Assembly (NCBI GenBank): GCA_025054615.1
Contig: JANWZO010000001.1
Location: 1 to 64,000, forward strand
Length of the DNA: 64,000 bases
DNA from: Kiritimatiellia bacterium
Lineage (GTDB): Bacteria > Verrucomicrobiota > Kiritimatiellia > CAIVKH01
Direction: 5' to 3'
Part shown: in pieces, positions 1-64,000 of the stretch
Position numbering within the stretch: the first letter of the stretch is position 1
Layout: the number at the start of each line of letters is the position of its first letter
Made by a program: the position numbers and the translations under genes
The notes under the pieces: model-generated
Told to the model about the DNA's origin: nothing
The model's input: only the letters and a program-made list of their open reading frames with translations
The model's database searches: none

Positions 1-284
1 TGCGCGTTCGTCAACGCCGCGTCCAAATTGCCGACGACCCCGTGCTGCCCGATCACCGTCGCATAGAGCCCGTCCACCGCCGTCGCAAAATTCGTGCTCT
101 GGTGCAGCAGCGTTCCCCCCGTCGGCGCATCATACATCCGGAACACCAAACTCACCGGCCCGCTGTACAGGTTCGTCCCCTGCACCAGCCGACCCTGATA
201 GTGAATCATCCCCGGCGCATCCGCCTGCGCCAAGTCGGCTACGGCCCCGATCAACAGCATCGCGAACAGCCAACCGCGTTTCAT
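1..284 (-). CDS. Secreted protein of unknown function, C-terminus cut by window edge
   Basis: This reading frame runs off the left end of the window, so only about 94 N-terminal residues are visible. It starts MKRGWLFAMLLIGAVADLAQA, a typical signal peptide, and the mature part begins with GMIHYQGRLVQG. That YQGRL stretch is frequent at the start of secreted, often tail-fibre-like proteins of Verrucomicrobiota and Kiritimatiellota (family knowledge). The ATG at 284 is preceded by a strong GGAGGAGG ribosome site. An in-frame ATG also exists at 341, overlapping the stop of the upstream coiled-coil remnant, but it has a weaker site and would put 19 residues in front of the signal peptide. Function is unknown. 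Confidence 0.75.
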   Translation of the reverse strand, partial: MKRGWLFAMLLIGAVADLAQADAPGMIHYQGRLVQGTNLYSGPVSLVFRMYDAPTGGTLLHQSTNFATAVDGLYATVIGQHGVVGNLDAALTNA

Positions 285-340
285 CGCGGCTTCCCTCCTC
301 CTTATGGTCGTAAAGTACATGCGCGTTTTCTCCTTGCCCA

Positions 341-505
341 TCACTGTGAAATCACCCTCCTCAGCGTTCCAATCTCTTTGCGAAGCGCCCGGATCTCGTT
401 CCAGAGTTGAGCATTCTCTTCTTCAAACCGCTCACTGTGTTTCGCAAGCGCTGGGACGGAGGCGAAGAGGACCTCCTCCGGCCCAATGGCTGACCCCCCC
501 TGCGG
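341..505 (-). pseudogene. 3' remnant of a gene ending in a coiled coil
   Basis: Between in-frame stops there is an open stretch of 54 codons with no usable start codon. Its end reads as a convincing coiled coil (RFEEENAQLWNEIRALRKEI followed by GTLRRVISQ and TGA). Such heptad C-termini close many tail-fibre or S74-type proteins in this bacterial group. The stretch is on the same strand as the secreted gene 57 nt downstream, and its TGA overlaps a potential ATG of that frame. I read it as the end of a gene whose front was deleted. A short unrelated coiled-coil peptide cannot be ruled out. Confidence 0.5.
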
Positions 506-543
506 TTACTCTTCGGTACCACTAAGTCCAGTTTGTTTGTCCC

Positions 544-580
544 ATCCTAATATACGCTTCCAACGTATTCCAGGTAGGAT
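544..580. repeat. Nested inverted repeat
   Basis: Outer arms ATCCTA (544-549) and TAGGAT (575-580) enclose inner arms ATACG (552-556) and CGTAT (564-568). The element lies in gene-free DNA upstream of the minus-strand remnant and before the decayed transposase. There is no adjacent T-run, so it does not look like an intrinsic terminator. It could be an operator or debris of a mobile element; I cannot tell which. Confidence 0.3.
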
Positions 581-734
581 TATTTCTTAAGCTCGCTGTT
601 TCCGCAATCCAGTTCTTTTTGGCTTGTCATAACTCTTAGCAAACATCCACTGGCAAACGCGATAGAAATGATCCGATGTCCGAGGAAGGAGTACTGCTGT
701 GATGGCAGAACTACCAAGGAATCAGAATGAGTGA

Positions 735-995
735 ACGAGGCTGAAGGTTACTGAGGCAGAGAAAAACCTCTCGTGCGTGGGTGATGTGGCGCGAAAACCG
801 GGACTTAGCGTTCGCGGCGCCAAACGGGTTTGGCAGAAATTTCGGATTGAGGGGGATGCGGTGTCGGTCCACCGAAGTCGCGGCCGACAAATAAATCGGC
901 AGGAGGCGACGATCCGTGAAGGGGCGCTTGAGAGGTATGCCAAACGTTACGCGGGGTTTTGGGCGACAGCTTCGGCTTCAGCGTCGTCGTTTTGA
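735..995 (+). pseudogene. Decayed ISNCY-like transposase, N-terminal fragment
   Basis: The open frame after a TGA at 732-734 reads TRLKVTEAEKNLSCVGDVAR, then KPGLSVRGAKRVWQKFRIEG, then HRSRGR and ERYAKRYAGF. This matches, in order, the helix-turn-helix start of ISNCY-type transposases, which have a GEAARRLGLSVRQVKR-like core, HRSRGRPSNR and ALERY..RYAGFGPT. The fragment stops at 995, where the catalytic DDE part should begin, and nothing downstream resumes it. Several normally constant residues are changed. No terminal inverted repeats were recognised. It is a relic rather than an active element. Confidence 0.6.
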
Positions 996-1259
996 GTCGT
1001 AGCCGCGCTCGATGAGCCCGGAGAATTACTGGTGACCTGTAGAGGGGCGCGGTGAGCCCGGAATCTTTCCGGCGCCAACGACGCCGGCGGAAGGAAATTC
1101 TGCGGGGCTTCAGCCATAGGACTGAGATTTAGACCTCTCATGCGGCCGCGACATCGGATAGATGGCGCAGCAGGCCCTTTTTTATGAATAGGTATTAACA
1201 GGAACTCATGTAATTCGTTTTTACTCGATTCGTCAGATGGAACATTTAATACTGATCTC
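996..1259. other. Gene-free stretch after the transposase remnant
   Basis: No credible gene was found. A perfect 6-bp stem (CCGGCG at 1069-1074, CGCCGG at 1082-1087, 7-nt loop) lies here without a T-run. The final 60 bases are AT-richer (around 1190-1259) and probably hold the promoter of the small gene starting at 1260, possibly a TTTAAT box just before it. The -35 is unclear. Confidence 0.35.
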
Positions 1260-1673
1260 ATGAGGAAGGGGAGTTCGATCAGACCGCTTCCATGCCCGAC
1301 GTGCGGCTATCAACCGGAGTCCTTTGCAGAAACGGTCTGCGCAAAATGCGACTCGCTACTCTACGAACCGACGCAGGGCGCTTACCTTCAGGTCGATATC
1401 GCTCACAAAGGTCAAACTAGAGAAGATGCAACACGGATCATTGAGAAGAGTCTTAACGAGGCCATCATAAAGCGGAAAAGCGCGATTCATTTTATCTGCG
1501 GTTACGGTAGCCAAACCGGGCACACATCGATCATTCGCAACCATGCCATAAACGTTCTAAAGCGCCTGGCGAGGACGTCGAACTATCAAATGATATGCCC
1601 GCCCGAGAATCCCGGTAAGATCATCCTCGTTCTCGAATCTCATCGGAAAACGGCGTCCTCTATTTGGCCGTGA
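1260..1673 (+). CDS. Small zinc-ribbon protein with Smr-like domain
   Basis: This 137-residue protein begins with a four-cysteine zinc ribbon (C12-P-T-C15 and C27-A-K-C30). Residues about 43-105 look like a Smr domain: VDIAHKGQTRED resembles the LDLHG-L-T..EA opening, then two predicted helices, then FICGYGSQTGH in place of the usual HGKG..., followed by a helix. Smr domains bind or cleave nucleic acids (MutS2, ribosome rescue factors), but the core histidine motif here is altered and activity is not assured. No clear ribosome site precedes the ATG. The 3' end overlaps the convergent secreted-protein gene by 14 nt. It is an isolated gene next to transposase debris, which hints at acquired DNA. 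Confidence 0.6.
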   Translation: MRKGSSIRPLPCPTCGYQPESFAETVCAKCDSLLYEPTQGAYLQVDIAHKGQTREDATRIIEKSLNEAIIKRKSAIHFICGYGSQTGHTSIIRNHAINVLKRLARTSNYQMICPPENPGKIILVLESHRKTASSIWP

Positions 1674-2088
1674 TTGTCACGATCAAACGGCCCTCGCCGT
1701 GGGGAACGCCACCGAGGATGGCCGGGCGCCCGCGCTGAAGCTTGATGGACGTACTTAGGAGGCGCCGGTCATCCCGGTACCAGATGACTTCCACGTGGCT
1801 GCCGCGGTCACGCCCGGCGCGAACGGAAAGCACGTGGCCCTCTCCGAGATCGATCGCGGCTTCGCCTGGTGTGTGGAGAATGACAGAACCCATGCCCAAC
1901 AGGCGGTACGTCTCAAATCGGAGAAGCGGGCGGAGGATGTAGTCCACGCGCTCGAGACGGCGATCCAGCGGGGCGGGTTCATTCGACGCCAGGATCCGCA
2001 TCGCCTCAATTTCTATGGTCCCGTTTGCCGAGACCGGCGCGGCAGCCAAACCGATCACCCACCCCATGAGCATGAGAAGCCGTTTCAT
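1660..2088 (-). CDS. Small secreted protein of the ECF sigma operon
   Basis: A 142-residue protein with a signal peptide (MKRLLMLMGWVIGLAAAPVSA, likely cut before NG). The mature part is compact and predicted mostly beta: RILAS near the start, then YRLLGMGSVILHTPGEAAI, VRAGRD and GRPAILGGVPHGEGRLIVTI. It resembles small secreted proteins of unknown function that I recall next to sigma factors in several phyla; this is memory, not a search. The start at 2088 is chosen because GGAGGGA sits 6 nt upstream and the ATG overlaps the stop of the preceding gene (ATGA). A longer frame from 2130 would hide the signal peptide. It is probably co-translated with the anti-sigma candidate and may be an envelope sensor or effector. 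Confidence 0.65.
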   Translation of the reverse strand: MKRLLMLMGWVIGLAAAPVSANGTIEIEAMRILASNEPAPLDRRLERVDYILRPLLRFETYRLLGMGSVILHTPGEAAIDLGEGHVLSVRAGRDRGSHVEVIWYRDDRRLLSTSIKLQRGRPAILGGVPHGEGRLIVTITAK

Positions 2089-2573
2089 GTCGGTCCCTCC
2101 GCAGGCGGACCTTCGGGCATTACAATCCAAATGACGACCGCGCCATTTTCGGAGTCTTCGTAAACCATGGCACTGCTTCCAGGCAATTCCGGTTCAACCC
2201 ATTCAACCACCGGCCCGGCGGCATGAGCGTGAAGCGGAGACATCGGGCGAAGACCGATCACGCCGAGCCCGACGACGAGAACAAGCGTGGCGGCAATGGC
2301 CGCCCAATTCCAGTGGGCTCGGATCCGCTCCGCCTCGCGGCGTTGGGCGCGCCTTAAACGGATCTCCCGAAGGACATCGATGCACATTGTTTCCGCTGGC
2401 GGCGTTGGAACCGGCTGCCGGCGCAGGAGGTCGCCCACGGTGTCCCAGGCACGAAGCGATGCTTCCACGTCAGCGGGTGGGGGTCCCTTGGCGTCGAGCC
2501 GTTCGGCCTCTCTCGGCTTCAGCTCTCCGTCGCGCCGCCGGCTCCAGGCTTTCAAGCATTTCTCCACGTTCAT
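2085..2573 (-). CDS. Putative membrane anti-sigma factor
   Basis: 162 residues: an N-terminal cytoplasmic part of about 85 residues with helical, charged sequence (KCLKAWSRRRDGELKPREAE), one membrane segment (WAAIAATLVLVVGLGVIGL, about 90-110) and a short external tail rich in proline and acid. Position directly after an ECF sigma gene with an ATGA overlap, and a one-pass topology, fit an anti-sigma factor that holds the sigma at the membrane. The HxxxCxxC zinc anti-sigma motif is absent, so the assignment rests on context and layout. The start at 2573 was chosen over the upstream frame at 2648 because it overlaps the sigma stop and gives the expected topology. Confidence 0.6.
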   Translation of the reverse strand: MNVEKCLKAWSRRRDGELKPREAERLDAKGPPPADVEASLRAWDTVGDLLRRQPVPTPPAETMCIDVLREIRLRRAQRREAERIRAHWNWAAIAATLVLVVGLGVIGLRPMSPLHAHAAGPVVEWVEPELPGSSAMVYEDSENGAVVIWIVMPEGPPAEGPT

Positions 2574-3184
2574 AGCAGGTCCTTCAAAAGGCGTTGCATT
2601 TCGCGGCGGGCGTAAAAAAGGCGCGACATGACAGTACCGGTACGGCATTTCATGACCTCGGCGATTTCGCGGTAGGAAAGACCTTCGACCTCCCGCAGAA
2701 TCAGGGCTGCCCGGTGTTCCGGCGTAAGCCGCTGGAGGGCAGCTTCAAATGCTTTCCAGATCTCGTCCCGCGAGACGCTCGCGTCGGGTCGTCCCGCATC
2801 CGGCGCCTGCCATTCCGCGGCCGGACTGGGCTCGCGCTCGGGTAGCTCGTCGAGGGAGACCTCCCGTCGGCGGGTCGATCGGCGAACCTCGTCAAGCACG
2901 GTGTTAACGGCGACGCGGTAAAGCCATGTAAAAAACCTGGATTCCCCCTTGTACGTGTGGAGGCGCTGCCAGGCCCGAACCCAAGCCTGTTGAGCCAGTT
3001 CTCGCGCCAATTCCGCGTCGTTGACCATGCGGTAAATTACTCCATAGACCCGGCTGTGAAATATTTGTACCAACTCGCCGAAAGCGCGGTCGTCGCCGGC
3101 CTTGGACCGGCGCACGAGGTCTTCGACGCCCGCTTCCGGCGAACTCTCCTCGAGGTTGGACGCCTCCGACTCAAGGTTATTCAT
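2570..3184 (-). CDS. RNA polymerase sigma factor, ECF (sigma-70 family)
   Basis: 204 residues with the two ECF regions. Region 2 (about 22-100) includes FGELVQIFHSRVYGVIYRMV and WVRAWQRLHTYKGESRFFTW. Region 4 (about 145-200) includes LTPEHRAALILREVEGLSYR followed by EIAEVMKCRTGTVMSRLFYA. A proline- and glutamate-rich linker joins them. Regions 1 and 3 are absent, as usual for the group. It directs core RNA polymerase to a small regulon, and the two downstream genes overlap it and each other, so the three form one translation unit. The N-terminal 20 residues are acidic and variable. The ATG at 3184 has a loose AAGGGGG about 11 nt upstream. Confidence 0.9.
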   Translation of the reverse strand: MNNLESEASNLEESSPEAGVEDLVRRSKAGDDRAFGELVQIFHSRVYGVIYRMVNDAELARELAQQAWVRAWQRLHTYKGESRFFTWLYRVAVNTVLDEVRRSTRRREVSLDELPEREPSPAAEWQAPDAGRPDASVSRDEIWKAFEAALQRLTPEHRAALILREVEGLSYREIAEVMKCRTGTVMSRLFYARREMQRLLKDLL

Positions 3185-3506
3185 TCCGACGCCAGCCCCC
3201 TTCGTCTTGGCGGGCTGAAAATCTGTTTACCCGCCTCCCAGGTACGCGACGCCTGCGAGATGGACACCCGCTGCGCGTCATCGTTGCAAATCGGGCTTCG
3301 CTACTCAACTTGGGAAAGTTACGTCGCGTAGGGGCCAAGGTCATATTACCTCGGTTCATAAGCCTGCCGAGGGTCTTGAAGTCGGAGCGAGAATCTGGTG
3401 GATGAACCTTGGTCGTATTTCTGATCCTCCGCCGATACGAAGCGCGTCCGCATAGTTTGGTAACTGACCTATTCTCTCAGCGCCTCGCGCAGCCTCTTCG
3501 TACTAA
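3185..3506. other. Intergenic region upstream of the ECF sigma operon
   Basis: This 322-nt gap separates the sigma operon from the end of the upstream aspS-phosphoesterase gene set, all on the minus strand. No gene is visible. On the minus strand there is a short dyad AACTT-TCCC-AAGTT and a possible TTGAGT-N17-AACGAT promoter ahead of the sigma gene, both weak. An ECF-type GGAAC box could not be fixed with confidence. Confidence 0.3.
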
Positions 3507-4439
3507 TCACACGCGCCGTGGTTTCCAGCCCAGCGGAATATACTCCCAATCCACCCGGGTCCGACGGAGGGTTACCACGCCGAATCCCGGCTCCGTACCC
3601 ATCCACGGCCCGCGCCACCACCGGCCGCAAACGGCTCCGCCTGTGATAAACGTCGTGCCCCGCCATCGAACGATTTCATCCACGTGCAAGTGCCCCTGCA
3701 ACACCAGGGGCAACGGGCGGTTCTCAAATGCATGAATTACCTCGTGCGCATTGACGACAATCCGATTTCTCCGCGCGGAGGCCTCCCCGCCCTCTGTGGC
3801 CTGGAAGAACGTGGTTAGCAAGGGCATATGTGTAACCAGCACAATCGGGCGGTCTTCCGGCGTGCGCTCCACGACCTCGCGAATCCAGGCGATTCGCTCG
3901 GGCGCGACATATCCCCGGTAATGAAGATCATCGCCGGTGAGGTCCACCGAATCGATAATGATGATCCTGCAGTCGCCCGCTTCGACGACAAAATTCGTCT
4001 CTCGCACAGCCAGTTCCTCGCGGAAGGCTGCCCGGGGATCGGATTCGGGCGGCCCGCCATCCTGGGGCCGGAGCCCGACGCAATCATGGTTTCCTATCGC
4101 TAAAATCGGCGGCTGCCGGAGCTTGTCGAGCAGATGCGCCCGAAAGGCTTTCCAACGATGGTCCACGGCCGCGCGGCTGCTCGTGAGCCCGTCGGTGATA
4201 TAGTCGCCGCCGCCGATGATGAGGTCGGCTGCCTGGCGATTGATGAGATCTGCCGCCAGCTCCATTGCCACTGGCGTTTCCCACTCCACGCGCGCATGCA
4301 CGTCCGTGAAAAAGGCAATCCGCACGGTCTCGCGCGGACCCTGCTCCACGGCCCAGCTAGCGCGCCGCGAGAAGCCGAGTCCTACGGCGCCCGCCCCAAG
4401 GGCGCCCCAGAATTCGCGACGGCTCATGCGCTGTTTCAT
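3507..4439 (-). CDS. Tat-exported calcineurin-like metallophosphoesterase
   Basis: 310 residues. A twin-arginine signal opens it (MSRREFWGALGAGAVGLGF), so it is probably folded in the cytoplasm and exported. All family motifs are visible: D46-x-H48 (FFTDVHAR), GD79 (GGGDYITDG), GNHD (116-119), a THMP histidine near 200 and GHLH near 250. Together these bind two metals and cleave phosphoesters; the substrate cannot be read from sequence. It overlaps the preceding VanZ-like gene by ATGA and is the last gene of the aspS-malQ-VanZ-VanZ set. Export beside two membrane proteins suggests an envelope substrate, but that is inference. Confidence 0.85.
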   Translation of the reverse strand: MKQRMSRREFWGALGAGAVGLGFSRRASWAVEQGPRETVRIAFFTDVHARVEWETPVAMELAADLINRQAADLIIGGGDYITDGLTSSRAAVDHRWKAFRAHLLDKLRQPPILAIGNHDCVGLRPQDGGPPESDPRAAFREELAVRETNFVVEAGDCRIIIIDSVDLTGDDLHYRGYVAPERIAWIREVVERTPEDRPIVLVTHMPLLTTFFQATEGGEASARRNRIVVNAHEVIHAFENRPLPLVLQGHLHVDEIVRWRGTTFITGGAVCGRWWRGPWMGTEPGFGVVTLRRTRVDWEYIPLGWKPRRV

Positions 4440-5716
4440 GGTGGAGTCTGACGCCTCACCTTGCGCCGTACATCATAGGTTTCCCCGACCAGCGTGAGCA
4501 AGAGGACCGCGGCAACCGCGGCCTGCAATTCCCGCTTCGAGCACCAGGTGATCAGCTCACGGCTCACCGGGCTGTGATACGGCCCCGGCAGAGCCTCGCG
4601 CGCCGCCTCAATCCGGCGCGATTCCGGCCACCTGCGCTGAGTTGCGGCGAGCGTGCTGCCGTAATACTTCTCGAGGATCATGTTTTCGCCCCACGCCACT
4701 GTCATCAACACCCGCCGTTCGGCCGAATCTATCTTCGGCTCTTTGGCTCGATCCCAAAACCGGTCGCGCCGAAACAGACGTACGCGGAATTCGTACAAAA
4801 AGGGATCAGTAAACATCGAATAGCGATCGATGAAGGCTTGGTAGTCTTCTTCCTTCGGATATTCGCGGAGAAGTTCGGCTGCTTCATCGGCGCGTGCGCT
4901 GTCAGACGCAAGAATCCGCTCCCGCTTCAATCGCGAATTGAACGAACCAATCTGTGGATCCACGTGGCGATAGCCATATTCGACCATGGCTTCTTTGAAC
5001 ACGAACGCGTCCGGCCGATAGGAATACAGGGGGCTCCAAACGTCGGGGGTGTTGGAGACGATGAGAAGGAAGACAAGGCTTAGGATCTGGGCAAGACGCC
5101 ACACGGCGCGCGTGGACCGCATCCCGGCCCGAATCGCCATCCGTTGCGGCGCCAGGCCGGCTGCCAGACCGATTTGAACCAACACACCGGAAATCGCATT
5201 GATAAAGAGATCTCGAAAATCGAAGAATCGACGCGGAACAATCCACTGGATCACCTCGTCCAGCGTGCCCAGAAGAGCGCCCATCAGCACCGAGCAGATA
5301 TAGGCTCCGCGGTCGCCATAGCGGTGCGAGTAGGCGCGGAACAGCAGGAGGGACAGCACGCCGTACTGCACAAAATGCAGGGCCTCTTCCGCATTAGCGC
5401 GCAGCAACCACGTACCCCATGCAAAGATCGCGCACAGCGAAGCCAGCAGGATCCATTGCCGCCGCGTCATCGGCTCCGGCCTTCGCCGATAATAAGCCAC
5501 CGCCCACAGTGCACCCGCCGCGATGCAACCGTAGACGAACCACGAAAAGGCAGCGCGGGTCCAATTTTCCGTCACCCAGATTTGGATTCCACGCGCGATC
5601 GGGATGGTTGTGTAAATGACGAGGGTCCAGAGCGCGACGAGCGTCCAGTTCCAAGCGCCCCGTCGCCACGATTCCTTCGCCCCAACAGCCTCACGAGATG
5701 GTTCAGCGTCAACCAC
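4436..5716 (-). CDS. VanZ-like membrane protein with extra C-terminal domain (copy 2)
   Basis: 426 residues, GTG start. The N-terminal half has about five membrane segments carrying the VanZ signature: EEALHFVQYGVLSLLLFRAY, then LGTLDEVIQW..PRRFFDFRDLFINAISG. A further membrane helix (about 207-225) leads into some 160 residues likely outside the membrane, and the protein ends with another hydrophobic segment. The extra part contains MVEYGY, FNSRL, TDPFLYE, AWGENMILEKYY and PYHSPV, each with a counterpart in the neighbouring gene, so it is a conserved domain rather than filler. VanZ itself gives low-level teicoplanin resistance in enterococci, but the family's general role is unknown. It lies 23 nt after its paralogue and overlaps the phosphoesterase by ATGA. 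Confidence 0.75.
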   Translation of the reverse strand: MVDAEPSREAVGAKESWRRGAWNWTLVALWTLVIYTTIPIARGIQIWVTENWTRAAFSWFVYGCIAAGALWAVAYYRRRPEPMTRRQWILLASLCAIFAWGTWLLRANAEEALHFVQYGVLSLLLFRAYSHRYGDRGAYICSVLMGALLGTLDEVIQWIVPRRFFDFRDLFINAISGVLVQIGLAAGLAPQRMAIRAGMRSTRAVWRLAQILSLVFLLIVSNTPDVWSPLYSYRPDAFVFKEAMVEYGYRHVDPQIGSFNSRLKRERILASDSARADEAAELLREYPKEEDYQAFIDRYSMFTDPFLYEFRVRLFRRDRFWDRAKEPKIDSAERRVLMTVAWGENMILEKYYGSTLAATQRRWPESRRIEAAREALPGPYHSPVSRELITWCSKRELQAAVAAVLLLTLVGETYDVRRKVRRQTPP

Positions 5717-5739
5717 GTTCGCCGAGACCTTTCCGCTCC

Positions 5740-7002
5740 TTATCCAGCCCTGTGGGACCGGCCAGTGGCCAGCCGGTCAGACATCCGCCAGAACCCGGCG
5801 CATAACGCGAGAGCTCCCGCGGCGATCAGCCAGACGTCGGTCAACGTTACAGCGCAAACCAAGTGGCGTCCAACGGGACTGGTGTAGGGATCCGCTCGGA
5901 TATGCGTCGCGAGCGATTCCTTCGTCTCATCGGTCCAGCGCTGGCCGGCGGCCTCCAAGGTCCTGGGCAGATACCGCTCGAGAAACTGGTTCTCGCGCCA
6001 TGCGATCGTGGCATGAAAGGAGTAATTATCCGGGTCGGACCGATACTTGGGCAGCACGCCCCAGTAATGATTTCGCCTCTCCAGCCGCTGTAGGGCCTCG
6101 AACAGGAACGCATCACGCGCGGCAGCGAGGACCATGCGGCGATTGGTTGGGAATCCGCTCTGGGCCGCCTCAGCGAGCAGAAGGCCCACATCCGGCCCTC
6201 GCAGGGTGTCGGCGAGGCGGAGCGATTCGGGGTCAAAACGTGAGTAGAAACGTCCGCCATCCGCCTCTCGATAGCAGAACCCGTACTCCGTCATGGGATG
6301 CGTGTTGTCAAACAGGGGTTCCAGGGCGGGAATCCGCGACGTCAGGCGCCGGGCCATCTGGGGCGTATTGGAGAAACAGAGCGCCAGCAGGACTGTCGCG
6401 GACGCAGCCAGAGCAGCGGCCCGGCGGATGGATTTCGGTTGAATAGGACCTCGGAGATAAGGCGGCCGAAATCCCAGCGCTAGGGCTGTCAGCACACACG
6501 CCACGGCCGCGGCATTGTGCGCGACATCCCGCAAATCCCAATAACGGCCGGGTGAAAACCACTGCAGCGACTCGTCGACCACGCTCACCAGCAGACCCGC
6601 AAGAAAAGCGTGGAGGTATACCAGGCCATCCCGCCCATCGATCGCGAACGCTCGGAAGCAGAGGACGCCCAGAACGCTGTACAAGACGAAATGGGTTGCT
6701 TCCGCAGGCGAATCGAGGCCGACAAAGGCCATCCCCCAAAAGACAGCCCCTGCTCCGGCTATGGCAGTTGCGCGAAGCCAGGCCCGACCCCGGAATATGC
6801 GGACCCCCCGATATAGGGCGACGGCGGTTGAGACCGTCAGCACGGCAAGGGAAATCCAGCGCAGAGAGCCCTCTCCCAGCCATTGGTTGGAGATGCGCTG
6901 AATCGCCCGCGCGAACGGAATGATGGCGAATATGAACGCCGACCAACCGAACACCCACGCCCAGGCGCCGAGTCGCGAACCCTTGGGCGGGTATTCAATC
7001 AT
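5740..7002 (-). CDS. VanZ-like membrane protein with extra C-terminal domain (copy 1)
   Basis: 420 residues. The VanZ core is seen as SPAEATHFVLYSVLGVLCFR followed by SVVDESLQWFSPGRYWDLRD and HNAAA. After a central membrane helix comes an external-looking part with MTEYGFCY, FYSRFD, RDAFLFEAL, HYWGVLPKY, AWRENQFLERY and PYTSPV, and then a last hydrophobic segment. It is clearly paralogous to the next gene, so this is a tandem duplication that has diverged strongly. The ATG at 7002 is preferred; a TTG at 7017 would overlap nothing and adds only five residues. It lies 15 nt after malQ, so it is probably co-transcribed. Function unknown. Confidence 0.75.
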   Translation of the reverse strand: MIEYPPKGSRLGAWAWVFGWSAFIFAIIPFARAIQRISNQWLGEGSLRWISLAVLTVSTAVALYRGVRIFRGRAWLRATAIAGAGAVFWGMAFVGLDSPAEATHFVLYSVLGVLCFRAFAIDGRDGLVYLHAFLAGLLVSVVDESLQWFSPGRYWDLRDVAHNAAAVACVLTALALGFRPPYLRGPIQPKSIRRAAALAASATVLLALCFSNTPQMARRLTSRIPALEPLFDNTHPMTEYGFCYREADGGRFYSRFDPESLRLADTLRGPDVGLLLAEAAQSGFPTNRRMVLAAARDAFLFEALQRLERRNHYWGVLPKYRSDPDNYSFHATIAWRENQFLERYLPRTLEAAGQRWTDETKESLATHIRADPYTSPVGRHLVCAVTLTDVWLIAAGALALCAGFWRMSDRLATGRSHRAG

Positions 7003-7017
7003 TATAAATGCCCGCAA

Positions 7018-8550
7018 TCAGTCGTGGATGCGGCCCGTCTCCTCGGTGAGGAGGCGCAACCGCTGTTTGATTTCGGGCGTCAACTGCTCCCAGCGAAAAC
7101 GCCAGCGCCAGTTGCCGCCCTTGGTACCGGGAATGTTCATACGCGCCTCGGACCCCAAGCCGAGGAGGTCTTGTAGCGGAAAAATCGCGGTATTTGCATT
7201 TGATCGCATCGCCAGTCCGATCAGATCCCAATGAATCTCATGCCCATCCGTGCCCAGGTAATTTAAGATGGCTTCGCGCTCTTTTTCGATCTCTTCCGCG
7301 CTGCGCGTGCTGCCCTCGCCGGCTCGACTGTTGAACCACCCCACTGTCGTGTCATTGTCGTGGGTTCCAGTGTAGACAACGCAATTTTTGGGGTAGCTCT
7401 CCGGGCGGTACTCGGCGGCCTTGGCGTCGTTCCCGAAGGCAAACTGGAGGACCCGCATACCGGGAAACTGAAATTGGTCGCGCAGGGCGTCGACATCCGG
7501 CGTAATCACGCCGAGGTCCTCGGCGATGATGCTCACATTTCCAAGATGCCGTCTGACAGCGTGGAAGAAATCTGCCCCAGGGCCCGGTACCCAGCGCCCA
7601 TGGATGGCCGTGTCCGCGTCACCGGGGATTTCCCAGTAGCCGGCAAATCCGCGGAAATGATCGATCCGAACAATATCGACCATCTGGAAGATCTTTCGAA
7701 GCCGGGCAATCCACCACGCGTAGTCTTGCGCCTTGTGCACATCCCAGCGGTACAACGGGTTTCCCCATAGCTGGCCTGTCGCGCTAAAGTAATCCGGCGG
7801 GACTCCGGCGACGACGGTGCATTTGCCGTTTTCATCAATGTAGAAGAGCTCGCGGTGCGACCACGCGTCCGCGCTGTCGTGCGCAACGAAAATCGGGATA
7901 TCTCCGATGATCTTAATGCCCCGGTCGCGGCAGTAGAGGCGGAAGCGGTGCCACTGGTCGTCGAAGATCCATTGAAGGATTTTGGCGTTCCGAATCGCAG
8001 TCCTGAATTGCCTGCGGGCATGAGCTAGGGCTGATGGCTCGCGACGCACAAGTTCCGGCTCCCAAGTGTGCCATGGCTTCAAGTTGTGCGCCTCCTTGAG
8101 CGCCATGAACAGGGCAAAATCCTCGAGCCAATCCGCATTCCGCTCGCAAAACTCCTTGAAAGCCTGCTTTTGGGTCTGCGATGCATGCCGCTCAAAGGTT
8201 CGGCAGACCGTGCGGAGCACGGCCATTCGCGCGGGGATGACCTCCCCGTATTCCACGTGGTCATCCGGAAACTTCGGAAACTTGTCCAGATGCCACTTTT
8301 TCAGAAGGCCGTCCTGGACAAGCAGATCGAAACTGATGAACATCGGGTTGCCGGCAAAGGTCGAGAACGACTGGTACGGCGAATCGCCATAACCCGTGAC
8401 CCCGTGGGGCAGGATTTGCCAAAGGTGCTGCCCCATCTCCACCAGCGCATCGGCAAAAGCTCGGGCCGAGGGACCGAGGTCGCCAATTCCCCAACGACCG
8501 GGCAACGACGTGATATGCAATAAAATTCCGCTTTCTCGAGGAAAGTTCAC
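7018..8550 (-). CDS. malQ: 4-alpha-glucanotransferase (amylomaltase)
   Basis: 510 residues, the usual length. It transfers alpha-1,4-glucan chains between maltodextrins (GH77) and acts in glycogen or maltose use. The N-terminus SGILLHITSLPGRWGIGDLG is the family opening. Catalytic motifs are present: the nucleophile Asp in IVRIDHFRGF, the acid/base Glu in SIIAEDLG and the stabilising Asp in GTHDNDTTVGW. The GTG at 8550 is taken as the start because GGAGGGA lies just upstream; a longer frame from 8652 would run into the end of aspS. It follows aspS by 61 nt. A GlgX-type debranching enzyme encoded near the right end would supply or use the same glucans. Confidence 0.93.
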   Translation of the reverse strand: MNFPRESGILLHITSLPGRWGIGDLGPSARAFADALVEMGQHLWQILPHGVTGYGDSPYQSFSTFAGNPMFISFDLLVQDGLLKKWHLDKFPKFPDDHVEYGEVIPARMAVLRTVCRTFERHASQTQKQAFKEFCERNADWLEDFALFMALKEAHNLKPWHTWEPELVRREPSALAHARRQFRTAIRNAKILQWIFDDQWHRFRLYCRDRGIKIIGDIPIFVAHDSADAWSHRELFYIDENGKCTVVAGVPPDYFSATGQLWGNPLYRWDVHKAQDYAWWIARLRKIFQMVDIVRIDHFRGFAGYWEIPGDADTAIHGRWVPGPGADFFHAVRRHLGNVSIIAEDLGVITPDVDALRDQFQFPGMRVLQFAFGNDAKAAEYRPESYPKNCVVYTGTHDNDTTVGWFNSRAGEGSTRSAEEIEKEREAILNYLGTDGHEIHWDLIGLAMRSNANTAIFPLQDLLGLGSEARMNIPGTKGGNWRWRFRWEQLTPEIKQRLRLLTEETGRIHD

Positions 8551-8611
8551 CGTTTCCCTCCTATGTAAAAACGACTTTGAAGTAAAACGGTTTACCCGCG
8601 ATCTGTCACGT

Positions 8612-10405
8612 TTATTTCCGAGGGGAATCCGATTCTTCCTCCGGCAGGTCAAGCTGAATCCAAACTTCCCGCAGTTGTCGCGCTTCCACCCGGTCCGGCG
8701 CGTTCATCATCAGGTCGACAGCCTTCTGGGTCTTCGGGAAAGCAATCACGTCGCGGATGCTGTCCGCCCCAGCCATCAACATCACGAACCGGTCAAGCCC
8801 GAGCGCAATGCCTCCGTGCGGCGGAGCCCCGTATTTGAAAGCATCGATCATGTGGCCAAACATCATGCGAATTTTTTCCTCAGGCAGACCCAAGGCACGG
8901 AATGCGCGCGCCTGTAGATCCGAATCGTGAATTCGGATGCTGCCCCCGCCAAGTTCAATGCCGTTGAGGATAATGTCGTACGCAAGAGCGCGCGCACGGA
9001 GCGGGTCGGTTTCGATCAGCGCCGCGTCATCGGGGTGAGGTGCCGTAAACGGGTGGTTGACCGACGTGATCCCCCCTTCCGCGCTCCGCTCAAAAAGCGG
9101 GAAGTCGGTCACCCATGTGAACCGGAACACGCCGGTGGGTATCGCTCCCGCCTCCGCGCCGGCCAGCAGGCGGATGCGGCCCAGAGCGATATTCGCAATA
9201 TCCGGCTTGTCGGCTGCGAAGAGCACAAGGTCACCGGGGCGCATATCCAGCCGATCTCGGAGCAAGGCCTGTTCGGCTTCGCTGAAGAATTTGACAATGG
9301 GCGATTTCCAGGAACCGTCCGGCTGAACCCGGATGTAGGCGAGTCCGCCCAGCCCGGACTCTTTTGCCACCTGGGTCCAGTTGTCGATCGTCCCCTGCGA
9401 CACCGCGCCAAGCCCCTTCGCGTTGATGGCCTTGACCACACCCCCCTGCGCGAGCACCGACGCGAAGACCTTGAATTGCGTGCCCGCGAAGATGTCGCTC
9501 AGATCGGTCAGTAGCATCTGAAACCGCGTATCCGGCTTGTCCGAGCCGTAACGGTTCATCGCCTCCGAATAGGTCATACGCGGGAGGGGCAACGAGGGGC
9601 GCGGGTGTCCGGCCGCCTCCATGGCATCGGCGATTAGCCCGTCGATCAATGCGTAGATGTCCTCAGGAGTGATGAATGACATCTCAATGTCGACTTGCGT
9701 AAACTCCGGCTGGCGGTCCGCGCGCAGGTCCTCATCCCGAAAACACCGCGCGATCTGAAAGTATCTGTCCAGCCCAGCAACCATGCATAACTGCTTGTAC
9801 TGCTGGGGCGATTGCGGCAGGGCATAGAAGCAGCCTGGATTCACGCGGCTCGGCACCAGATAGTCGCGCGCGCCCTCGGGCGTGCTCTTCGTGAGAATCG
9901 GTGTTTCGATCTCGATGAAGCCTTTCCCGTCCAAATATCGGCGGATGGCCTGCGTGATCCGGTGGCGCAGAACCAGGTTTCGCTGCATCGACTCGCGCCG
10001 CAGATCCAGATAGCGATACGTCAGCCGCAATTCCTCCGCCACCCTGACGGCCTTCGCCTCCTCCAGCGGAAAGGGGGGCGGCTGGCTGCGGTTCAGCAAT
10101 TCGATGGCCGTGCCTCGCACTTCGATCTCCCCCGTCGCCAGCCTTGGGTTGACCATGTCCGCCGGCCGCGGCTGCACAACGCCGGTCACGCGCAGGACGT
10201 ACTCGCCTCGTGCGGATTGCGCCGCATCCCACGCCGACTGGGAATCGCGCGGGTCAAACGTAACCTGTGTCACCCCGTAGCGGTCGCGCAAATCGATGAA
10301 GATGAGACCGCCGTGGTCCCGCACTGTATCGGCCCAGCCGCACAACGTAACCGTCTGGCCCGCGTGTTGCCGGCGCAATTCTCCGCAGGTATGCGTTCGC
10401 ATCAT
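8612..10405 (-). CDS. aspS: Aspartate--tRNA ligase
   Basis: 597 residues, the bacterial class II type with an internal GAD insertion. The N-terminal anticodon-binding OB fold is seen in CGWADTVRDHGGLIFIDLRD, motif 2 around CFRDEDLRADRQPEFTQ, and motif 3 in GIALGLDRFVMLMAG. It charges tRNA-Asp with aspartate in the cytoplasm. Start choice: the frame has ATGs at 10432, 10405 and 10402. GGAG lies 11 nt before the 10405 codon, while the first has no ribosome site, so 10405 is used. A promoter with an overlapping perfect dyad lies about 110-160 nt upstream. It is the first gene of the minus-strand set that continues to 3507. Confidence 0.95.
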   Translation of the reverse strand: MMRTHTCGELRRQHAGQTVTLCGWADTVRDHGGLIFIDLRDRYGVTQVTFDPRDSQSAWDAAQSARGEYVLRVTGVVQPRPADMVNPRLATGEIEVRGTAIELLNRSQPPPFPLEEAKAVRVAEELRLTYRYLDLRRESMQRNLVLRHRITQAIRRYLDGKGFIEIETPILTKSTPEGARDYLVPSRVNPGCFYALPQSPQQYKQLCMVAGLDRYFQIARCFRDEDLRADRQPEFTQVDIEMSFITPEDIYALIDGLIADAMEAAGHPRPSLPLPRMTYSEAMNRYGSDKPDTRFQMLLTDLSDIFAGTQFKVFASVLAQGGVVKAINAKGLGAVSQGTIDNWTQVAKESGLGGLAYIRVQPDGSWKSPIVKFFSEAEQALLRDRLDMRPGDLVLFAADKPDIANIALGRIRLLAGAEAGAIPTGVFRFTWVTDFPLFERSAEGGITSVNHPFTAPHPDDAALIETDPLRARALAYDIILNGIELGGGSIRIHDSDLQARAFRALGLPEEKIRMMFGHMIDAFKYGAPPHGGIALGLDRFVMLMAGADSIRDVIAFPKTQKAVDLMMNAPDRVEARQLREVWIQLDLPEEESDSPRK

Positions 10406-10457
10406 GGTCTGTGACGCTCCAAAAAGTTCCATTCTCTGTAAAAATTTTTTCAGCAGC

Positions 10458-10472
10458 TTCCATGCTTTGGAA
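10458..10472. repeat. TTCCA-N5-TGGAA dyad in the aspS leader
   Basis: The 15-nt TTCCATGCTTTGGAA is a five-base dyad (TTCCA / TGGAA) that lies between the predicted aspS transcription start and the aspS start codon. It resembles the TTCCAT-NNN-ATGGAA units at 63536-63600. It may be a protein-binding or processing site, or one member of a dispersed repeat. Confidence 0.4.
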
Positions 10473-10520
10473 ATTCAGCGCAATGGACGCCTGCCGACGC
10501 CTGTTTCAACATTGCTCGCG

Positions 10521-10550
10521 CTTATAGGCACGCTAAGCGGTCTGAATCAA
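10521..10550 (-). promoter_or_regulatory. Sigma-70 type promoter for aspS
   Basis: On the minus strand TTGATT (10550-10545) and TATAAG (10526-10521) are separated by 18 nt, giving four and five matches to the -35 and -10 consensus. Transcription should begin near 10514, leaving a leader of about 110 nt before aspS. The -35 box lies inside the inverted repeat at 10537-10567. Confidence 0.55.
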
Positions 10551-10567
10551 TCTGTTATTCAGACCGC
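10537..10567. promoter_or_regulatory. Perfect 11-bp inverted repeat over the aspS -35 box
   Basis: GCGGTCTGAAT (10537-10547) and ATTCAGACCGC (10557-10567) are exact reverse complements with a 9-nt centre. The dyad covers the -35 box of the predicted aspS promoter, the position of a typical operator. There is no T-run on either side, so an intrinsic terminator is unlikely. Confidence 0.55.
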
Positions 10568-10609
10568 GGAGGCGCGATAGGTCCGGGCGGCGCGGCGGGC
10601 AGGGCGTGA

Positions 10610-10638
10610 TTGACGCGATCGCATCGCTGCGGTAGCGT
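10610..10638 (+). promoter_or_regulatory. Promoter for tRNA-Glu
   Basis: TTGACG (10610-10615) and TAGCGT (10633-10638) are 17 nt apart. The -35 matches consensus at five of six bases; the -10 keeps the first, second and last. Predicted start near 10645, just before the tRNA. Confidence 0.55.
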
Positions 10639-10652
10639 TCCTCAATCATCGC

Positions 10653-10728
10653 GCCCCCATCGTCTAGAGGCCCAGGACGCCAGGTTCTCATCCTGGAAAC
10701 ACCGGTTCGAATCCGGTTGGGGGTGCCA
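10653..10728 (+). tRNA. tRNA-Glu (anticodon CTC)
   Basis: 76 nt that fold as a tRNA. Acceptor arms are GCCCCCA and TGGGGGT (the first pair is G-U), the D region starts TCGTCTAGAGG as in other tRNA-Glu genes, the anticodon stem is CCAGG/CCTGG around TTCTCAT, and the T arm is CCGG-TTCGAAT-CCGG. The 3' CCA is encoded. It reads GAG codons. Confidence 0.93.
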
Positions 10729-10755
10729 AGCCGCTAGGCAAAATGAACCCAGCAT

Positions 10756-13752
10756 CTACTCCTGTGCGCGAACGCGCAAGAACCGCTGATCGTTGGTCGA
10801 AGCGGCGTCGAGATAGTGATGCCACGTGTTGGGCGGCGAATTGGTGAGGGTGCCGGCGGGCGCAAAACCGCCGAACAGATTTGTCGAGGCGTCCACAAAC
10901 AAGCTTACGCCGCGGGACGGCGTCGGCTGGTATCGGAGCCGCCAGCGGTTGGTCTCGAACAACCATTCAATCAAGGGCACATTCGTCGCTGACATCGGAT
11001 GGCCGCCCAACGCGTATTCCATCAGGTTGGCCCAACCGTCGCCGTCCGGATCAGCCGCGGCAGATGCCGCCGTCCCGGTTACGGATAGGTCCGAGATCCA
11101 ATCGGCGAAGCGCTGCGGTCCAACCGGAGCAAAGCTCAACCAGTTGTAGTTGCCGGCCCCGTATTCAAAAAAGATGCGGATCACGCGTGTCCCGCGCGAA
11201 AGGTGGGCGGGAACGGGAGAGGTCCAGGTCTGCCAATTCTCGTAGTCCCAATTCCAGCGGCCGTTTGCGGGAATCGCAACGTTGCTGATGGCAAGCGAAC
11301 CGTCGACATACAGCGAGATTCGCGGGTTCGGGAAGTTTGTTGGCGAGGCGTAGCGGACCCGCAGACCATATTCGTTGCTTTCGGGCACCCAGATGGTGTA
11401 GTCGAGCCACTCGCCGTTGTTGACCCATCCCACGTGGTGACCGCCGCCACTGTCGCCCGTCGGCTGGATATCGACACTGTCGATGCGATACGCGCCGCCC
11501 TCATTGTTCGGCGTCGTGTCGTGCCAACTGATGCCGGGGCCGCCGACGTCATAATTTTCGAATTCAATGCGGTTCGTCGCAACGGGCGCCGTCCCGCCGT
11601 AAGGTCCCTTTGGGGGATTGTTGACTTCAACCGTCTTCCACCCATAACCGCGGGCGCCCCGACTGTCGAATGCCTTGGCCAGATAGGAGTGGATACTGGC
11701 CGTCACGGGGAAATTAGTCACCATATAGGGCGCATTCGTGCGGGTGGCGAACAAGACATTTCCGCGATAGAACTCCACCTTCGAAATCGAATCCCCATCC
11801 GGATCGGAGACGGATGCACTCAGAACGAGGCTCGTGGGCGCCTCGTAGGGCCCTGAATTGAGTACATTCAGCGAAACGTTAGGCGAGCGATTCGACAGCG
11901 GCCCGATATCGACGGCGAGGGGTGGAGTCACGCCACGGCGCCCCGCGGTGTCCGTAACGCGCGCCACCAGCACGGCGAGCTGAGCGGTGGACGGCGTCCA
12001 TGACAAAGTGTAGGGCGCCGTGGCATTGGAGAAGCGGACCGCGCCGTCGACCAGCAGCTCCACATACGCGATGGCCGCGTTGCCCGTGGCGACGGACGGA
12101 GTTGAGGACCACACTTCGCTGACGCGCCCCGAGACAGAGGGCGAAACCCACGCAATCTGCGGTGCGGGATTTGCCGGCGCTGAAACCGAAAGCGTGCCCA
12201 GAGAATATCTGCCGTTGGCGTCGCGTCCCTGGATCGCAAGGGAAAGCGGACGCTGGTAGTGGTTGGTTCCCTGTAGGAGAACAGCGACTTTCAGGGAGTA
12301 CGATCCCGGAGGCAACGAAGCGGGCACCGCCAATTCATCGAGAATCGTCACCGGAACGTTCTTTCCGTTGGCTTCGGTCTCCTCCGTATTCACATCGAAA
12401 TCCCCATTCACGGTCGTCGGAAGGAGCTGCTGAAAATCCAGGCGGCTTCGCGCCGACCAGACCAGGGACGTGCCGCTGTACAGTTCCCAGACCGGCGCCC
12501 ATTTTTCATACGCCGGAGCGACGCCGACGTTCGACCAGCGTGACGTGATGACGAAACGGTGGCCAGCTTCGACCGAGTCCGGCCAAGCTGCTCGGTTCAA
12601 TTGGAAGCGGAACCCAGCAGCCTTGCCGATCTCAATTCGCTGAGTGTGCGTGTTATAGGAATTTAGCGCGACCTGGCTTACCGCGTAGCGGATCACCTGT
12701 GTCTCGGCGCGCATCATCGCCGGCGTGTCTTCGCCGCCGAAGAATTCGACGACAAGAGGCGTTGTCTTCCACCGGTTGCTGAACGCGGCATTGATGTTCG
12801 GGAACCACGGGCCAACCTCATCTTCAAACCAATAGTGGCTCAGGTTGTCCTTCCGGACGCCCATGCGAGGGTATCGTTCCATGGCATACGCGAATCCGGT
12901 TCCGCTCCGCTCCGGGTAATCGCCATCGGTGTCCGGGATCATGAGGAGGCGGGTTTTTTGAAATGCGGCGGCGGCCATGTCGACGAGCCGGGCGCGGGTT
13001 TCGGGCGTTGCATTCAACTCGATCGGCAAATTGGTAAAGCCGAGCCCGCTCATATGCCATTCGCCCCAGTGGCCGTAAATCCCCACATCGACATAGGCGA
13101 GGCGCGGATCGCCATCGAACGCGGCACCCAGCGCCTGATACAATGCCTCGACGCGGGCAAGAAAATTAGTGTTGTTCCAGTAGGGGACGAAAATTCCATT
13201 GCATTCGGGCTTAGTCGAGGCCATCCGTCGTCCCAAGCCCTGCTGTTCGATATAGTCGGGCGCGCCCATCAAGCCGTCCGCCTGGCCGTCGTTGTCGATA
13301 TCGCCCTCATATTCGCTAAGAATTTGAATGCGGAAGGCGAAACGACGTCCGGCCAGACGCGCCTGCTCCAAATGTTGGGTGATGACCGAAAAATTGTACA
13401 CGCCGGGCGAAGGTTCGATGGCGCGCCAGACGAACCGCTTATATTCGTCAAACAGGACACGATTGGTAGGAATGCCTCGAATATCCGCCCACCCGCCGGC
13501 GGGCGTTCCCCAAGGATAAGGGTCCTGCCATCCCCAGCGATAATCGCCGACACCCGGATTCGGAATAACGCCGACCGTTTGGCCAACGCCGTTTGTGCCG
13601 TAATTCCCCTCGCCTACTCCGTACGGAATGATTGCCGGATCAATTGACGCGCCCAACACGGACCCGTTCAACCAAAGCCACAACGGACCGACGGCCAAGC
13701 AAGCCAATCGAATCCGCCATCCAAGACTTTCCGCCCGTGAATGAATGTTCAT
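10756..13752 (-). CDS. Large secreted DUF4832/CBM6-type protein, putative glycan-acting
   Basis: 998 residues from the ATG at 13752, with a hydrophobic export segment (about 14-35). Domains in order: a TIM-barrel-like region (about 60-370) with YVDVGIYGHWGEWH, characteristic of DUF4874; a DUF4832 beta region (to about 530) containing RFVITSRWSNVGVAP and LPPGSYSLKVAV; two Ig-like domains (about 530-730); a CBM6-like carbohydrate module (about 735-880: FENYDVGG, GGGHHVGWVNNGEWLDY, RIFFEYG); and a C-terminal DPDGDGWANLMEYALGG segment with a beta tail, of a kind common in secreted Verrucomicrobiota/Kiritimatiellota proteins. It probably binds or hydrolyses polysaccharide outside the cell; catalytic residues were not assigned. 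A promoter lies 20 nt upstream. Confidence 0.75.
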   Translation of the reverse strand: MNIHSRAESLGWRIRLACLAVGPLWLWLNGSVLGASIDPAIIPYGVGEGNYGTNGVGQTVGVIPNPGVGDYRWGWQDPYPWGTPAGGWADIRGIPTNRVLFDEYKRFVWRAIEPSPGVYNFSVITQHLEQARLAGRRFAFRIQILSEYEGDIDNDGQADGLMGAPDYIEQQGLGRRMASTKPECNGIFVPYWNNTNFLARVEALYQALGAAFDGDPRLAYVDVGIYGHWGEWHMSGLGFTNLPIELNATPETRARLVDMAAAAFQKTRLLMIPDTDGDYPERSGTGFAYAMERYPRMGVRKDNLSHYWFEDEVGPWFPNINAAFSNRWKTTPLVVEFFGGEDTPAMMRAETQVIRYAVSQVALNSYNTHTQRIEIGKAAGFRFQLNRAAWPDSVEAGHRFVITSRWSNVGVAPAYEKWAPVWELYSGTSLVWSARSRLDFQQLLPTTVNGDFDVNTEETEANGKNVPVTILDELAVPASLPPGSYSLKVAVLLQGTNHYQRPLSLAIQGRDANGRYSLGTLSVSAPANPAPQIAWVSPSVSGRVSEVWSSTPSVATGNAAIAYVELLVDGAVRFSNATAPYTLSWTPSTAQLAVLVARVTDTAGRRGVTPPLAVDIGPLSNRSPNVSLNVLNSGPYEAPTSLVLSASVSDPDGDSISKVEFYRGNVLFATRTNAPYMVTNFPVTASIHSYLAKAFDSRGARGYGWKTVEVNNPPKGPYGGTAPVATNRIEFENYDVGGPGISWHDTTPNNEGGAYRIDSVDIQPTGDSGGGHHVGWVNNGEWLDYTIWVPESNEYGLRVRYASPTNFPNPRISLYVDGSLAISNVAIPANGRWNWDYENWQTWTSPVPAHLSRGTRVIRIFFEYGAGNYNWLSFAPVGPQRFADWISDLSVTGTAASAAADPDGDGWANLMEYALGGHPMSATNVPLIEWLFETNRWRLRYQPTPSRGVSLFVDASTNLFGGFAPAGTLTNSPPNTWHHYLDAASTNDQRFLRVRAQE

Positions 13753-13771
13753 GGTTGCTGCCGCTTCATAA

Positions 13772-13800
13772 ATCGTATCGCAGGTTCCGTGCCGGGTAAA
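13772..13800 (-). promoter_or_regulatory. Sigma-70 type promoter of the DUF4832/CBM6 gene
   Basis: On the minus strand TTTACC (13800-13795) and TACGAT (13777-13772) are separated by 17 nt, with four matches each to consensus. Transcription would begin about 12 nt before the ATG at 13752. The ribosome site is weak. Confidence 0.4.
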
Positions 13801-13897
13801 CCTACAGTAGCCCGATCCCCAGCGAACCCTTACCGTTACTGGTAGCGGTGCTGCGGGATTTGTCCGACGGGCAATTGGGAACAAATGGCTTGCGCCG

Positions 13898-13906
13898 TGA
13901 TATACT
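13898..13906 (+). promoter_or_regulatory. Extended -10 promoter directly before the oxidoreductase start
   Basis: TGA followed by TATACT is an extended -10 (TGn-TATACT). It ends exactly 7 nt before the GTG at 13914, so the transcript would begin at or next to the start codon. No ribosome site is present. The same spacing is found at 58626-58642. Confidence 0.45.
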
Positions 13907-13913
13907 GAACGGC

Positions 13914-16856
13914 GTGAAGAAAAATGGTGCGCCCTGGCATGAGTTGCAGATCGAGGGCGATCTCTACGTCGATCTGTTGCAGCGACTTCTGTACAGCACG
14001 GACGCCTCCGAATTTCAGGAAATGCCCGCTGCGGTGGCCTGCCCCAAACATTCGGAGGACATTCGACGGCTCCTCGAATTTGCTAGAAAACACCGCTTAG
14101 GATTGATCCCCCGAGGGGCGGGGACCTCTCTCGCGGGCCAGGTTGTGGGCTCCGGGATCGTCGTGGATCTCAGGCGATACATGAATGGTATCCTTTCGAT
14201 CGATCCTGCGGGACGTCGCGCCCGTGTTCAACCCGGTGTCATCCGGTACGATTTAAACACTGTGCTCCGGCCGCACGGCCTCTTTTTCGCCCCTGAAACG
14301 TCAACCGCGGACCGCGCAACGATCGGCGGGATGGTCGGAAACAATTCGTGCGGCGCCAATTCGATCGTGTACGGCAGCACGCGAGATCGCCTCGTGCGCG
14401 CACGCGGATTCCTCGCGGATGGTTCCGAGGTGGAATTTGGGCCGTTGGACCCATCCGAATTTTCTAAAAAATGCGAAGCTTCCTCGGATTCGCTGGAGGC
14501 ACAAATTTACAGACACCTTCGAAATGTGCTCGGAAACCCGTACCTGCAGCACCTGATTCGCGAGCATTTTCCCAAACCGGAAGTCCAGCGGCGGAATACC
14601 GGATATGCGCTCGACAGCCTGTTGAATTCACAGGTTTTCGACCCGTCATCGGACAAGCCATTCAATCTGTGCCAACTGATCGCCGGATCCGAGGGAACGC
14701 TGTTTATCGGAACAGAGTTCGAATTGGCCCTTGATCCAATCCCGTATTCGCCCGCCCTTCTCTGCGCCCATTTTTCAGAGATCAGCGAGGCCTTGCAGGC
14801 TGCGGGGATCGTCATGCGCGCCTCGCCCAGCGCTGTCGAGCTCTTGGACAGGCACGTCCTATCGGCCGCTGCCGCCGCGCCGGATTACGGTAGAAACCGC
14901 TTTTTCATCGAGGGCGATCCAGCTGCGATTCTCGCCGTTGAGGTGCGCCGAAGCGAACCGGAGGAATCGCTGGCCGCGCTGCGCTCCTTGGCGGTCGCCT
15001 TGAAGGAAAAAGGGCTCGGCTACGCGCATCCGATATTCAACGGCGCTGACGTGGAGCGAATCTGGTCGATCCGTCGCGCAGGTCAGGCTTTGATCATGAA
15101 CACCCCCGGCGACGTGAAGCCCGCCGAGGTGATTGAGGATACGGCGGTTGCGGTGGAAGACCTCCCGGCCTATTTCAGGGACTTCGATGCGATCGTGCGA
15201 GGAAAATATGGCCTCGATTGCGTGTATTACGGGCATGTGGGCGCCGGCGAGATCCATGCACGTCCCTATCTAAATTTGCGCTCTGAAGAGGGAAAACGAA
15301 TGTTTCGCGCACTCGCCGCCGACATCGCGGGGCTGGTGAAGAAATATCGCGGATCGCTCAGCGGCGAACACGGTGATGGGCGGCTGCGCGGCGAGTTTCT
15401 GCGCCTCTTTTTCGGAGATGACGTCTATGAACTCTTGCGCGGGATCAAGCGATGCTTCGACCCCTTCGGCATCCTGAATCCCGGCAAAATCATTGACGCA
15501 CCGCCGATGATCGTAGCCCATCGCCACAGGTCCGGCGAGCGTCGTCCCGAATTCGACACCCTGTTCGATTTTGGCTCTGATGGCGGGCTGATTCGCGCCG
15601 CCGAGCGGTGCAATGGAGCAGGCGTGTGCCTCCGCAGTCACCGCTCCGGCGGCACGATGTGTCCAAGTTTTATGGCGACGCGCAACGAACCGGACTCCAC
15701 GCGCGGGCGCGCGAATACCCTCCGCATCCTCCTTTCGGCGCCTCCCGATCCGCGCCGGCCTTTCTCTAGCAAAGATCTACTGAGCGTTCTCGACCTCTGC
15801 CTTTCCTGCAAGGCTTGCAAGTCGGAGTGCCCAACCGGAGTCGACATGGCCAAACTAAAAGCGGAGGTTCTTCAACAGCACTACGATGAGACGCATACCC
15901 CCTTTTCCGCCTGGATCGTAGCCAATTTCGCTTCCTTCGCACGGTTCGGCGCCCGCCAGCCCGCTATCTGGAATGCCATCCTCCGATCGAAAACGCTCCG
16001 AGGCCTGTGCGGCTTCGACACGCGCCGAAAACTCCCGCCGATGCCGCCCGCATCCGTCCTCCGGCAATTTGACCGACTTCCATCACGACCGATCCGCCGG
16101 CATCGCACGGTCGCCTTTTTTATCGACGAGTTCACTCGCTACCAGGATCCCTCCCCCGGACTCGCCTCGATCGAACTCCTCGAGCGTCTCGGCTACGAGG
16201 TAATTCGTGCGCCCCTGGCAGAGAGCGGCCGTGCAGCGATCTCAAAAGGGATGCTCCGGCGCGCGCGCAACCTGGTCGAAAAGAATCTCTCGGCGTGGGC
16301 GCCTTTTGATTCGGAAGGTATCCCGCTTCTCGGCGCCGAGCCGTCGGCGCTGCTGACGCTTCGCGATGAATACCCCCAATTGGTGCGCGGCGAGGCGCAG
16401 CGCGCGGCGGCTCGACTCTCAGAAAGGGTACGGCTGATCGATGAGTTTTTGGCGGAGGAGCTGGACCTCGGACGCCTCGATCGGACTCTTTTTCGACCGC
16501 TCCAGCAGACCGTGCACCTGCACGTCCATTGCCATCAAAAGGCGTTGAGTTCACCCACGGTGACGTTTCGACTTCTTCGGGAGCTGGCCGGCGCGGACGT
16601 TCGATTGATCCCCGCAGGCTGCTGCGGTATGGCCGGGTCGTTCGGATACGAACGAGATCACTACAATTTGTCCATGCAGATTGGCGAGCTGGTTCTGTTC
16701 CCCTACATTCGACAAGTTCCCGAATCGGACCGCATCGCTGCGACAGGCACGAGCTGCCGCCACCAAATCCGCGATGGCACGGGTCGGATCGCTGTCCATC
16801 CCGTGGAACTCCTCCTGGAATCGCTTCCGGCCTCGGCTTCACCCGAGCGCCTCTGA
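13914..16856 (+). CDS. YdiJ-type FAD-linked oxidase with Fe-S and CCG domains
   Basis: About 980 residues, the length of the YdiJ / D-2-hydroxyacid dehydrogenase fusion family. Order: an FAD_binding_4 domain (PRGAGTSLAGQVVG; later GGMVGNNSCGANS), an FAD-oxidase C domain (YYGHVGAGEIHARPYLN, SGEHGDG), two 4Fe-4S cysteine clusters (CNGAGVC...MCPSF near 565; CLSCKACKSECP near 630-640), and a CCG-type heterodisulfide-like domain (HVHCHQKAL near 872, GCCGMAG near 901). It likely oxidises a 2-hydroxy acid and passes electrons to the quinone pool; the substrate is not readable. The frame is open from 13848, but homology starts after 13914 and an extended -10 sits 7 nt before that GTG, so 13914 is preferred. 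TTG at 13890 is an alternative. Confidence 0.85.
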   Translation: MKKNGAPWHELQIEGDLYVDLLQRLLYSTDASEFQEMPAAVACPKHSEDIRRLLEFARKHRLGLIPRGAGTSLAGQVVGSGIVVDLRRYMNGILSIDPAGRRARVQPGVIRYDLNTVLRPHGLFFAPETSTADRATIGGMVGNNSCGANSIVYGSTRDRLVRARGFLADGSEVEFGPLDPSEFSKKCEASSDSLEAQIYRHLRNVLGNPYLQHLIREHFPKPEVQRRNTGYALDSLLNSQVFDPSSDKPFNLCQLIAGSEGTLFIGTEFELALDPIPYSPALLCAHFSEISEALQAAGIVMRASPSAVELLDRHVLSAAAAAPDYGRNRFFIEGDPAAILAVEVRRSEPEESLAALRSLAVALKEKGLGYAHPIFNGADVERIWSIRRAGQALIMNTPGDVKPAEVIEDTAVAVEDLPAYFRDFDAIVRGKYGLDCVYYGHVGAGEIHARPYLNLRSEEGKRMFRALAADIAGLVKKYRGSLSGEHGDGRLRGEFLRLFFGDDVYELLRGIKRCFDPFGILNPGKIIDAPPMIVAHRHRSGERRPEFDTLFDFGSDGGLIRAAERCNGAGVCLRSHRSGGTMCPSFMATRNEPDSTRGRANTLRILLSAPPDPRRPFSSKDLLSVLDLCLSCKACKSECPTGVDMAKLKAEVLQQHYDETHTPFSAWIVANFASFARFGARQPAIWNAILRSKTLRGLCGFDTRRKLPPMPPASVLRQFDRLPSRPIRRHRTVAFFIDEFTRYQDPSPGLASIELLERLGYEVIRAPLAESGRAAISKGMLRRARNLVEKNLSAWAPFDSEGIPLLGAEPSALLTLRDEYPQLVRGEAQRAAARLSERVRLIDEFLAEELDLGRLDRTLFRPLQQTVHLHVHCHQKALSSPTVTFRLLRELAGADVRLIPAGCCGMAGSFGYERDHYNLSMQIGELVLFPYIRQVPESDRIAATGTSCRHQIRDGTGRIAVHPVELLLESLPASASPERL

Positions 16857-16862
16857 TAAACA

Positions 16863-16890
16863 GACGCGCCCTCCAATTGGAGAGCGCGTC
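16863..16890. terminator. Terminator hairpin between convergent genes
   Basis: GACGCGC (16863-16869) pairs with GCGCGTC (16884-16890), and inside these CTCC/GGAG pair around AATT. On the minus strand the stem is followed by TGTTTATC, which suits termination after rplQ. On the plus strand it follows the oxidoreductase by 6 nt, with no T-run. Probably used from both sides. Confidence 0.6.
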
Positions 16891-16919
16891 ATCATGGCTA
16901 ATCCAGATTGACCGTGAAG

Positions 16920-17363
16920 CTAGGAAGCCGCGGATGCCTCGCGTCCGGTGCCGGCCTCTTTCTTCTGTTTTCCGCCCTTCTCCTTGTCCTTCTTGGGTGC
17001 GGGCGGCACATAATTGACCCATTCCAAAATGGCCATTTCCGAGCTGTCGCTGGGCCGGCGGCCCAGCTTTAAGATGCGCGTGTAGCCGCTGTTGCGGTCC
17101 TGTAGAGACGGGGCGATTTCACCAAACAACGCCGCAACGGCCTCCTTGCGGCGGAGGATCGAGACGGCGCGGCGCCGACTGTACAGGGTATTCCGCTTGG
17201 CGAGGGTCACCATCTTGTCGGCGAGCGATCGGGCGGCTTTCGCCTTGGCGAGGGTCGTTGTTATCCGCCTGCGCTGAATCAGGTTGCACACCAGGCTCGA
17301 CAGCAGGGCATCCCGATGTTCGGAGGTCCGCCCCAGTTTTACGGTCTTTTTTCGATGCCTCAT
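16920..17363 (-). CDS. rplQ: 50S ribosomal protein L17
   Basis: 147 residues. The family core MRHRKKTVKLGRTSEHRDAL and the helix with LVCNLIQRRRITTTLAKAKA are intact. It binds 23S rRNA near the polypeptide exit. The protein is about 20-30 residues longer than the Escherichia coli form because of a lysine-rich tail (PPAPKKDKEKGGKQKKE) that may add rRNA contacts. It is the last gene of the 31-kb supercluster, 21 nt after rpoA, and is followed by a hairpin terminator. Confidence 0.97.
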   Translation of the reverse strand: MRHRKKTVKLGRTSEHRDALLSSLVCNLIQRRRITTTLAKAKAARSLADKMVTLAKRNTLYSRRRAVSILRRKEAVAALFGEIAPSLQDRNSGYTRILKLGRRPSDSSEMAILEWVNYVPPAPKKDKEKGGKQKKEAGTGREASAAS

Positions 17364-17384
17364 GGAGGTAGCCTCCTGTCCCGC

Positions 17385-18401
17385 TCAGCGGCGGCGCTGC
17401 GGTTCGTCCGGCAGAGGTTTGAGAAGCTCCGGATCGAAGGTCATCCCCAGCGACAGGCCAAGCTCGGCAAGCTTGGACTTGATTTCGTTCAATGACTTCT
17501 TTCCGAAATTTCGATATTTCAGCATCTCCGCCTCGGTCTTCTGCGCCAATTCACCGATCGTCGTGATGTTGGCATTATTCAGACAGTTGGCGGAGCGGAC
17601 ACTCAACTCGATGTCGTTGACGCTCATGTTCAACTTGCGCCGCAGCTCCTCGCGCTCTGCGTCGATCTGTTTCTCCGTCTCCTCGAACTCGATAATGTCC
17701 TTGTCGAAGCTGACGAACACATCGAGGTGGTGACGAAGGATCGCGGCGGACATGGTCAACGCTTCATCTGGCGTCACCCGGCCATCGGTCCAAATCTCCA
17801 TGATCAGCCGATCATAGTCGGTGCGTCGGCCGACACGGGTGTTTTCGACGGAATAGGCGACGCGTCGGACGGGCGAGAACAGCGAGTCGATCGGGATGAT
17901 GCCGATCTCCTGGTCCTCCTTTTTGTTCCAGTCGGCGGGGCAGTAACCCCGCCCGATGCGAACCTCCAGTTCGGCGTCGAATTTCCCATCGCGGTCCAGC
18001 GTGCAGATATGATGGTCCGGATTGAGGATTTCGACCATCCCGCCGGTCTGAATGTCCTTGGCGGTTACCTCGCCCGGACCTTCCACGCTGATCTTCACGC
18101 GGCGGGGCTCGCGCGAATAGGATTTGAGGAGAACTTTTTTCAGGTTGAGGATGATGTCCGTCACGTCCTCCACGACGCCGGGCAACGAGGTAAACTCATG
18201 CATGGCGCCCTCGATGCGCACGGAGGAGATGGCCGCACCCTCGAGCGACGAGAGCAGGACGCGGCGCAGGGAATTCCCGATTGTGCGCCCATAGCCCGCC
18301 TCGAACGGTTCGGCCACGTATTTTCCGTATGTGGCGGTGGACACATTTTCATCTTTGATGATTCGCTTCGGCATTTCGAAGCGTGCGAGTCTGCGTGGCA
18401 T
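17385..18401 (-). CDS. rpoA: DNA-directed RNA polymerase subunit alpha
   Basis: 338 residues. The N-terminal dimerisation domain is seen in [20 protein letters not shown] and the C-terminal DNA- and activator-binding domain in [20 protein letters not shown], ending near LGLSLGM. It nucleates assembly of the core enzyme. GGGAGGA precedes the ATG at 18401. A short N-terminal extension (MPRRLARFE) is present. Order rpsM-rpsK-rpsD-rpoA-rplQ is the classical alpha operon. Confidence 0.97.
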
Positions 18402-18467
18402 GGCTGTTCCTCCCAGGATCGGACGTTACCCGACCCGTATGGTGTTTCCGTTTGATTCCTGCCCGAA

Positions 18468-19094
18468 TTACTTCGAGTACAACTCGACGACGAGCTGTTC
18501 ATTTACCGCCGGCGCGATTTCCTCGCGCGACGGAATTTTGAGGACCGTTCCCTCGAAATTCGCCTTGTTCAGGGAAAGCCAGGGCACAATGCCGCGGCTT
18601 TCCGCATTGTCAATCCATCGGCCAGCGTAGAGCCGGCTCTGCGCGCGATCGCGGACGCGGATCACATCGCCCTCCTTGCAGATGGCCGATGGGATGTCCA
18701 CCTTCCGACCGTTCACCTCGATGTGCCCGTGCGTGACGAACTGCCGGGCCGCCTTGCGCGACGGGGCGAAGCCGAGCCGGTACACGAGATTGTCGAGACG
18801 CATTTCGAGCATCTGGAGCAGCTTCTCGCCAGTGATGCCCCGCACCTTCAGAGCGCGTTCGAAGAGGTTCCGAAATTGCGCCTCCTGGATGCCGTACATC
18901 CGGCGCAGCTTCTGCTTTTCGCGGAGCTGAACGCCGTAGTCCGACAATTTGGCCCGCCGCTGTCCGTGCATTCCCGGGGGTGGAGCATTTTGATCGATCG
19001 GACACTTGGCCATGTAACAGCGGTCGCCCTTGAGAAACAGTTTCTGCCCCTCGCGGCGGCACAATTTGCAAGAAGGTCCAATATAACGGCCCAT
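18468..19094 (-). CDS. rpsD: 30S ribosomal protein S4
   Basis: 208 residues with the S4 RNA-binding fold ([35 protein letters not shown]). The N-terminus keeps a zinc-type cysteine set: CKLC at about 9-12, then C26 and C31. It is therefore the C+ form; many bacteria have lost these cysteines. S4 starts assembly of the small subunit and often represses its own operon, although no such site was identified here. Confidence 0.97.
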
Positions 19095-19106
19095 AATCTC
19101 TCCTCT

Positions 19107-19592
19107 TCAGACCCGGCGTCGTTTCGGGGGTCGGCACCCGTTGTGCGGCATCGGCGTCACGTCTTTGATGGCAGTGATGGTCAGCCCGGCCGCCTGCAGG
19201 GCGCGGATCGCGGATTCGCGGCCGGCGCCCGGCCCCTGCACGCGAACCTCCACCTCCTGCATCCCGTGCGCAATTGCCTGGCGCGCGGCGTCCTGCGACG
19301 CCATCGTCGCCGCGTAGGCCGTGCTCTTGCGCGACCCCTTGAACCCGCAACGGCCCGCGGAGCTCCACGCAATAACGGAGCCACGCATGTCCGTGATCGT
19401 CACGATGGTGTTATTGAAGGTCGCCATGATGTGGGCGATCCCGACCGGTACATGCTTGGCACCCTTGACCTTAACTTTCTTCGCTGGTTTCGCCTCCTCA
19501 CCGGCGAGAACGTCATCCGCCGACGGAGGGACGCTTGTCTCCGCCTCAGGGGCGGTTTCTCGATTTTTTTTATCTTCCTTCGCTTCGCTCAT
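19107..19592 (-). CDS. rpsK: 30S ribosomal protein S11
   Basis: 161 residues. The conserved part runs from [20 protein letters not shown] to [15 protein letters not shown] and shapes the platform near the mRNA exit. An N-terminal extension of about 40 residues, acidic then lysine-rich ([18 protein letters not shown]..., [10 protein letters not shown]), makes it longer than the usual 125-130. It lies between rpsM and rpsD with short gaps. Confidence 0.96.
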
Positions 19593-19609
19593 CCGGCATC
19601 CTCATCCAA

Positions 19610-20014
19610 TTATTCATTCTGCTGCGCCTTCATGGCAGCGCGCGCCTCCTTGCTCCGAACGGCGCCGACCGTCTTGCGCGGCCCCTTGCGGGTTCGCGCA
19701 TTGGTCTTGGTGCGCTGGCCGCGAACCGGCAGGCCCTTTTTGTGCCGCAACCCGCGATAGCAATTGATCGCGATCAACCGGCGGATATTCGCGGCCACCT
19801 CCCGCCGAAGATCGCCTTCCAGGCGGTACGCATTCAGCGCCTGAGTAATTTTTGACATTTCCTCATCCGTCAGATCGTCCGCCTTTTTGAGCGGATCGAT
19901 CCCGAGCTGCTCGACCAGTTGCCTGGCTCGAGTCGGTCCGATGCCATAAATATACCGAAGCGCGTACTCCACGCGCTTTTTCCCCGGCACATCGACTCCC
20001 AGAATTCGAGGCAT
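19610..20014 (-). CDS. rpsM: 30S ribosomal protein S13
   Basis: 134 residues starting [20 protein letters not shown], with helix-two-turns-helix residues [20 protein letters not shown] and the C-terminal basic tail ([17 protein letters not shown]). S13 sits in the head of the small subunit and contacts P-site tRNA through that tail. It is 19 nt after rpmJ, the usual order. Confidence 0.97.
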
Positions 20015-20033
20015 GGGCTAACTCCCTTGCGGC

Positions 20034-20147
20034 CTATCCCTGGCGCTGCTTATGGCGGGGATTCGTGCAGATCACACGGACCACGCCCCTGCGCCGAACG
20101 ATTTTGCAGCGCTCACAGATTCGCCGAACTGATGTTCTAACTTTCAT
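20034..20147 (-). CDS. rpmJ: 50S ribosomal protein L36
   Basis: A 37-residue protein, [20 protein letters not shown] then [17 protein letters not shown]. The zinc ligands C11, C14, C27 and H32 are all present, so this is the zinc-binding form. Its ATG overlaps the stop of infA (ATGA), which suggests coupled translation. The infA-rpmJ-rpsM order is standard. Confidence 0.95.
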
Positions 20148-20386
20148 GACGACAAACCAGTCCTCTTTTCGTCCACCAGCTCGCCCCTCGAAAAATCAAA
20201 CGGCGACACGCGCACCCGCACGAGGTGCCCGCGTTCCAATGCGGGTCCGTCACCTCCGCGGTATGCCACCAATACGTGCCCGTTCGCGAGCCGAACACGA
20301 AAAGCTCTATTATTTATCACGCTCTCCACTTCTGCGTCCAGAAAAATCATTTCCCTGTGCTCGCGCGATTCGGTCCGGTTCTTCAT
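20144..20386 (-). CDS. infA: Divergent translation initiation factor IF-1
   Basis: 80 residues with an S1-like OB fold: [20 protein letters not shown] and [14 protein letters not shown] align with the FRVELENGH and VELTPYDL parts of IF-1. The family's SGKMRKNYIRIL loop, whose basic residues insert into the decoding site, is replaced by [11 protein letters not shown] and is about four residues shorter. A 14-residue polar N-terminal extension precedes the fold. The map-infA-rpmJ position and ATGA overlaps on both sides make it the operon's IF-1. Either function is kept with a changed loop, or a canonical copy exists elsewhere in the genome. Confidence 0.8.
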
Positions 20387-21147
20387 CGCACAGCGGCGAC
20401 AGGAGCGCGGGTCAGGACTTCCGCATAACCTTCCATGACGGCAATCGTGTGTTCCACATGCGCCGAAGGCATGCGGTCGCGGGTCACAACAGTCCAGCCG
20501 TCCGCCATCACTTCCACCTCGGAGCGACCCATGTTCACCATCGGCTCGATCGCCAGCGTCATCCCCGCGCGGAGCCGGGGACCGCGGCCCGGTGGGCCAT
20601 AATTCGGGATTTGCGGCTCCTCATGCATGCTGCGGCCCACTCCGTGCCCTACAAATTCGCGCACAACGGAAAAGCCCGCATCCAAAACGACGCGCTCGAT
20701 AGCGTGCGAGATATCCGACAGCCGCGCGCCGGCCACGGCCTTTTCGATCCCCTTTTCGAGCGCCTCCTCGGCCACTCGCACGAGGCGAATAATCCGGGGA
20801 TCCGTCACGCCGACCATCACGGTGATGGCCGTGTCACCGACGAACCCCTCGTAGATCACGCCCACGTCGATACTCACAATATCCCCCTGACGGATGCGCT
20901 GGGGACCCGGGATGCCGTGCACCACGACTTCATTCACCGAGGTGCATATATGCCCCGGAAAGCCCCGATATCCGAGGAATGCGCTCCGCGCCCCGGCTTT
21001 GTCCATTAGCTCCCGAGCATAGTCATCGAGCTCCCCCGTCGTAACTCCCGGTGTCGCCGCGCGCGCTAGCTCATCCCGAATTTTTGCGGCGATCTGTCCG
21101 CTGGCTCGCATGCGATCCAGCTCCTCCGAAGTCTTGACGATAATCAT
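20383..21147 (-). CDS. map: Methionine aminopeptidase, type I
   Basis: 254 residues. It removes the first methionine from new proteins. Metal ligands of the pita-bread fold are visible: the first Asp in IVSIDVGVIYEGFVGD and the second in GDTAIT, His in VGHGVGRSMHEEP, Glu in AIEPMVN and a last Glu in SAHVEHTIAV. The substrate-side histidine of SVNEVVVHGIPG is kept. There is no N-terminal zinc extension. It overlaps adk before it and infA after it by ATGA, so translation is likely coupled. Confidence 0.97.
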   Translation of the reverse strand: MIIVKTSEELDRMRASGQIAAKIRDELARAATPGVTTGELDDYARELMDKAGARSAFLGYRGFPGHICTSVNEVVVHGIPGPQRIRQGDIVSIDVGVIYEGFVGDTAITVMVGVTDPRIIRLVRVAEEALEKGIEKAVAGARLSDISHAIERVVLDAGFSVVREFVGHGVGRSMHEEPQIPNYGPPGRGPRLRAGMTLAIEPMVNMGRSEVEVMADGWTVVTRDRMPSAHVEHTIAVMEGYAEVLTRAPVAAVR

Positions 21148-21794
21148 GCGGGGCGCCCGAGGTGGCGGAGGATCGCCTGCTCCGTTTCGATGCGATCGGT
21201 CGAGTCGACTTCGACAAAAAGCCCTTTCCGCTTATAGTAATCGACAAGGGGCGCGGTCTCCCGTTGGAAGACATCCAAACGGTTCGCGACGGTCGCTTCA
21301 TTGTCATCTGGGCGCTGATACACCTCGCCTCCGCACAGATCGCAGACACCGTCGACCTTCGGCCGCATGCCGATCATGTTGTACACAGCGCCACACCGAC
21401 GACACACCCGCCGGTTCGAAATCCGGCGAATAATCAGGTCGCGCGGCACGACAAGGGAGAAAACGTGCGTCAGCGTACCGCCCACCTCGGCCAATAGCGC
21501 GTCGAAAAGTTCGGCCTGGCGAACATTCCGAGGGAATCCGTCAAACATATAAAGGGCATCCGAGCGACCCGCGAGCAGCTTCTCTCGGACAATTCGCAGA
21601 ATGACCTCGTCCGGAACCAGTTCGCCCCTTTCCATGTAGGCCTTGGCCTCGAGTCCGACCGGAGTGCCTGCGCGAACCGCCTCGCGAAGCATGTCTCCGG
21701 TGGAAATGTGTTCAATCCCGAGCCGCCGCTTCAAATCCTCGGCCACCGTTCCTTTTCCCGCCCCCGGCGCACCCAGCAAGATGATGGCTTCCAT
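21144..21794 (-). CDS. adk: Adenylate kinase with zinc-type LID
   Basis: 216 residues interconverting ATP, AMP and ADP. P-loop GAPGAGKGT is at about 8-16 and the AMP-binding region has STGDMLREAV. The LID has four cysteines (CRRCG and CDLCGG around VYN...VDGV), the zinc-stabilised form found in many Gram-positive and thermophilic bacteria. Start 21794 is chosen because MEAIILLGAPG is the family N-terminus; the frame from 21884 overlaps secY. The secY-adk-map-infA order is common. Confidence 0.96.
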   Translation of the reverse strand: MEAIILLGAPGAGKGTVAEDLKRRLGIEHISTGDMLREAVRAGTPVGLEAKAYMERGELVPDEVILRIVREKLLAGRSDALYMFDGFPRNVRQAELFDALLAEVGGTLTHVFSLVVPRDLIIRRISNRRVCRRCGAVYNMIGMRPKVDGVCDLCGGEVYQRPDDNEATVANRLDVFQRETAPLVDYYKRKGLFVEVDSTDRIETEQAILRHLGRPA

Positions 21795-21810
21795 ACAAAG
21801 GAATCTCCGC

Positions 21811-23160
21811 CTACTTGGCGCGCCCTCGCAGCCGTCCTCTCTTGAGGAATCCGTCGTAATGCCGCATGACGAGGTGGGACTCAACCTGCCTCATTGTGTC
21901 GAGCATGACGCCGACTGTGATCAACATGCTCGTGCCCCCGAAGAAATGGGCGACGATCCATGGGATGCGGAACTGTTGGGCAAGCACGGTCGGCAGCACC
22001 GCGATCACCGCCAGAAAGATGGCCCCAGCCAGGGTGATTCGCGTCATCGTTCGGTCCAAAAACTCCGCCGTGGGCTTGCCCGGCCGGATGCCGGGGACAT
22101 AACCGCCGTATTTTTTCAGGTCGTCGGCGATCTGGATCGGGTTGAACTGCGTTGCGACCCAGAAATAGGAGAAGAAGATGATCAGCAGCGCGAAGAGAAA
22201 ATTGTGCGTGAAAGTTCCGTAGTTGAGGGCGGCGGCCAGCGATTGGAAAAATCCACCCGGGATCATTCCGAAAATTTTTGTCGGGAACATCAGAATGGCC
22301 TGCGCGAAAATGATGGGCATCACGCCGGAATAATTCACGCGCAGCGGCATGTAGGTGCTTTGCCCGCCATACACCTTCTGGCCGATCACCCGCTTCGCAT
22401 ATTGGACGGGAATCTTGCGCTGAGCCTGAGTCACCGCAACCACTGCGGCAATCACAAAAAAGATCATGATAAGCAGGCCGATTGCGTGGAAAGCTCCGAA
22501 CTGCGCGATCCCGTCGATAGGACGAAACATGTTGATCGACGCCTGAATGGCGCCCGGAAGCTGGCTGACAATCCCGACGGTGATGATGATGGAGACGCCA
22601 TTGCCGATGCCCCGTTCAGTAATCTGCTCGCCCAGCCACATCAGCAACATCGTGCCGGTCGTCATGGTGAGCACTGCCATCAACCGAAATCCCCACCCCG
22701 GCGCGATCACGATATCGCGGGTGATCCCCAGCGCCTCGGGATTTTCGAGCGTGACGGCCATGGCATAGCCCTGCACGATGCACAGAACCACGGTGAGATA
22801 GCGTGAATACTGCGTCAGCTTCTGCCGGCCGGTCTCGCCCTCTCGCGCCAGCCGCTCCAGATGAGGGATCACGGCGGTCATGAGTTGGAGGATGATCGAT
22901 GCGCTGATGTAGGGCATCACGCCGAGCGCGCCGACCGCGCAGTTCTCGAGCGCGCCCCCGCTGAACAGGTCGAAGAGGCCGACAAAGGTTCCCCCCGCCA
23001 TGCGGCGCACGGATTCCATGAATTCCTGAAGGGCCGCCGCATCAACGCCCGGTGTGGGCACCGCGGCAATGAGCCGACAGATGAAGATGATCCCGAACGT
23101 GAACAGGATGCGAGCCCGGAGCTCGGGGATGCGCATGCTGTTGGCGAAAGCCGAAAGCAT
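21811..23160 (-). CDS. secY: Protein translocase subunit SecY
   Basis: 449 residues with ten predicted membrane segments, forming the protein-conducting channel of the inner membrane. The N-terminus (MLSAFANSMRIPELRARILF) and the plug region (LFDLFSGGALENCAVGALGVMPYISASII) are typical, as is the C-terminal cytoplasmic loop AQRKIPVQYAKRVIGQ. SecE is encoded 23 kb away at the top of the same cluster. It follows rplO by 10 nt. Confidence 0.97.
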   Translation of the reverse strand: MLSAFANSMRIPELRARILFTFGIIFICRLIAAVPTPGVDAAALQEFMESVRRMAGGTFVGLFDLFSGGALENCAVGALGVMPYISASIILQLMTAVIPHLERLAREGETGRQKLTQYSRYLTVVLCIVQGYAMAVTLENPEALGITRDIVIAPGWGFRLMAVLTMTTGTMLLMWLGEQITERGIGNGVSIIITVGIVSQLPGAIQASINMFRPIDGIAQFGAFHAIGLLIMIFFVIAAVVAVTQAQRKIPVQYAKRVIGQKVYGGQSTYMPLRVNYSGVMPIIFAQAILMFPTKIFGMIPGGFFQSLAAALNYGTFTHNFLFALLIIFFSYFWVATQFNPIQIADDLKKYGGYVPGIRPGKPTAEFLDRTMTRITLAGAIFLAVIAVLPTVLAQQFRIPWIVAHFFGGTSMLITVGVMLDTMRQVESHLVMRHYDGFLKRGRLRGRAK

Positions 23161-23170
23161 AATCGGGCAG

Positions 23171-23620
23171 TCAGTTGATTACTTCACACGTTCCGCCCAC
23201 GGCTTCGATCTTGGCTTTGGCGGACGCGCTGAAAGCATGCGCCTTGACACGGAGGGCCCGGTCAATCGTTCCCGTACCCAGGACTTTGACGCGCGCGCCG
23301 GCGCCCGAGAAAAGCCCCGCCTCGCGCATGCGGTCGGGTGTGACCTCGCTGCCTGGCTCGAAGTTGGTCAACTGTTGCAGGTTTACGGGCGTATAGGGAA
23401 TCTTCGCTCCCCGATTGAATCCACGCTTGGGCATGCGCCGGATCAGCGGCATCTGGCCACCCTCAAACGTGGATTTGTACTTATGGCCGGAACGCCCGTA
23501 CTGCCCCTTGGTTCCGCGTCCCGACGTTTTGCCGTGACCCGACGATTCGCCGCACCCGACCCGCTTCCTGCGACGGACCGCCCCCGGAACATGCTTAAGC
23601 GTGTGCAGTTTCATAACCAT
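23171..23620 (-). CDS. rplO: 50S ribosomal protein L15
   Basis: 149 residues beginning MVMKLHTLKHVPGAVRRRKR, followed by the glycine- and arginine-rich rRNA-binding stretch (GESSGHGKTSGRGTKGQYGR) and a globular C-terminus with VLGTGTIDRALRVKAHAFS. It directly follows rpsE with a 4-nt gap; the rpmD gene that usually stands between them is absent. Confidence 0.96.
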   Translation of the reverse strand: MVMKLHTLKHVPGAVRRRKRVGCGESSGHGKTSGRGTKGQYGRSGHKYKSTFEGGQMPLIRRMPKRGFNRGAKIPYTPVNLQQLTNFEPGSEVTPDRMREAGLFSGAGARVKVLGTGTIDRALRVKAHAFSASAKAKIEAVGGTCEVIN

Positions 23621-23624
23621 CCTT

Positions 23625-24110
23625 TCAGGCCGCGTCCTCGCTGCGCAGCGCCGCGATCTCCTCGCGCGACTGAAGGGACTGGAGAGCCTTCACGGTTGCG
23701 CGAACGACGTTCAACGGATTGTTGCTCCCCATGGACTTGGCTAAGACGTCGCGGATGCCAGCCAACTCGATGACGGCGCGCATGCCACCCCCGGCGATGA
23801 CGCCCGTGCCCGGCGAGGCCGGCCGCATGAACACCTTCGCGCCGCCGAACCGCGCCTCCACCTCGTGGGGAATGGTGCGGTCCTTCATGGTGACGCGGAA
23901 CATCGACCGCTTCGCCATTTCCGTCCCCTTGCGGATCGCATCCGCGGCCTCATTGGCCTTTCCCAGCGCATATCCGACGCGGCCCTCCCGATCCCCCACC
24001 ACGATCAACGCGCTGAAGCTGAAGCGGCGACCGCCCTTCACCACCTTGGCGCAGCGATTTACGTGGATCACCCGCTCTTCAAGATTATCGATCGACTCTT
24101 TTTCCTTCAC
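23625..24110 (-). CDS. rpsE: 30S ribosomal protein S5
   Basis: 161 residues. The N-terminal double-stranded-RNA-binding part ([40 protein letters not shown]) and the C-terminal part ([33 protein letters not shown]) match the family. S5 helps translational accuracy and lines the mRNA entry. It lies 12 nt after rplR. Confidence 0.97.
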
Positions 24111-24122
24111 GCTGTGCCTCCG

Positions 24123-24479
24123 CTAAAACTGAAGCCCCGCTTCGCGCGCGGCATCGGCCAGCGCCCGGATTCGACCGCCGTACGTGAACCCTCCCCGGTC
24201 AAAGACAACCCGGGTGATGCCCTTCTCGAGGGCCGCCTGCGCGGCGAGTCGCCCGAGCTTCTGGGCGGTCTCGCGGTTGAGCTTCGCGCCGTCGAATTCC
24301 GCCGCGAGGGTCGAGCACTGCGCGAGCGTGCGGCCCGAACTGTCATCAATGAACTGCACGTACAGATGCCGGTTCGAGACGTACACGCTCATACGAGGCC
24401 GCTCGGGCGTGCCCACGACCTTCTGTCGGAGCCGAAGATGCCGGCGTTTCCGATAATCCTGCTTCGTTCTCACTCTCAT
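24123..24479 (-). CDS. rplR: 50S ribosomal protein L18
   Basis: 118 residues: basic start ([20 protein letters not shown]), then [20 protein letters not shown] and a C-terminal [20 protein letters not shown]. It binds 5S rRNA and attaches it to the large subunit. Two nucleotides separate it from rplF, as expected in the spc gene order. Confidence 0.97.
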
Positions 24480-24481
24480 GG

Positions 24482-25018
24482 TTACGCCACCGCCTTCCCG
24501 GCCTTCCGGCGGATATGTTCGCCCTTGTAACGAATCCCCTTCCCCTTATAGGGCTCGGCCGGGAAAAAGCCCCGGATTCGCGCCGCAGTTTCCCCGACCA
24601 GATACTTGTCGGGACTCGATAGCGTGATCGCGGTTCCCTCCACGACTTTCGCCGTCACCCCGGCGGGCAATGTGTATTCAATGGGATGGGAGAACCCGAG
24701 GGAAAGCGTCAGTTTCTGGCCCTGCAACTGGGCGCGAAATCCCACGCCTTGGATTTCCAGCTCTTTAACGTAGGGTGTTGCCAGCCCTCGCACCATGTTC
24801 GCAATCAGGCTGCGCGTGGTACCGTGCAAGGCGCTCATGCCCTTGTCATCGCGGAGGGCTTTCACTCGAACGGATGGTCCCTCGACGGAAACCTGGATAC
24901 CATCGGGAATCCGAACTGACAGCTCGCCCTGCGGGCCTTTGCCCTTTGCGACGTTTCCTTCCACCGTGACGGTGACGCCTTTGGGCAACTCGATGGGTTT
25001 GGCTCCAATCCGCGACAT
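24482..25018 (-). CDS. rplF: 50S ribosomal protein L6
   Basis: 178 residues from [20 protein letters not shown]. Two repeated alpha/beta domains are present; the C-terminal signature [20 protein letters not shown] is complete. L6 lies near the factor-binding site. The frame contains ATGs 6 and 12 nt further upstream, but MSRIG is the family N-terminus. It is 5 nt after rpsH. Confidence 0.96.
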
Positions 25019-25023
25019 AATCA

Positions 25024-25419
25024 TCACCAAATGTAACAGAGGACCTCGCCGCCGACCCTCGCCCGACGGGCCTCGCGATCTGTCAAGATCCCGCGGGAGG
25101 TGCTGAGTACGGCAATGCCCGTCCCCCCTACCACCCGGGGCACGTCCGCTGCTTGTACGTAGCGGCGGATGCCGGGCTTGCTGATCCGCCGCAGCCCCCG
25201 GATGACCGGCCGCTCACGCTTGTAGCGCAGGTGCAAGCGCAACGTTTTCTTCGCGCCGTCTTCCAGCGTTTCAAACGAGATGAGATAACCTTCACTGGCC
25301 AATATCCGGGCGATCTCCTCCTTGAGCCGGGAATGCGGGACCTCGACCTCCCGCAACCCCGCCCTGGCCGCATTCCGGATTCGGGTCAACATGTCGGAAA
25401 TGGGATCGCTAAGACTCAT
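25024..25419 (-). CDS. rpsH: 30S ribosomal protein S8
   Basis: 131 residues, MSLSDPISDMLTRIRNAARA to the C-terminal GTGIAVLSTSRGILTDREAR and GGEVLCYIW. S8 binds the central domain of 16S rRNA and in many bacteria represses the spc genes. The start at 25419 is fixed by homology; the open frame to 25539 runs through rpsN. It is 11 nt after rpsN. Confidence 0.97.
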   Translation of the reverse strand: MSLSDPISDMLTRIRNAARAGLREVEVPHSRLKEEIARILASEGYLISFETLEDGAKKTLRLHLRYKRERPVIRGLRRISKPGIRRYVQAADVPRVVGGTGIAVLSTSRGILTDREARRARVGGEVLCYIW

Positions 25420-25430
25420 ATTCTTCCACC

Positions 25431-25616
25431 CTACCAGCTTGCTTTCACGACGCCGGGAATCAGTCCCTTGGAGGCCATTTCCCGGAAGCAGATGCGGCAC
25501 AACTGAAACTTTCGCATGTAGGCGCGGCGGCGGCCGCAATTCTTACAGCGATGATACGCGCGCACCTTGAACTTTGGCGGGCGTTCCGCTTTGACCATCC
25601 ACGAAATTTTCGCCAA
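25431..25616 (-). CDS. rpsN: 30S ribosomal protein S14, zinc (type Z)
   Basis: A 61-residue short form, [20 protein letters not shown] then [20 protein letters not shown] and RICFREMA. The two CxxC pairs that hold zinc are intact (CKNC and CRIC). It sits in the head of the small subunit. No zinc-free long paralogue is in the window. It lies between rplE and rpsH in the standard order. Confidence 0.97.
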
Positions 25617-25640
25617 GTGCGTACCTCCAAACTTAGTGGC

Positions 25641-26180
25641 CTAGCTCGTTGCAAAGGGCATGCCCAACATCCGGAGCAGGTCCTTGGCTTCCTCATTGGT
25701 CCGGGCCGTCGTGACCAATGTGATGTCCATCCCGTGGACCTTCCTGATCTGGTCAGGATCGACCTCCGGGAAAATGGTATGTTCCTTGATGCCGAGGGTG
25801 TAATTCCCCCGGCCATCGAACCCGCGGTTCGGAACCCCTCGAAAGTCGCGAATACGGGGCAGCGAGACGTGAATCAGTCGCTCCAAAAATTCGTACATAC
25901 GAGCCCCGCGCAACGTCACCCGCGCGCCAACGGGTTGCCCCGCACGCACCTTGAAATTGGCGATACTCTTTTTCGCCTTCGTCACCTGAGGCCGTTGACC
26001 TGTGATCCGGGCAAGATCTTCCACCAGCGACTTGAAGGTATCCTTGTCCACCTGGGAACTGATGCCCATGTTGACAACGATCTTGGTCAGCCGAGGAATC
26101 TGCATCACGTTCGCATACCCGCGGGATTGCCGGAGCGCGGGCGCGACCTCTTTGCGGTATTTTTCCTGTAGCGCTGCCAT
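25641..26180 (-). CDS. rplE: 50S ribosomal protein L5
   Basis: 179 residues. The sequence [18 protein letters not shown], then [20 protein letters not shown] and the C-terminal [20 protein letters not shown] are the L5 hallmarks. L5 binds 5S rRNA and touches P-site tRNA. It follows rplX by 13 nt. Confidence 0.97.
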
Positions 26181-26193
26181 AGATCCTTACCCC

Positions 26194-26460
26194 TCACCCC
26201 GCTGGCTTCGCCGCTTTTTTCGCGCGCGATTCGTCAAACCGCACAAGTTTCGAAACGTGCAGCGGCGCCTCGCGCTCGATGATGCCCCCCTTCGGATTGT
26301 CCTGCGTCTTCCGCATGTGGCGCTTGACGTAATTGACGCCCTCGACAATCGCAAGCCCCTCGCGCGGCATCACGCGCAGGACCTTTCCGGTCTTCCCCTT
26401 GTGCTCCCCCGACCGGACATAGACGACGTCGCCCCGCTTGATGTGCCTCACGCGTTCCAT
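26194..26460 (-). CDS. rplX: 50S ribosomal protein L24
   Basis: 88 residues with the KOW motif (HIKRGDVVYVRSGEHKGKTG) and the C-terminal VKRHMRKTQDNPKGGIIERE. L24 starts assembly of the large subunit. The ATG at 26460 shares one base with the rplN stop (TGATG) and has GGAGG 7 nt upstream inside rplN; a GTG three bases earlier is a less likely start. Translation is probably coupled to rplN. Confidence 0.96.
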   Translation of the reverse strand: MERVRHIKRGDVVYVRSGEHKGKTGKVLRVMPREGLAIVEGVNYVKRHMRKTQDNPKGGIIEREAPLHVSKLVRFDESRAKKAAKPAG

Positions 26461-26825
26461 CACACAACCTCCGGCGCCAGCGAAATAATCTTCATGTAAT
26501 TGCGTTCGCGCAGCTCGCGCGCCACGGGGCCGAAAATGCGAGTTCCCTTCGGATTGCGCTCGGCGTCCACGATGACGGCCGCGTTGCGGTCGAAACGGAT
26601 CAATGAGCCATCGGGCCGCCGGATGGCCTGCTTGGTGCGGACGATGACGGCATCATAAATTTCGCCCTTCTTGACCATCCCCGTGGGAATCGCGTCCTTC
26701 ACCGTCACCTTGATCACATCGCCGATGTGGGCATATGGGCGGTGCTGACCGAGCACGTGGATGCACTGCAGCGCCTTCGCGCCCGTGTTGTCGGCGGGAT
26801 CCAGCATGGTTTTCATCGTAATCAT
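26460..26825 (-). CDS. rplN: 50S ribosomal protein L14
   Basis: 121 residues, [20 protein letters not shown] through [20 protein letters not shown] to [21 protein letters not shown]14 forms part of the subunit interface. A normal full-length member, 11 nt after rpsQ and overlapping rplX by one base. Confidence 0.97.
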
Positions 26826-26836
26826 GGCCTGTCACC

Positions 26837-27115
26837 TCACCCGGGCTTCTGCGCGCGGGCGACAACTTCGACGAGCCGCCAGCGCTTGAGCCGGCTCATC
26901 GGCCGGCACTCGACGATGCGCACCGTGTCGCCCGCCTTTGCTTCGCCCTTCTCATCATGCGCGTAGTACTTCTTGGTCACCGTGATTTCCTTGCCGTAGC
27001 GCGGGTGCCGAACGCGCCGGGTCACTTTGACGACGATGGTCTTCGCCGCCTTGTCGCTGACCACAGTCCCTTTCCGCTCTTTGCGGACACTCCGTTGCAT
27101 CGCCTGGCTCGTCAT
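26837..27115 (-). CDS. rpsQ: 30S ribosomal protein S17
   Basis: 92 residues. The OB-fold core [36 protein letters not shown] and [20 protein letters not shown] is complete. S17 is a primary 16S rRNA binder. The ATG at 27115 overlaps the rpmC stop (ATGA), which favours it over the internal Met five residues later. Confidence 0.96.
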
Positions 27116-27315
27116 GACGCCCTCTTGGCCAACGCCTGTTCTCTCATCACCGTCTGAATCCGCGCGATGTCGCGGCGCAGATCGCGGAGCCTCGAGGGCT
27201 TTTCAAGACGCCCCGAGGATTGCTGCACGCGAAGGTTGAACAACTCCCGCCGCACATCGCCGAGCTTTTGCTGAAGCTCGGCCTCCGTCATCCCTCTCAA
27301 TTCGGCCGCCTTCAT
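27112..27315 (-). CDS. rpmC: 50S ribosomal protein L29
   Basis: 67 residues forming a helical hairpin: [20 protein letters not shown], then [20 protein letters not shown] and a final helix. L29 lies at the exit tunnel where signal recognition particle docks. GGGAGGA precedes the ATG at 27315; the longer open frame to 27435 overlaps rplP and was not used. Confidence 0.96.
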
Positions 27316-27331
27316 AGGTTCCTCCCTCGCA

Positions 27332-27748
27332 TCATGCCCCATGCCGATGCACGAAACGGGTCGGTATTGGCAGCTTGCTGGCCGCCAACCGCAACGACTC
27401 GCGGGCGACGGATTCCGGAACTCCATCCAACTCAAACAACATGCGTCCCGGCCGCACGACCGCGACCCAACCCTCCACAGGGCCCTTGCCCTTACCCATT
27501 CGCGTTTCCAACGGCTTTTTTGTGTACGGCTTGTCCGGAAAAACGCGAAGCCACAATTTGCCCTTTCGCTTCATCGAACGGCTGATCGCGACACGGCAGG
27601 CCTCGAGCTGGATATTCGTGATCCACGCGCGTCCGAGCGCCTGCAGCCCATATTCGCCAAAAGCCAGCGTGTTGCCGGATGCCGCGTCGCCTTTCAGGCT
27701 GCCCCTCTGCTGCTTGCGATATTTCACTCGTTTAGGCATGAGCGGCAT
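27332..27748 (-). CDS. rplP: 50S ribosomal protein L16
   Basis: 138 residues, [20 protein letters not shown] ... [20 protein letters not shown] ... [21 protein letters not shown]16 helps place tRNA in the A site. AAAGGAGG stands 6 nt before the ATG at 27748, so translation starts inside the end of rpsC with a 17-nt overlap. Confidence 0.96.
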
Positions 27749-28391
27749 GGCTCGCCTCCTTTGCCGGCTGCTCCGGCTTTCGGCAGATCCAGACCTTGAT
27801 GCCGATCTTACCCGCCACCGTGTTGGCTTCCGCGAAGCCATATTGCACATTTTCGCGGAGAGTGTGCAGCGGGACCTTGCCCTCGCGATACCCCTCCCGC
27901 CGCGCGAGCTCGGCTCCTCCAAGCCGGCCCGACGCTAGCACCCGGATGCCCAGCGCGCCGAGCTCCATCGCCATCTGAACCGCCCGTTTGAGCGCGCGGC
28001 GAAACGAGACCCGCCGCTCCAATTGCAGCGCGATATTTTCCGCAACGAGCTGCGCGTTGAGATCCGGATCTTTGATTTCCTTAATCTCCACGTAGATTTC
28101 CTTGCCCGTCATCTTCGCGATCTCCTCGCGAAGCTTCTCAAGGTCCGCGCCCTTGCGTCCGATCACGATGCCCGGACGCGCCGTGTACACCGTGATGCGA
28201 GCGCGATTCGCATAGCGCTCGATCAGGATGTCCGGAACCGCCGCCTCCTTGAGCCGGTTCTTCACCAACTCCCGGATTTTGATGTCCTCCTGGAGCAGCG
28301 GTCCAAAATTCTTCTTGTCCGCGATCCATCGGGATCGCCAGTCCTTCGTGACCGTGACGCGAAGGCCGATCGGATTGACTTTCTGTCCCAA
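27732..28391 (-). CDS. rpsC: 30S ribosomal protein S3
   Basis: 219 residues starting [20 protein letters not shown]. The KH domain motif [20 protein letters not shown] and the C-terminal domain ([31 protein letters not shown]) are present. S3 surrounds the mRNA entry and has unwinding activity with S4 and S5. It is 36 nt after rplV. Confidence 0.97.
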
Positions 28392-28427
28392 GTGTCCGCT
28401 CCTTTGGTTCGACGTGACAAAAAAGTG

Positions 28428-28775
28428 TTATTCTTTCTTCTTATCGCGCGCCGTCAACACAATCCTCACATGGCTCATGCGGCGCAGGATCGGGCTCGCG
28501 CTGCCGCGCGCTCGCGGCCAGTAGCGCTTCATTCGAGGGCCGTCTTCGACCACAGCGAGCTTCACCACCAGGTCGTCCGCGGATACGCCGTTGTTTGCCT
28601 CCGCGTTCGCGATGGCGGAACGGAGGGTCTTGCCGAGCCAAAACCCGGCCTTCCGCGCGTTGAAATCCGCGATGCGGAGCGCCTCGGCCACGGGCTTGCC
28701 CTGAAGGGCCCGTGCAAGGTCTCGCGCCTTCGACGGAGACATCCGCACGAATTTGCTGATTGCTGTCACTTCCAT
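28428..28775 (-). CDS. rplV: 50S ribosomal protein L22
   Basis: 115 residues, MEVTAISKFVRMSPSKARDL and a C-terminal WPRARGSASPILRRMSHVRI whose hairpin lines the exit tunnel. It normally follows rpsS directly; here a 519-nt gene for an unrelated secreted protein stands between them, ending 7 nt before this ATG. Confidence 0.97.
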   Translation of the reverse strand: MEVTAISKFVRMSPSKARDLARALQGKPVAEALRIADFNARKAGFWLGKTLRSAIANAEANNGVSADDLVVKLAVVEDGPRMKRYWPRARGSASPILRRMSHVRIVLTARDKKKE

Positions 28776-28782
28776 CTTTGCC

Positions 28783-29301
28783 TCACTCTCTCTTCATCCG
28801 CCAAACGACGGCCCGATCCCCCTGTTCGGGAAACGAGCCGCGCTCCTGCGTCTCCACCCGCGCGCCGGCGATCCGTTCACGAACCTCCACCACCCGCGCT
28901 CGGGCGATCACAACGCCGTCGCGAACAATCGCCACCGCGAGCCCCGGCCTCAGACCGTCGCGCACCCCGCCCCGAAGGGCAACCAACCCGAGCTCCCGGC
29001 TGGCGTCGACCACGGGCCAACCGTCGGGCGCCACATCGCCACCGCCCGGCTCCGCCGACGGCAACGGAGCGGTCGCAAGCGTCCACCGGTCTGCCCGCAT
29101 TTCCCCTTCGGCGAGGCGGGCCAGCAAACGGTCCCGCTCCGCCTCCAGCGCCGCGACGGTCTCGCGCAACCTCGCATTCTCCTCGGCGAGGCGCCGCGCG
29201 AGCAGCTTGGCTTCCTCGGCTGCGGGGTCCGCCGCCCGCGACAGCGGAGTGACGGCGATTAATCCGGCGATCAACCAGCCGCTCGCAGCCCATCCCCGCA
29301 T
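28783..29301 (-). CDS. Secreted coiled-coil protein inserted in the S10 gene set
   Basis: 172 residues with no relation to ribosomal proteins. It has a signal peptide (MRGWAASGWLIAGLIAVTPL, cut near SRA-AD), a heptad coiled coil (about 27-68: LARRLAEENARLRETVAALE AERDRLLARL), a proline/glycine linker, and a small beta domain (about 98-168) with ELGLVALRGGVRDGLRPGLA and GVVIARARVVEVRERIAGAR. That last part resembles SH3-like barrels found after coiled coils in other secreted proteins of PVC bacteria (recollection). It is on the same strand as the cluster, 18 nt after rpsS and 7 nt before rplV, so it must be on the ribosomal mRNA. Location is probably periplasm or envelope. Function unknown. 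Confidence 0.7.
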   Translation of the reverse strand: MRGWAASGWLIAGLIAVTPLSRAADPAAEEAKLLARRLAEENARLRETVAALEAERDRLLARLAEGEMRADRWTLATAPLPSAEPGGGDVAPDGWPVVDASRELGLVALRGGVRDGLRPGLAVAIVRDGVVIARARVVEVRERIAGARVETQERGSFPEQGDRAVVWRMKRE

Positions 29302-29319
29302 GACCCTCCGCCTCCCCGA

Positions 29320-29604
29320 CTACTTCAGGGAGACCGTCTTGTCGGTCGCCGCGCCGTGCTTTCGGAACGTCCGAGTGGGCGAAAATTCGCCCAGCCGATG
29401 TCCGACCATGTTTTCCGTTATAAAAACCGTGTTGAAGGTTTTGCCGTTGTGGATCGCGAACGTATGACCCACAAACTCCGGCACAATCATCGAGCGGCGC
29501 GACCACGTCTTGATCGGCCGCTTCTGTCCGCTCTTCTCCAACTGCTCCACCTTCTTAAGCAGCTTGGCATCCACAAATGGCCCTTTGCGAATCGAGCGAC
29601 CCAT
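29320..29604 (-). CDS. rpsS: 30S ribosomal protein S19
   Basis: 94 residues: [20 protein letters not shown], then [20 protein letters not shown] and [21 protein letters not shown]19 pairs with S13 in the subunit head. It follows rplB by 3 nt. Its usual downstream neighbour rplV is displaced by a secreted-protein gene. Confidence 0.97.
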
Positions 29605-29607
29605 CGA

Positions 29608-30432
29608 TCATTTCCTCCGCTGCAAAATGAATCGGCCTGACGGCTTGCGCTTGTTGCGCGTCTTTTTGCCCTTGGCCAATTTGCCCCACGGCGACCGGGG
29701 GTGTCCGCCGCCGGAGGTCCGACCCTCGCCGCCACCCATGGGATGGTCGATCGGATTCATGGCAACACCGCGAACGGTCGGACGAATGCCCATCCAACGC
29801 TTGCGGCCGGCCTTCCCGAGCGACACGTTCTGATGGTCAATGTTGCCGACCTGGCCCACGGTTGCGTAGCAAGTGTCGCGAACCATCCGTATCTCCCCGG
29901 AAGGCAAACGGACTTGCGCAAAGCCGCCCTCCACCGCCATGATCTCCGCTGCCGCGCCCGCGCCCCGGACCAACTGGGCGCCTCGGCCCGGGTACAACTC
30001 TATGTTGTGCACGGGCAGGCCGGCGGGAATCTTGGCCAGCGGAAGCGCGTTGCCCTCGGTCGGCTCCGCCGTCGGCCCGGACATCAGCACGTCTCCCACC
30101 TTCATGTTGAGCGTGGCCAGGATGTAGCGCTTTTCGCCGTCCGCATAGGTCAGGAGCGCAATCCGGGCCGAACGATTCGGATCGTATTCGATCGCCGTGA
30201 CCTTCGCGGGAATGCCGTGCTTGTCCCGCTTGAAATCGATGATGCGGAGGTGCCGCTTGTGGCCGCCACCGCGGTGCCGGACGGTAATCCGCCCGTACAT
30301 GTTGCGGCCCGCCTGCGACTTTCGGGACTGGATCAGCCGCTTCTCCGGCTTAGACTTCGTAATTTCCGAAAAGTCCGGCAGTTCGGTGAAGCGGAGCGAA
30401 GGGGTGATGGGTCGATTGGCTTTCAGCGGCAT
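29608..30432 (-). CDS. rplB: 50S ribosomal protein L2
   Basis: 274 residues. The RNA-binding OB and SH3 domains are seen in [20 protein letters not shown] and [20 protein letters not shown]. The C-terminal [20 protein letters not shown] includes the conserved histidine near the peptidyl-transferase centre. Full length and canonical, 10 nt after rplW. Confidence 0.97.
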
Positions 30433-30442
30433 GGCGCACTCC

Positions 30443-30727
30443 CTAGGTCAGATCAATTTTGTCCCCCTCCTTGAGGGTGACGATGGCTCGCTTCCTGTCG
30501 GGCCGGTAACCGATGAGGCCGCGCCGGTTACGCTTCGCCTTGCCGGCACGGTTCAAAGTGTTGACCTTGACGACCCCAACATTGAAGAGCTGCTCGACGG
30601 CGCGCTTGATCTCCAGCTTGTTCGCATCAGCCGCGACCTCGAAGAAATAGGTGTTTTGTTTCTCGGTGAGGCCAGCTCCCTTTTCCGTCAGCTCTAGCCT
30701 CTTAATGATGACCTCAGCGGGTTTCAT
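30443..30727 (-). CDS. rplW: 50S ribosomal protein L23
   Basis: 94 residues. The family pattern is seen in [40 protein letters not shown] and [16 protein letters not shown]23 is the docking point for trigger factor and the signal recognition particle at the exit tunnel. Its ATG overlaps the rplD stop (ATGA). Confidence 0.96.
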
Positions 30728-31365
30728 GTCGATGCCTCCCTGTCGGTCAGTCGTTCCTGCAGGCGCTCGAGGCCGGCTCGGGTGATCACTAGCAGGGGGT
30801 ATTTCAGGACCTGCAAAGCGTTGACATCCCCCGGTCGCGCAACCTCCACACGAGGCAGATTGCGCGCGGCCAGCGCTAGCTCTCGGCTTACCGACTCGAT
30901 CACCACCAACGCGCCACGATCGGCCTTCAAATTCCGAAGGATTCCCGCAAGTTCACCGGTTTTCGGTTTGTCCAGCACGAGCGAGTCGAGAACACGGACT
31001 TCGCCGGCGGCGAATTTGTCCCAAACGGCCTTCCGCAGCGCGAGCCGGGCCTGCTTGCGCGGGAGCGCTTTGGCATAGCTGCGCGGCTTCGGACCAAACA
31101 CGACGCCGCCACCCCTCCAGATCGGCGACCGCCGATAACCCGCTCGCGCGCGCCCCGTGCCCTTCTGACGCCAAGGCTTTTTTCCGTGGCCGGCCACCTC
31201 CCCCTTGTTCTTCGTGCACGCCGTCCCCGCACGCCCGTTTGCCCGGATTGTCACAACCGCCTGAACGAGCGCCTCGGACGCGCTCGGCGGCGCCTTCAGC
31301 GCCTCGGGGACCTGAAGCTCCCCGACGGCCTGGCCCTGCTGGTTGAGGATCGGAATCGCGCTCAT
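30724..31365 (-). CDS. rplD: 50S ribosomal protein L4
   Basis: 213 residues. The tunnel loop is seen in KPWRQKGTGRARAGYRRSPI and FGPKPRSYAKALPRKQARLA, and the C-terminal half has VLDSLVLDKPKTGELAGIL. L4 reaches into the exit tunnel and in Escherichia coli also represses the S10 operon; no matching leader is seen here because rpsJ follows fusA by only 3 nt. Confidence 0.96.
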   Translation of the reverse strand: MSAIPILNQQGQAVGELQVPEALKAPPSASEALVQAVVTIRANGRAGTACTKNKGEVAGHGKKPWRQKGTGRARAGYRRSPIWRGGGVVFGPKPRSYAKALPRKQARLALRKAVWDKFAAGEVRVLDSLVLDKPKTGELAGILRNLKADRGALVVIESVSRELALAARNLPRVEVARPGDVNALQVLKYPLLVITRAGLERLQERLTDREAST

Positions 31366-31366
31366 C

Positions 31367-32002
31367 TTACTTCCCCGCCTTCTTCAACGCCTTGCGCACA
31401 ATCACCAACCCGCCGGTCGGGCCCGGCACCGCGCCCTCGACCAGCAGCACATGGTCCGCAGGTCGAACCTGCACAACCCGCAGATTTTGCGTGGTCACGC
31501 GCACGTTTCCCATGTGGCCGGGCATCCGTTTGTTCTTCATGATACGCGCCGGCCATGTGCGCTGACCGATCGCGCCGATCCGTCGGTGCGACATATGCCC
31601 GTGCGACTGTGGCCCGCCGCCCATGCGGTGGCGCTTGACGACGCCCTGGAAGCCGCGCCCCTTGGTCGTGCCGGTTACATCCACATGCGTGACGCCCTCA
31701 AAAATGGCCGCTGTGACCTGGTCGCCTTCTTTGATCGAATCGTCAGGCGAGACACGAATCTCACGCAGAACGCGGCAGGGCGCGACGCCCGCCTTTTTGA
31801 ACCGGCCCAATTCGGGCTTGGTCAGCCGGGATTCTTTCTGCTCAAGAAAGCCCAGTTGAACCGCGTCGTATCCGTCCCTCGCCGCCGTTTTCCGCTGAAC
31901 CACGACGCAAGGCCCCGCGGCAATGATCGTGACCGGCACGAAGCGGCCGGACTCGTCATACACCTGCGTCATCCCCAATTTTCTGCCGATCAATCCATTC
32001 AT
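31367..32002 (-). CDS. rplC: 50S ribosomal protein L3
   Basis: 211 residues from MNGLIGRKLGMTQVYDESGR. The central loop near the peptidyl-transferase centre is seen in GTTKGRGFQGVVKRHRMGGG and SHRRIGAIGQRTWPARIMKN, followed by KRMPGHMGNVRVTTQNLRVV. The start at 32002 follows homology; the open frame to 32056 overlaps the rpsJ end. The ribosome site is weak. Confidence 0.96.
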   Translation of the reverse strand: MNGLIGRKLGMTQVYDESGRFVPVTIIAAGPCVVVQRKTAARDGYDAVQLGFLEQKESRLTKPELGRFKKAGVAPCRVLREIRVSPDDSIKEGDQVTAAIFEGVTHVDVTGTTKGRGFQGVVKRHRMGGGPQSHGHMSHRRIGAIGQRTWPARIMKNKRMPGHMGNVRVTTQNLRVVQVRPADHVLLVEGAVPGPTGGLVIVRKALKKAGK

Positions 32003-32052
32003 ACGCGGCTTTCTAACTAAGTATTCTGTGATCTTGTTCCGAGCAGCCCGCC

Positions 32053-32361
32053 TCAAATTTTGATCGTGATGTCCACGCCGGCTGGGAGGTTGAGTTTCTT
32101 CAACTCGTCGACCGTTTTGATGGTGGGGTCAATAATATCGAGGATTCGCTTGTGCGTCCGGATCTCGAACTGCTCCATTGACTTTTTGTCCACGTGGGGA
32201 CTGCGATTTACGCTGTAGCGCTCGATCTTGGTCGGCAGCGGAATGGGTCCCGCCACACGAGCGCCGGTGCGTTTGGCCGTCTCCACGATGTCGCTCGCGG
32301 ACTGGTCCAGCACCCGGTGGTCGTACGCCTTCAGCCTGATTCGAATGCGTTGCCCGGTCAT
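32053..32361 (-). CDS. rpsJ: 30S ribosomal protein S10
   Basis: 102 residues, [40 protein letters not shown] and [21 protein letters not shown]10 is also NusE, the partner of NusG and NusB in antitermination. It lies 3 nt after fusA, joining the str and S10 gene sets without the tuf gene that often intervenes. Confidence 0.97.
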
Positions 32362-32364
32362 GAT

Positions 32365-34494
<2,130 letters not shown>

Positions 34495-34512
34495 GGCGCG
34501 GTCGGAGCACGA

Positions 34513-34980
34513 TCACCATCGATAATGAGCGAATGCCTTGTTGGCCTGCGCCATCTTGTGGGTGTCTTCCTTCTTCTTGACGGCGTTGCCCTGATTCTTG
34601 GAGGCGTCGATGATTTCCATGGCGAGGGCACGCCGCATGGGAAGGCCTTTGCGCTCCTTGGCGTAAGTGACAATCCAGCGCATGGCTAGAGCCGTCTGGC
34701 GGTCGGGCTCGACTTCGACAGGAACCTGGTAGGTTGCGCCACCGACGCGCCGGGACTTGACTTCGACCTTCGGTTTGACGTTCTCGAGGCCGGCTTTCAG
34801 CACTTCCAACGGGTCCTGCTTGGTCTGTTCGGCGATGGCATCCAGCGCGCTGTAGACGATTCGCTCGGCGACAGCGCGTTTGCCACGCCGCATGACCTTG
34901 GTGATCAGGCCGCCAACCTCTACGCTGTTGTAGCGGAGGTCCGGCACTTTCGGACGTTTTTCGGCACGACGTCGTCTCAT
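34513..34980 (-). CDS. rpsG: 30S ribosomal protein S7
   Basis: 155 residues: [20 protein letters not shown], then [20 protein letters not shown] and [20 protein letters not shown] at the end. S7 starts assembly of the 30S head and contacts E-site tRNA. It follows rpsL by 20 nt and precedes fusA by 18 nt. Confidence 0.97.
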
Positions 34981-35000
34981 GGAAGAACTCTGTCCCCCTC

Positions 35001-35408
35001 TTATTTCTTGGCGCCTTCGGGCTTCGGGCGCTTGGTGCCGTACTTGGAGCGGCCCCGCTTACGCTGGCCCCAGCCGGGCTGTTCGTTGACGCCTGCGCAA
35101 TCGAGCGTGCCCCGAATGATGTGGTAGCGAACGCCGGGCAGGTCTTTTACGCGACCGCCGCGCACAAGCACCATGCTGTGCTCTTGAAGGTTGTGGCCCA
35201 CTCCGGGGATGTAAGCGGTAACTTCCACGCCGTTGGTCAACCGAACGCGCGCGATTTTGCGAAGCGCCGAATTTGGCTTTTTCGGCGTCATCGTCTTCAC
35301 AAGCAGACAAACTCCCCGGCGCTGCGGGCATTTTTGCAGCGCAGGCGATTTGCTCTTCGTTTTGGGGGGCTGCCGCCCCTTTCTCACCAATTGATTGATT
35401 GTCGGCAT
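35001..35408 (-). CDS. rpsL: 30S ribosomal protein S12
   Basis: 135 residues, [20 protein letters not shown] with the decoding-centre loops [20 protein letters not shown] and [20 protein letters not shown]. The lysine after TPK that is mutated in streptomycin-resistant strains is wild type, and so is the PGVGH[13 protein letters not shown] region. It lies 63 nt after rpoC, with a terminator-like hairpin between. Confidence 0.97.
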
Positions 35409-35430
35409 ATCGTCCTCTGCGTTCGAGAAA

Positions 35431-35459
35431 GGGCGGGGAGTTTAGCAAGCTCCGCGCCC
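35431..35459 (-). terminator. Attenuator-like hairpin between rpoC and rpsL
   Basis: On the minus strand GGGCGCGGAG pairs with CTCCCCGCCC (one mismatch, 9-nt loop) and is followed by TTTCTC. This is the form of a weak intrinsic terminator, in the 63-nt gap after rpoC. It may reduce read-through into the str genes or separate their mRNAs. Confidence 0.5.
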
Positions 35460-35471
35460 GTCTGGCAACTT

Positions 35472-39656
<4,185 letters not shown>

Positions 39657-39693
39657 AGGATCGATCTCCGCTCCGCCTGACGGCCTCTGACGC

Positions 39694-42600
39694 CTAGGAC
39701 TCCTTTCCGCGGTGAACGCGGATGTCGAGCGCGAGGCTTTGCATCTCCTTCATCAACACGTTGAAGGACTCCGGCATCCCGGCATCGAGGACGTTTTCGC
39801 CCTTCACGATCGATTCATAGATCCGGGTTCGACCCTGCACGTCGTCACTCTTCACCGTGAGGAGTTCCTGCAGCGCGTAGGCCGCGCCATAGGCCTCCAT
39901 TGCCCAGACCTCCATCTCGCCGAACCGCTGACCGCCGTACTGCGCCTTGCCGCCAAGCGGCTGCTGAGTGACCAGCGAATACGGGCCGACCGCCCGGGCA
40001 TGAATCTTGTCGCTAACCAGGTGGTGAAGTTTAAGCATGTAGATCACGCCAACCATCACGCGTTGGTCGAACGGCTCACCCGTGCGCCCGTCATAAAGAA
40101 CGGTTTTGCCATCCTCGTCGAGGCCGGCCTTGACCATCAGCTCCCGGATGGCCTTCTCCGAGATGCCGTCGAACACCGGCGTCGCCGCGTGGATGCCCAG
40201 CATGCGGCAGGCGATGCCGAGGTGCGTCTCCAGCACCTGACCCACATTCATGCGGCTCGGCACGCCCAGCGGGTTGAGCACAATGTCGACCGGAGTACCG
40301 TCCGGGAGGAAGGGCATGTCCTCGTCCGGGACAATCTTGGCAATGACGCCCTTGTTGCCGTGGCGACCCGCCATCTTGTCGCCGACTGAGAGCTTCTTCT
40401 TGCTGGCCACATACACCTTGACCTGCTTGATGATCCCCGACTCGATTTCGTCGCCGCTCTCAATCCGATCGAGCTGGCGGTCACGCTCGAGCTCGAGGTC
40501 CGAAAACTTGGCCGCATACTCGTTGATAATCGTTTGGATCTTCAACTGGATCGGACTCGGGTCGATCTCGATGTGGTTGTACGCCGCGGCCAGCTTCCGC
40601 AACAGAGTCTTGGTGATCTTGCGGTTCGCCGGAATGATCACCTCGCCCGTTTCCACGTTGACAACGTCGAGCGGGATCTTTTCTCCGAGAAGGATATTAC
40701 TCAACGCCTCGGTGAGGTCCTCTGTGAGCCGTTCATGCTTCTCGGCGAACTCCGTCTCGATTTGCTTGATCTGCTTTCTTCGCTCGGCCGGCGTGAGCTT
40801 CGTCTCCTTGTTGTCCTGGCGGGCCGAGACCTTCACATCCATGACGATGCCGTAGGTCCCCGACGGTACCGTGAGGGACGTATCCTTCACGTCAGCCGCC
40901 TTCTCGCCGAAAATGGCCCTCAACAGCCGTTCTTCAGGCGCGAGCTCCGTCTCGCTCTTCGGGGTGATCTTCCCGACCAGAATATCTCCCGGCTTCACCT
41001 CCGCCCCGATGCGGACCACGCCGTCATGATCGAGGTTCTTTAAGGCATCCTCTCCGACGTTGGGAATATCCCGCGTGATCTCCTCGGGCCCCAGCTTGGT
41101 GTCCCGCGCCCCGCATTCAAATTCCTCAATGTGAATCGACGTGTAGACGTCCTCCCGCACGAGGCGCTCGCTGATCAGGATGGCGTCCTCGAAATTGTAG
41201 CCGCACCACGGCATGAACGCGACCAGCACGTTCTTGCCCAGCGCCAGCTCGCCCTGGTCCGTGCAGGGGCCGTCGGCCAGCACATCGCCCTTCTTGACCC
41301 GCTGGCCCACCCGCACGATCGGTTTCTGATTGATGCAGGTCCCCCCGTTCGAGCGCATGAACTTCCGAAGCTCGTAGACCTGGTAGTCGCTTTTGGGCGT
41401 CTTTTTGGTCGGCATCTCGCCATCAACGGAAACGATGATCTTCGAGGCCGAGACATAGGCGACCTTGCCCGGCGCCTCCGCCAGAACGATCACGCGAGAG
41501 TCCCTCGCCACCTTGGCCTCCATGCCCGTCGCCACATACGGCCGCTCGGACCGGAGAAGCGGGACCGCCTGACGCTGCATGTTGGAACCCATCAGCGCGC
41601 GGTTCGCGTCATCATGCTCGAGGAAGGGGATCAAACTGGCTGCCACGGACACCAACTGCTTGGGAGATAGATCAATATAGTCGACGCGGTCCGGCGGCAC
41701 CTCGAGAAAGTCGCCCCGATACCTCACGGGAACCGTCTTGCCCACGAACCGGCCATTCTCATCCACCGGCGCATTCGCCTGAGCGATAACGTAGTTTTCC
41801 TCCTGATCGGCCGTGAGATAGTCCACCTCGTCGGTCACTCGCCCCTCGATGACTTTTCGATAGGGGCTTTCGATGAAACCGAAAGCGTTGACCCGCGCGT
41901 ACGTGGAAAGCGAGGAGATCAGCCCGATGTTCGGGCCTTCCGGCGTCTCGATCGGGCAAATCCGGCCGTAATGGCTTGAATGCACGTCGCGGACCTCAAA
42001 ACCCGCGCGCTCCCGCGACAGGCCCCCCGGGCCGAGGGCGCTCAAGCGTCGCTTGTGCGTCAACTCCGCCAGCGGGTTTGTCTGGTCCATAAACTGCGAC
42101 AACTGGCTACGCCCGAAGAAATCGCGGATCACCGCGGAAAGAGCCTTTGGATTGATCAGCTTCTGCGGCGTCAATTTTTCAGTCGACGTGTCGAATATCG
42201 TCATCCGCTCCTTCACGAGCCGCTCGGTACGAGCCAGGCCCACGCGGCACTGGTTCTCCAGCAGCTCGCCAACCGTCCGAACCCGGCGGCTGCCGAGGTG
42301 GTCGATGTCGTCCACCGTGCCCTCGCCTTTTCGGAGATTGACGAGATATTTGATGGCGGCGATCAGGTCTTCCTTGTGCAGAATTCGGGCCTCGTCGCCG
42401 TCCGCCATTTCGGGAAGCCCCAGCTTCTGCTGGATTTTATACCGCCCGACGCGGCCGAGGTCGTACCGCCGCGGGTCGAAGAAAATACGCTTGAGTAACT
42501 GCTTCGCATTCGAAATCGTCGGCGGATCGCCGGGACGCAGTTTTGTGTAAATGTCCTTGAGGGCCTCGTCCGTGCTGCGCGTCGGATCCTTCTGAATCGT

Positions 42601-43452
42601 CTTGAGCAGGAGCCCCTCATCCCAGGACACATTAACCGCCCGGACCGACTCAATTCCCGCCACCTTCATCGACTTGACGAGATCGCGAGTGATCGGCTCG
42701 AAGCGGCGACCGAGGACCGTGTTGGAGTTCAGGTCGATCGCATCGTCGCGCAGGACGCGGTGCCGGATCTGCTCGTCCGAGACGGCGCCCTTCAGATCGA
42801 GATCCTCGATCGTGTAGAAGAGTGACAACAAATCATCATCCGTGTCGTAGCCGAGCGCGCGAAGGAAAGTGGAAACGAGGAACTTGCGTCGGCGCCGGGT
42901 TCGGTCCAGGTACAGGTGGAGGTTGTCCGATGTATCAAACTGGACCTCGAGCCATGATCCCCGATCCGGGATGATGCGGAACGAGTAGAGCATCGTCCCG
43001 TTCGGATGCAGATTCTGTTCAAAGCAGATACCGGGCGAACGGTGGAGCTGGCTGACGACCACTCGTTCCGCGCCGTTGATGATGAAACTGCCTTGGTGGG
43101 TCATCAACGGCACCTCACCCATGTAGACGTCCTCCTCCCGCACTTCATCGCCGTCCTTGAGGCGGAAGGTGACATAAAGGGGCGCGGCGTAGGACTGGCC
43201 CTCGCGCAGGCACTCGAGGGGACCCATTTTCGGCTCTGAAATGTCGTACTTGACAAAGTCGAGCACGACTTTCCCATCGTAACTCTCGATCGGGAACACC
43301 TCTTTGAATACCGCCTGCAACCCAATTCGCTTGCGCTTGGTCGGCGGCGTGTCGAGCTGCAAAAAGTCCCGATAGGAGTTCAGTTGGATCTCAATAAGAT
43401 CCGGCGGTTCCAGAATATCCTTCAGTTTGCCGTAGTTGATCCGATTCGCCAT
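39694..43452 (-). CDS. rpoB: DNA-directed RNA polymerase subunit beta
   Basis: 1252 residues. The rifampicin pocket [20 protein letters not shown] then [20 protein letters not shown] keeps the residues needed for drug binding (Q, D, H, R and S at the usual places), so the sequence predicts a sensitive enzyme. Other hallmarks are [18 protein letters not shown], the lysine region [20 protein letters not shown] and the C-terminal [20 protein letters not shown]. It lies 137 nt after rplL, with a long hairpin in the gap. Confidence 0.97.
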
Positions 43453-43524
43453 GTCTCACCTTCGGGCGCTGAGCCCATCGAGGACCCATCGTCTTGCGCT
43501 TCGACCCCAACCTTCCGAAACCAA

Positions 43525-43575
43525 ATGGCCATCGGTTGGACTGCGGCCTCGTCCGCCGTCCAACCGCATGGCCAT
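43525..43575 (-). promoter_or_regulatory. Long hairpin in the rplL-rpoB gap
   Basis: Arms ATGGCCATCGGTTGGAC (43525-43541) and GTCCAACCGCATGGCCAT (43558-43575) pair over 17 bp with a single bulged base. GCGG/CCGC continues the stem inside the loop. No clear T-run follows on the coding strand. In Escherichia coli the same gap carries an attenuator and an RNase III site, so this is probably a processing or attenuation signal that lowers rpoBC relative to rplJL. Confidence 0.6.
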
Positions 43576-43589
43576 CGGAACGACGAACA

Positions 43590-43991
43590 TCACTTGACTT
43601 CGACTTTGGCGCCGGCAGCTTCCAGCTTCGCCTTGATATTCGCTGCCTCTTCCTTCGAGGCGCCCTCCTTGATGGTCTTGGGAGCGCCCTCGACAAGATC
43701 CTTCGCCTCCTTCAAACCGAGGTTCGTCAGCGCGCGAAGCTCCTTGATCACCTGGATCTTGTTCGCGCCGGCCGATGCGAGCACCACCGTGAATTCCGTC
43801 TTTTCCTCAGCGGGGGCCGCCGCCGCCGCGGCAGCACCTGCCGCTCCGGGCGCCGCCGCAACGGCAACCGGGGCCGCGGCTGTCACCCCCAGACGCTCTT
43901 CCAACAATTTGACCAGCTTGGACAGGTCCAACACCGTCATCTGCTCGATGGCGGAGACAATTTCTTCCATTTTCTGCGTGGCTTCCGACAT
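43590..43991 (-). CDS. rplL: 50S ribosomal protein L7/L12
   Basis: 133 residues. N-terminal dimerisation helices ([20 protein letters not shown]), an alanine-rich hinge, and the factor-binding C-terminal domain ([40 protein letters not shown]). Multiple copies form the ribosomal stalk that recruits EF-Tu and EF-G. It is 33 nt after rplJ and separated from rpoB by a hairpin. Confidence 0.97.
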
Positions 43992-44024
43992 GTTTACTCT
44001 CCTTCGCTTCGTTAATTCCCCGCC

Positions 44025-44558
44025 TTACGCGGACTGAGAGGTCTGCCCCTTCTTGTCCGCATAGGCTTTCAGCACATACAGCACGCTGGCTACCTTCTGC
44101 TGCAACGCGCCAACCAGGCGCGACATCGGCGCCGCGATCGTCCCGACCACCTGGCCCAGGAGCACTTCGCGGGACGGGAGCGCAGCCAGGCTGTCCACAT
44201 CCTCGCGCGACAGCCACCGCCCCTGCAGCCCACCGACCTTGACGACCGGCTTTTCGTTCTCGCGAATAAAATCCTTCAACACCTTGGCGACGGCAACGAC
44301 ATCCCCCTGCCCGAAAATCATGGCCGATGGGCCGCGAAGCGCCCGGGTATCGATTTCCGGATAACCCAGATCTCTGACAGCCATCAGGAAGTGCTTGTTT
44401 TGCACCACCTGCATGGATGCCTTCTGCGCCCGGAGCCGCCTGCGCAGGTCGTCGGTCTTGCCAACTGACATTCCCTGGTAGTTGGCCAGGAAAAAGAACT
44501 TGGTGCCGGACAATTTCGTCCGCACCTCGTTGAGCATGGAAACCTTTTCCGCTCTCAT
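44025..44558 (-). CDS. rplJ: 50S ribosomal protein L10
   Basis: 177 residues, MRAEKVSMLNEVRTKLSGTK then FFFLANYQGMSVGKTDDLRR. The C-terminal helix binds L7/L12 dimers. AAGGAG precedes the ATG at 44558; the frame to 44606 lies inside rplA. Only 10 nt separate it from rplA, so the long autoregulatory L10 leader known in other bacteria is not present at this place. Confidence 0.96.
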   Translation of the reverse strand: MRAEKVSMLNEVRTKLSGTKFFFLANYQGMSVGKTDDLRRRLRAQKASMQVVQNKHFLMAVRDLGYPEIDTRALRGPSAMIFGQGDVVAVAKVLKDFIRENEKPVVKVGGLQGRWLSREDVDSLAALPSREVLLGQVVGTIAAPMSRLVGALQQKVASVLYVLKAYADKKGQTSQSA

Positions 44559-44568
44559 GGTCCGCTCC

Positions 44569-45273
44569 TTATGCCGCAGCCGCCACCGCGTCGCGGACGT
44601 TGACATGCAGCCCAGGCCCCATGGTCGACGTCACCGTACAACGCTTGATGTACGTCCCTTTTGCCGCCGGCGGCCGGGCATGCTGAACGGCCTCGATAAC
44701 CGCCCGACAGTTATCAACGAGCGCCTGCAGCGGGAACGAAAGCTTTCCGAATGGAACGTGCACGTTCCCGTTTTTATCCATTCGAAATTCGACGCGCCCC
44801 GCCTTGAACTGCTTGACAGCCGACGCCGTGTCTTCCGTGACCGTGCCCGACTTGGGGTTCGGCATCAGTCCACGAGGACCGAGAACCTTACCCAGCTTGC
44901 GGACCTCCTTCATGCATTCCGCCGTGGAAATCACCACATCCACATCGGTCCAGCCGCCGGCGATCTTCTCCACGAGGTCCTCGAAACCGACGTAATCCGC
45001 CCCGGCTTCGCGAGCGGCATCGGCCTGCATGCCGGTGGCAAACACCAGCACGCGGACCTTCTTGCCCGTTCCATGGGGCAGAACAACCGTGCCTCGGACG
45101 TTCTGGTCCGACTGCGTCGGATCCACACCCAGGCGGAAGGCGATTTCCGCCGTTTCGTCAAATTTGGCGTATTTGTTGGCCTTCAGGAAGGCGATGGCTT
45201 CCTCGAGCTCATAGAGCTTGCCGCGATCCACCTTCGCCGCAACCGCGCGATACTTTTTTCCGTGCTTTGGCAT
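44569..45273 (-). CDS. rplA: 50S ribosomal protein L1
   Basis: 234 residues from [20 protein letters not shown]. Signature [20 protein letters not shown] is complete. L1 forms the mobile stalk at the E site. The ATG shares one base with the rplK stop (TGATG), so translation is probably coupled. The open frame continues upstream to 45810, but that part overlaps rplK and has no L1 homology. Confidence 0.96.
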
Positions 45274-45698
45274 CAGTCCACCACCTCGACTCCCATGCTG
45301 CGCGCCGTTCCTTCGATCATGCGGCACGCATGTTCCAGATCTCGTGCGTTCAAATCCTTTTCCTTGATCTTCGCGATCTCCATCAATTGCTTGCGGGTCA
45401 CCTTGCCCACCTTCTCGCGATTGGGTGTTCCGGAGCCCTTCGCAATCCCGGCCGCGCGCTTGAGCAGTGTCGAGGCAGGCGGGCTTTTTGTGACGAAGGA
45501 GAAGGACTTGTCCTGATACACCGTGATAATCACGGGAATAACCAGTCCGGCGTCCTTCTGGGTGGCGGCATTGAATTCCTTGCAGAACGCCATGATGTTG
45601 ACGCCCTGCTGACCCAGCGCCGGGCCCACTGGCGGCGCCGGATTTGCCTGTCCCGCGGGAATCTGCAGTTTGACAATCGCTACAACTTTCTTTGCCAT
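45273..45698 (-). CDS. rplK: 50S ribosomal protein L11
   Basis: 141 residues, [40 protein letters not shown] and the C-terminal [13 protein letters not shown]11 and its rRNA site bind elongation factors and thiostrepton-type drugs. It follows nusG by 59 nt and is followed by rplA in the usual order. Confidence 0.97.
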
Positions 45699-45757
45699 CT
45701 CGGCACCTTATGGAAACGTGATGTTCAAGCATGCGGCCGGTCGAAACCGGCCCCTCC

Positions 45758-46306
45758 TCATGCGCGCTCGACCTGCCAATACTCCAGCTCCACCGGGGCC
45801 GACCGGCCAAAGATCGACACCGCGACCTTCAACTTGCCGCGCTCCGGGTCCACCTCCTCGATCACGCCACTGAAATTCATAAACGGGCCGTCGTTGATCT
45901 TTACCGTCTCGCCCGGTTCGAAAGTTACCTTGGGTTTGACCTTGTCCTTGGTTTCCTCAATCTGACTTAGGAGGCTGTTGACCTCCTCGTCCCGCAGCGG
46001 GACTGGCCGGTCGCCGCCGATGAAACCGATGATGCCGGGCGTATTCTGGATGAAGTACCAGCTTTTTTCCACAAGCTGTTTGTTATCGTCATATAGGCAC
46101 ATGTGGATGAGCACATAGCCCGGGAAAAATTTCCGAGTGGTCGTGATTTTCTTCTGCTGCTTGGTCTCAGTGACCTTCTCGGTCGGGATCAGGACCTGCT
46201 CGATGTAGTCCTGCATCTCCTCGATCTTGATGCGCCGCTCGATGCTCTCCTTTACCTTTCCCTCCTGCCCGGAAAGCGTGTGAAGCACAAACCATTGCTT
46301 TTGCAT
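45758..46306 (-). CDS. nusG: Transcription termination/antitermination factor NusG
   Basis: 182 residues. The NGN domain ([56 protein letters not shown]) binds RNA polymerase. The C-terminal KOW domain ([20 protein letters not shown]) contacts Rho or S10. The start at 46306 is the family N-terminus; the frame to 46321 adds five residues without a ribosome site. It is 17 nt after secE. Confidence 0.96.
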
Positions 46307-46323
46307 GACCACCACTCGCAAAC

Positions 46324-46527
46324 CTACCGCGTGACCACCCTCAACACGACGCCCAGCACCAGATCGCTGAACGCGACGACAACCCCGAGAATCGCGACCG
46401 CCGCAACAACGACAACCGTCGATTCAAACAACTCGGAGCGCGTCGGCCAGGTGCATTTCTTGAGTTCAGTCTGCACCTCGCCGAGAAAGATACGAGCTTG
46501 CCCGATATACTGGTTCAATTTCTTCAC
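46324..46527 (-). CDS. secE: Preprotein translocase subunit SecE
   Basis: 67 residues from the GTG at 46527: VKKLNQYIGQARIFLGEVQT, the amphipathic ELKKCTWPTRSEL helix and one membrane segment (VVVVAAVAILGVVVAFSDLV). This is the short one-membrane-span form that clamps SecY. The open frame continues upstream through the tRNA-Trp gene to 46581, which cannot be coding, so the GTG 21 nt after the tRNA is chosen. No clear ribosome site. Confidence 0.92.
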   Translation of the reverse strand: MKKLNQYIGQARIFLGEVQTELKKCTWPTRSELFESTVVVVAAVAILGVVVAFSDLVLGVVLRVVTR

Positions 46528-46548
46528 GCGCCAAACTAACCGGATCGA

Positions 46549-46624
46549 TGGCAGGGCAGGAGGGACTTGAACCCCCAACACCCGGTTTTGGAGACCGGTG
46601 CTCTGCCAGTTGAGCTACTGCCCT
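46549..46624 (-). tRNA. tRNA-Trp (anticodon CCA)
   Basis: 76 nt. Acceptor AGGGCAG pairs with the 3' CTGCCCT, the D arm reads TAGCTCAACTGGCAGAGCA, the anticodon stem CCGGT/ACCGG encloses CTCCAAA, and the T arm GGGGG-TTCAAGT-CCCTC follows. The 3' CCA is encoded. Its place just before secE, after rpmG, is a common arrangement in bacteria. Confidence 0.94.
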
Positions 46625-46638
46625 ACCGGACGCCCTCC

Positions 46639-46791
46639 CTATTTCACTTCGCGGTGCACCGTGTGTTTGCGCTCGAAGCGGCAGTATTTCTTGAGCTCGA
46701 GCCGCTCCCCGCCTTTCCGCTTGTTCCGCGTGGTCGTGTAGGAGCGGCGTTTGCACTCCGTGCACGCCAGTGTGATGATTTCACGTGGCAT
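46639..46791 (-). CDS. rpmG: 50S ribosomal protein L33, zinc ribbon missing one cysteine
   Basis: A 50-residue protein, [20 protein letters not shown] then [20 protein letters not shown] and [10 protein letters not shown]. The first zinc pair CTEC is intact, but the second reads C-R-F-E instead of CxxC, so three of four ligands remain. It might bind zinc with another donor or be on the way to the zinc-free form. GGAGG precedes the ATG. It lies between tuf and tRNA-Trp. Confidence 0.95.
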
Positions 46792-46854
46792 AGCGCGCCT
46801 CCGCCGGGGCCGGATATAAACACCATCCGCCGTCGGCCGGCAAACAATCCCCCT

Positions 46855-48063
<1,209 letters not shown>

Positions 48064-48128
48064 GTTTCGTTTTCTCCTCGCGTGTCACTGCATTCAACTC
48101 ACTGTTCACACCAAATCGGCTCTGAATC

Positions 48129-48201
48129 AGCCCACGAGCCGGATCGAACGGCCGACCTCGTCCTTACCAAGGACGTGCTCTACCGACTGAGCTACGTGGG
48201 C
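48129..48201 (-). tRNA. tRNA-Thr (anticodon GGT)
   Basis: 73 nt: acceptor GCCCACG with CGTGGGC, D arm TAGCTCAGTCGGTAGAGCA, anticodon stem CGTCC/GGACG around TTGGTAA, T loop GTTCGATCC. The 3' CCA is not encoded, unlike the tRNA-Glu and tRNA-Trp genes here. tRNA-Thr in front of tuf is also known from Escherichia coli (thrT-tufB). Confidence 0.93.
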
Positions 48202-48621
48202 GTCGATTCTCGGCAAAACAAATGCAGACAACAGACCCCGACCCCTGACCTTCCTCAAACGGTGGAAATTCAGGAGATGCGATTATCTGCAGTTGTTTCG
48301 CCGTCGCCCCACGCGCACCCCGCGCGTGCATGCGATTTATCCGAACATGTATGCCGCAATATCGTCGTTCCTGTCAATACCTTCTTTGAACTTTTTTCAC
48401 GATTTCCGCATAGCCACGTTGGACTGCGGACGGCAAGTGAAGGATCGAAGGAAACGAAATGTGGCGCGGCTGCTGGGACTGCGGCACCACGTCTCTCGTC
48501 GCCAAAGCCGATGCACATTGAGGCACCGATCCACCCATCACCGGGCCGCCGTCAATTAATCCCGTCGTAAGCGCTTATCCGCCATTGCGATTCTCCAAGT
48601 GTTTTAGCAGGGTTTTCAGCC
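48202..48621. other. Divergent control region between tRNA-Thr/tuf and the ABC exporter
   Basis: This 420-nt region holds no recognisable gene. It must contain the promoters of the 31-kb cluster (minus) and of the ABC exporter (plus). Seen: a perfect TTGACA on the minus strand (48377-48372) without a good -10 at the right spacing; a GATAAT on the minus strand (48287-48282) without a good -35; a 7-bp stem CACGCGC/GCGCGTG (48310-48328); and TGGAAATTCAG at 48263-48273, an 11-mer also present before aspS. Confidence 0.4.
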
Positions 48622-50385
48622 GTGTCTACCAGCTCCCATCGGTTAAACCGTTACCTGCGGGTGTATCGCGGGAGCGTCGCACTCGGCGCGCTGTGCGTCT
48701 CGCTCTACCTCGCCGGCAGCGTCGCGAACCCAATCGTCCTGCGCAAGGTGATTGATGGGATGCAGGAGGGCACACCCCCCGCAGACACCGCCATTGGACT
48801 GACCGCCTTCCTGGGAATCGCCGCGACGGTCTTCGCGTGCTCGGTGGCGATGCGCCGCACCCTCTTGGGGCTTGCGAACCGTGTGGAACATGACCTGAGG
48901 CGGGACGTTTTCCAGCACCTGACACAGATGGACGCCGCATTCTTTCAGCGTGAGCGGACGGGCGATCTGATGACCAAGATGTCCTCCGACCTGGCTGCGA
49001 TACGCGAAATGATCGGGCAGGGGCTTTTGCAGGGATCCAGAATGGCTTTAGGGTTTCCCCTCGCCTTCGGCGTGATGTTCACAACGAATGTGCGGCTAGC
49101 CGCCATCGTCGCCGCGCTGCTGCCGGTCATCAGCGTGCTGTTTTTTGTCCTGATCCGGCTTGTCCGCAGATATTACGACCTCGCCCAGGAACAGTTCTCC
49201 ACCATTGCGAATTTTGCCCAGGAGACCTTCGCGGGGATCCGCACAATCAAGGGATTTGGGATTGAAGACCGACGCCGCCATCGCTTTGCCGAACTCAACC
49301 GCGAGTTTATCCGCCGCAACATGGCGCTATCCCGGATCGAGGAGCCGGTCTGGCCGTTTATGATGTTTCTGTACTGGATCGGCGCCGTGCTGTTGCTGGT
49401 CTTCGCAGGTCACCAGATTCTCCGCGGGGAAATTTCGCTCGGCGTCTACGTCCAGTTCCAGCAACACCTCGTGTTCCTCCAGTGGCCGATGCTCGCGCTC
49501 GGCTGGACGATAAATTTGTTTCAGCGCGGGAGAACGAGCTGGTCTCGCGTCCGGCAAATCCTCGATGCCCGGCCCGACGTTGTTGATCCGCCACCGGCCG
49601 TCGCGGTCCCCTTCCCCGCTGGCGCCGGCATCGACTTCCGCGGCGTCTGCCTGCGGCTTGGGGAGCGCAACATCCTGAACGGCATCACCCTTCACATTCC
49701 CGCGGGCCAGTGTCTCGGAATCACCGGCCCCACGGGGAGCGGCAAAACGATGATGGCCGCTCTGCTCGCGCGACTCTTCGACCCCTCCGAAGGCGAGATT
49801 CTAATCGGCGGCGTGCCCATCAACCGAATTCCGCTCGCGGAGCTGCGGCGTAGGATCGGCATGGTCCAACAGGAGCCCTTTTTGTTTTCCGACACGGTCG
49901 CCGGCAATCTTTCATTCGGGCTGGAGCCGGCGGAGGATCCCTTTGCCACACACGAGGCCGCGATTCGACGAGTTGCGGCCATTGCGCATCTGACCGATGA
50001 GATCCGCGAGTTCTCTCAGGAATTCCATACCCCGGTCGGCGAGCGCGGCGTGACCTTGTCGGGCGGCCAGCGCCGCCGCGCGGCGCTGGCCCGCGCGCTC
50101 GCGCGAGAGCCGCAAATTCTGGTGCTGGACGATGTGTTCTCCGCAGTGGACACCCAAACGGAATCCAAAATTCTCGACGCGCTGATTCCCGCGATTCGGG
50201 GCAAAACGGTACTGCTGATCAGTCACCGCGTCTCCACCCTCCGACACGCCGACCGAATCATCGTGCTGGATGGCGGCCGGATCGTGCAGGACGGCCGGCA
50301 TGAGGAGCTGGTCAACCAATCAGGCTATTATCGGGAACTCGATGAAATCCAGCGGCTCGAGGCGCGCCTGGAGGATCCTGCATGA
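48622..50385 (+). CDS. ABC exporter subunit with degenerate catalytic residue
   Basis: 587 residues from a GTG: six membrane segments (about 18-300), then an ATPase domain. Walker A GPTGSGKT is at 369-376, the Q-loop is in MVQQEPF, signature LSGGQ is at 479-483 and the switch histidine is H535. The residue after Walker B is Asp (VLDD, D504) where an active enzyme has Glu. Together with the next gene this fits a heterodimeric type IV exporter of the TM287/288 or BmrCD kind, in which this subunit supplies the weak ATP site. The substrate (drug, lipid or peptide) cannot be told. 63 nt separate it from its partner. Confidence 0.9.
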   Translation: MSTSSHRLNRYLRVYRGSVALGALCVSLYLAGSVANPIVLRKVIDGMQEGTPPADTAIGLTAFLGIAATVFACSVAMRRTLLGLANRVEHDLRRDVFQHLTQMDAAFFQRERTGDLMTKMSSDLAAIREMIGQGLLQGSRMALGFPLAFGVMFTTNVRLAAIVAALLPVISVLFFVLIRLVRRYYDLAQEQFSTIANFAQETFAGIRTIKGFGIEDRRRHRFAELNREFIRRNMALSRIEEPVWPFMMFLYWIGAVLLLVFAGHQILRGEISLGVYVQFQQHLVFLQWPMLALGWTINLFQRGRTSWSRVRQILDARPDVVDPPPAVAVPFPAGAGIDFRGVCLRLGERNILNGITLHIPAGQCLGITGPTGSGKTMMAALLARLFDPSEGEILIGGVPINRIPLAELRRRIGMVQQEPFLFSDTVAGNLSFGLEPAEDPFATHEAAIRRVAAIAHLTDEIREFSQEFHTPVGERGVTLSGGQRRRAALARALAREPQILVLDDVFSAVDTQTESKILDALIPAIRGKTVLLISHRVSTLRHADRIIVLDGGRIVQDGRHEELVNQSGYYRELDEIQRLEARLEDPA

Positions 50386-50448
50386 GGCGGCGCTTCCATC
50401 AGCCGTCCAGTTTGTGGTGCCGGCATCTTTCGGGAAGCCCAGTTTGAC

Positions 50449-52266
50449 ATGGAACATGTAGAATCCGAAATTCCGGCCAAATTGTTCGACCGCGGCCTGT
50501 TTGCCCGCATGTTGGCATACGTGCGGCCCTACGCCGGCTGGATGGCCTTGGCCGTGGCCGCGGTAGTTCCGCTCTCCCTTTTCTCAAATACCCTTCCCCT
50601 CCTGATCCGCGATGCGACGGACCACGCCCTGCTGGCCACCGAGCGCCCCGCGGGCGAGCGATGGGCCTTTTTGCTGCGGATCGCCGCGCTTTACGTGGCG
50701 ATCGCTTTCGGCGCGTTCGCGATGCGCGTCGCGCAGGGTTATCTGCTCTCATGGCTCGGCCAGCGCATGCTCTTCGACATGCGGGCCGACATTTTTGACA
50801 AGATCCTTCGCCTGCCCTTCCGATTCTTCGACCGACATCCGGTCGGACGGCTCATGACGCGCGTAGGCTCCGACGTGGAGGCCATGCAGCGCCTGCTGAC
50901 GGACGGACTCGTCGGCCTTACGACCGACGTGTTGATGCTCGCTGGTGTGCTGGCCTACATGTTCTACCTCGACGTGCGTCTGGCGGCCATTATGGCGGCC
51001 TTGCTGCCCGCGATGCTTGCCATCCTGATCGGGCTGAACGCGCGCGTCCGAGCCGCGCATCGCCGGGTCCGACGCCGGCAGGCCGCTCTGAACTCGAACC
51101 TGCAGGAGGCCATCGCCGGGATGTCAACGATTCAGTTGTTCAACCGCGAAGCCCATGCGGCAGCCCGCTTCGCGAGCCACAACGGCGCTCTGCGCGACGC
51201 CATGCTCGATTCGGTCAAATGGTTTAGTTATGCCTTCCCGGCCACTGAAATCATGGGCGCGCTGGCGGCGGCACTGATTCTCGGTATTGGAGGCTGGATG
51301 GCGTGGCACGGAGGGGGGTCCCCGACCATCGGCGAGTTGATTGCCTTTCTCGCCTACGTCCGCGATTTCTTCCGCCCGCTCGACGATTTGGCCGAAAAAT
51401 CAAATGTGCTTCAGTCCGCAATGGCGTCCGGAGAACGCGTTTTCGGACTGATCGATACACCGGAAGAGATCGTCGACCCTCCCGACCCGGTCCGGCTGCC
51501 TGAACCTTTCCGCGGCGATATTTCAATGGATGGCGTATGGTTTGCCTACGAGGGTGAAACGTGGGTTCTTCGGGATATCTCGCTAAAGATTTCGGCTGGG
51601 CAGTCCGTGGCGATCGTTGGGGCAACAGGCGCCGGAAAATCGACGCTGACTGCGCTGATTCCGCGGTTCTATGATGTCCAGCGCGGTTGCGTCCGGATAG
51701 ACGGTGTCGATGTGCGGGCCTGCCGGCAGGCCGACCTGCGCGGGCGCATCGGGATTGTGATGCAGGACCCGTTCATTTTTGCCGGGACCATTGCCGAAAA
51801 TATAGCGCTGTTCGACCCTCATATGCCGCGCGAGCAGATCGAGGACGCGGCGCGTTACGTGAACGCCGATTCCTTCATTCGGCAGAGGCCGGGCGCATAC
51901 GATGCGGAGGTGATGGAACGCGGCGCCGGCCTTTCGACCGGAGAAAAGCAATTGCTCGCGCTCGCGCGCGCCATCGCGCACAACCCCAATATCCTGCTGA
52001 TCCTGGACGAGGCGACCGCGAACGTTGACACGGAAACCGAACGTTTAATCCAGGATGCTCTGCGAAAACTGATGAAAGGCCGGACTTCCATCATTATCGC
52101 GCACCGCCTTTCCACCATTCGGCACGCCGACCGCATCCTGGTGATGCGGCATGGCCAAATTGTAGAGCAGGGCTCGCACGAGGACCTGCTGCGGCTGAAC
52201 GGCTATTATCGCCGACTTTACGAACTCCTCAGTCACGATCCCGCCGGCCGCCGCGTTCTCGAATGA
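50449..52266 (+). CDS. ABC exporter subunit, catalytic partner
   Basis: 605 residues with six membrane segments and an ATPase domain. Walker A GATGAGKS is at 391-398. Walker B ends in LDE with the catalytic Glu at 521, and the switch histidine is H552. Its signature motif reads LSTGE (495-499) instead of LSGGQ. In a heterodimer this gives one full site (its own Walker boxes with the partner's LSGGQ) and one degenerate site. The 3' end overlaps rsmE by ATGA, so exporter and rsmE share an mRNA. Confidence 0.9.
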   Translation: MEHVESEIPAKLFDRGLFARMLAYVRPYAGWMALAVAAVVPLSLFSNTLPLLIRDATDHALLATERPAGERWAFLLRIAALYVAIAFGAFAMRVAQGYLLSWLGQRMLFDMRADIFDKILRLPFRFFDRHPVGRLMTRVGSDVEAMQRLLTDGLVGLTTDVLMLAGVLAYMFYLDVRLAAIMAALLPAMLAILIGLNARVRAAHRRVRRRQAALNSNLQEAIAGMSTIQLFNREAHAAARFASHNGALRDAMLDSVKWFSYAFPATEIMGALAAALILGIGGWMAWHGGGSPTIGELIAFLAYVRDFFRPLDDLAEKSNVLQSAMASGERVFGLIDTPEEIVDPPDPVRLPEPFRGDISMDGVWFAYEGETWVLRDISLKISAGQSVAIVGATGAGKSTLTALIPRFYDVQRGCVRIDGVDVRACRQADLRGRIGIVMQDPFIFAGTIAENIALFDPHMPREQIEDAARYVNADSFIRQRPGAYDAEVMERGAGLSTGEKQLLALARAIAHNPNILLILDEATANVDTETERLIQDALRKLMKGRTSIIIAHRLSTIRHADRILVMRHGQIVEQGSHEDLLRLNGYYRRLYELLSHDPAGRRVLE

Positions 52267-53006
52267 ATTTGATCCTCCTGAGAGCCGAAGACGTTGACGA
52301 GTGCCGCCGCGCTAGAATCGGCGGACCAGCCGCAAGACACGTTCGGGAGGTCCTTCGAGCCAAGGTCGGTGACACGCTGCGAATTGGCCTGCAGGACGGC
52401 CCGATCGGCATCGGCCGCATAACGGAACTGAGGAACTCCGAAATCATCATCGAATGCGAGTTCCAGCCCGAGGCGCCTCGCCGTCCGCCAGTGAGCCTCC
52501 TGATCGCGCTTCCCCGGCCGAAGGCGATGAAGCGGCTCTGGCCGCAGGTCGCTGCGCTGGGCGTCGACCGCATCTTCGTCACAAATGCAGCGCGGGTCGA
52601 TCGAAACTACTTCGACACTCATGTGCTCGAGCCTGCATTCTTCACCCCTCTTCTCATCGAAGGCCTGCAACAGGCCCAGGATACGAGAATACCGATCGTC
52701 GAGATCCATCGGCGGCTCAAGCCCCTCATCGAAGACCGGCTCGCCGCATGGCCAACGCCGGGTTCCAGGATCCTGCTGCATCCGCCCGCCCCGACGCCGC
52801 TTCTCCGCGCCCCGGCGAGGCGGCCCGCGCTGATCGCCATCGGGCCGGAAGGCGGTTGGACGCCCTACGAGGTCGACCTGTTTGTGCGACACGGCTTTCT
52901 GGCCGCCTCTCTCGGCAAGCGGACGCTCCGGACAGACACGGCCTCGATCGCGGCGTTGTCGATCTTGCACGCCATGTTTGATTTTGATGAGCCATCTGGC
53001 GCATGA
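52263..53006 (+). CDS. rsmE: 16S rRNA (uracil-1498-N3)-methyltransferase
   Basis: 247 residues. N-terminal PUA-like domain (GGPAARHVREVLRAKVGDTL) and a SPOUT methyltransferase domain with the trefoil-knot signature IAIGPEGGWTPYEVDLF and LGKRTLRTDTASIAAL. It methylates U1498 of 16S rRNA using S-adenosylmethionine. Translation is coupled to the ABC gene by ATGA. The C-terminus overlaps a possible early start of the deacetylase gene. Confidence 0.93.
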   Translation: MNLILLRAEDVDECRRARIGGPAARHVREVLRAKVGDTLRIGLQDGPIGIGRITELRNSEIIIECEFQPEAPRRPPVSLLIALPRPKAMKRLWPQVAALGVDRIFVTNAARVDRNYFDTHVLEPAFFTPLLIEGLQQAQDTRIPIVEIHRRLKPLIEDRLAAWPTPGSRILLHPPAPTPLLRAPARRPALIAIGPEGGWTPYEVDLFVRHGFLAASLGKRTLRTDTASIAALSILHAMFDFDEPSGA

Positions 53007-53013
53007 TTCCGAC

Positions 53014-53970
53014 ATGGTTTCGCGATACCTGCACACCGGACTCGTCGCGGATCCGATCTGCAAGCTGCACGACACCGGCCTCGGCCACCCCGAATGCCCG
53101 TCGCGATATGACGCAGCATTTCGCGCCCTCTGCGCCAAGGGCCTGATCGATCATCTCGAAAAAATTCCCTGCCGCGAGGCGCTCGACCGCGAACTCGAGC
53201 TTTGCCATACACCCGAGTATATCGATCTCGTCGCGCAGGAAACGGCCTCAGGAGCCACCACGTTGAGCACGGGCGATGTCGAAATCTGCCCAAGGTCTTT
53301 GGAAGTTTGCCGTTATGTCGTAGGCGGCATTCTGAATGCGGTGGACGCCGTTTGCGCGCGAAAGGTCAAAAACGCCTTCTGCCTTGTGCGGCCCCCGGGG
53401 CATCATGCCAGCGCCGATCGCGGCATGGGGTTCTGTCTCTTCAATAACGCCGCACTCGCCGCGCGCCATGCCCAAGTGGAGCACGACATCGAACGCGTTG
53501 CCATCATCGACTGGGACGTGCACCACGGCAACGGAACGCAGGACATTTTTTATGCCGATGATACGGTTCTTTATTTCAGCGTGCATCAGTGGCCGCTATA
53601 TCCCGGCACGGGCGCCCGGCACGAACGCGGAGCGGGCCGTGGCATGGGAACAACCCTGAATATCCCGCTGCCTGCCGGATCGGGCCGCGAAGAAATTTTC
53701 CGCGCCTTCGAGGAGGAACTGGGTCCGGCGCTCGACAGGTTCCGCCCGGATCTGATCATCCTCTCCGCCGGATTCGATTCACGGGTGGATGACCCTCTAG
53801 GATCGTTCACGTTGACCGACGACGATTTCGCTGATCTTACTGACTGGGTCCTCCGGCGGGCCGACGATTACGCTGACGGGCGGCTTCTCTCAATCTTGGA
53901 GGGGGGCTACAACCTCAGCGGTTTGGCGTCGGCCGTGGTCGCACATGTCGGGCAGCTCATCGAGGGATAA
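53014..53970 (+). CDS. Histone deacetylase family (acetoin utilisation / polyamine) hydrolase
   Basis: 318 residues of the zinc-dependent class I/II type. Motifs: HDTGLGHPECPSRY at the front; catalytic histidine pair in VRPPGHHA (about 130); zinc ligands Asp and His in IIDWDVHHGNGTQ (about 166) and Asp in SAGFDSRVDDPLG (about 253); and LEGGYNLSGLA near the end. Bacterial members deacetylate polyamines or small amides; which one cannot be read here. The start is uncertain: ATG 53014, or ATG 52987 inside rsmE. The 3' end overlaps the convergent sensor kinase by 14 nt. Confidence 0.88.
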   Translation: MVSRYLHTGLVADPICKLHDTGLGHPECPSRYDAAFRALCAKGLIDHLEKIPCREALDRELELCHTPEYIDLVAQETASGATTLSTGDVEICPRSLEVCRYVVGGILNAVDAVCARKVKNAFCLVRPPGHHASADRGMGFCLFNNAALAARHAQVEHDIERVAIIDWDVHHGNGTQDIFYADDTVLYFSVHQWPLYPGTGARHERGAGRGMGTTLNIPLPAGSGREEIFRAFEEELGPALDRFRPDLIILSAGFDSRVDDPLGSFTLTDDDFADLTDWVLRRADDYADGRLLSILEGGYNLSGLASAVVAHVGQLIEG

Positions 53971-56002
53971 TCGGTTTTTGATCGCCGAGAGTCCGGCCGA
54001 CCGCTTCGATGAGCTGCTCCGGCGTGAAAGGCTTCCTCACGAACTCGCGTAGGCCTATGATGTCGCGCGGATCGCGCCCCTCGGTCCGCGGAAAACCTGA
54101 CATCAATAGTATGGGCAGACATGGAAACTCTTTTTGCACCGCCTCCAGCAACTCCAGGCCGTTCATTTTGGGCATTACGACATCGCTGAGCAGGAGGACG
54201 ATCCGGCCGCGGTGCTGGCGAAGGAGCGCAAGCGCCTCTTCGCCATGTTCGGCCTGCAAGACATCATAGCCGCACGTTCGCAAAATCTGAGCCGATAGCT
54301 TGCGGACCGCAGGGTCATCGTCGGCCACAAGGATGATGCGCGCGCTCGGCTCGTGGGGTCCCCGCACTGACGTGTCTGTGGCGCCCGCTCGCGATTGCGG
54401 GAAGAAAAGGGTGAAGGTAGTGCCCGCATTCGGAGCGCTTCGAACGGTGATCGCGCCACCGCACTGCTTGACGATCCCATAGACGATCGAGAGGCCCAAG
54501 CCAGTGCCCTGCCCAACCTCCTTCGTCGTAAAGAACGGCTCAAAAATGCGGGACATCACCTCGGGAGTCATGCCGATCCCTGTGTCCGAGACCGTCAAGA
54601 CCGCATATGAACCCGGCTCCAGCTCCGACAATTCGCCGCCCTCGCCGGGCCGTACGATCGTTTGGCCGGTGGAGATCGTCAGAGTTCCACCACCCGGCAT
54701 GGCATCGCGCGCGTTAACGGCCAGATTCATCAAAACTTGCTCAAGCTGAATCGGGTCGATGGTAATCCACCCCGCCCGAGCGTCGCACTGGATTTCCACT
54801 TTGTTCTCCTTGCCCAGCAGTCGGCTGAGCAACTTTGCCGCGGTCTCGACGGCCTCATTCAGAAGAACCGGCCTCGGATGGACGATTTGATTTCGGCTAA
54901 ACGTGAGAAGCTGATGCACCAGATTCGCCGCGACTTGCGCGGAGTCGCGAATCTGCTCAACCTCGTTGCGAATCGCGACGCCGGGGCCTAGGCGGCGAAG
55001 CACGAGGTCCGCATTCCCTAAAATGGTGGTCAGCAGGTTGTTGAAATCATGGGCTATGCCCCCCGCCAGGCGGCCAATAGCCTCCATCTTCTGAGACTGC
55101 CGCAGTTGCTCCTGCAGCTCCGTCTCGCGCGTCACATCCTTCGAAACGGCAACAAAATTTCGGGTCTGTCCCGCGGCGTCCCGAACGGGAAAAATGGTGG
55201 CTAGGAGTTCGACCAGCGTCCCATCGCGGCGCCGGTCGGTCAGCCGTCCCTTCCATACCCCTCCCGAGAGAATCGTCTCCCAGAGCCGTGCATAAAACAC
55301 GGCGTCATGCCGACCGGATTTCAGGATTGACGGATTCTGACCCAGCACCTCGTTTCGCGAATAACCGAAAATCTGTTCGAAGGCGGGATTGACATACTGG
55401 ATCTGCCCATTCGTATCGGTCATGACCACGGCGTCTGCGGACTGTTCGACCACCGCCGCAAGCCGGTTCACCGTCTCCTCCGCGCGACGCCTCTGCGAAA
55501 TGTCGCGGATCAAGATCACGAAATCATCAGCGCCGAGCGGCACCACACTGACCTCGCACCATGACGGCCGGCCGGAGCCGAGCCCTTCGGTCTCGGCAAC
55601 CGACCGTTCTCCGCTTGTCCGCGCGCGATCAAGCAGGGCGAATAGGACCTCCGCTCCGCAGGGAATCGGAAGCTCCTGCAACTTCCTGCCTCGCGCCCGC
55701 GTCGAGGCCTCAGGCTCGGCTGATCCGCCGAAATGGCAGTCGAGGATGGTTCCGTCGGAACGTACGCGAAAAAACTGATCCGGCCACATCCGCAACATCC
55801 TCGAGAGGTCGCGGTTGGCTTGCAGGAGCTCGCGCGAGCTCAGCTCGAGAGACCGCTCGAGCAGCCGTCGGTCCTCATCCGCCTGACGATACGTCTCATC
55901 AATGATGTTCAGCAGGGGACGCCAGTCCTCGGGCGGCTCTCGGCTTCCCAAAAGCCGTTTGAGCTGCCGGACCAGCAGCGGATGATACGCGTTCTGCCTC
56001 AT
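53957..56002 (-). CDS. PAS hybrid histidine kinase with receiver domain
   Basis: 681 residues, no membrane segment. Order: an N-terminal helical region (HPLLVRQLKRLL..., LLERSLELSSRELLQANRDL) of the type found next to FIST proteins; two PAS-like domains (about 70-170 and 178-295, with NPAFEQIFGYSRNEVLGQNP); a HisKA helix with phosphorylated H318 (GGIAHDFNN); an HATPase domain (NLAVNARDAMPGGG, DTGIGM, GTGLGLSIVYG); and a receiver with D607 (LLSDVVMP) and K657. It senses in the cytoplasm and can pass phosphate to its own receiver. The output partner is not nearby. It overlaps the FIST gene by ATGA. Confidence 0.92.
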   Translation of the reverse strand: MRQNAYHPLLVRQLKRLLGSREPPEDWRPLLNIIDETYRQADEDRRLLERSLELSSRELLQANRDLSRMLRMWPDQFFRVRSDGTILDCHFGGSAEPEASTRARGRKLQELPIPCGAEVLFALLDRARTSGERSVAETEGLGSGRPSWCEVSVVPLGADDFVILIRDISQRRRAEETVNRLAAVVEQSADAVVMTDTNGQIQYVNPAFEQIFGYSRNEVLGQNPSILKSGRHDAVFYARLWETILSGGVWKGRLTDRRRDGTLVELLATIFPVRDAAGQTRNFVAVSKDVTRETELQEQLRQSQKMEAIGRLAGGIAHDFNNLLTTILGNADLVLRRLGPGVAIRNEVEQIRDSAQVAANLVHQLLTFSRNQIVHPRPVLLNEAVETAAKLLSRLLGKENKVEIQCDARAGWITIDPIQLEQVLMNLAVNARDAMPGGGTLTISTGQTIVRPGEGGELSELEPGSYAVLTVSDTGIGMTPEVMSRIFEPFFTTKEVGQGTGLGLSIVYGIVKQCGGAITVRSAPNAGTTFTLFFPQSRAGATDTSVRGPHEPSARIILVADDDPAVRKLSAQILRTCGYDVLQAEHGEEALALLRQHRGRIVLLLSDVVMPKMNGLELLEAVQKEFPCLPILLMSGFPRTEGRDPRDIIGLREFVRKPFTPEQLIEAVGRTLGDQKPIIPR

Positions 56003-57147
56003 GCGTCCTCCGCCAATGTGGTTACCGTCATGGTCTGGTTATGGAAATCGGTCGGCACACCGGCGCGACTCGGCGAGATTTCTCCGTTGGAGTAAAAACC
56101 GACAATCGGCAAAGGGACCTCCAGGCGCTCGCGCACGGCCTGGACCTCTTCTTCCGTCCGCTGCCGGAGAATGAGCTTGCGGCCGACGCAACTGATCAGC
56201 ACGGCCAATTGAGCGGCCCGACGCCCGAGCGCTTCATGAGCGAGCGCACCGGCTCCGCTCGCGCCATCGATGAGCCGGTCGAAATTCGCCTTCATCAACC
56301 GCGCCAGCGCGCCCTGCGGAACATCGCCGGCGAAAATCAGGCTCTCAGCCTTTTCATCCACAGCAATAATCGTACGCACAAAGCCGGGATCGTGCTCATC
56401 TTTCCGAACCAGCAAGGGAAACAATAACCCGGATGCCGGCAGTCCCTCCGCGTATTCGCCGAGATATAGTTTGTAAAGAGCAAGCGCCGACCTGCCATCC
56501 AGCTCGTACAAGACATTCCCGGAGGAACGCGTCACAAGTCGGTCCGGCCCGAAGGCATCCCATCCGCCCACCGAGCCGTAACCAATCCGGAGCGCTTGGC
56601 CGTAGAAACCCACGCCCACGGCCAGGTTCGAATGAAATGAACCGTTGACCCAGACACCCGTCCGTTCGAACCTCGCTCCGTCCGCCGACAAACCTCCGGT
56701 GGCCTGCACGCCGGAAGGCAGTCCTTCGCGAAGCCCAGCCACCAACTCACTGCCGTTGACATCCAGGCCGTCGGACAGAACAAAAACGTGCGCTAAATCG
56801 GGTGACGCCAGGCTTTCGGCGATCCTTTGGCCGGCCTCGCGGCTCGTGGTCCTAGTGATAGGCGCCGTAACCAATCGCACGCGCGAGGCATGAAATCGGA
56901 TCGCTGCTACCGCCAGCGACCCTTCCCGCACACTTTCCCCGAGAATCTCGCCCGCCGTAGAACAGCCCACCGCGACGGCGTTGGGCGAATGCCGCAGAAT
57001 GTCGCGAAGCGGTCCCCCGCCTTGTTCGGTGAGGATAGCGCGGTCGCCAAACACCAGAAACAGGTCCGCTGTAGAGGGAATAGCCGCATCGCGATTCGAC
57101 CACGTCCATCCTTCCGACGTGCTCCATTGACCTACCAACACGTCCAT
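55999..57147 (-). CDS. FIST-domain sensory protein
   Basis: 382 residues made of FIST N and FIST C domains, predicted ligand sensors that may bind small molecules such as amino acids. Seen: NAVAVGCSTAGEILGESVRE (N domain), SGVQATGGLSADGARFERTG, and in the C domain YLGEYAEGLPASGLLFPLLV and LPIVGFYSNGEISP. The ATG at 57147 is chosen because GAGGAGAGGG stands just upstream; a frame from 57411 runs into gltX on the other strand. It is encoded directly before, and overlapping, the PAS kinase, so it probably supplies the signal. The gene is divergent from gltX. Confidence 0.88.
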   Translation of the reverse strand: MDVLVGQWSTSEGWTWSNRDAAIPSTADLFLVFGDRAILTEQGGGPLRDILRHSPNAVAVGCSTAGEILGESVREGSLAVAAIRFHASRVRLVTAPITRTTSREAGQRIAESLASPDLAHVFVLSDGLDVNGSELVAGLREGLPSGVQATGGLSADGARFERTGVWVNGSFHSNLAVGVGFYGQALRIGYGSVGGWDAFGPDRLVTRSSGNVLYELDGRSALALYKLYLGEYAEGLPASGLLFPLLVRKDEHDPGFVRTIIAVDEKAESLIFAGDVPQGALARLMKANFDRLIDGASGAGALAHEALGRRAAQLAVLISCVGRKLILRQRTEEEVQAVRERLEVPLPIVGFYSNGEISPSRAGVPTDFHNQTMTVTTLAEDA

Positions 57148-57262
57148 TGGAAACCCTCTCCTCGCAAAGCATGCTACCGTGCCGACCAGAGCAACCCAAG
57201 CGGATTTGGCGTTGTGTCGCCTCCCGGCCCGATGCATGCTGACCCGCCAACAAGGTGAACCC

Positions 57263-58570
57263 ATGACTCCACGCGTTCGATTCGCCCCCAGCCCAACGGG
57301 CCATGTCCACATCGGGAACATGCGGGCGGCCATCTTCAACTGGCTGTTTGCTCGCCACGAGGGCGGCCAATTCCTGTTGCGCATCGAGGATACCGACAGG
57401 GAGCGGTCCACGCCCGAAGCGATCCGGGCCGTGCTGGACGCGATCGACTGGCTCGGTTTGCACCCGGATGGCGAGCCGGTCTACCAATCGCAGCGGCGCG
57501 AGGCGCACCTAGCCGCGGCCGAACAGCTCCTCAGGTCGGGTCGGGCCTACAAACTGGACAAGGGCGGCACCGGTAAGGGCGAAGCTATCCTATTCAAAAT
57601 GCCCGGGCGGGATATCGCGTTTCACGATGCGGTCAAGGGACCTATGAAAAAAGCTGCCGCAGACATGCCCGATTTCGTCATCGTGCGGTCCGACGGTCAG
57701 CCGGTGTTCCATCTGGCTAATGTGGTGGATGATATCGAGATGGGCATCACCCACATCATCCGCGGCGATGACCACGTCGAGAACACCTTCCGCCACATCG
57801 CGCTGTTTGAAGCGCTCGGGGCGCCAGTCCCGACCTATGCCCACCTTCCGATGATCGTCAACGCGCAGGGGAAGCCCTATTCAAAACGCGACGGCGCCGC
57901 GTTCGTCGGCGAATTTCGCGAGAACGGCTACGAGGCGGACGCGCTGTTCAATTATCTGGCTCTGCTTGGATGGAACCCCGGCGACGAGCGCGAGATCATG
58001 TCGCGCGAGGAATTAATCGCCTCCTTCACGCTCGAACGCGTCCAATCCAAACCGGCGCAGTTCGATTTCAAAAAATTCGAGTGGATGAACGGCGAGTATC
58101 TAAAGCGAATGCCTCCCTCCGCCTATCGCGAAAGGTTCCGCAAGGAGCTCGAGGCGCATGGCCTGTGGGACCCCTCTGTGACCGAAGACTATCTCGACCG
58201 CGTCTGTGCGCTGCTGCGCGAACGCGTCAAACGCTGGGCCGACGTGCCGCTGCAGGCCGGCTACTTTTTCACCGAACAGTATCCATTCGACGCGGACGCC
58301 GTCCGGAAACGCCTCCAGAAAGAGGGGGCCCGGGACCATCTTGTAGCACTGCGCGAGGCCTTTGCGGCCCTGTCGGACTTCGGCTCGGCCTCGATCGAGC
58401 GCGCATTGCGCGAGACGGCGGAGCGGCGCGGCGTGCCCGCTTCTGACCTAATCCATCCCCTGCGCGTTGCGGTCACCGGACTGGCAGGGGGACCGGGACT
58501 CTTCGAACTTCTCGAAGTCTTGGGGCGTGACCGGGTCCTCGCGCGGCTGGATCGAAGTCCGCCGACCTGA
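57263..58570 (+). CDS. gltX: Glutamate--tRNA ligase
   Basis: 435 residues, class I synthetase. Start MTPRVRFAPSPTGHVHIGNM carries the HIGH-type motif (HIGN) and the ATP lysine motif reads PYSKRDGA, a KMSKS variant. IRGDDHVENTFRHIALFEAL and FNYLALLGWNPGD are family features. It charges tRNA-Glu and perhaps also tRNA-Gln if no GlnRS exists; that depends on genes outside the window. The ATG at 57263 follows AAGGTG. The divergent FIST gene starts 115 nt away. Confidence 0.94.
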   Translation: MTPRVRFAPSPTGHVHIGNMRAAIFNWLFARHEGGQFLLRIEDTDRERSTPEAIRAVLDAIDWLGLHPDGEPVYQSQRREAHLAAAEQLLRSGRAYKLDKGGTGKGEAILFKMPGRDIAFHDAVKGPMKKAAADMPDFVIVRSDGQPVFHLANVVDDIEMGITHIIRGDDHVENTFRHIALFEALGAPVPTYAHLPMIVNAQGKPYSKRDGAAFVGEFRENGYEADALFNYLALLGWNPGDEREIMSREELIASFTLERVQSKPAQFDFKKFEWMNGEYLKRMPPSAYRERFRKELEAHGLWDPSVTEDYLDRVCALLRERVKRWADVPLQAGYFFTEQYPFDADAVRKRLQKEGARDHLVALREAFAALSDFGSASIERALRETAERRGVPASDLIHPLRVAVTGLAGGPGLFELLEVLGRDRVLARLDRSPPT

Positions 58571-58625
58571 TGACACGGGAACCGGGTCGGCGCTCGCAAA
58601 ATGGCCCATCAACTCGGGCGAAATG

Positions 58626-58634
58626 TGTTATAAT
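58626..58634 (+). promoter_or_regulatory. Consensus extended -10 just before the DUF502 gene
   Basis: TGT followed by a perfect TATAAT forms an extended -10 (TGn-TATAAT). It ends 7 nt before the ATG at 58642, so the mRNA would start at or next to the start codon. No TTGACA-like -35 and no ribosome site are seen. Same spacing as at 13898-13914. Confidence 0.6.
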
Positions 58635-58641
58635 TCCGCAT

Positions 58642-59373
58642 ATGTCCCGATCCATTTTCCGCCCCATTCGAACAAACATCATCGTCGGCCTGATTCTGGT
58701 CACGCCGATCGTGGTCACGGCTTTCGTCGTCAACTGGCTGTTCACCTTCATCACAAACCGGGTGCTGATCTTCCTGCCCAAATCCCTTCGCGAGGGCGAT
58801 CAGGAACTGCTTTGGCGGATCGTTTCCCTGGTGATCGTGCTGCTCCTGCTATTCCTGGTCGGTTTGTTCGTTCGGAACATCCTTGGGAAGCGAATTTATA
58901 AGCTCGGCGACCGGCTCTTGACGCAGCTTCCCTTGATCAACCGGATCTACATTGCAACCCGCCAGATCATCACCTCGTTGGTCCAGCAGCGGAAGACGCT
59001 CTTCCAGGAGGCGGTCGTCGTCGAGTATCCTCGTCCCGGTATTTTCTCGGTGGGGTTCATCACGGCGGTGGTTCCAAATGAATACACGTGGGCCATTCGC
59101 ACCGCGGCGCCCGATGAGGAATGTGTTTCGGTTTTCATTCCAACCACGCCCAACCCTACGTCCGGCTGGCTCTGCCTGGTGCCCCGCTCGAGTGTCAAAA
59201 AGCTGAACATGAGCACGGGTGAGGCCATGCGGCTCATTGTGTCGGGCGGCGCCGTGTTCCCCGGCCGGGAAATCGACACCGGGTCGGCCTCACTCGTCGA
59301 GCTGGTCCACGAATTGATTCACTCCGATTCTCCCCAGGCGCCCAATTCCACGCCGCGCAATCCGACCACGTGA
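58642..59373 (+). CDS. DUF502 family membrane protein
   Basis: 243 residues. Two membrane segments (about 10-32 TNIIVGLILVTPIVVTAFVV and about 55-78 LLWRIVSLVIVLLLLFLVGL) are followed by the DUF502 cytoplasmic domain (GDRLLTQLPLINRIYIATRQ, IFSVGFITAVVPNEYTWAIR, VFIPTTPNPTSGWLCLVPRS, GEAMRLIVSGGAVFP). The family is widespread, and its bacterial function is not settled. The frame is open from 58570, but the ATG at 58642 is the family N-terminus and has a consensus -10 7 nt upstream. It overlaps recO by GTGA. Confidence 0.9.
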   Translation: MSRSIFRPIRTNIIVGLILVTPIVVTAFVVNWLFTFITNRVLIFLPKSLREGDQELLWRIVSLVIVLLLLFLVGLFVRNILGKRIYKLGDRLLTQLPLINRIYIATRQIITSLVQQRKTLFQEAVVVEYPRPGIFSVGFITAVVPNEYTWAIRTAAPDEECVSVFIPTTPNPTSGWLCLVPRSSVKKLNMSTGEAMRLIVSGGAVFPGREIDTGSASLVELVHELIHSDSPQAPNSTPRNPTT

Positions 59374-60164
59374 TTCTCAAGACACCGGCCATCGCGCTCC
59401 GCCGATACCCGTTCTCGGAAACCTCGCTGGTCATCACGTGGTTGTCTCCGGATGCCGGACGCCTCCACACATTGATCAAGGGGGCTTTCCGGCCGAAAAG
59501 TCTGTTCTTTGGCGCCGCCGATTTGTTCTACACCTGTGAGCTGGTCTACCACGATCGAGGGCCGGAGGGACTCGCAATCGCCCGCGAAATCTCGCCGCTC
59601 CGCCATCGCACGCCGCTGCGGTCGGACTGGCGTGCTTGCGCGGTGGCATCCTACCTTTGTGGCGTCGTTGCCAAAATCGTGCCGCGCGGAGCCACGCGAA
59701 CCGACCTGTACCACTGGCTCGAGGGCGCGCTCGACGAGCTGGTTTTGCGCGGCGGCAGTCTTCCGCGGCTGTGTTCGCTGGAATTGCGGCTGGCGCGGGT
59801 GCTGGGACTTGGGCCCCGCCTTGAACGATGCATACGTTGCGAGTCATCCCTGCCCGTCTCGGGCTACGTGTGGTTCTCCGCTCCCAACGGCGGCTGGTTT
59901 TGCGAAAATTGCGTCGTCCGCCTGAAAGGTCCACGCCCCGCGCCGATCCCCTCCGCCGTCATTCACAGGCTCATCGATTGGGAGCGCGCCGGAGACGCCC
60001 TCATACAGCCGATCCCGCCGTCGACCATTGATGCCGCGAACCGGCTGGTCGGATCGTTCATGGCCCACCACCTTGACTGTCCGGCCCCGATGCGTATGGC
60101 CGCGGTCGACATCCTGAGCCGACAACCGCCGCCCCCTGTTGACCTGCAAAGAACCGTTCGCTAA
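59370..60164 (+). CDS. recO: DNA repair protein RecO
   Basis: 264 residues from a GTG that overlaps the DUF502 stop. N-terminal OB fold (LKTPAIALRRYPFSETSLVI, GRLHTLIKGAFRPKS), helical middle, and a zinc finger with C154-x-x-C157 and C177-x-x-C180 (CIRC, CENC). RecO loads RecA on SSB-coated DNA with RecR. The other recFOR genes are not in the window. Confidence 0.9.
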   Translation: MILKTPAIALRRYPFSETSLVITWLSPDAGRLHTLIKGAFRPKSLFFGAADLFYTCELVYHDRGPEGLAIAREISPLRHRTPLRSDWRACAVASYLCGVVAKIVPRGATRTDLYHWLEGALDELVLRGGSLPRLCSLELRLARVLGLGPRLERCIRCESSLPVSGYVWFSAPNGGWFCENCVVRLKGPRPAPIPSAVIHRLIDWERAGDALIQPIPPSTIDAANRLVGSFMAHHLDCPAPMRMAAVDILSRQPPPPVDLQRTVR

Positions 60165-60174
60165 AGCTGGCTTT

Positions 60175-61376
60175 ATGACCTCTCGCATCTACCCCGCCAC
60201 GCGGGCCCTGAGCCGTGCTGTTGTTCGGATACTCCTTCTAGTGGCCTCCGTGGTGGGAGCCATTCTGATTATTGAGATCATCCGGGCTGCACTCCTTTTC
60301 CGCCGCACGGGGCCTGTGGCGTTCTACGGATTTATTGCCGTTCTGACCGTCGGCCTGGTGTATCTCGCGATCCGCCTCCACTTCTGGCGCTCGCGCGGTA
60401 TCGTGTTTCGAGCGCCCCCCCGCCCGGGCGACAAGGCGACATTTCGCGAACTAAAGACCTTTGTCCGATATCTCATCCACCTGCTGAAGCGGGTGGCGGA
60501 TCATCCCAACCTGCCGCCGGCCCAGTCGCGCGACGCCCGCCAGCGCGCCTACGATCTCGAAAGCACCCTCGCATCTCACCCCCTCCTCGATGATCTTCGT
60601 CGCGGCATTTCCCGCTCCGAAACTGAAACCTGGAAGCCGCTGCTCGAGACGCTCGACCGCAACGCCGTCGCGTTCGCGCAGTACAAGATGCACGCGGTGG
60701 TACGCGACGCGATCGAGCCACCCTTCCCCATCGGCAATCCGGCACTCCTGGTTTACCATCAAATCACGTTGATTTGCGGCCTGGTCGACTGTTACCTGCC
60801 GCGCGCAACCCTCCGGGAATACGGCCGCGCGCTCGTCGACGTCTGGCGGGTTCTGACCGGCGGGGACTATTTCCGCATCGGCCAGCGGTTATTCGATGGC
60901 GTCTACAGGAACAGCCCGCCCATGGGGCCGGCCGCGTCCGACCTTGCCCAGGCGCTCTCCGTCATCTGGCTCACGTGGACCACGGCCCAGGTCGTGATGC
61001 ACCGCTGCCGCACGCTGGGCCGCTGGACCGTCGACGACGCGATCCAGCACATCGACCGATCCGTCGTCGACTCGCTGATGGTCACGCGGGATACGCTCAT
61101 CGAGGACGTTTTGCCCCTCATCAAACTCCGCCTGCGCCACAGCCTCGGGCCGGCAGTCGCCGATGCCGCCGGCTTCTCCGAGCAGGTCATCGAGGGCATC
61201 GTCAAATCCGTGGACAGCGTCGTCCAAGGGCTTCGCACTCGGTCGCCGGAGCAGACCGTCGAAGAATCGCGCCGCTCTCTCCGAGCGGCTTCTCTGCAAG
61301 AGGAGCGAACCCGCCAAATTTCCTACGTCTATTCGGCGCCTGATGAGCGGCGACGCCGAGTAATGCCCGCCGAGCC

Positions 61377-61380
<4 letters not shown>
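60175..61380 (+). CDS. Membrane protein of unknown function
   Basis: 401 residues. Two adjacent membrane helices lie near the start (about 15-35 VVRILLLVASVVGAILIIEI and about 50-68 VAFYGFIAVLTVGLVYLAIR). The rest is mainly helical and soluble, with HLLKRVADHPNLPPAQSRDA, YHQITLICGLVDCYLPRATL, VDVWRVLTGGDYFRIGQRLF and WLTWTTAQVVMHRCRTLGRW, and a charged tail. The layout faintly recalls DUF697/YcjF proteins, which pair with small GTPases, but no such GTPase is here, so I do not assign it. The start at 60175 is 10 nt after recO. It overlaps the debranching enzyme gene by ATGA. Confidence 0.75.
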
Positions 61381-63485
<2,105 letters not shown>

Positions 63486-63535
63486 TTGGCCGCCGCCGCG
63501 CCGTAACTCCCCCAGCAGGCACTCCTCCGAATCCG

Positions 63536-63600
63536 TTTCCATCGTATGGAAAAATGTTGTCTCGCGCCTTCCATGCCATGGAATTTCCATGGCATGGAAA
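63536..63600. repeat. Cluster of three TTTCCAT-NNN-ATGGAAA dyads
   Basis: Three short palindromes: TTTCCAT-CGT-ATGGAAA (63536-63552), TTCCAT-GCC-ATGGAA (63569-63583) and TTTCCAT-GGC-ATGGAAA (63584-63600). Their centres are 32 and 16 nt apart, so all sit on a 16-nt spacing with one position unoccupied. The second and third are exact reverse complements of each other. They lie between glgX and the next gene. A related TTCCA-N5-TGGAA is in the aspS leader. They could be protein-binding sites, a dispersed repeat, or a termination region (TTTT follows the third). Confidence 0.7.
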
Positions 63601-63707
63601 TTTTCCGCCCCATCATCGAACCGGAAGCCGCTTTAGGTGAACGCCGGTTCCCCTTGCATGTCTAATCGGTCGGATTACTTTATCAGGCAACTGAGGAGTA
63701 ACTGACC

Positions 63708-64000
63708 ATGATGATGGATCCAATTTACTGGCTGTTTGCCCTGCCGGGGCTCGTACTTGGCCTCTTGGCCGCCGCCCTGACAAGGGGGACTTTCTCCAAG
63801 TATGCCCAGGTCGGGGCGCGCTCGGGGTTGACCGGCGCGGAGGCGGCGCGCCAGATGCTCGAATCCCAGGGAATTTACGACGTCGAAATCCACGAAACCG
63901 AGGGATTCCTCTCCGACCATTATGACCCGCGAACCCACTCGCTCCACCTGTCGCCGGACGTTTACCATGGCCGTTCGCTCTCGGCGATCGGCGTGGCGTG
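63708..64000 (+). CDS. Neutral zinc metallopeptidase, YugP family, cut by window edge
   Basis: Only about 97 N-terminal residues are present. After MMMDPIYWLFALPGLVLGLL, a membrane segment, comes FSKYAQVGARSGLTGAEAAR QMLESQGIYDVEI and FLSDHYDPRTHSLHLSPDVY, the pattern of the membrane zinc peptidases of the YugP type (PF04298). The HExxH motif lies beyond the edge. GAGGAG stands 9 nt before the ATG. The gene has its own leader of about 220 nt after glgX, which includes the dyad cluster. Confidence 0.85.
   Translation, partial: MMMDPIYWLFALPGLVLGLLAAALTRGTFSKYAQVGARSGLTGAEAARQMLESQGIYDVEIHETEGFLSDHYDPRTHSLHLSPDVYHGRSLSAIGVA

Follow-up and report, generated by a model that had tools for sequence, protein, structure and literature searches.

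The ribosomal protein gene rplV is very often preceded by a gene for a predicted exported barrel protein in Verrucomicrobiota

Few stretches of bacterial chromosomes are as conserved as the S10 gene set. In the window, which is the whole 64,000-nucleotide stretch of Kiritimatiellia DNA that was analysed, a gene that we call X lies within this set, between rpsS and rplV. The genes and features of the locus are the following:

28783..29301, minus strand: gene X, 172 aa, a predicted exported protein with a coiled coil and a FlgT_C-like barrel (open reading frame, same-place orthologues, dN/dS in Akkermansia-like copies)
29233..29301, minus strand: predicted signal peptide of X, residues 1-23 (n-region, hydrophobic stretch, SRA followed by AD)
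29071..29226, minus strand: coiled-coil helix of X, residues 26-77 (AlphaFold2 helix, weak Pfam coiled-coil matches)
28804..29019, minus strand: beta-barrel domain of X, residues 95-166 (AlphaFold2 model, structure matches, residue conservation)
28781..28786, minus strand: possible rplV Shine-Dalgarno sequence, GTGAGG, overlapping the X stop codon (sequence reading)
29320..29604, minus strand: rpsS (S19), upstream neighbour of X
28428..28775, minus strand: rplV (L22), downstream neighbour and constant partner of X in relatives

A first-pass annotation had placed a 172-residue reading frame here, and the frame is present as claimed. As the ORF is read, X starts with an ATG at 29301 on the minus strand and is separated from rpsS by 18 nt and from rplV by 7 nt. 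The overlap of GTGAGG with the stop codon makes translational coupling from X to rplV possible. The rpsC gene (27732-28391, minus strand) has an apparent TTG start (MGQKVNPIG...).

The occurrence of X within the window's class was determined in a set of 146 genomes. rplV was matched in 141 genomes and rpsS also in 141, with five genomes lacking a match to each. In 46 of the 141, representing 17 of 44 families, X is the gene immediately before rplV; it is missing beside rplV in 95, a count that takes in ten genomes where rpsS is apart from rplV and X was not seen. A first search had given X matches at E <= 1 in 40 of 58 genomes, the window genome included. At the loci from other genomes (L004-L022), rplV adjoins the match on the same strand except in L019, L021 and L022, and at the rplV-adjoining loci rpsS is found on the opposite side too, except in L016. 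The interval between rpsS and rplV measures 439-922 nt with X versus 9-260 nt without it. Every class interval of at least 350 nt contains X, and none of the 85 adjacent intervals that lack X exceeds 260 nt. X from the window shares 21-60% identity with the 16 relatives aligned first; the flanking ribosomal proteins are much more similar among relatives than X is.

Comparing this interval across relatives, as the first-pass annotation had proposed, revealed X at the same site far beyond one genome and nearly phylum-wide. The phylum sample held 194 genomes, 130 of them from other classes, and 114 of these 130 could be placed relative to rplV or rpsS (16 were left out). X stands at rplV in 78 of the 114 placed genomes and occurs in one or more genomes of 23 of the 25 families. 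Across Verrucomicrobiota, rplV is very often preceded by X, which is not peculiar to Kiritimatiellota and is close to phylum-wide. Since X is absent at rplV in the 95 class genomes and in 36 of the 114 others, it is not universally required.

Named genomes were scanned with an rplV alignment, which gave 80 loci, 41 of them with X before rplV. The X-bearing loci include records named Akkermansiaceae, Prosthecobacter, Chthoniobacteraceae, Spartobacteria, Roseibacillus, Victivallales, Lentisphaeria and Kiritimatiellota, and X is apparently at this site in Akkermansia too. The Opitutaceae and Puniceicoccaceae records among the 80 loci have no X, and their rpsS-rplV gaps are 23-79 nt. Neighbouring gaps at the same loci were used as a control. 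A gap of at least 300 nt occurs between rpsS and rplV in 36 of 71 cases, compared to 0 of 71 between rplB and rpsS, 3 of 78 between rplV and rpsC, and 0 of 75 between rpsC and rplP. A short X, consisting of signal peptide and barrel with no coiled coil, was found in families f46, f61, f64, f67 and f69 and in part of f51, with gaps of 363-448 nt; we infer that these are Opitutales-like.

Several exceptions were seen. In family f50, X is not beside rplV. Two 0.9-Mb genomes (L177 and L178), with 148 and 313 nt between rpsS and rplV, gave no X match. In f47, 10 of the 11 genomes counted as negative have an X-profile match away from rplV (for example G161 and G167), which may be a paralogue or an X that has changed place. 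In genome G018 (L176:4000-4800), the signal and barrel portions of X are in different reading frames, and this copy looks either frame-shifted or affected by a sequencing error.

Selection was examined in eight Akkermansia-like copies (L153-L160), so labelled for their sequence likeness to L127 (Akkermansiaceae). All 28 pairs gave dN/dS values of 0.03-0.21, and X is under purifying selection in these genomes. X is a real protein gene. A chance ORF or annotation artefact is ruled out by the same-place orthologues together with purifying selection, and a recent insertion in a single genome is ruled out as well.

On a tree of seven ribosomal proteins from 74 loci (7 of 81 alignment rows had too few columns and were left out), the distribution of X needs 7 changes versus a shuffled mean of 25, and X occurs on both sides of the deepest split, placed by midpoint. 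With these counts being unrooted, the simplest reading is that X is ancestral and was then lost repeatedly. Paralogues of about 260-295 aa, with a membrane segment, a long coiled coil and the same C-terminal barrel, form a family that occurs in many genomes, some of them without X. Its members lie at L173:6564-7445 in the window genome, in L072 and at L174:4878-6514, and form tandem pairs in L072 and L174. In a tree of the C-terminal domain, 75 X copies split from the paralogues on one branch with an SH-aLRT of 98; this tree holds only 7 paralogues and 105 kept columns, and many of its forks are unresolved. Given that branch, independent insertion of paralogues at one site is not favoured. That X is old and largely vertically inherited in Verrucomicrobiota is part of our best explanation, to which, taken as a whole, we give an even chance.

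The neighbours of X were compared where the S10 set is split. In seven families (f12, f47, f53, f55, f56, f62 and f63) rpsS is elsewhere and X is still with rplV, at a distance of 26-158 nt in the last six. With no rpsS nearby, the distance is 3-165 nt in f59, f60, f65 and f70. The gap from X to rplV is most often 10 nt, and in some lineages it reaches 91 nt and 165 nt. In L175 the gene upstream of X is divergent, and X is the first gene of an rplV-rpsC-rplP operon.

Relatives without X have a predicted sigma-70-like promoter in 12 of 24 rpsS-rplV gaps of 80-260 nt, counting only promoter pairs equalled by at most 5 of 100 shuffles, a criterion that the other 12 gaps fail. The promoter-bearing gaps are those of L054-L059, L063-L065, L067, L085 and L090. 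In family f8, a leader of about 150 nt comes after the promoter in the gap. An Rfam search of eight loci gave no match, and the f8 loci L054 and L058 had none in Rfam either. An element of the form TGGATT-N16-TAGACT or TATAGT recurs across lineages in the approximately 100-nt gaps of L069, L078, L081, L092 and L097; taken singly, it does not beat shuffles.

Judging from these sequences, the rpsS-rplV junction is a predicted transcription-unit boundary in several lineages, with X on the rplV side. Because of the promoters in relatives without X and the operon splits, it is more accurate to link X to the rplV half of the gene set. Co-transcription of X with rplV is likely, supported by the short gaps and by L175, where X comes first in the rplV operon. 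The first-pass annotation had stated that X must share the ribosomal mRNA; sharing is likely, but "must" is too strong, and in related lineages the junction carries a predicted promoter or an operon split. X is conserved in position and strand between ribosomal protein genes, as expected of an S10-operon gene.

Next, the protein itself was considered. Residues 1-23 of the window protein read as a signal peptide, MRGWAASGWLIAGLIAVTPLSRA, followed by ADP, with cleavage placed by eye between SRA and AD. A rule of simple hydropathy only, a 13-residue stretch with a mean KD of at least 1.8 within the first 60 residues, was applied to 83 distinct X proteins (94 minus 11 identical copies). A hydrophobic stretch was found in 67 of them versus 11 of 83 shuffled sequences. 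Sixteen fall below the threshold, and seven of these are near-identical Akkermansia-like copies with signal peptides by eye. A lipobox-like motif appears in few X proteins and was given no weight. X is predicted to have an N-terminal signal or anchor.

The AlphaFold2 model of the window protein (pLDDT 86) has a helix over residues 26-77 and strands between 95 and 166, with block pLDDT of 94-98 over residues 31-70 and 91-98 over 101-170. The model of an Akkermansiaceae X (pLDDT 89) has the same strand order. The signal peptide, coiled coil and small beta domain that had been claimed are seen in the sequence and in the model. The coiled coil, present in the window protein, turned out not to be the conserved part, as it is missing from the Opitutales-like copies. 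Those copies have a signal peptide and beta domain only, so these two parts form the core of X. Across 37 alignment members, G112 and G120 of the barrel are invariant and R141 is found in 95%. Mean pairwise identity is 0.33 in the barrel versus 0.10 in tail residues 167-172, the least conserved part.

The best structural match of both models is the C-terminal domain of the flagellar ring protein FlgT (PF16538; 3w1e and 8z5n), a beta barrel. The window model matches 8z5n with a Z of 11.0 (rmsd 2.2, 78 aligned) and 3w1e with a Z of 10.8 (rmsd 2.2, 77 aligned); the Akkermansiaceae model gave 11.3 and 10.7, respectively. The N-terminal barrel of F1/V1 ATPases scores a Z of about 10 for both models (F1-ATPase 10.2), less than 1 below FlgT, which amounts to a tie. 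As modelled, the X barrel folds like the FlgT C-terminal barrel, in a fold that is shared more widely. Due to this tie, the fold alone is no pointer to a flagellar-type role. Sequence matches support the FlgT_C side over the ATPase barrel. FlgT_C is the commonest Pfam match, found for 7 of the 37 alignment members (best E 6.2e-5), and a PDB sequence search with the X profile gave TsaP (3jc8, E 2e-4) as its top match, in the TsaP C-terminal domain. The window protein itself has no FlgT_C match in Pfam at E <= 1, so no curated model places it in that family. Profile searches, which had been proposed for the C-terminal part, gave weak FlgT_C matches among relatives and no family for the window protein, which has none by sequence in Pfam, NCBIfam (E <= 0.1) or the PDB. 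Three Pfam families are listed for it at E <= 1, with weak coiled-coil family matches over the helix. In the PDB, the TsaP entry bears the name of a LysM domain protein, and X has no LysM match among those three. X also differs from FlgT in lacking the other FlgT domains and in being encoded in the S10 operon.

MreC has two beta domains. X shares with it an N-terminal membrane segment, a coiled coil and a beta barrel in the same order, which raises the question of whether X is an MreC-like or FtsB-like shape or division factor, with coiled coil and barrel acting as a periplasmic scaffold for cell-wall synthesis. Weak sequence matches point this way: NCBIfam MreC models match, in one case 3 of 17 members (best E 5.5e-4), PDB MreC matches at E 0.0017, and MreC is at Foldseek rank 22. 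We consider this role unlikely, since X has only one barrel and the Opitutales-like copies have no coiled coil. The window protein has no NCBIfam match at E <= 0.1 and a single beta domain (95-166), and the gene neighbourhood of X is different. In addition, PMC12283558 lists mreC of Verrucomicrobium spinosum as an essential gene in its own right. A small uncharacterised protein specific to PVC bacteria, the signature protein CT421.2 (PMC3444138), has a stated length of about 53 to over 80 aa; at 172 aa, X is longer.

From these features, a role for X can be proposed by analogy. X would be exported through Sec and would then be periplasmic or associated with the inner membrane, with cleavage of the signal releasing it or an N-terminal anchor retaining it. 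The coiled coil, where present, would oligomerise X and project the barrel. The barrel, as the conserved core, may dock on an envelope complex, like FlgT_C-type barrels in ring and secretin-associated proteins. Because X is directly before rplV, and is the first operon gene in some lineages, its dose would be set together with L22-S3-L16 and later ribosomal proteins, and envelope material would thereby be made in proportion to growth rate. The most likely reading, to which we give even odds, is that X acts in the envelope after export and is supplied in step with ribosome synthesis, though analogy is a weak guide to function here. Our guess is that X serves growth-linked envelope assembly rather than the ribosome, because the barrel is expected to lie outside the cytoplasm. 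The first-pass annotation had called an envelope-ribosome link uncommon. However, secY, a universal and known gene, lies in the spc operon and is a precedent, being an envelope gene within a ribosomal protein operon, as X is. Growth-linked envelope supply is the natural sense of the link, as for secY. secY is universal, whereas the search for X covered Verrucomicrobiota alone; X is also undescribed, unlike secY.

Another possible explanation is that X is one of the ordinary proteins abundant in the periplasm, kept in a strong operon for dose only and with no further tie to ribosomes or growth control. Other unrelated genes sit in ribosomal protein operons, and X can be lost with a short gap or a promoter left behind. 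This explanation is possible but clearly less probable than an envelope factor, as one exact site is held across most families of the phylum and X is with rplV even after rpsS has left.

SecM is a short exported protein encoded directly before secA. Like SecM, X would be a short exported product just upstream of a gene for protein synthesis or export. Secretion of X could control translation of rplV and later genes, with ribosome synthesis answering Sec capacity. The short distance to rplV and the possible Shine-Dalgarno sequence over the X stop codon would fit such a monitor of export. On the other hand, the tail, where an arrest motif is expected, is the least conserved part of X, and residues 167-172 hold no conserved C-terminal arrest motif. 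What is conserved instead is the folded barrel, and the gaps of up to 91 and 165 nt in some lineages also speak against it. We find this explanation very unlikely, and the envelope factor is preferred.

Literature searches found no description of gene X, which is not proof of absence. As far as the searches show, the X family and its phylum-wide site are new; the barrel fold and the presence of non-ribosomal genes in ribosomal protein operons are already known. X occurs at one S10 site in 23 of 25 sampled families outside the class and in 17 of 44 inside it, and this gives a strong clue to a function linking envelope and growth in the phylum. Transposon data and targeted mutagenesis have been published for V. 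spinosum (PMC12283558), and the role of X is directly testable there. The length of the rpsS-rplV interval can also serve as a genomic marker for operon history. More tentatively, X may be a phylum-characteristic factor with which Verrucomicrobiota match a step in envelope assembly or protein export, one that is essential or nearly so, to ribosome production; the barrel protein would be made from the L22 mRNA, and export might feed back on rplV translation.

Follow-up and report, generated by a model that had tools for sequence, protein, structure and literature searches.

Phased palindrome arrays form a dispersed intergenic repeat family of the class Kiritimatiellae, with a putative protein-binding site as their unit

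The first 64,000 nucleotides of contig JANWZO010000001.1 from a Kiritimatiellia bacterium (the window; its genome is labelled G000, and relatives carry the other G-numbers) contain a cluster of palindromes at 63536–63600, raising the question of whether its regular spacing reflects binding of a regulator, a dispersed repeat family or a local curiosity. The cluster holds three dyads, none of them assigned to a strand, and lies in a 222-bp gap flanked by a glgX-like amylase gene (61377–63485) on one side and a zinc metallopeptidase gene beginning at 63708 on the other. Dyad 1, TTCCATCGTATGGAA (63537–63551), and dyad 2, TTCCATGCCATGGAA (63569–63583), are perfect dyads 32 bp apart, and the 17-bp spacer that separates them (63552–63568, likewise unstranded) contains a vacant grid position. 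Dyad 3, TTCCATGGCATGGAA (63585–63599), follows dyad 2 by 16 bp and is its exact reverse complement. This agrees with the first-pass annotation, which had described three dyads on a 16-nt grid with one vacancy, two of them mirroring each other. Within the array, only dyads 1 and 3 extend to the 17-mer TTTCCATNNNATGGAAA. Within the window, matches to the dyad at one mismatch or fewer number 5, compared to 0.13 in shuffled sequences, which is far above chance. The same annotation had linked such units, when translated, to FHTMET- or FPWHGK-like peptides in spurious proteins of this bacterial group; overlapping open reading frames here do read ...AFHAMEFPWHGN... and ...SMPWKFHGME..., and an array within plsY encodes ...FPYLGSRWGADFHSME...; translated array stretches would account for spurious peptides of the FHxME and FPWHGx kinds.

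A relative of these dyads had been noted in the leader of aspS (8612–10378, minus strand). This degenerate dyad, TTCCATGCTTTGGAA (10458–10472), does lie upstream of aspS, and a second degenerate dyad missing from the earlier description, TTCCATTCTCTGTAA (10427–10441; neither is stranded), lies 31 bp from it. This partner makes the aspS leader an array of two dyads that shares the grid of the window array. Close dyad pairs in the window (spacings of 16, 31, 32 and 48 bp) are found only at these two places.

Throughout the 2.48-Mb G000 genome, the pattern TTCCATNNNATGGAA occurs 150 times and its reversed control 0 times, so the count is not at the chance level that would have left the window array a local curiosity. 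The central base is C or G in 142 of the 150 exact dyads. Clusters were read on contigs 1–16, where 47 of them hold 108 of the 150 exact dyads, the remainder being counted only; the window array is thus one of at least 47 arrays in this genome, which are mostly intergenic. Each array consists of two or more 15-bp dyads of the form TTnCA-N5-TGnAA with a C/G centre (2–8 copies per array), and the median distance between clusters within a contig is 26.6 kb. Among the 108 exact dyads, all 61 neighbour spacings below 1 kb fall on the grid, i.e., 16 bp (4), 17 bp (2), 31 bp (27) and 32 bp (28). Clusters with a single exact dyad follow the same rule, since a degenerate on-grid partner was found in 16/16 of them and a partner at off-grid control distances in 0/16. 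In turns of B-DNA, 31.5 bp corresponds to 3 and 16 bp to 1.5. The half-site variants TTACAG and TTCCAG are likewise present, and half-sites vary independently in this genome (109 symmetric dyads observed vs. 109.4 expected).

Mapped against homemade gene calls, by which the window is 91% coding, 43 of the 47 G000 clusters lie wholly between genes, three reach 11–15 bp into the start of a called gene, and one lies inside plsY. The gaps that hold them are tandem (34), convergent (7) and divergent (6), and they are flanked by varied housekeeping genes that share no pathway. When the sampled genomes were pooled, the ratio of convergent to divergent gaps was 25:26 with arrays vs. 36:91 without arrays (p = 0.014). 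Those arrays that occupy tandem gaps lie slightly nearer the end of the upstream gene (medians 43 vs. 61 bp, p = 0.005); some arrays lie 10–50 bp upstream of start codons. The plsY array is in frame (locus L029, contig 3, 4400–9400, at 2475–2522) and falls in a loop that exceeds its counterpart in the A. aeolicus enzyme structure by about 7 residues.

The first-pass annotation had alternatively proposed a dispersed repeat family typical of this lineage, and the distribution bears this out. The relaxed pattern TTCCANNNNNTGGAA reaches at least 40 copies in 55 of 146 genomes of the class (range 40 to 3209; in G001, 3209 copies vs. 6 for the control), and at most 30 copies in 131 genomes from other classes of the phylum. 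The exact TTCCAT pattern is patchy among relatives, and arrays of other dyads, on the same grid as in G000, were found in related genomes (TTCCATGCTCTGTAA, TTACAGCCGCTGGAA and TTCCAANNNTTGGAA). The dyad is TTCCATGCTCTGTAA in G006 and TTACAGCCGCTGGAA in G012, both in 31-bp steps, while the TTCCAA type is represented by TTCCAAGSGTTGGAA in G004 and G007 and by TTCCAATSATTGGAA in G001. Samples of G010, G016, G018 and G019 contained no phased dyads, so the absence of arrays there looks real. The genomes are mostly fragmented MAGs. In a public genome collection, the phased-pair matches listed came from Kiritimatiellae, unclassified MAGs, one "Lentisphaerae" MAG and one "Neomarinimicrobiota" MAG. The coordinates of the "Lentisphaerae"-titled MAG match G013 and those of the "Neomarinimicrobiota"-titled one match G012, and both genomes are placed in the class of the window. 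The repeat family is restricted to the class Kiritimatiellae, and each species has its own dyad version. Because the public-collection loci were preselected by the 31/32-bp pattern, the claims about spacing rest on G000, G006, G012, G001 and G013; the last four were fetched without a spacing filter (the G001 and G013 stretches were partly chosen for dyads or genes of interest), and the 31/32 phasing recurs in all of them.

The arrays also occupy corresponding places in different genomes. G000 and G006 belong to different genera of one family, and an orthologue beside a G006 array was found for 13/21 array-flanking G000 genes vs. 8/37 other genes (Fisher p = 0.003), both rates being inflated by the choice of the fetched G006 loci for their arrays. 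In 13/13 cases the array is on the same side of the gene, despite the differing dyads. In G000, G006, G004, G007 and G001, an array built from that genome's own dyad occupies the gap between hisB and hisH or the stretch immediately following hisB, and in G002 and G005, where hisH overlaps hisB, there is no array. Upstream of aspS, G000 and G001 both carry an array with differing dyads (TTCCAAT-type in G001), and arrays lie upstream of both aspS and purQ in different genera. The unit length of 31/32 bp is kept across species while the spacer sequence differs, and spacers are partly alike between the arrays of one species. The latter suggests that whole units are also copied, which explains part of the regularity.

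Judged from sequence, the arrays are probably a Kiritimatiellae-specific, REP-like dispersed intergenic repeat whose unit is a helically phased, putative protein-binding site, a reading to which we give slightly better than even credence. The exact spacing of 1.5 and 3 turns, kept despite species-specific dyads, suggests landing pads for a putative DNA-binding protein. Each dyad would bind one dimer of this protein, and dimers on the same face of the helix might assemble into an oligomer, wrapping or bridging the DNA. On this view, the arrays would not be the operators of one regulon but dispersed sites with an architectural (nucleoid-associated) or insulator-like role. They could multiply and lengthen as the 31/32-bp unit is copied and duplicated in tandem, with the dyad version drifting together genome-wide. 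However, genomes of a single genus differ widely in copy number (7 to 2297 in g45; 4 to 61 in g9), as in mobile repeats, the partial likeness of spacers lets copying explain some of the spacing, and the only protein tested, a class-wide Lrp, occurs equally, and in similar form, in genomes without arrays.

A selfish or neutral REP-like repeat is the strongest rival, although we consider it rather unlikely. It would be a mobile 31/32-bp unit, duplicated in tandem, with no bound protein and with a spacing that is simply inherited unit length. REP and BIME elements are GTAG- and CGTC-tagged extragenic palindromes with a reported preference for the 3′ ends of genes (PMC3733652). Like them, the arrays are short intergenic palindromes of high copy number (hundreds to thousands), clustered, species-specific and patchy between relatives; their copy number varies more than 100-fold within a genus, and their slight preference for gene 3′ ends, seen in both the tandem and the convergent gaps above, resembles that of REPs (PMC3733652). 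The likeness of spacers within a species and the in-frame plsY array also favour a neutral repeat. However, duplication of one unit does not explain 16/17-bp half-units and mixed 31/32-bp steps in one array, nor why unit length is kept while unit sequence is turned over between families. Lone dyads are absent from the clusters read, as the 16 of 16 on-grid partners indicate. The G000 arrays share neither flanks nor a larger element, and a dedicated transposase is lacking: of Y1_Tnp (RAYT), G000 has a single weak copy and three array-rich genomes have none.

Of the kinds described so far, REP elements come closest, and their tag and transposase association were both tested for here and not found. 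A GTAG tag lies within 10 bp of 0/108 dyads and CGTC of 9/108; the Y1_Tnp genes of G006 lie several kb from dyads, among the contigs and dyads listed; and the correlation between RAYT genes and arrays is weak (Spearman rho 0.29, p = 0.03). A conserved stem-loop is also lacking, since the dominant G006 dyad is unfolded. In contrast to REPs, which have a tag and a RAYT association, the arrays have a fixed spacing of 1.5/3 turns and, in some species, an unconserved stem. A RAYT-driven REP was therefore rejected on the missing tag, the missing RAYT adjacency and the weak correlation, and a larger mobile element because 46 G000 arrays have no 400-bp flanks in common. CRISPR repeats, i.e., identical direct repeats of about 21–48 bp with unique spacers, differ from these 15-bp dyads in 2–8 copies with partly similar spacers.

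The arrays could also be operators through which one classical transcription factor controls a regulon, which appears improbable. The dyad architecture and cooperative spacing are as expected of operators, as are the arrays just upstream of start codons, including those of aspS and purQ in different genera. However, promoterless convergent gaps hold arrays as often as divergent ones (25 vs. 26), the neighbouring genes have no function in common, 3209 dyads are present in G001, and no transcription factor gene stood out, by eye, among the small genes downstream of the G000 arrays; a regulon operator was rejected on the first two grounds. The cooperative binding of a regulator that the first-pass annotation had suggested is accordingly retained in one part only: the regular spacing holds genome-wide and across families and fits cooperative protein binding, but a classical regulator is unsupported because the array neighbours form no coherent regulon and the regulator is only putative.

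The candidate considered for the binding protein was of the Lrp/AsnC family, whose sites are clustered 13–17-bp imperfect dyads two or three helical turns apart, and for which DNA wrapping by dimers or octamers has been described (PMC2995911). The Kiritimatiellae arrays show the same architecture as the Ss-LrpB and Ptr2 operators, i.e., clustered imperfect inverted repeats phased by helical turns, but those operators serve few promoters (PMC2995911), compared to tens to thousands of arrays here. A conserved class Lrp is present in 53 of 58 relatives, including all 28 array-rich genomes; the five genomes without it are all array-poor (p = 0.05). However, most array-free genomes have a similar Lrp, its helix-turn-helix region shows no variation in step with the dyad version, and no array lies at its own locus in G000. 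Lrp/AsnC was thus rejected as the likely binding protein, since the site architecture fits but the presence and sequence of the protein do not track the arrays; its absence from array-poor genomes only still leaves it a candidate.

Still less probable is an element acting at the RNA level, in which hairpins at the ends of genes terminate transcription in both directions or stabilise mRNA. The dyads of G000 and G004 can fold (−7.3 and −4.5 kcal/mol, respectively), the arrays have their slight 3′-end bias, and a weak strand bias relative to genes was seen in two species (12:2 and 3:13). However, the dominant G006 dyad has a folding energy of 0.0 kcal/mol, as a TTCCAT half is joined to a TTACAG half in 106/129 dyads, breaking two of six pairs, and G006 has no strand bias (16:19). 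Divergent gaps also hold arrays, no Rfam match covers them, and the window array received no terminator call; a GC-rich stem with a T run behind it, the mark of an intrinsic terminator where transcripts end, was not found. The RNA hairpin or terminator was rejected on the unpaired G006 dyad and the missing terminator and Rfam evidence. RNA hairpin, intrinsic terminator, RAYT-driven REP and single regulon all fit poorly. A phage-borne element was rejected because a scan of 2.9 million viral contigs returned only 12 matching stretches.

The phased protein-binding repeat may, more tentatively, belong to a chromosome-wide architectural system in which a putative protein oligomerises on the arrays, and in which this protein and its hundreds of sites change together between species (site dialects) while the arrays stay at the same gene borders; we regard this as possible, though well short of probable. 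Dispersed palindromic sites that are bound by dimers without the logic of a regulon are known for Noc, SlmA, MatP and parS. These sites resemble the arrays in being many and dispersed, but they are mostly single rather than phased. The DNA uptake sequence dialects of Neisseriaceae are species-specific versions of a high-copy motif, often in inverted pairs; they share this species specificity with the arrays, but we know of no phased arrays of DNA uptake sequences. For the motif sequences and for repeats in Kiritimatiellae, a library of open-licence papers yielded nothing relevant, which does not prove that the motif is undescribed. If correct, such a system would mean that a little-studied class has a hidden genome-wide set of sites, in up to thousands of copies per genome, whose strict helical spacing offers a direct handle on a putative chromosomal protein. 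The in-place change of sites between congeneric species would offer a clean natural example of how a DNA-binding protein changes in concert with its hundreds of targets.

Several minor observations were made in the related genomes. The MAG JAIPIQ01 (G012), titled Candidatus Neomarinimicrobiota, is placed in the class of the window and carries arrays, so its title looks wrong. Asymmetric dyads in G006, G012 and RGIG3636 are mostly co-oriented within their array (68 coherent, 4 mixed) and have a strand bias relative to genes in two of these three species. The RGIG3636 arrays (L099, L139, L143, L173, L174 and L178) often adjoin other dispersed repeats, with GAATCATCGACAGCATCCG... on one side and TTTTGGACCACTCCGCGTCG on the other. 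In G187, a genome of a different class within the phylum, 55 copies of the reversed control AAGGTNNNNNACCTT and 0 of the forward pattern were counted, perhaps representing another dispersed palindrome family. Other 6-3-6 dyads are also repeated, with the arm CAGGCG found 12 times in samples of G055 and CGCCCC 12 times in samples of G016 (L268–L272 and L278–L282).
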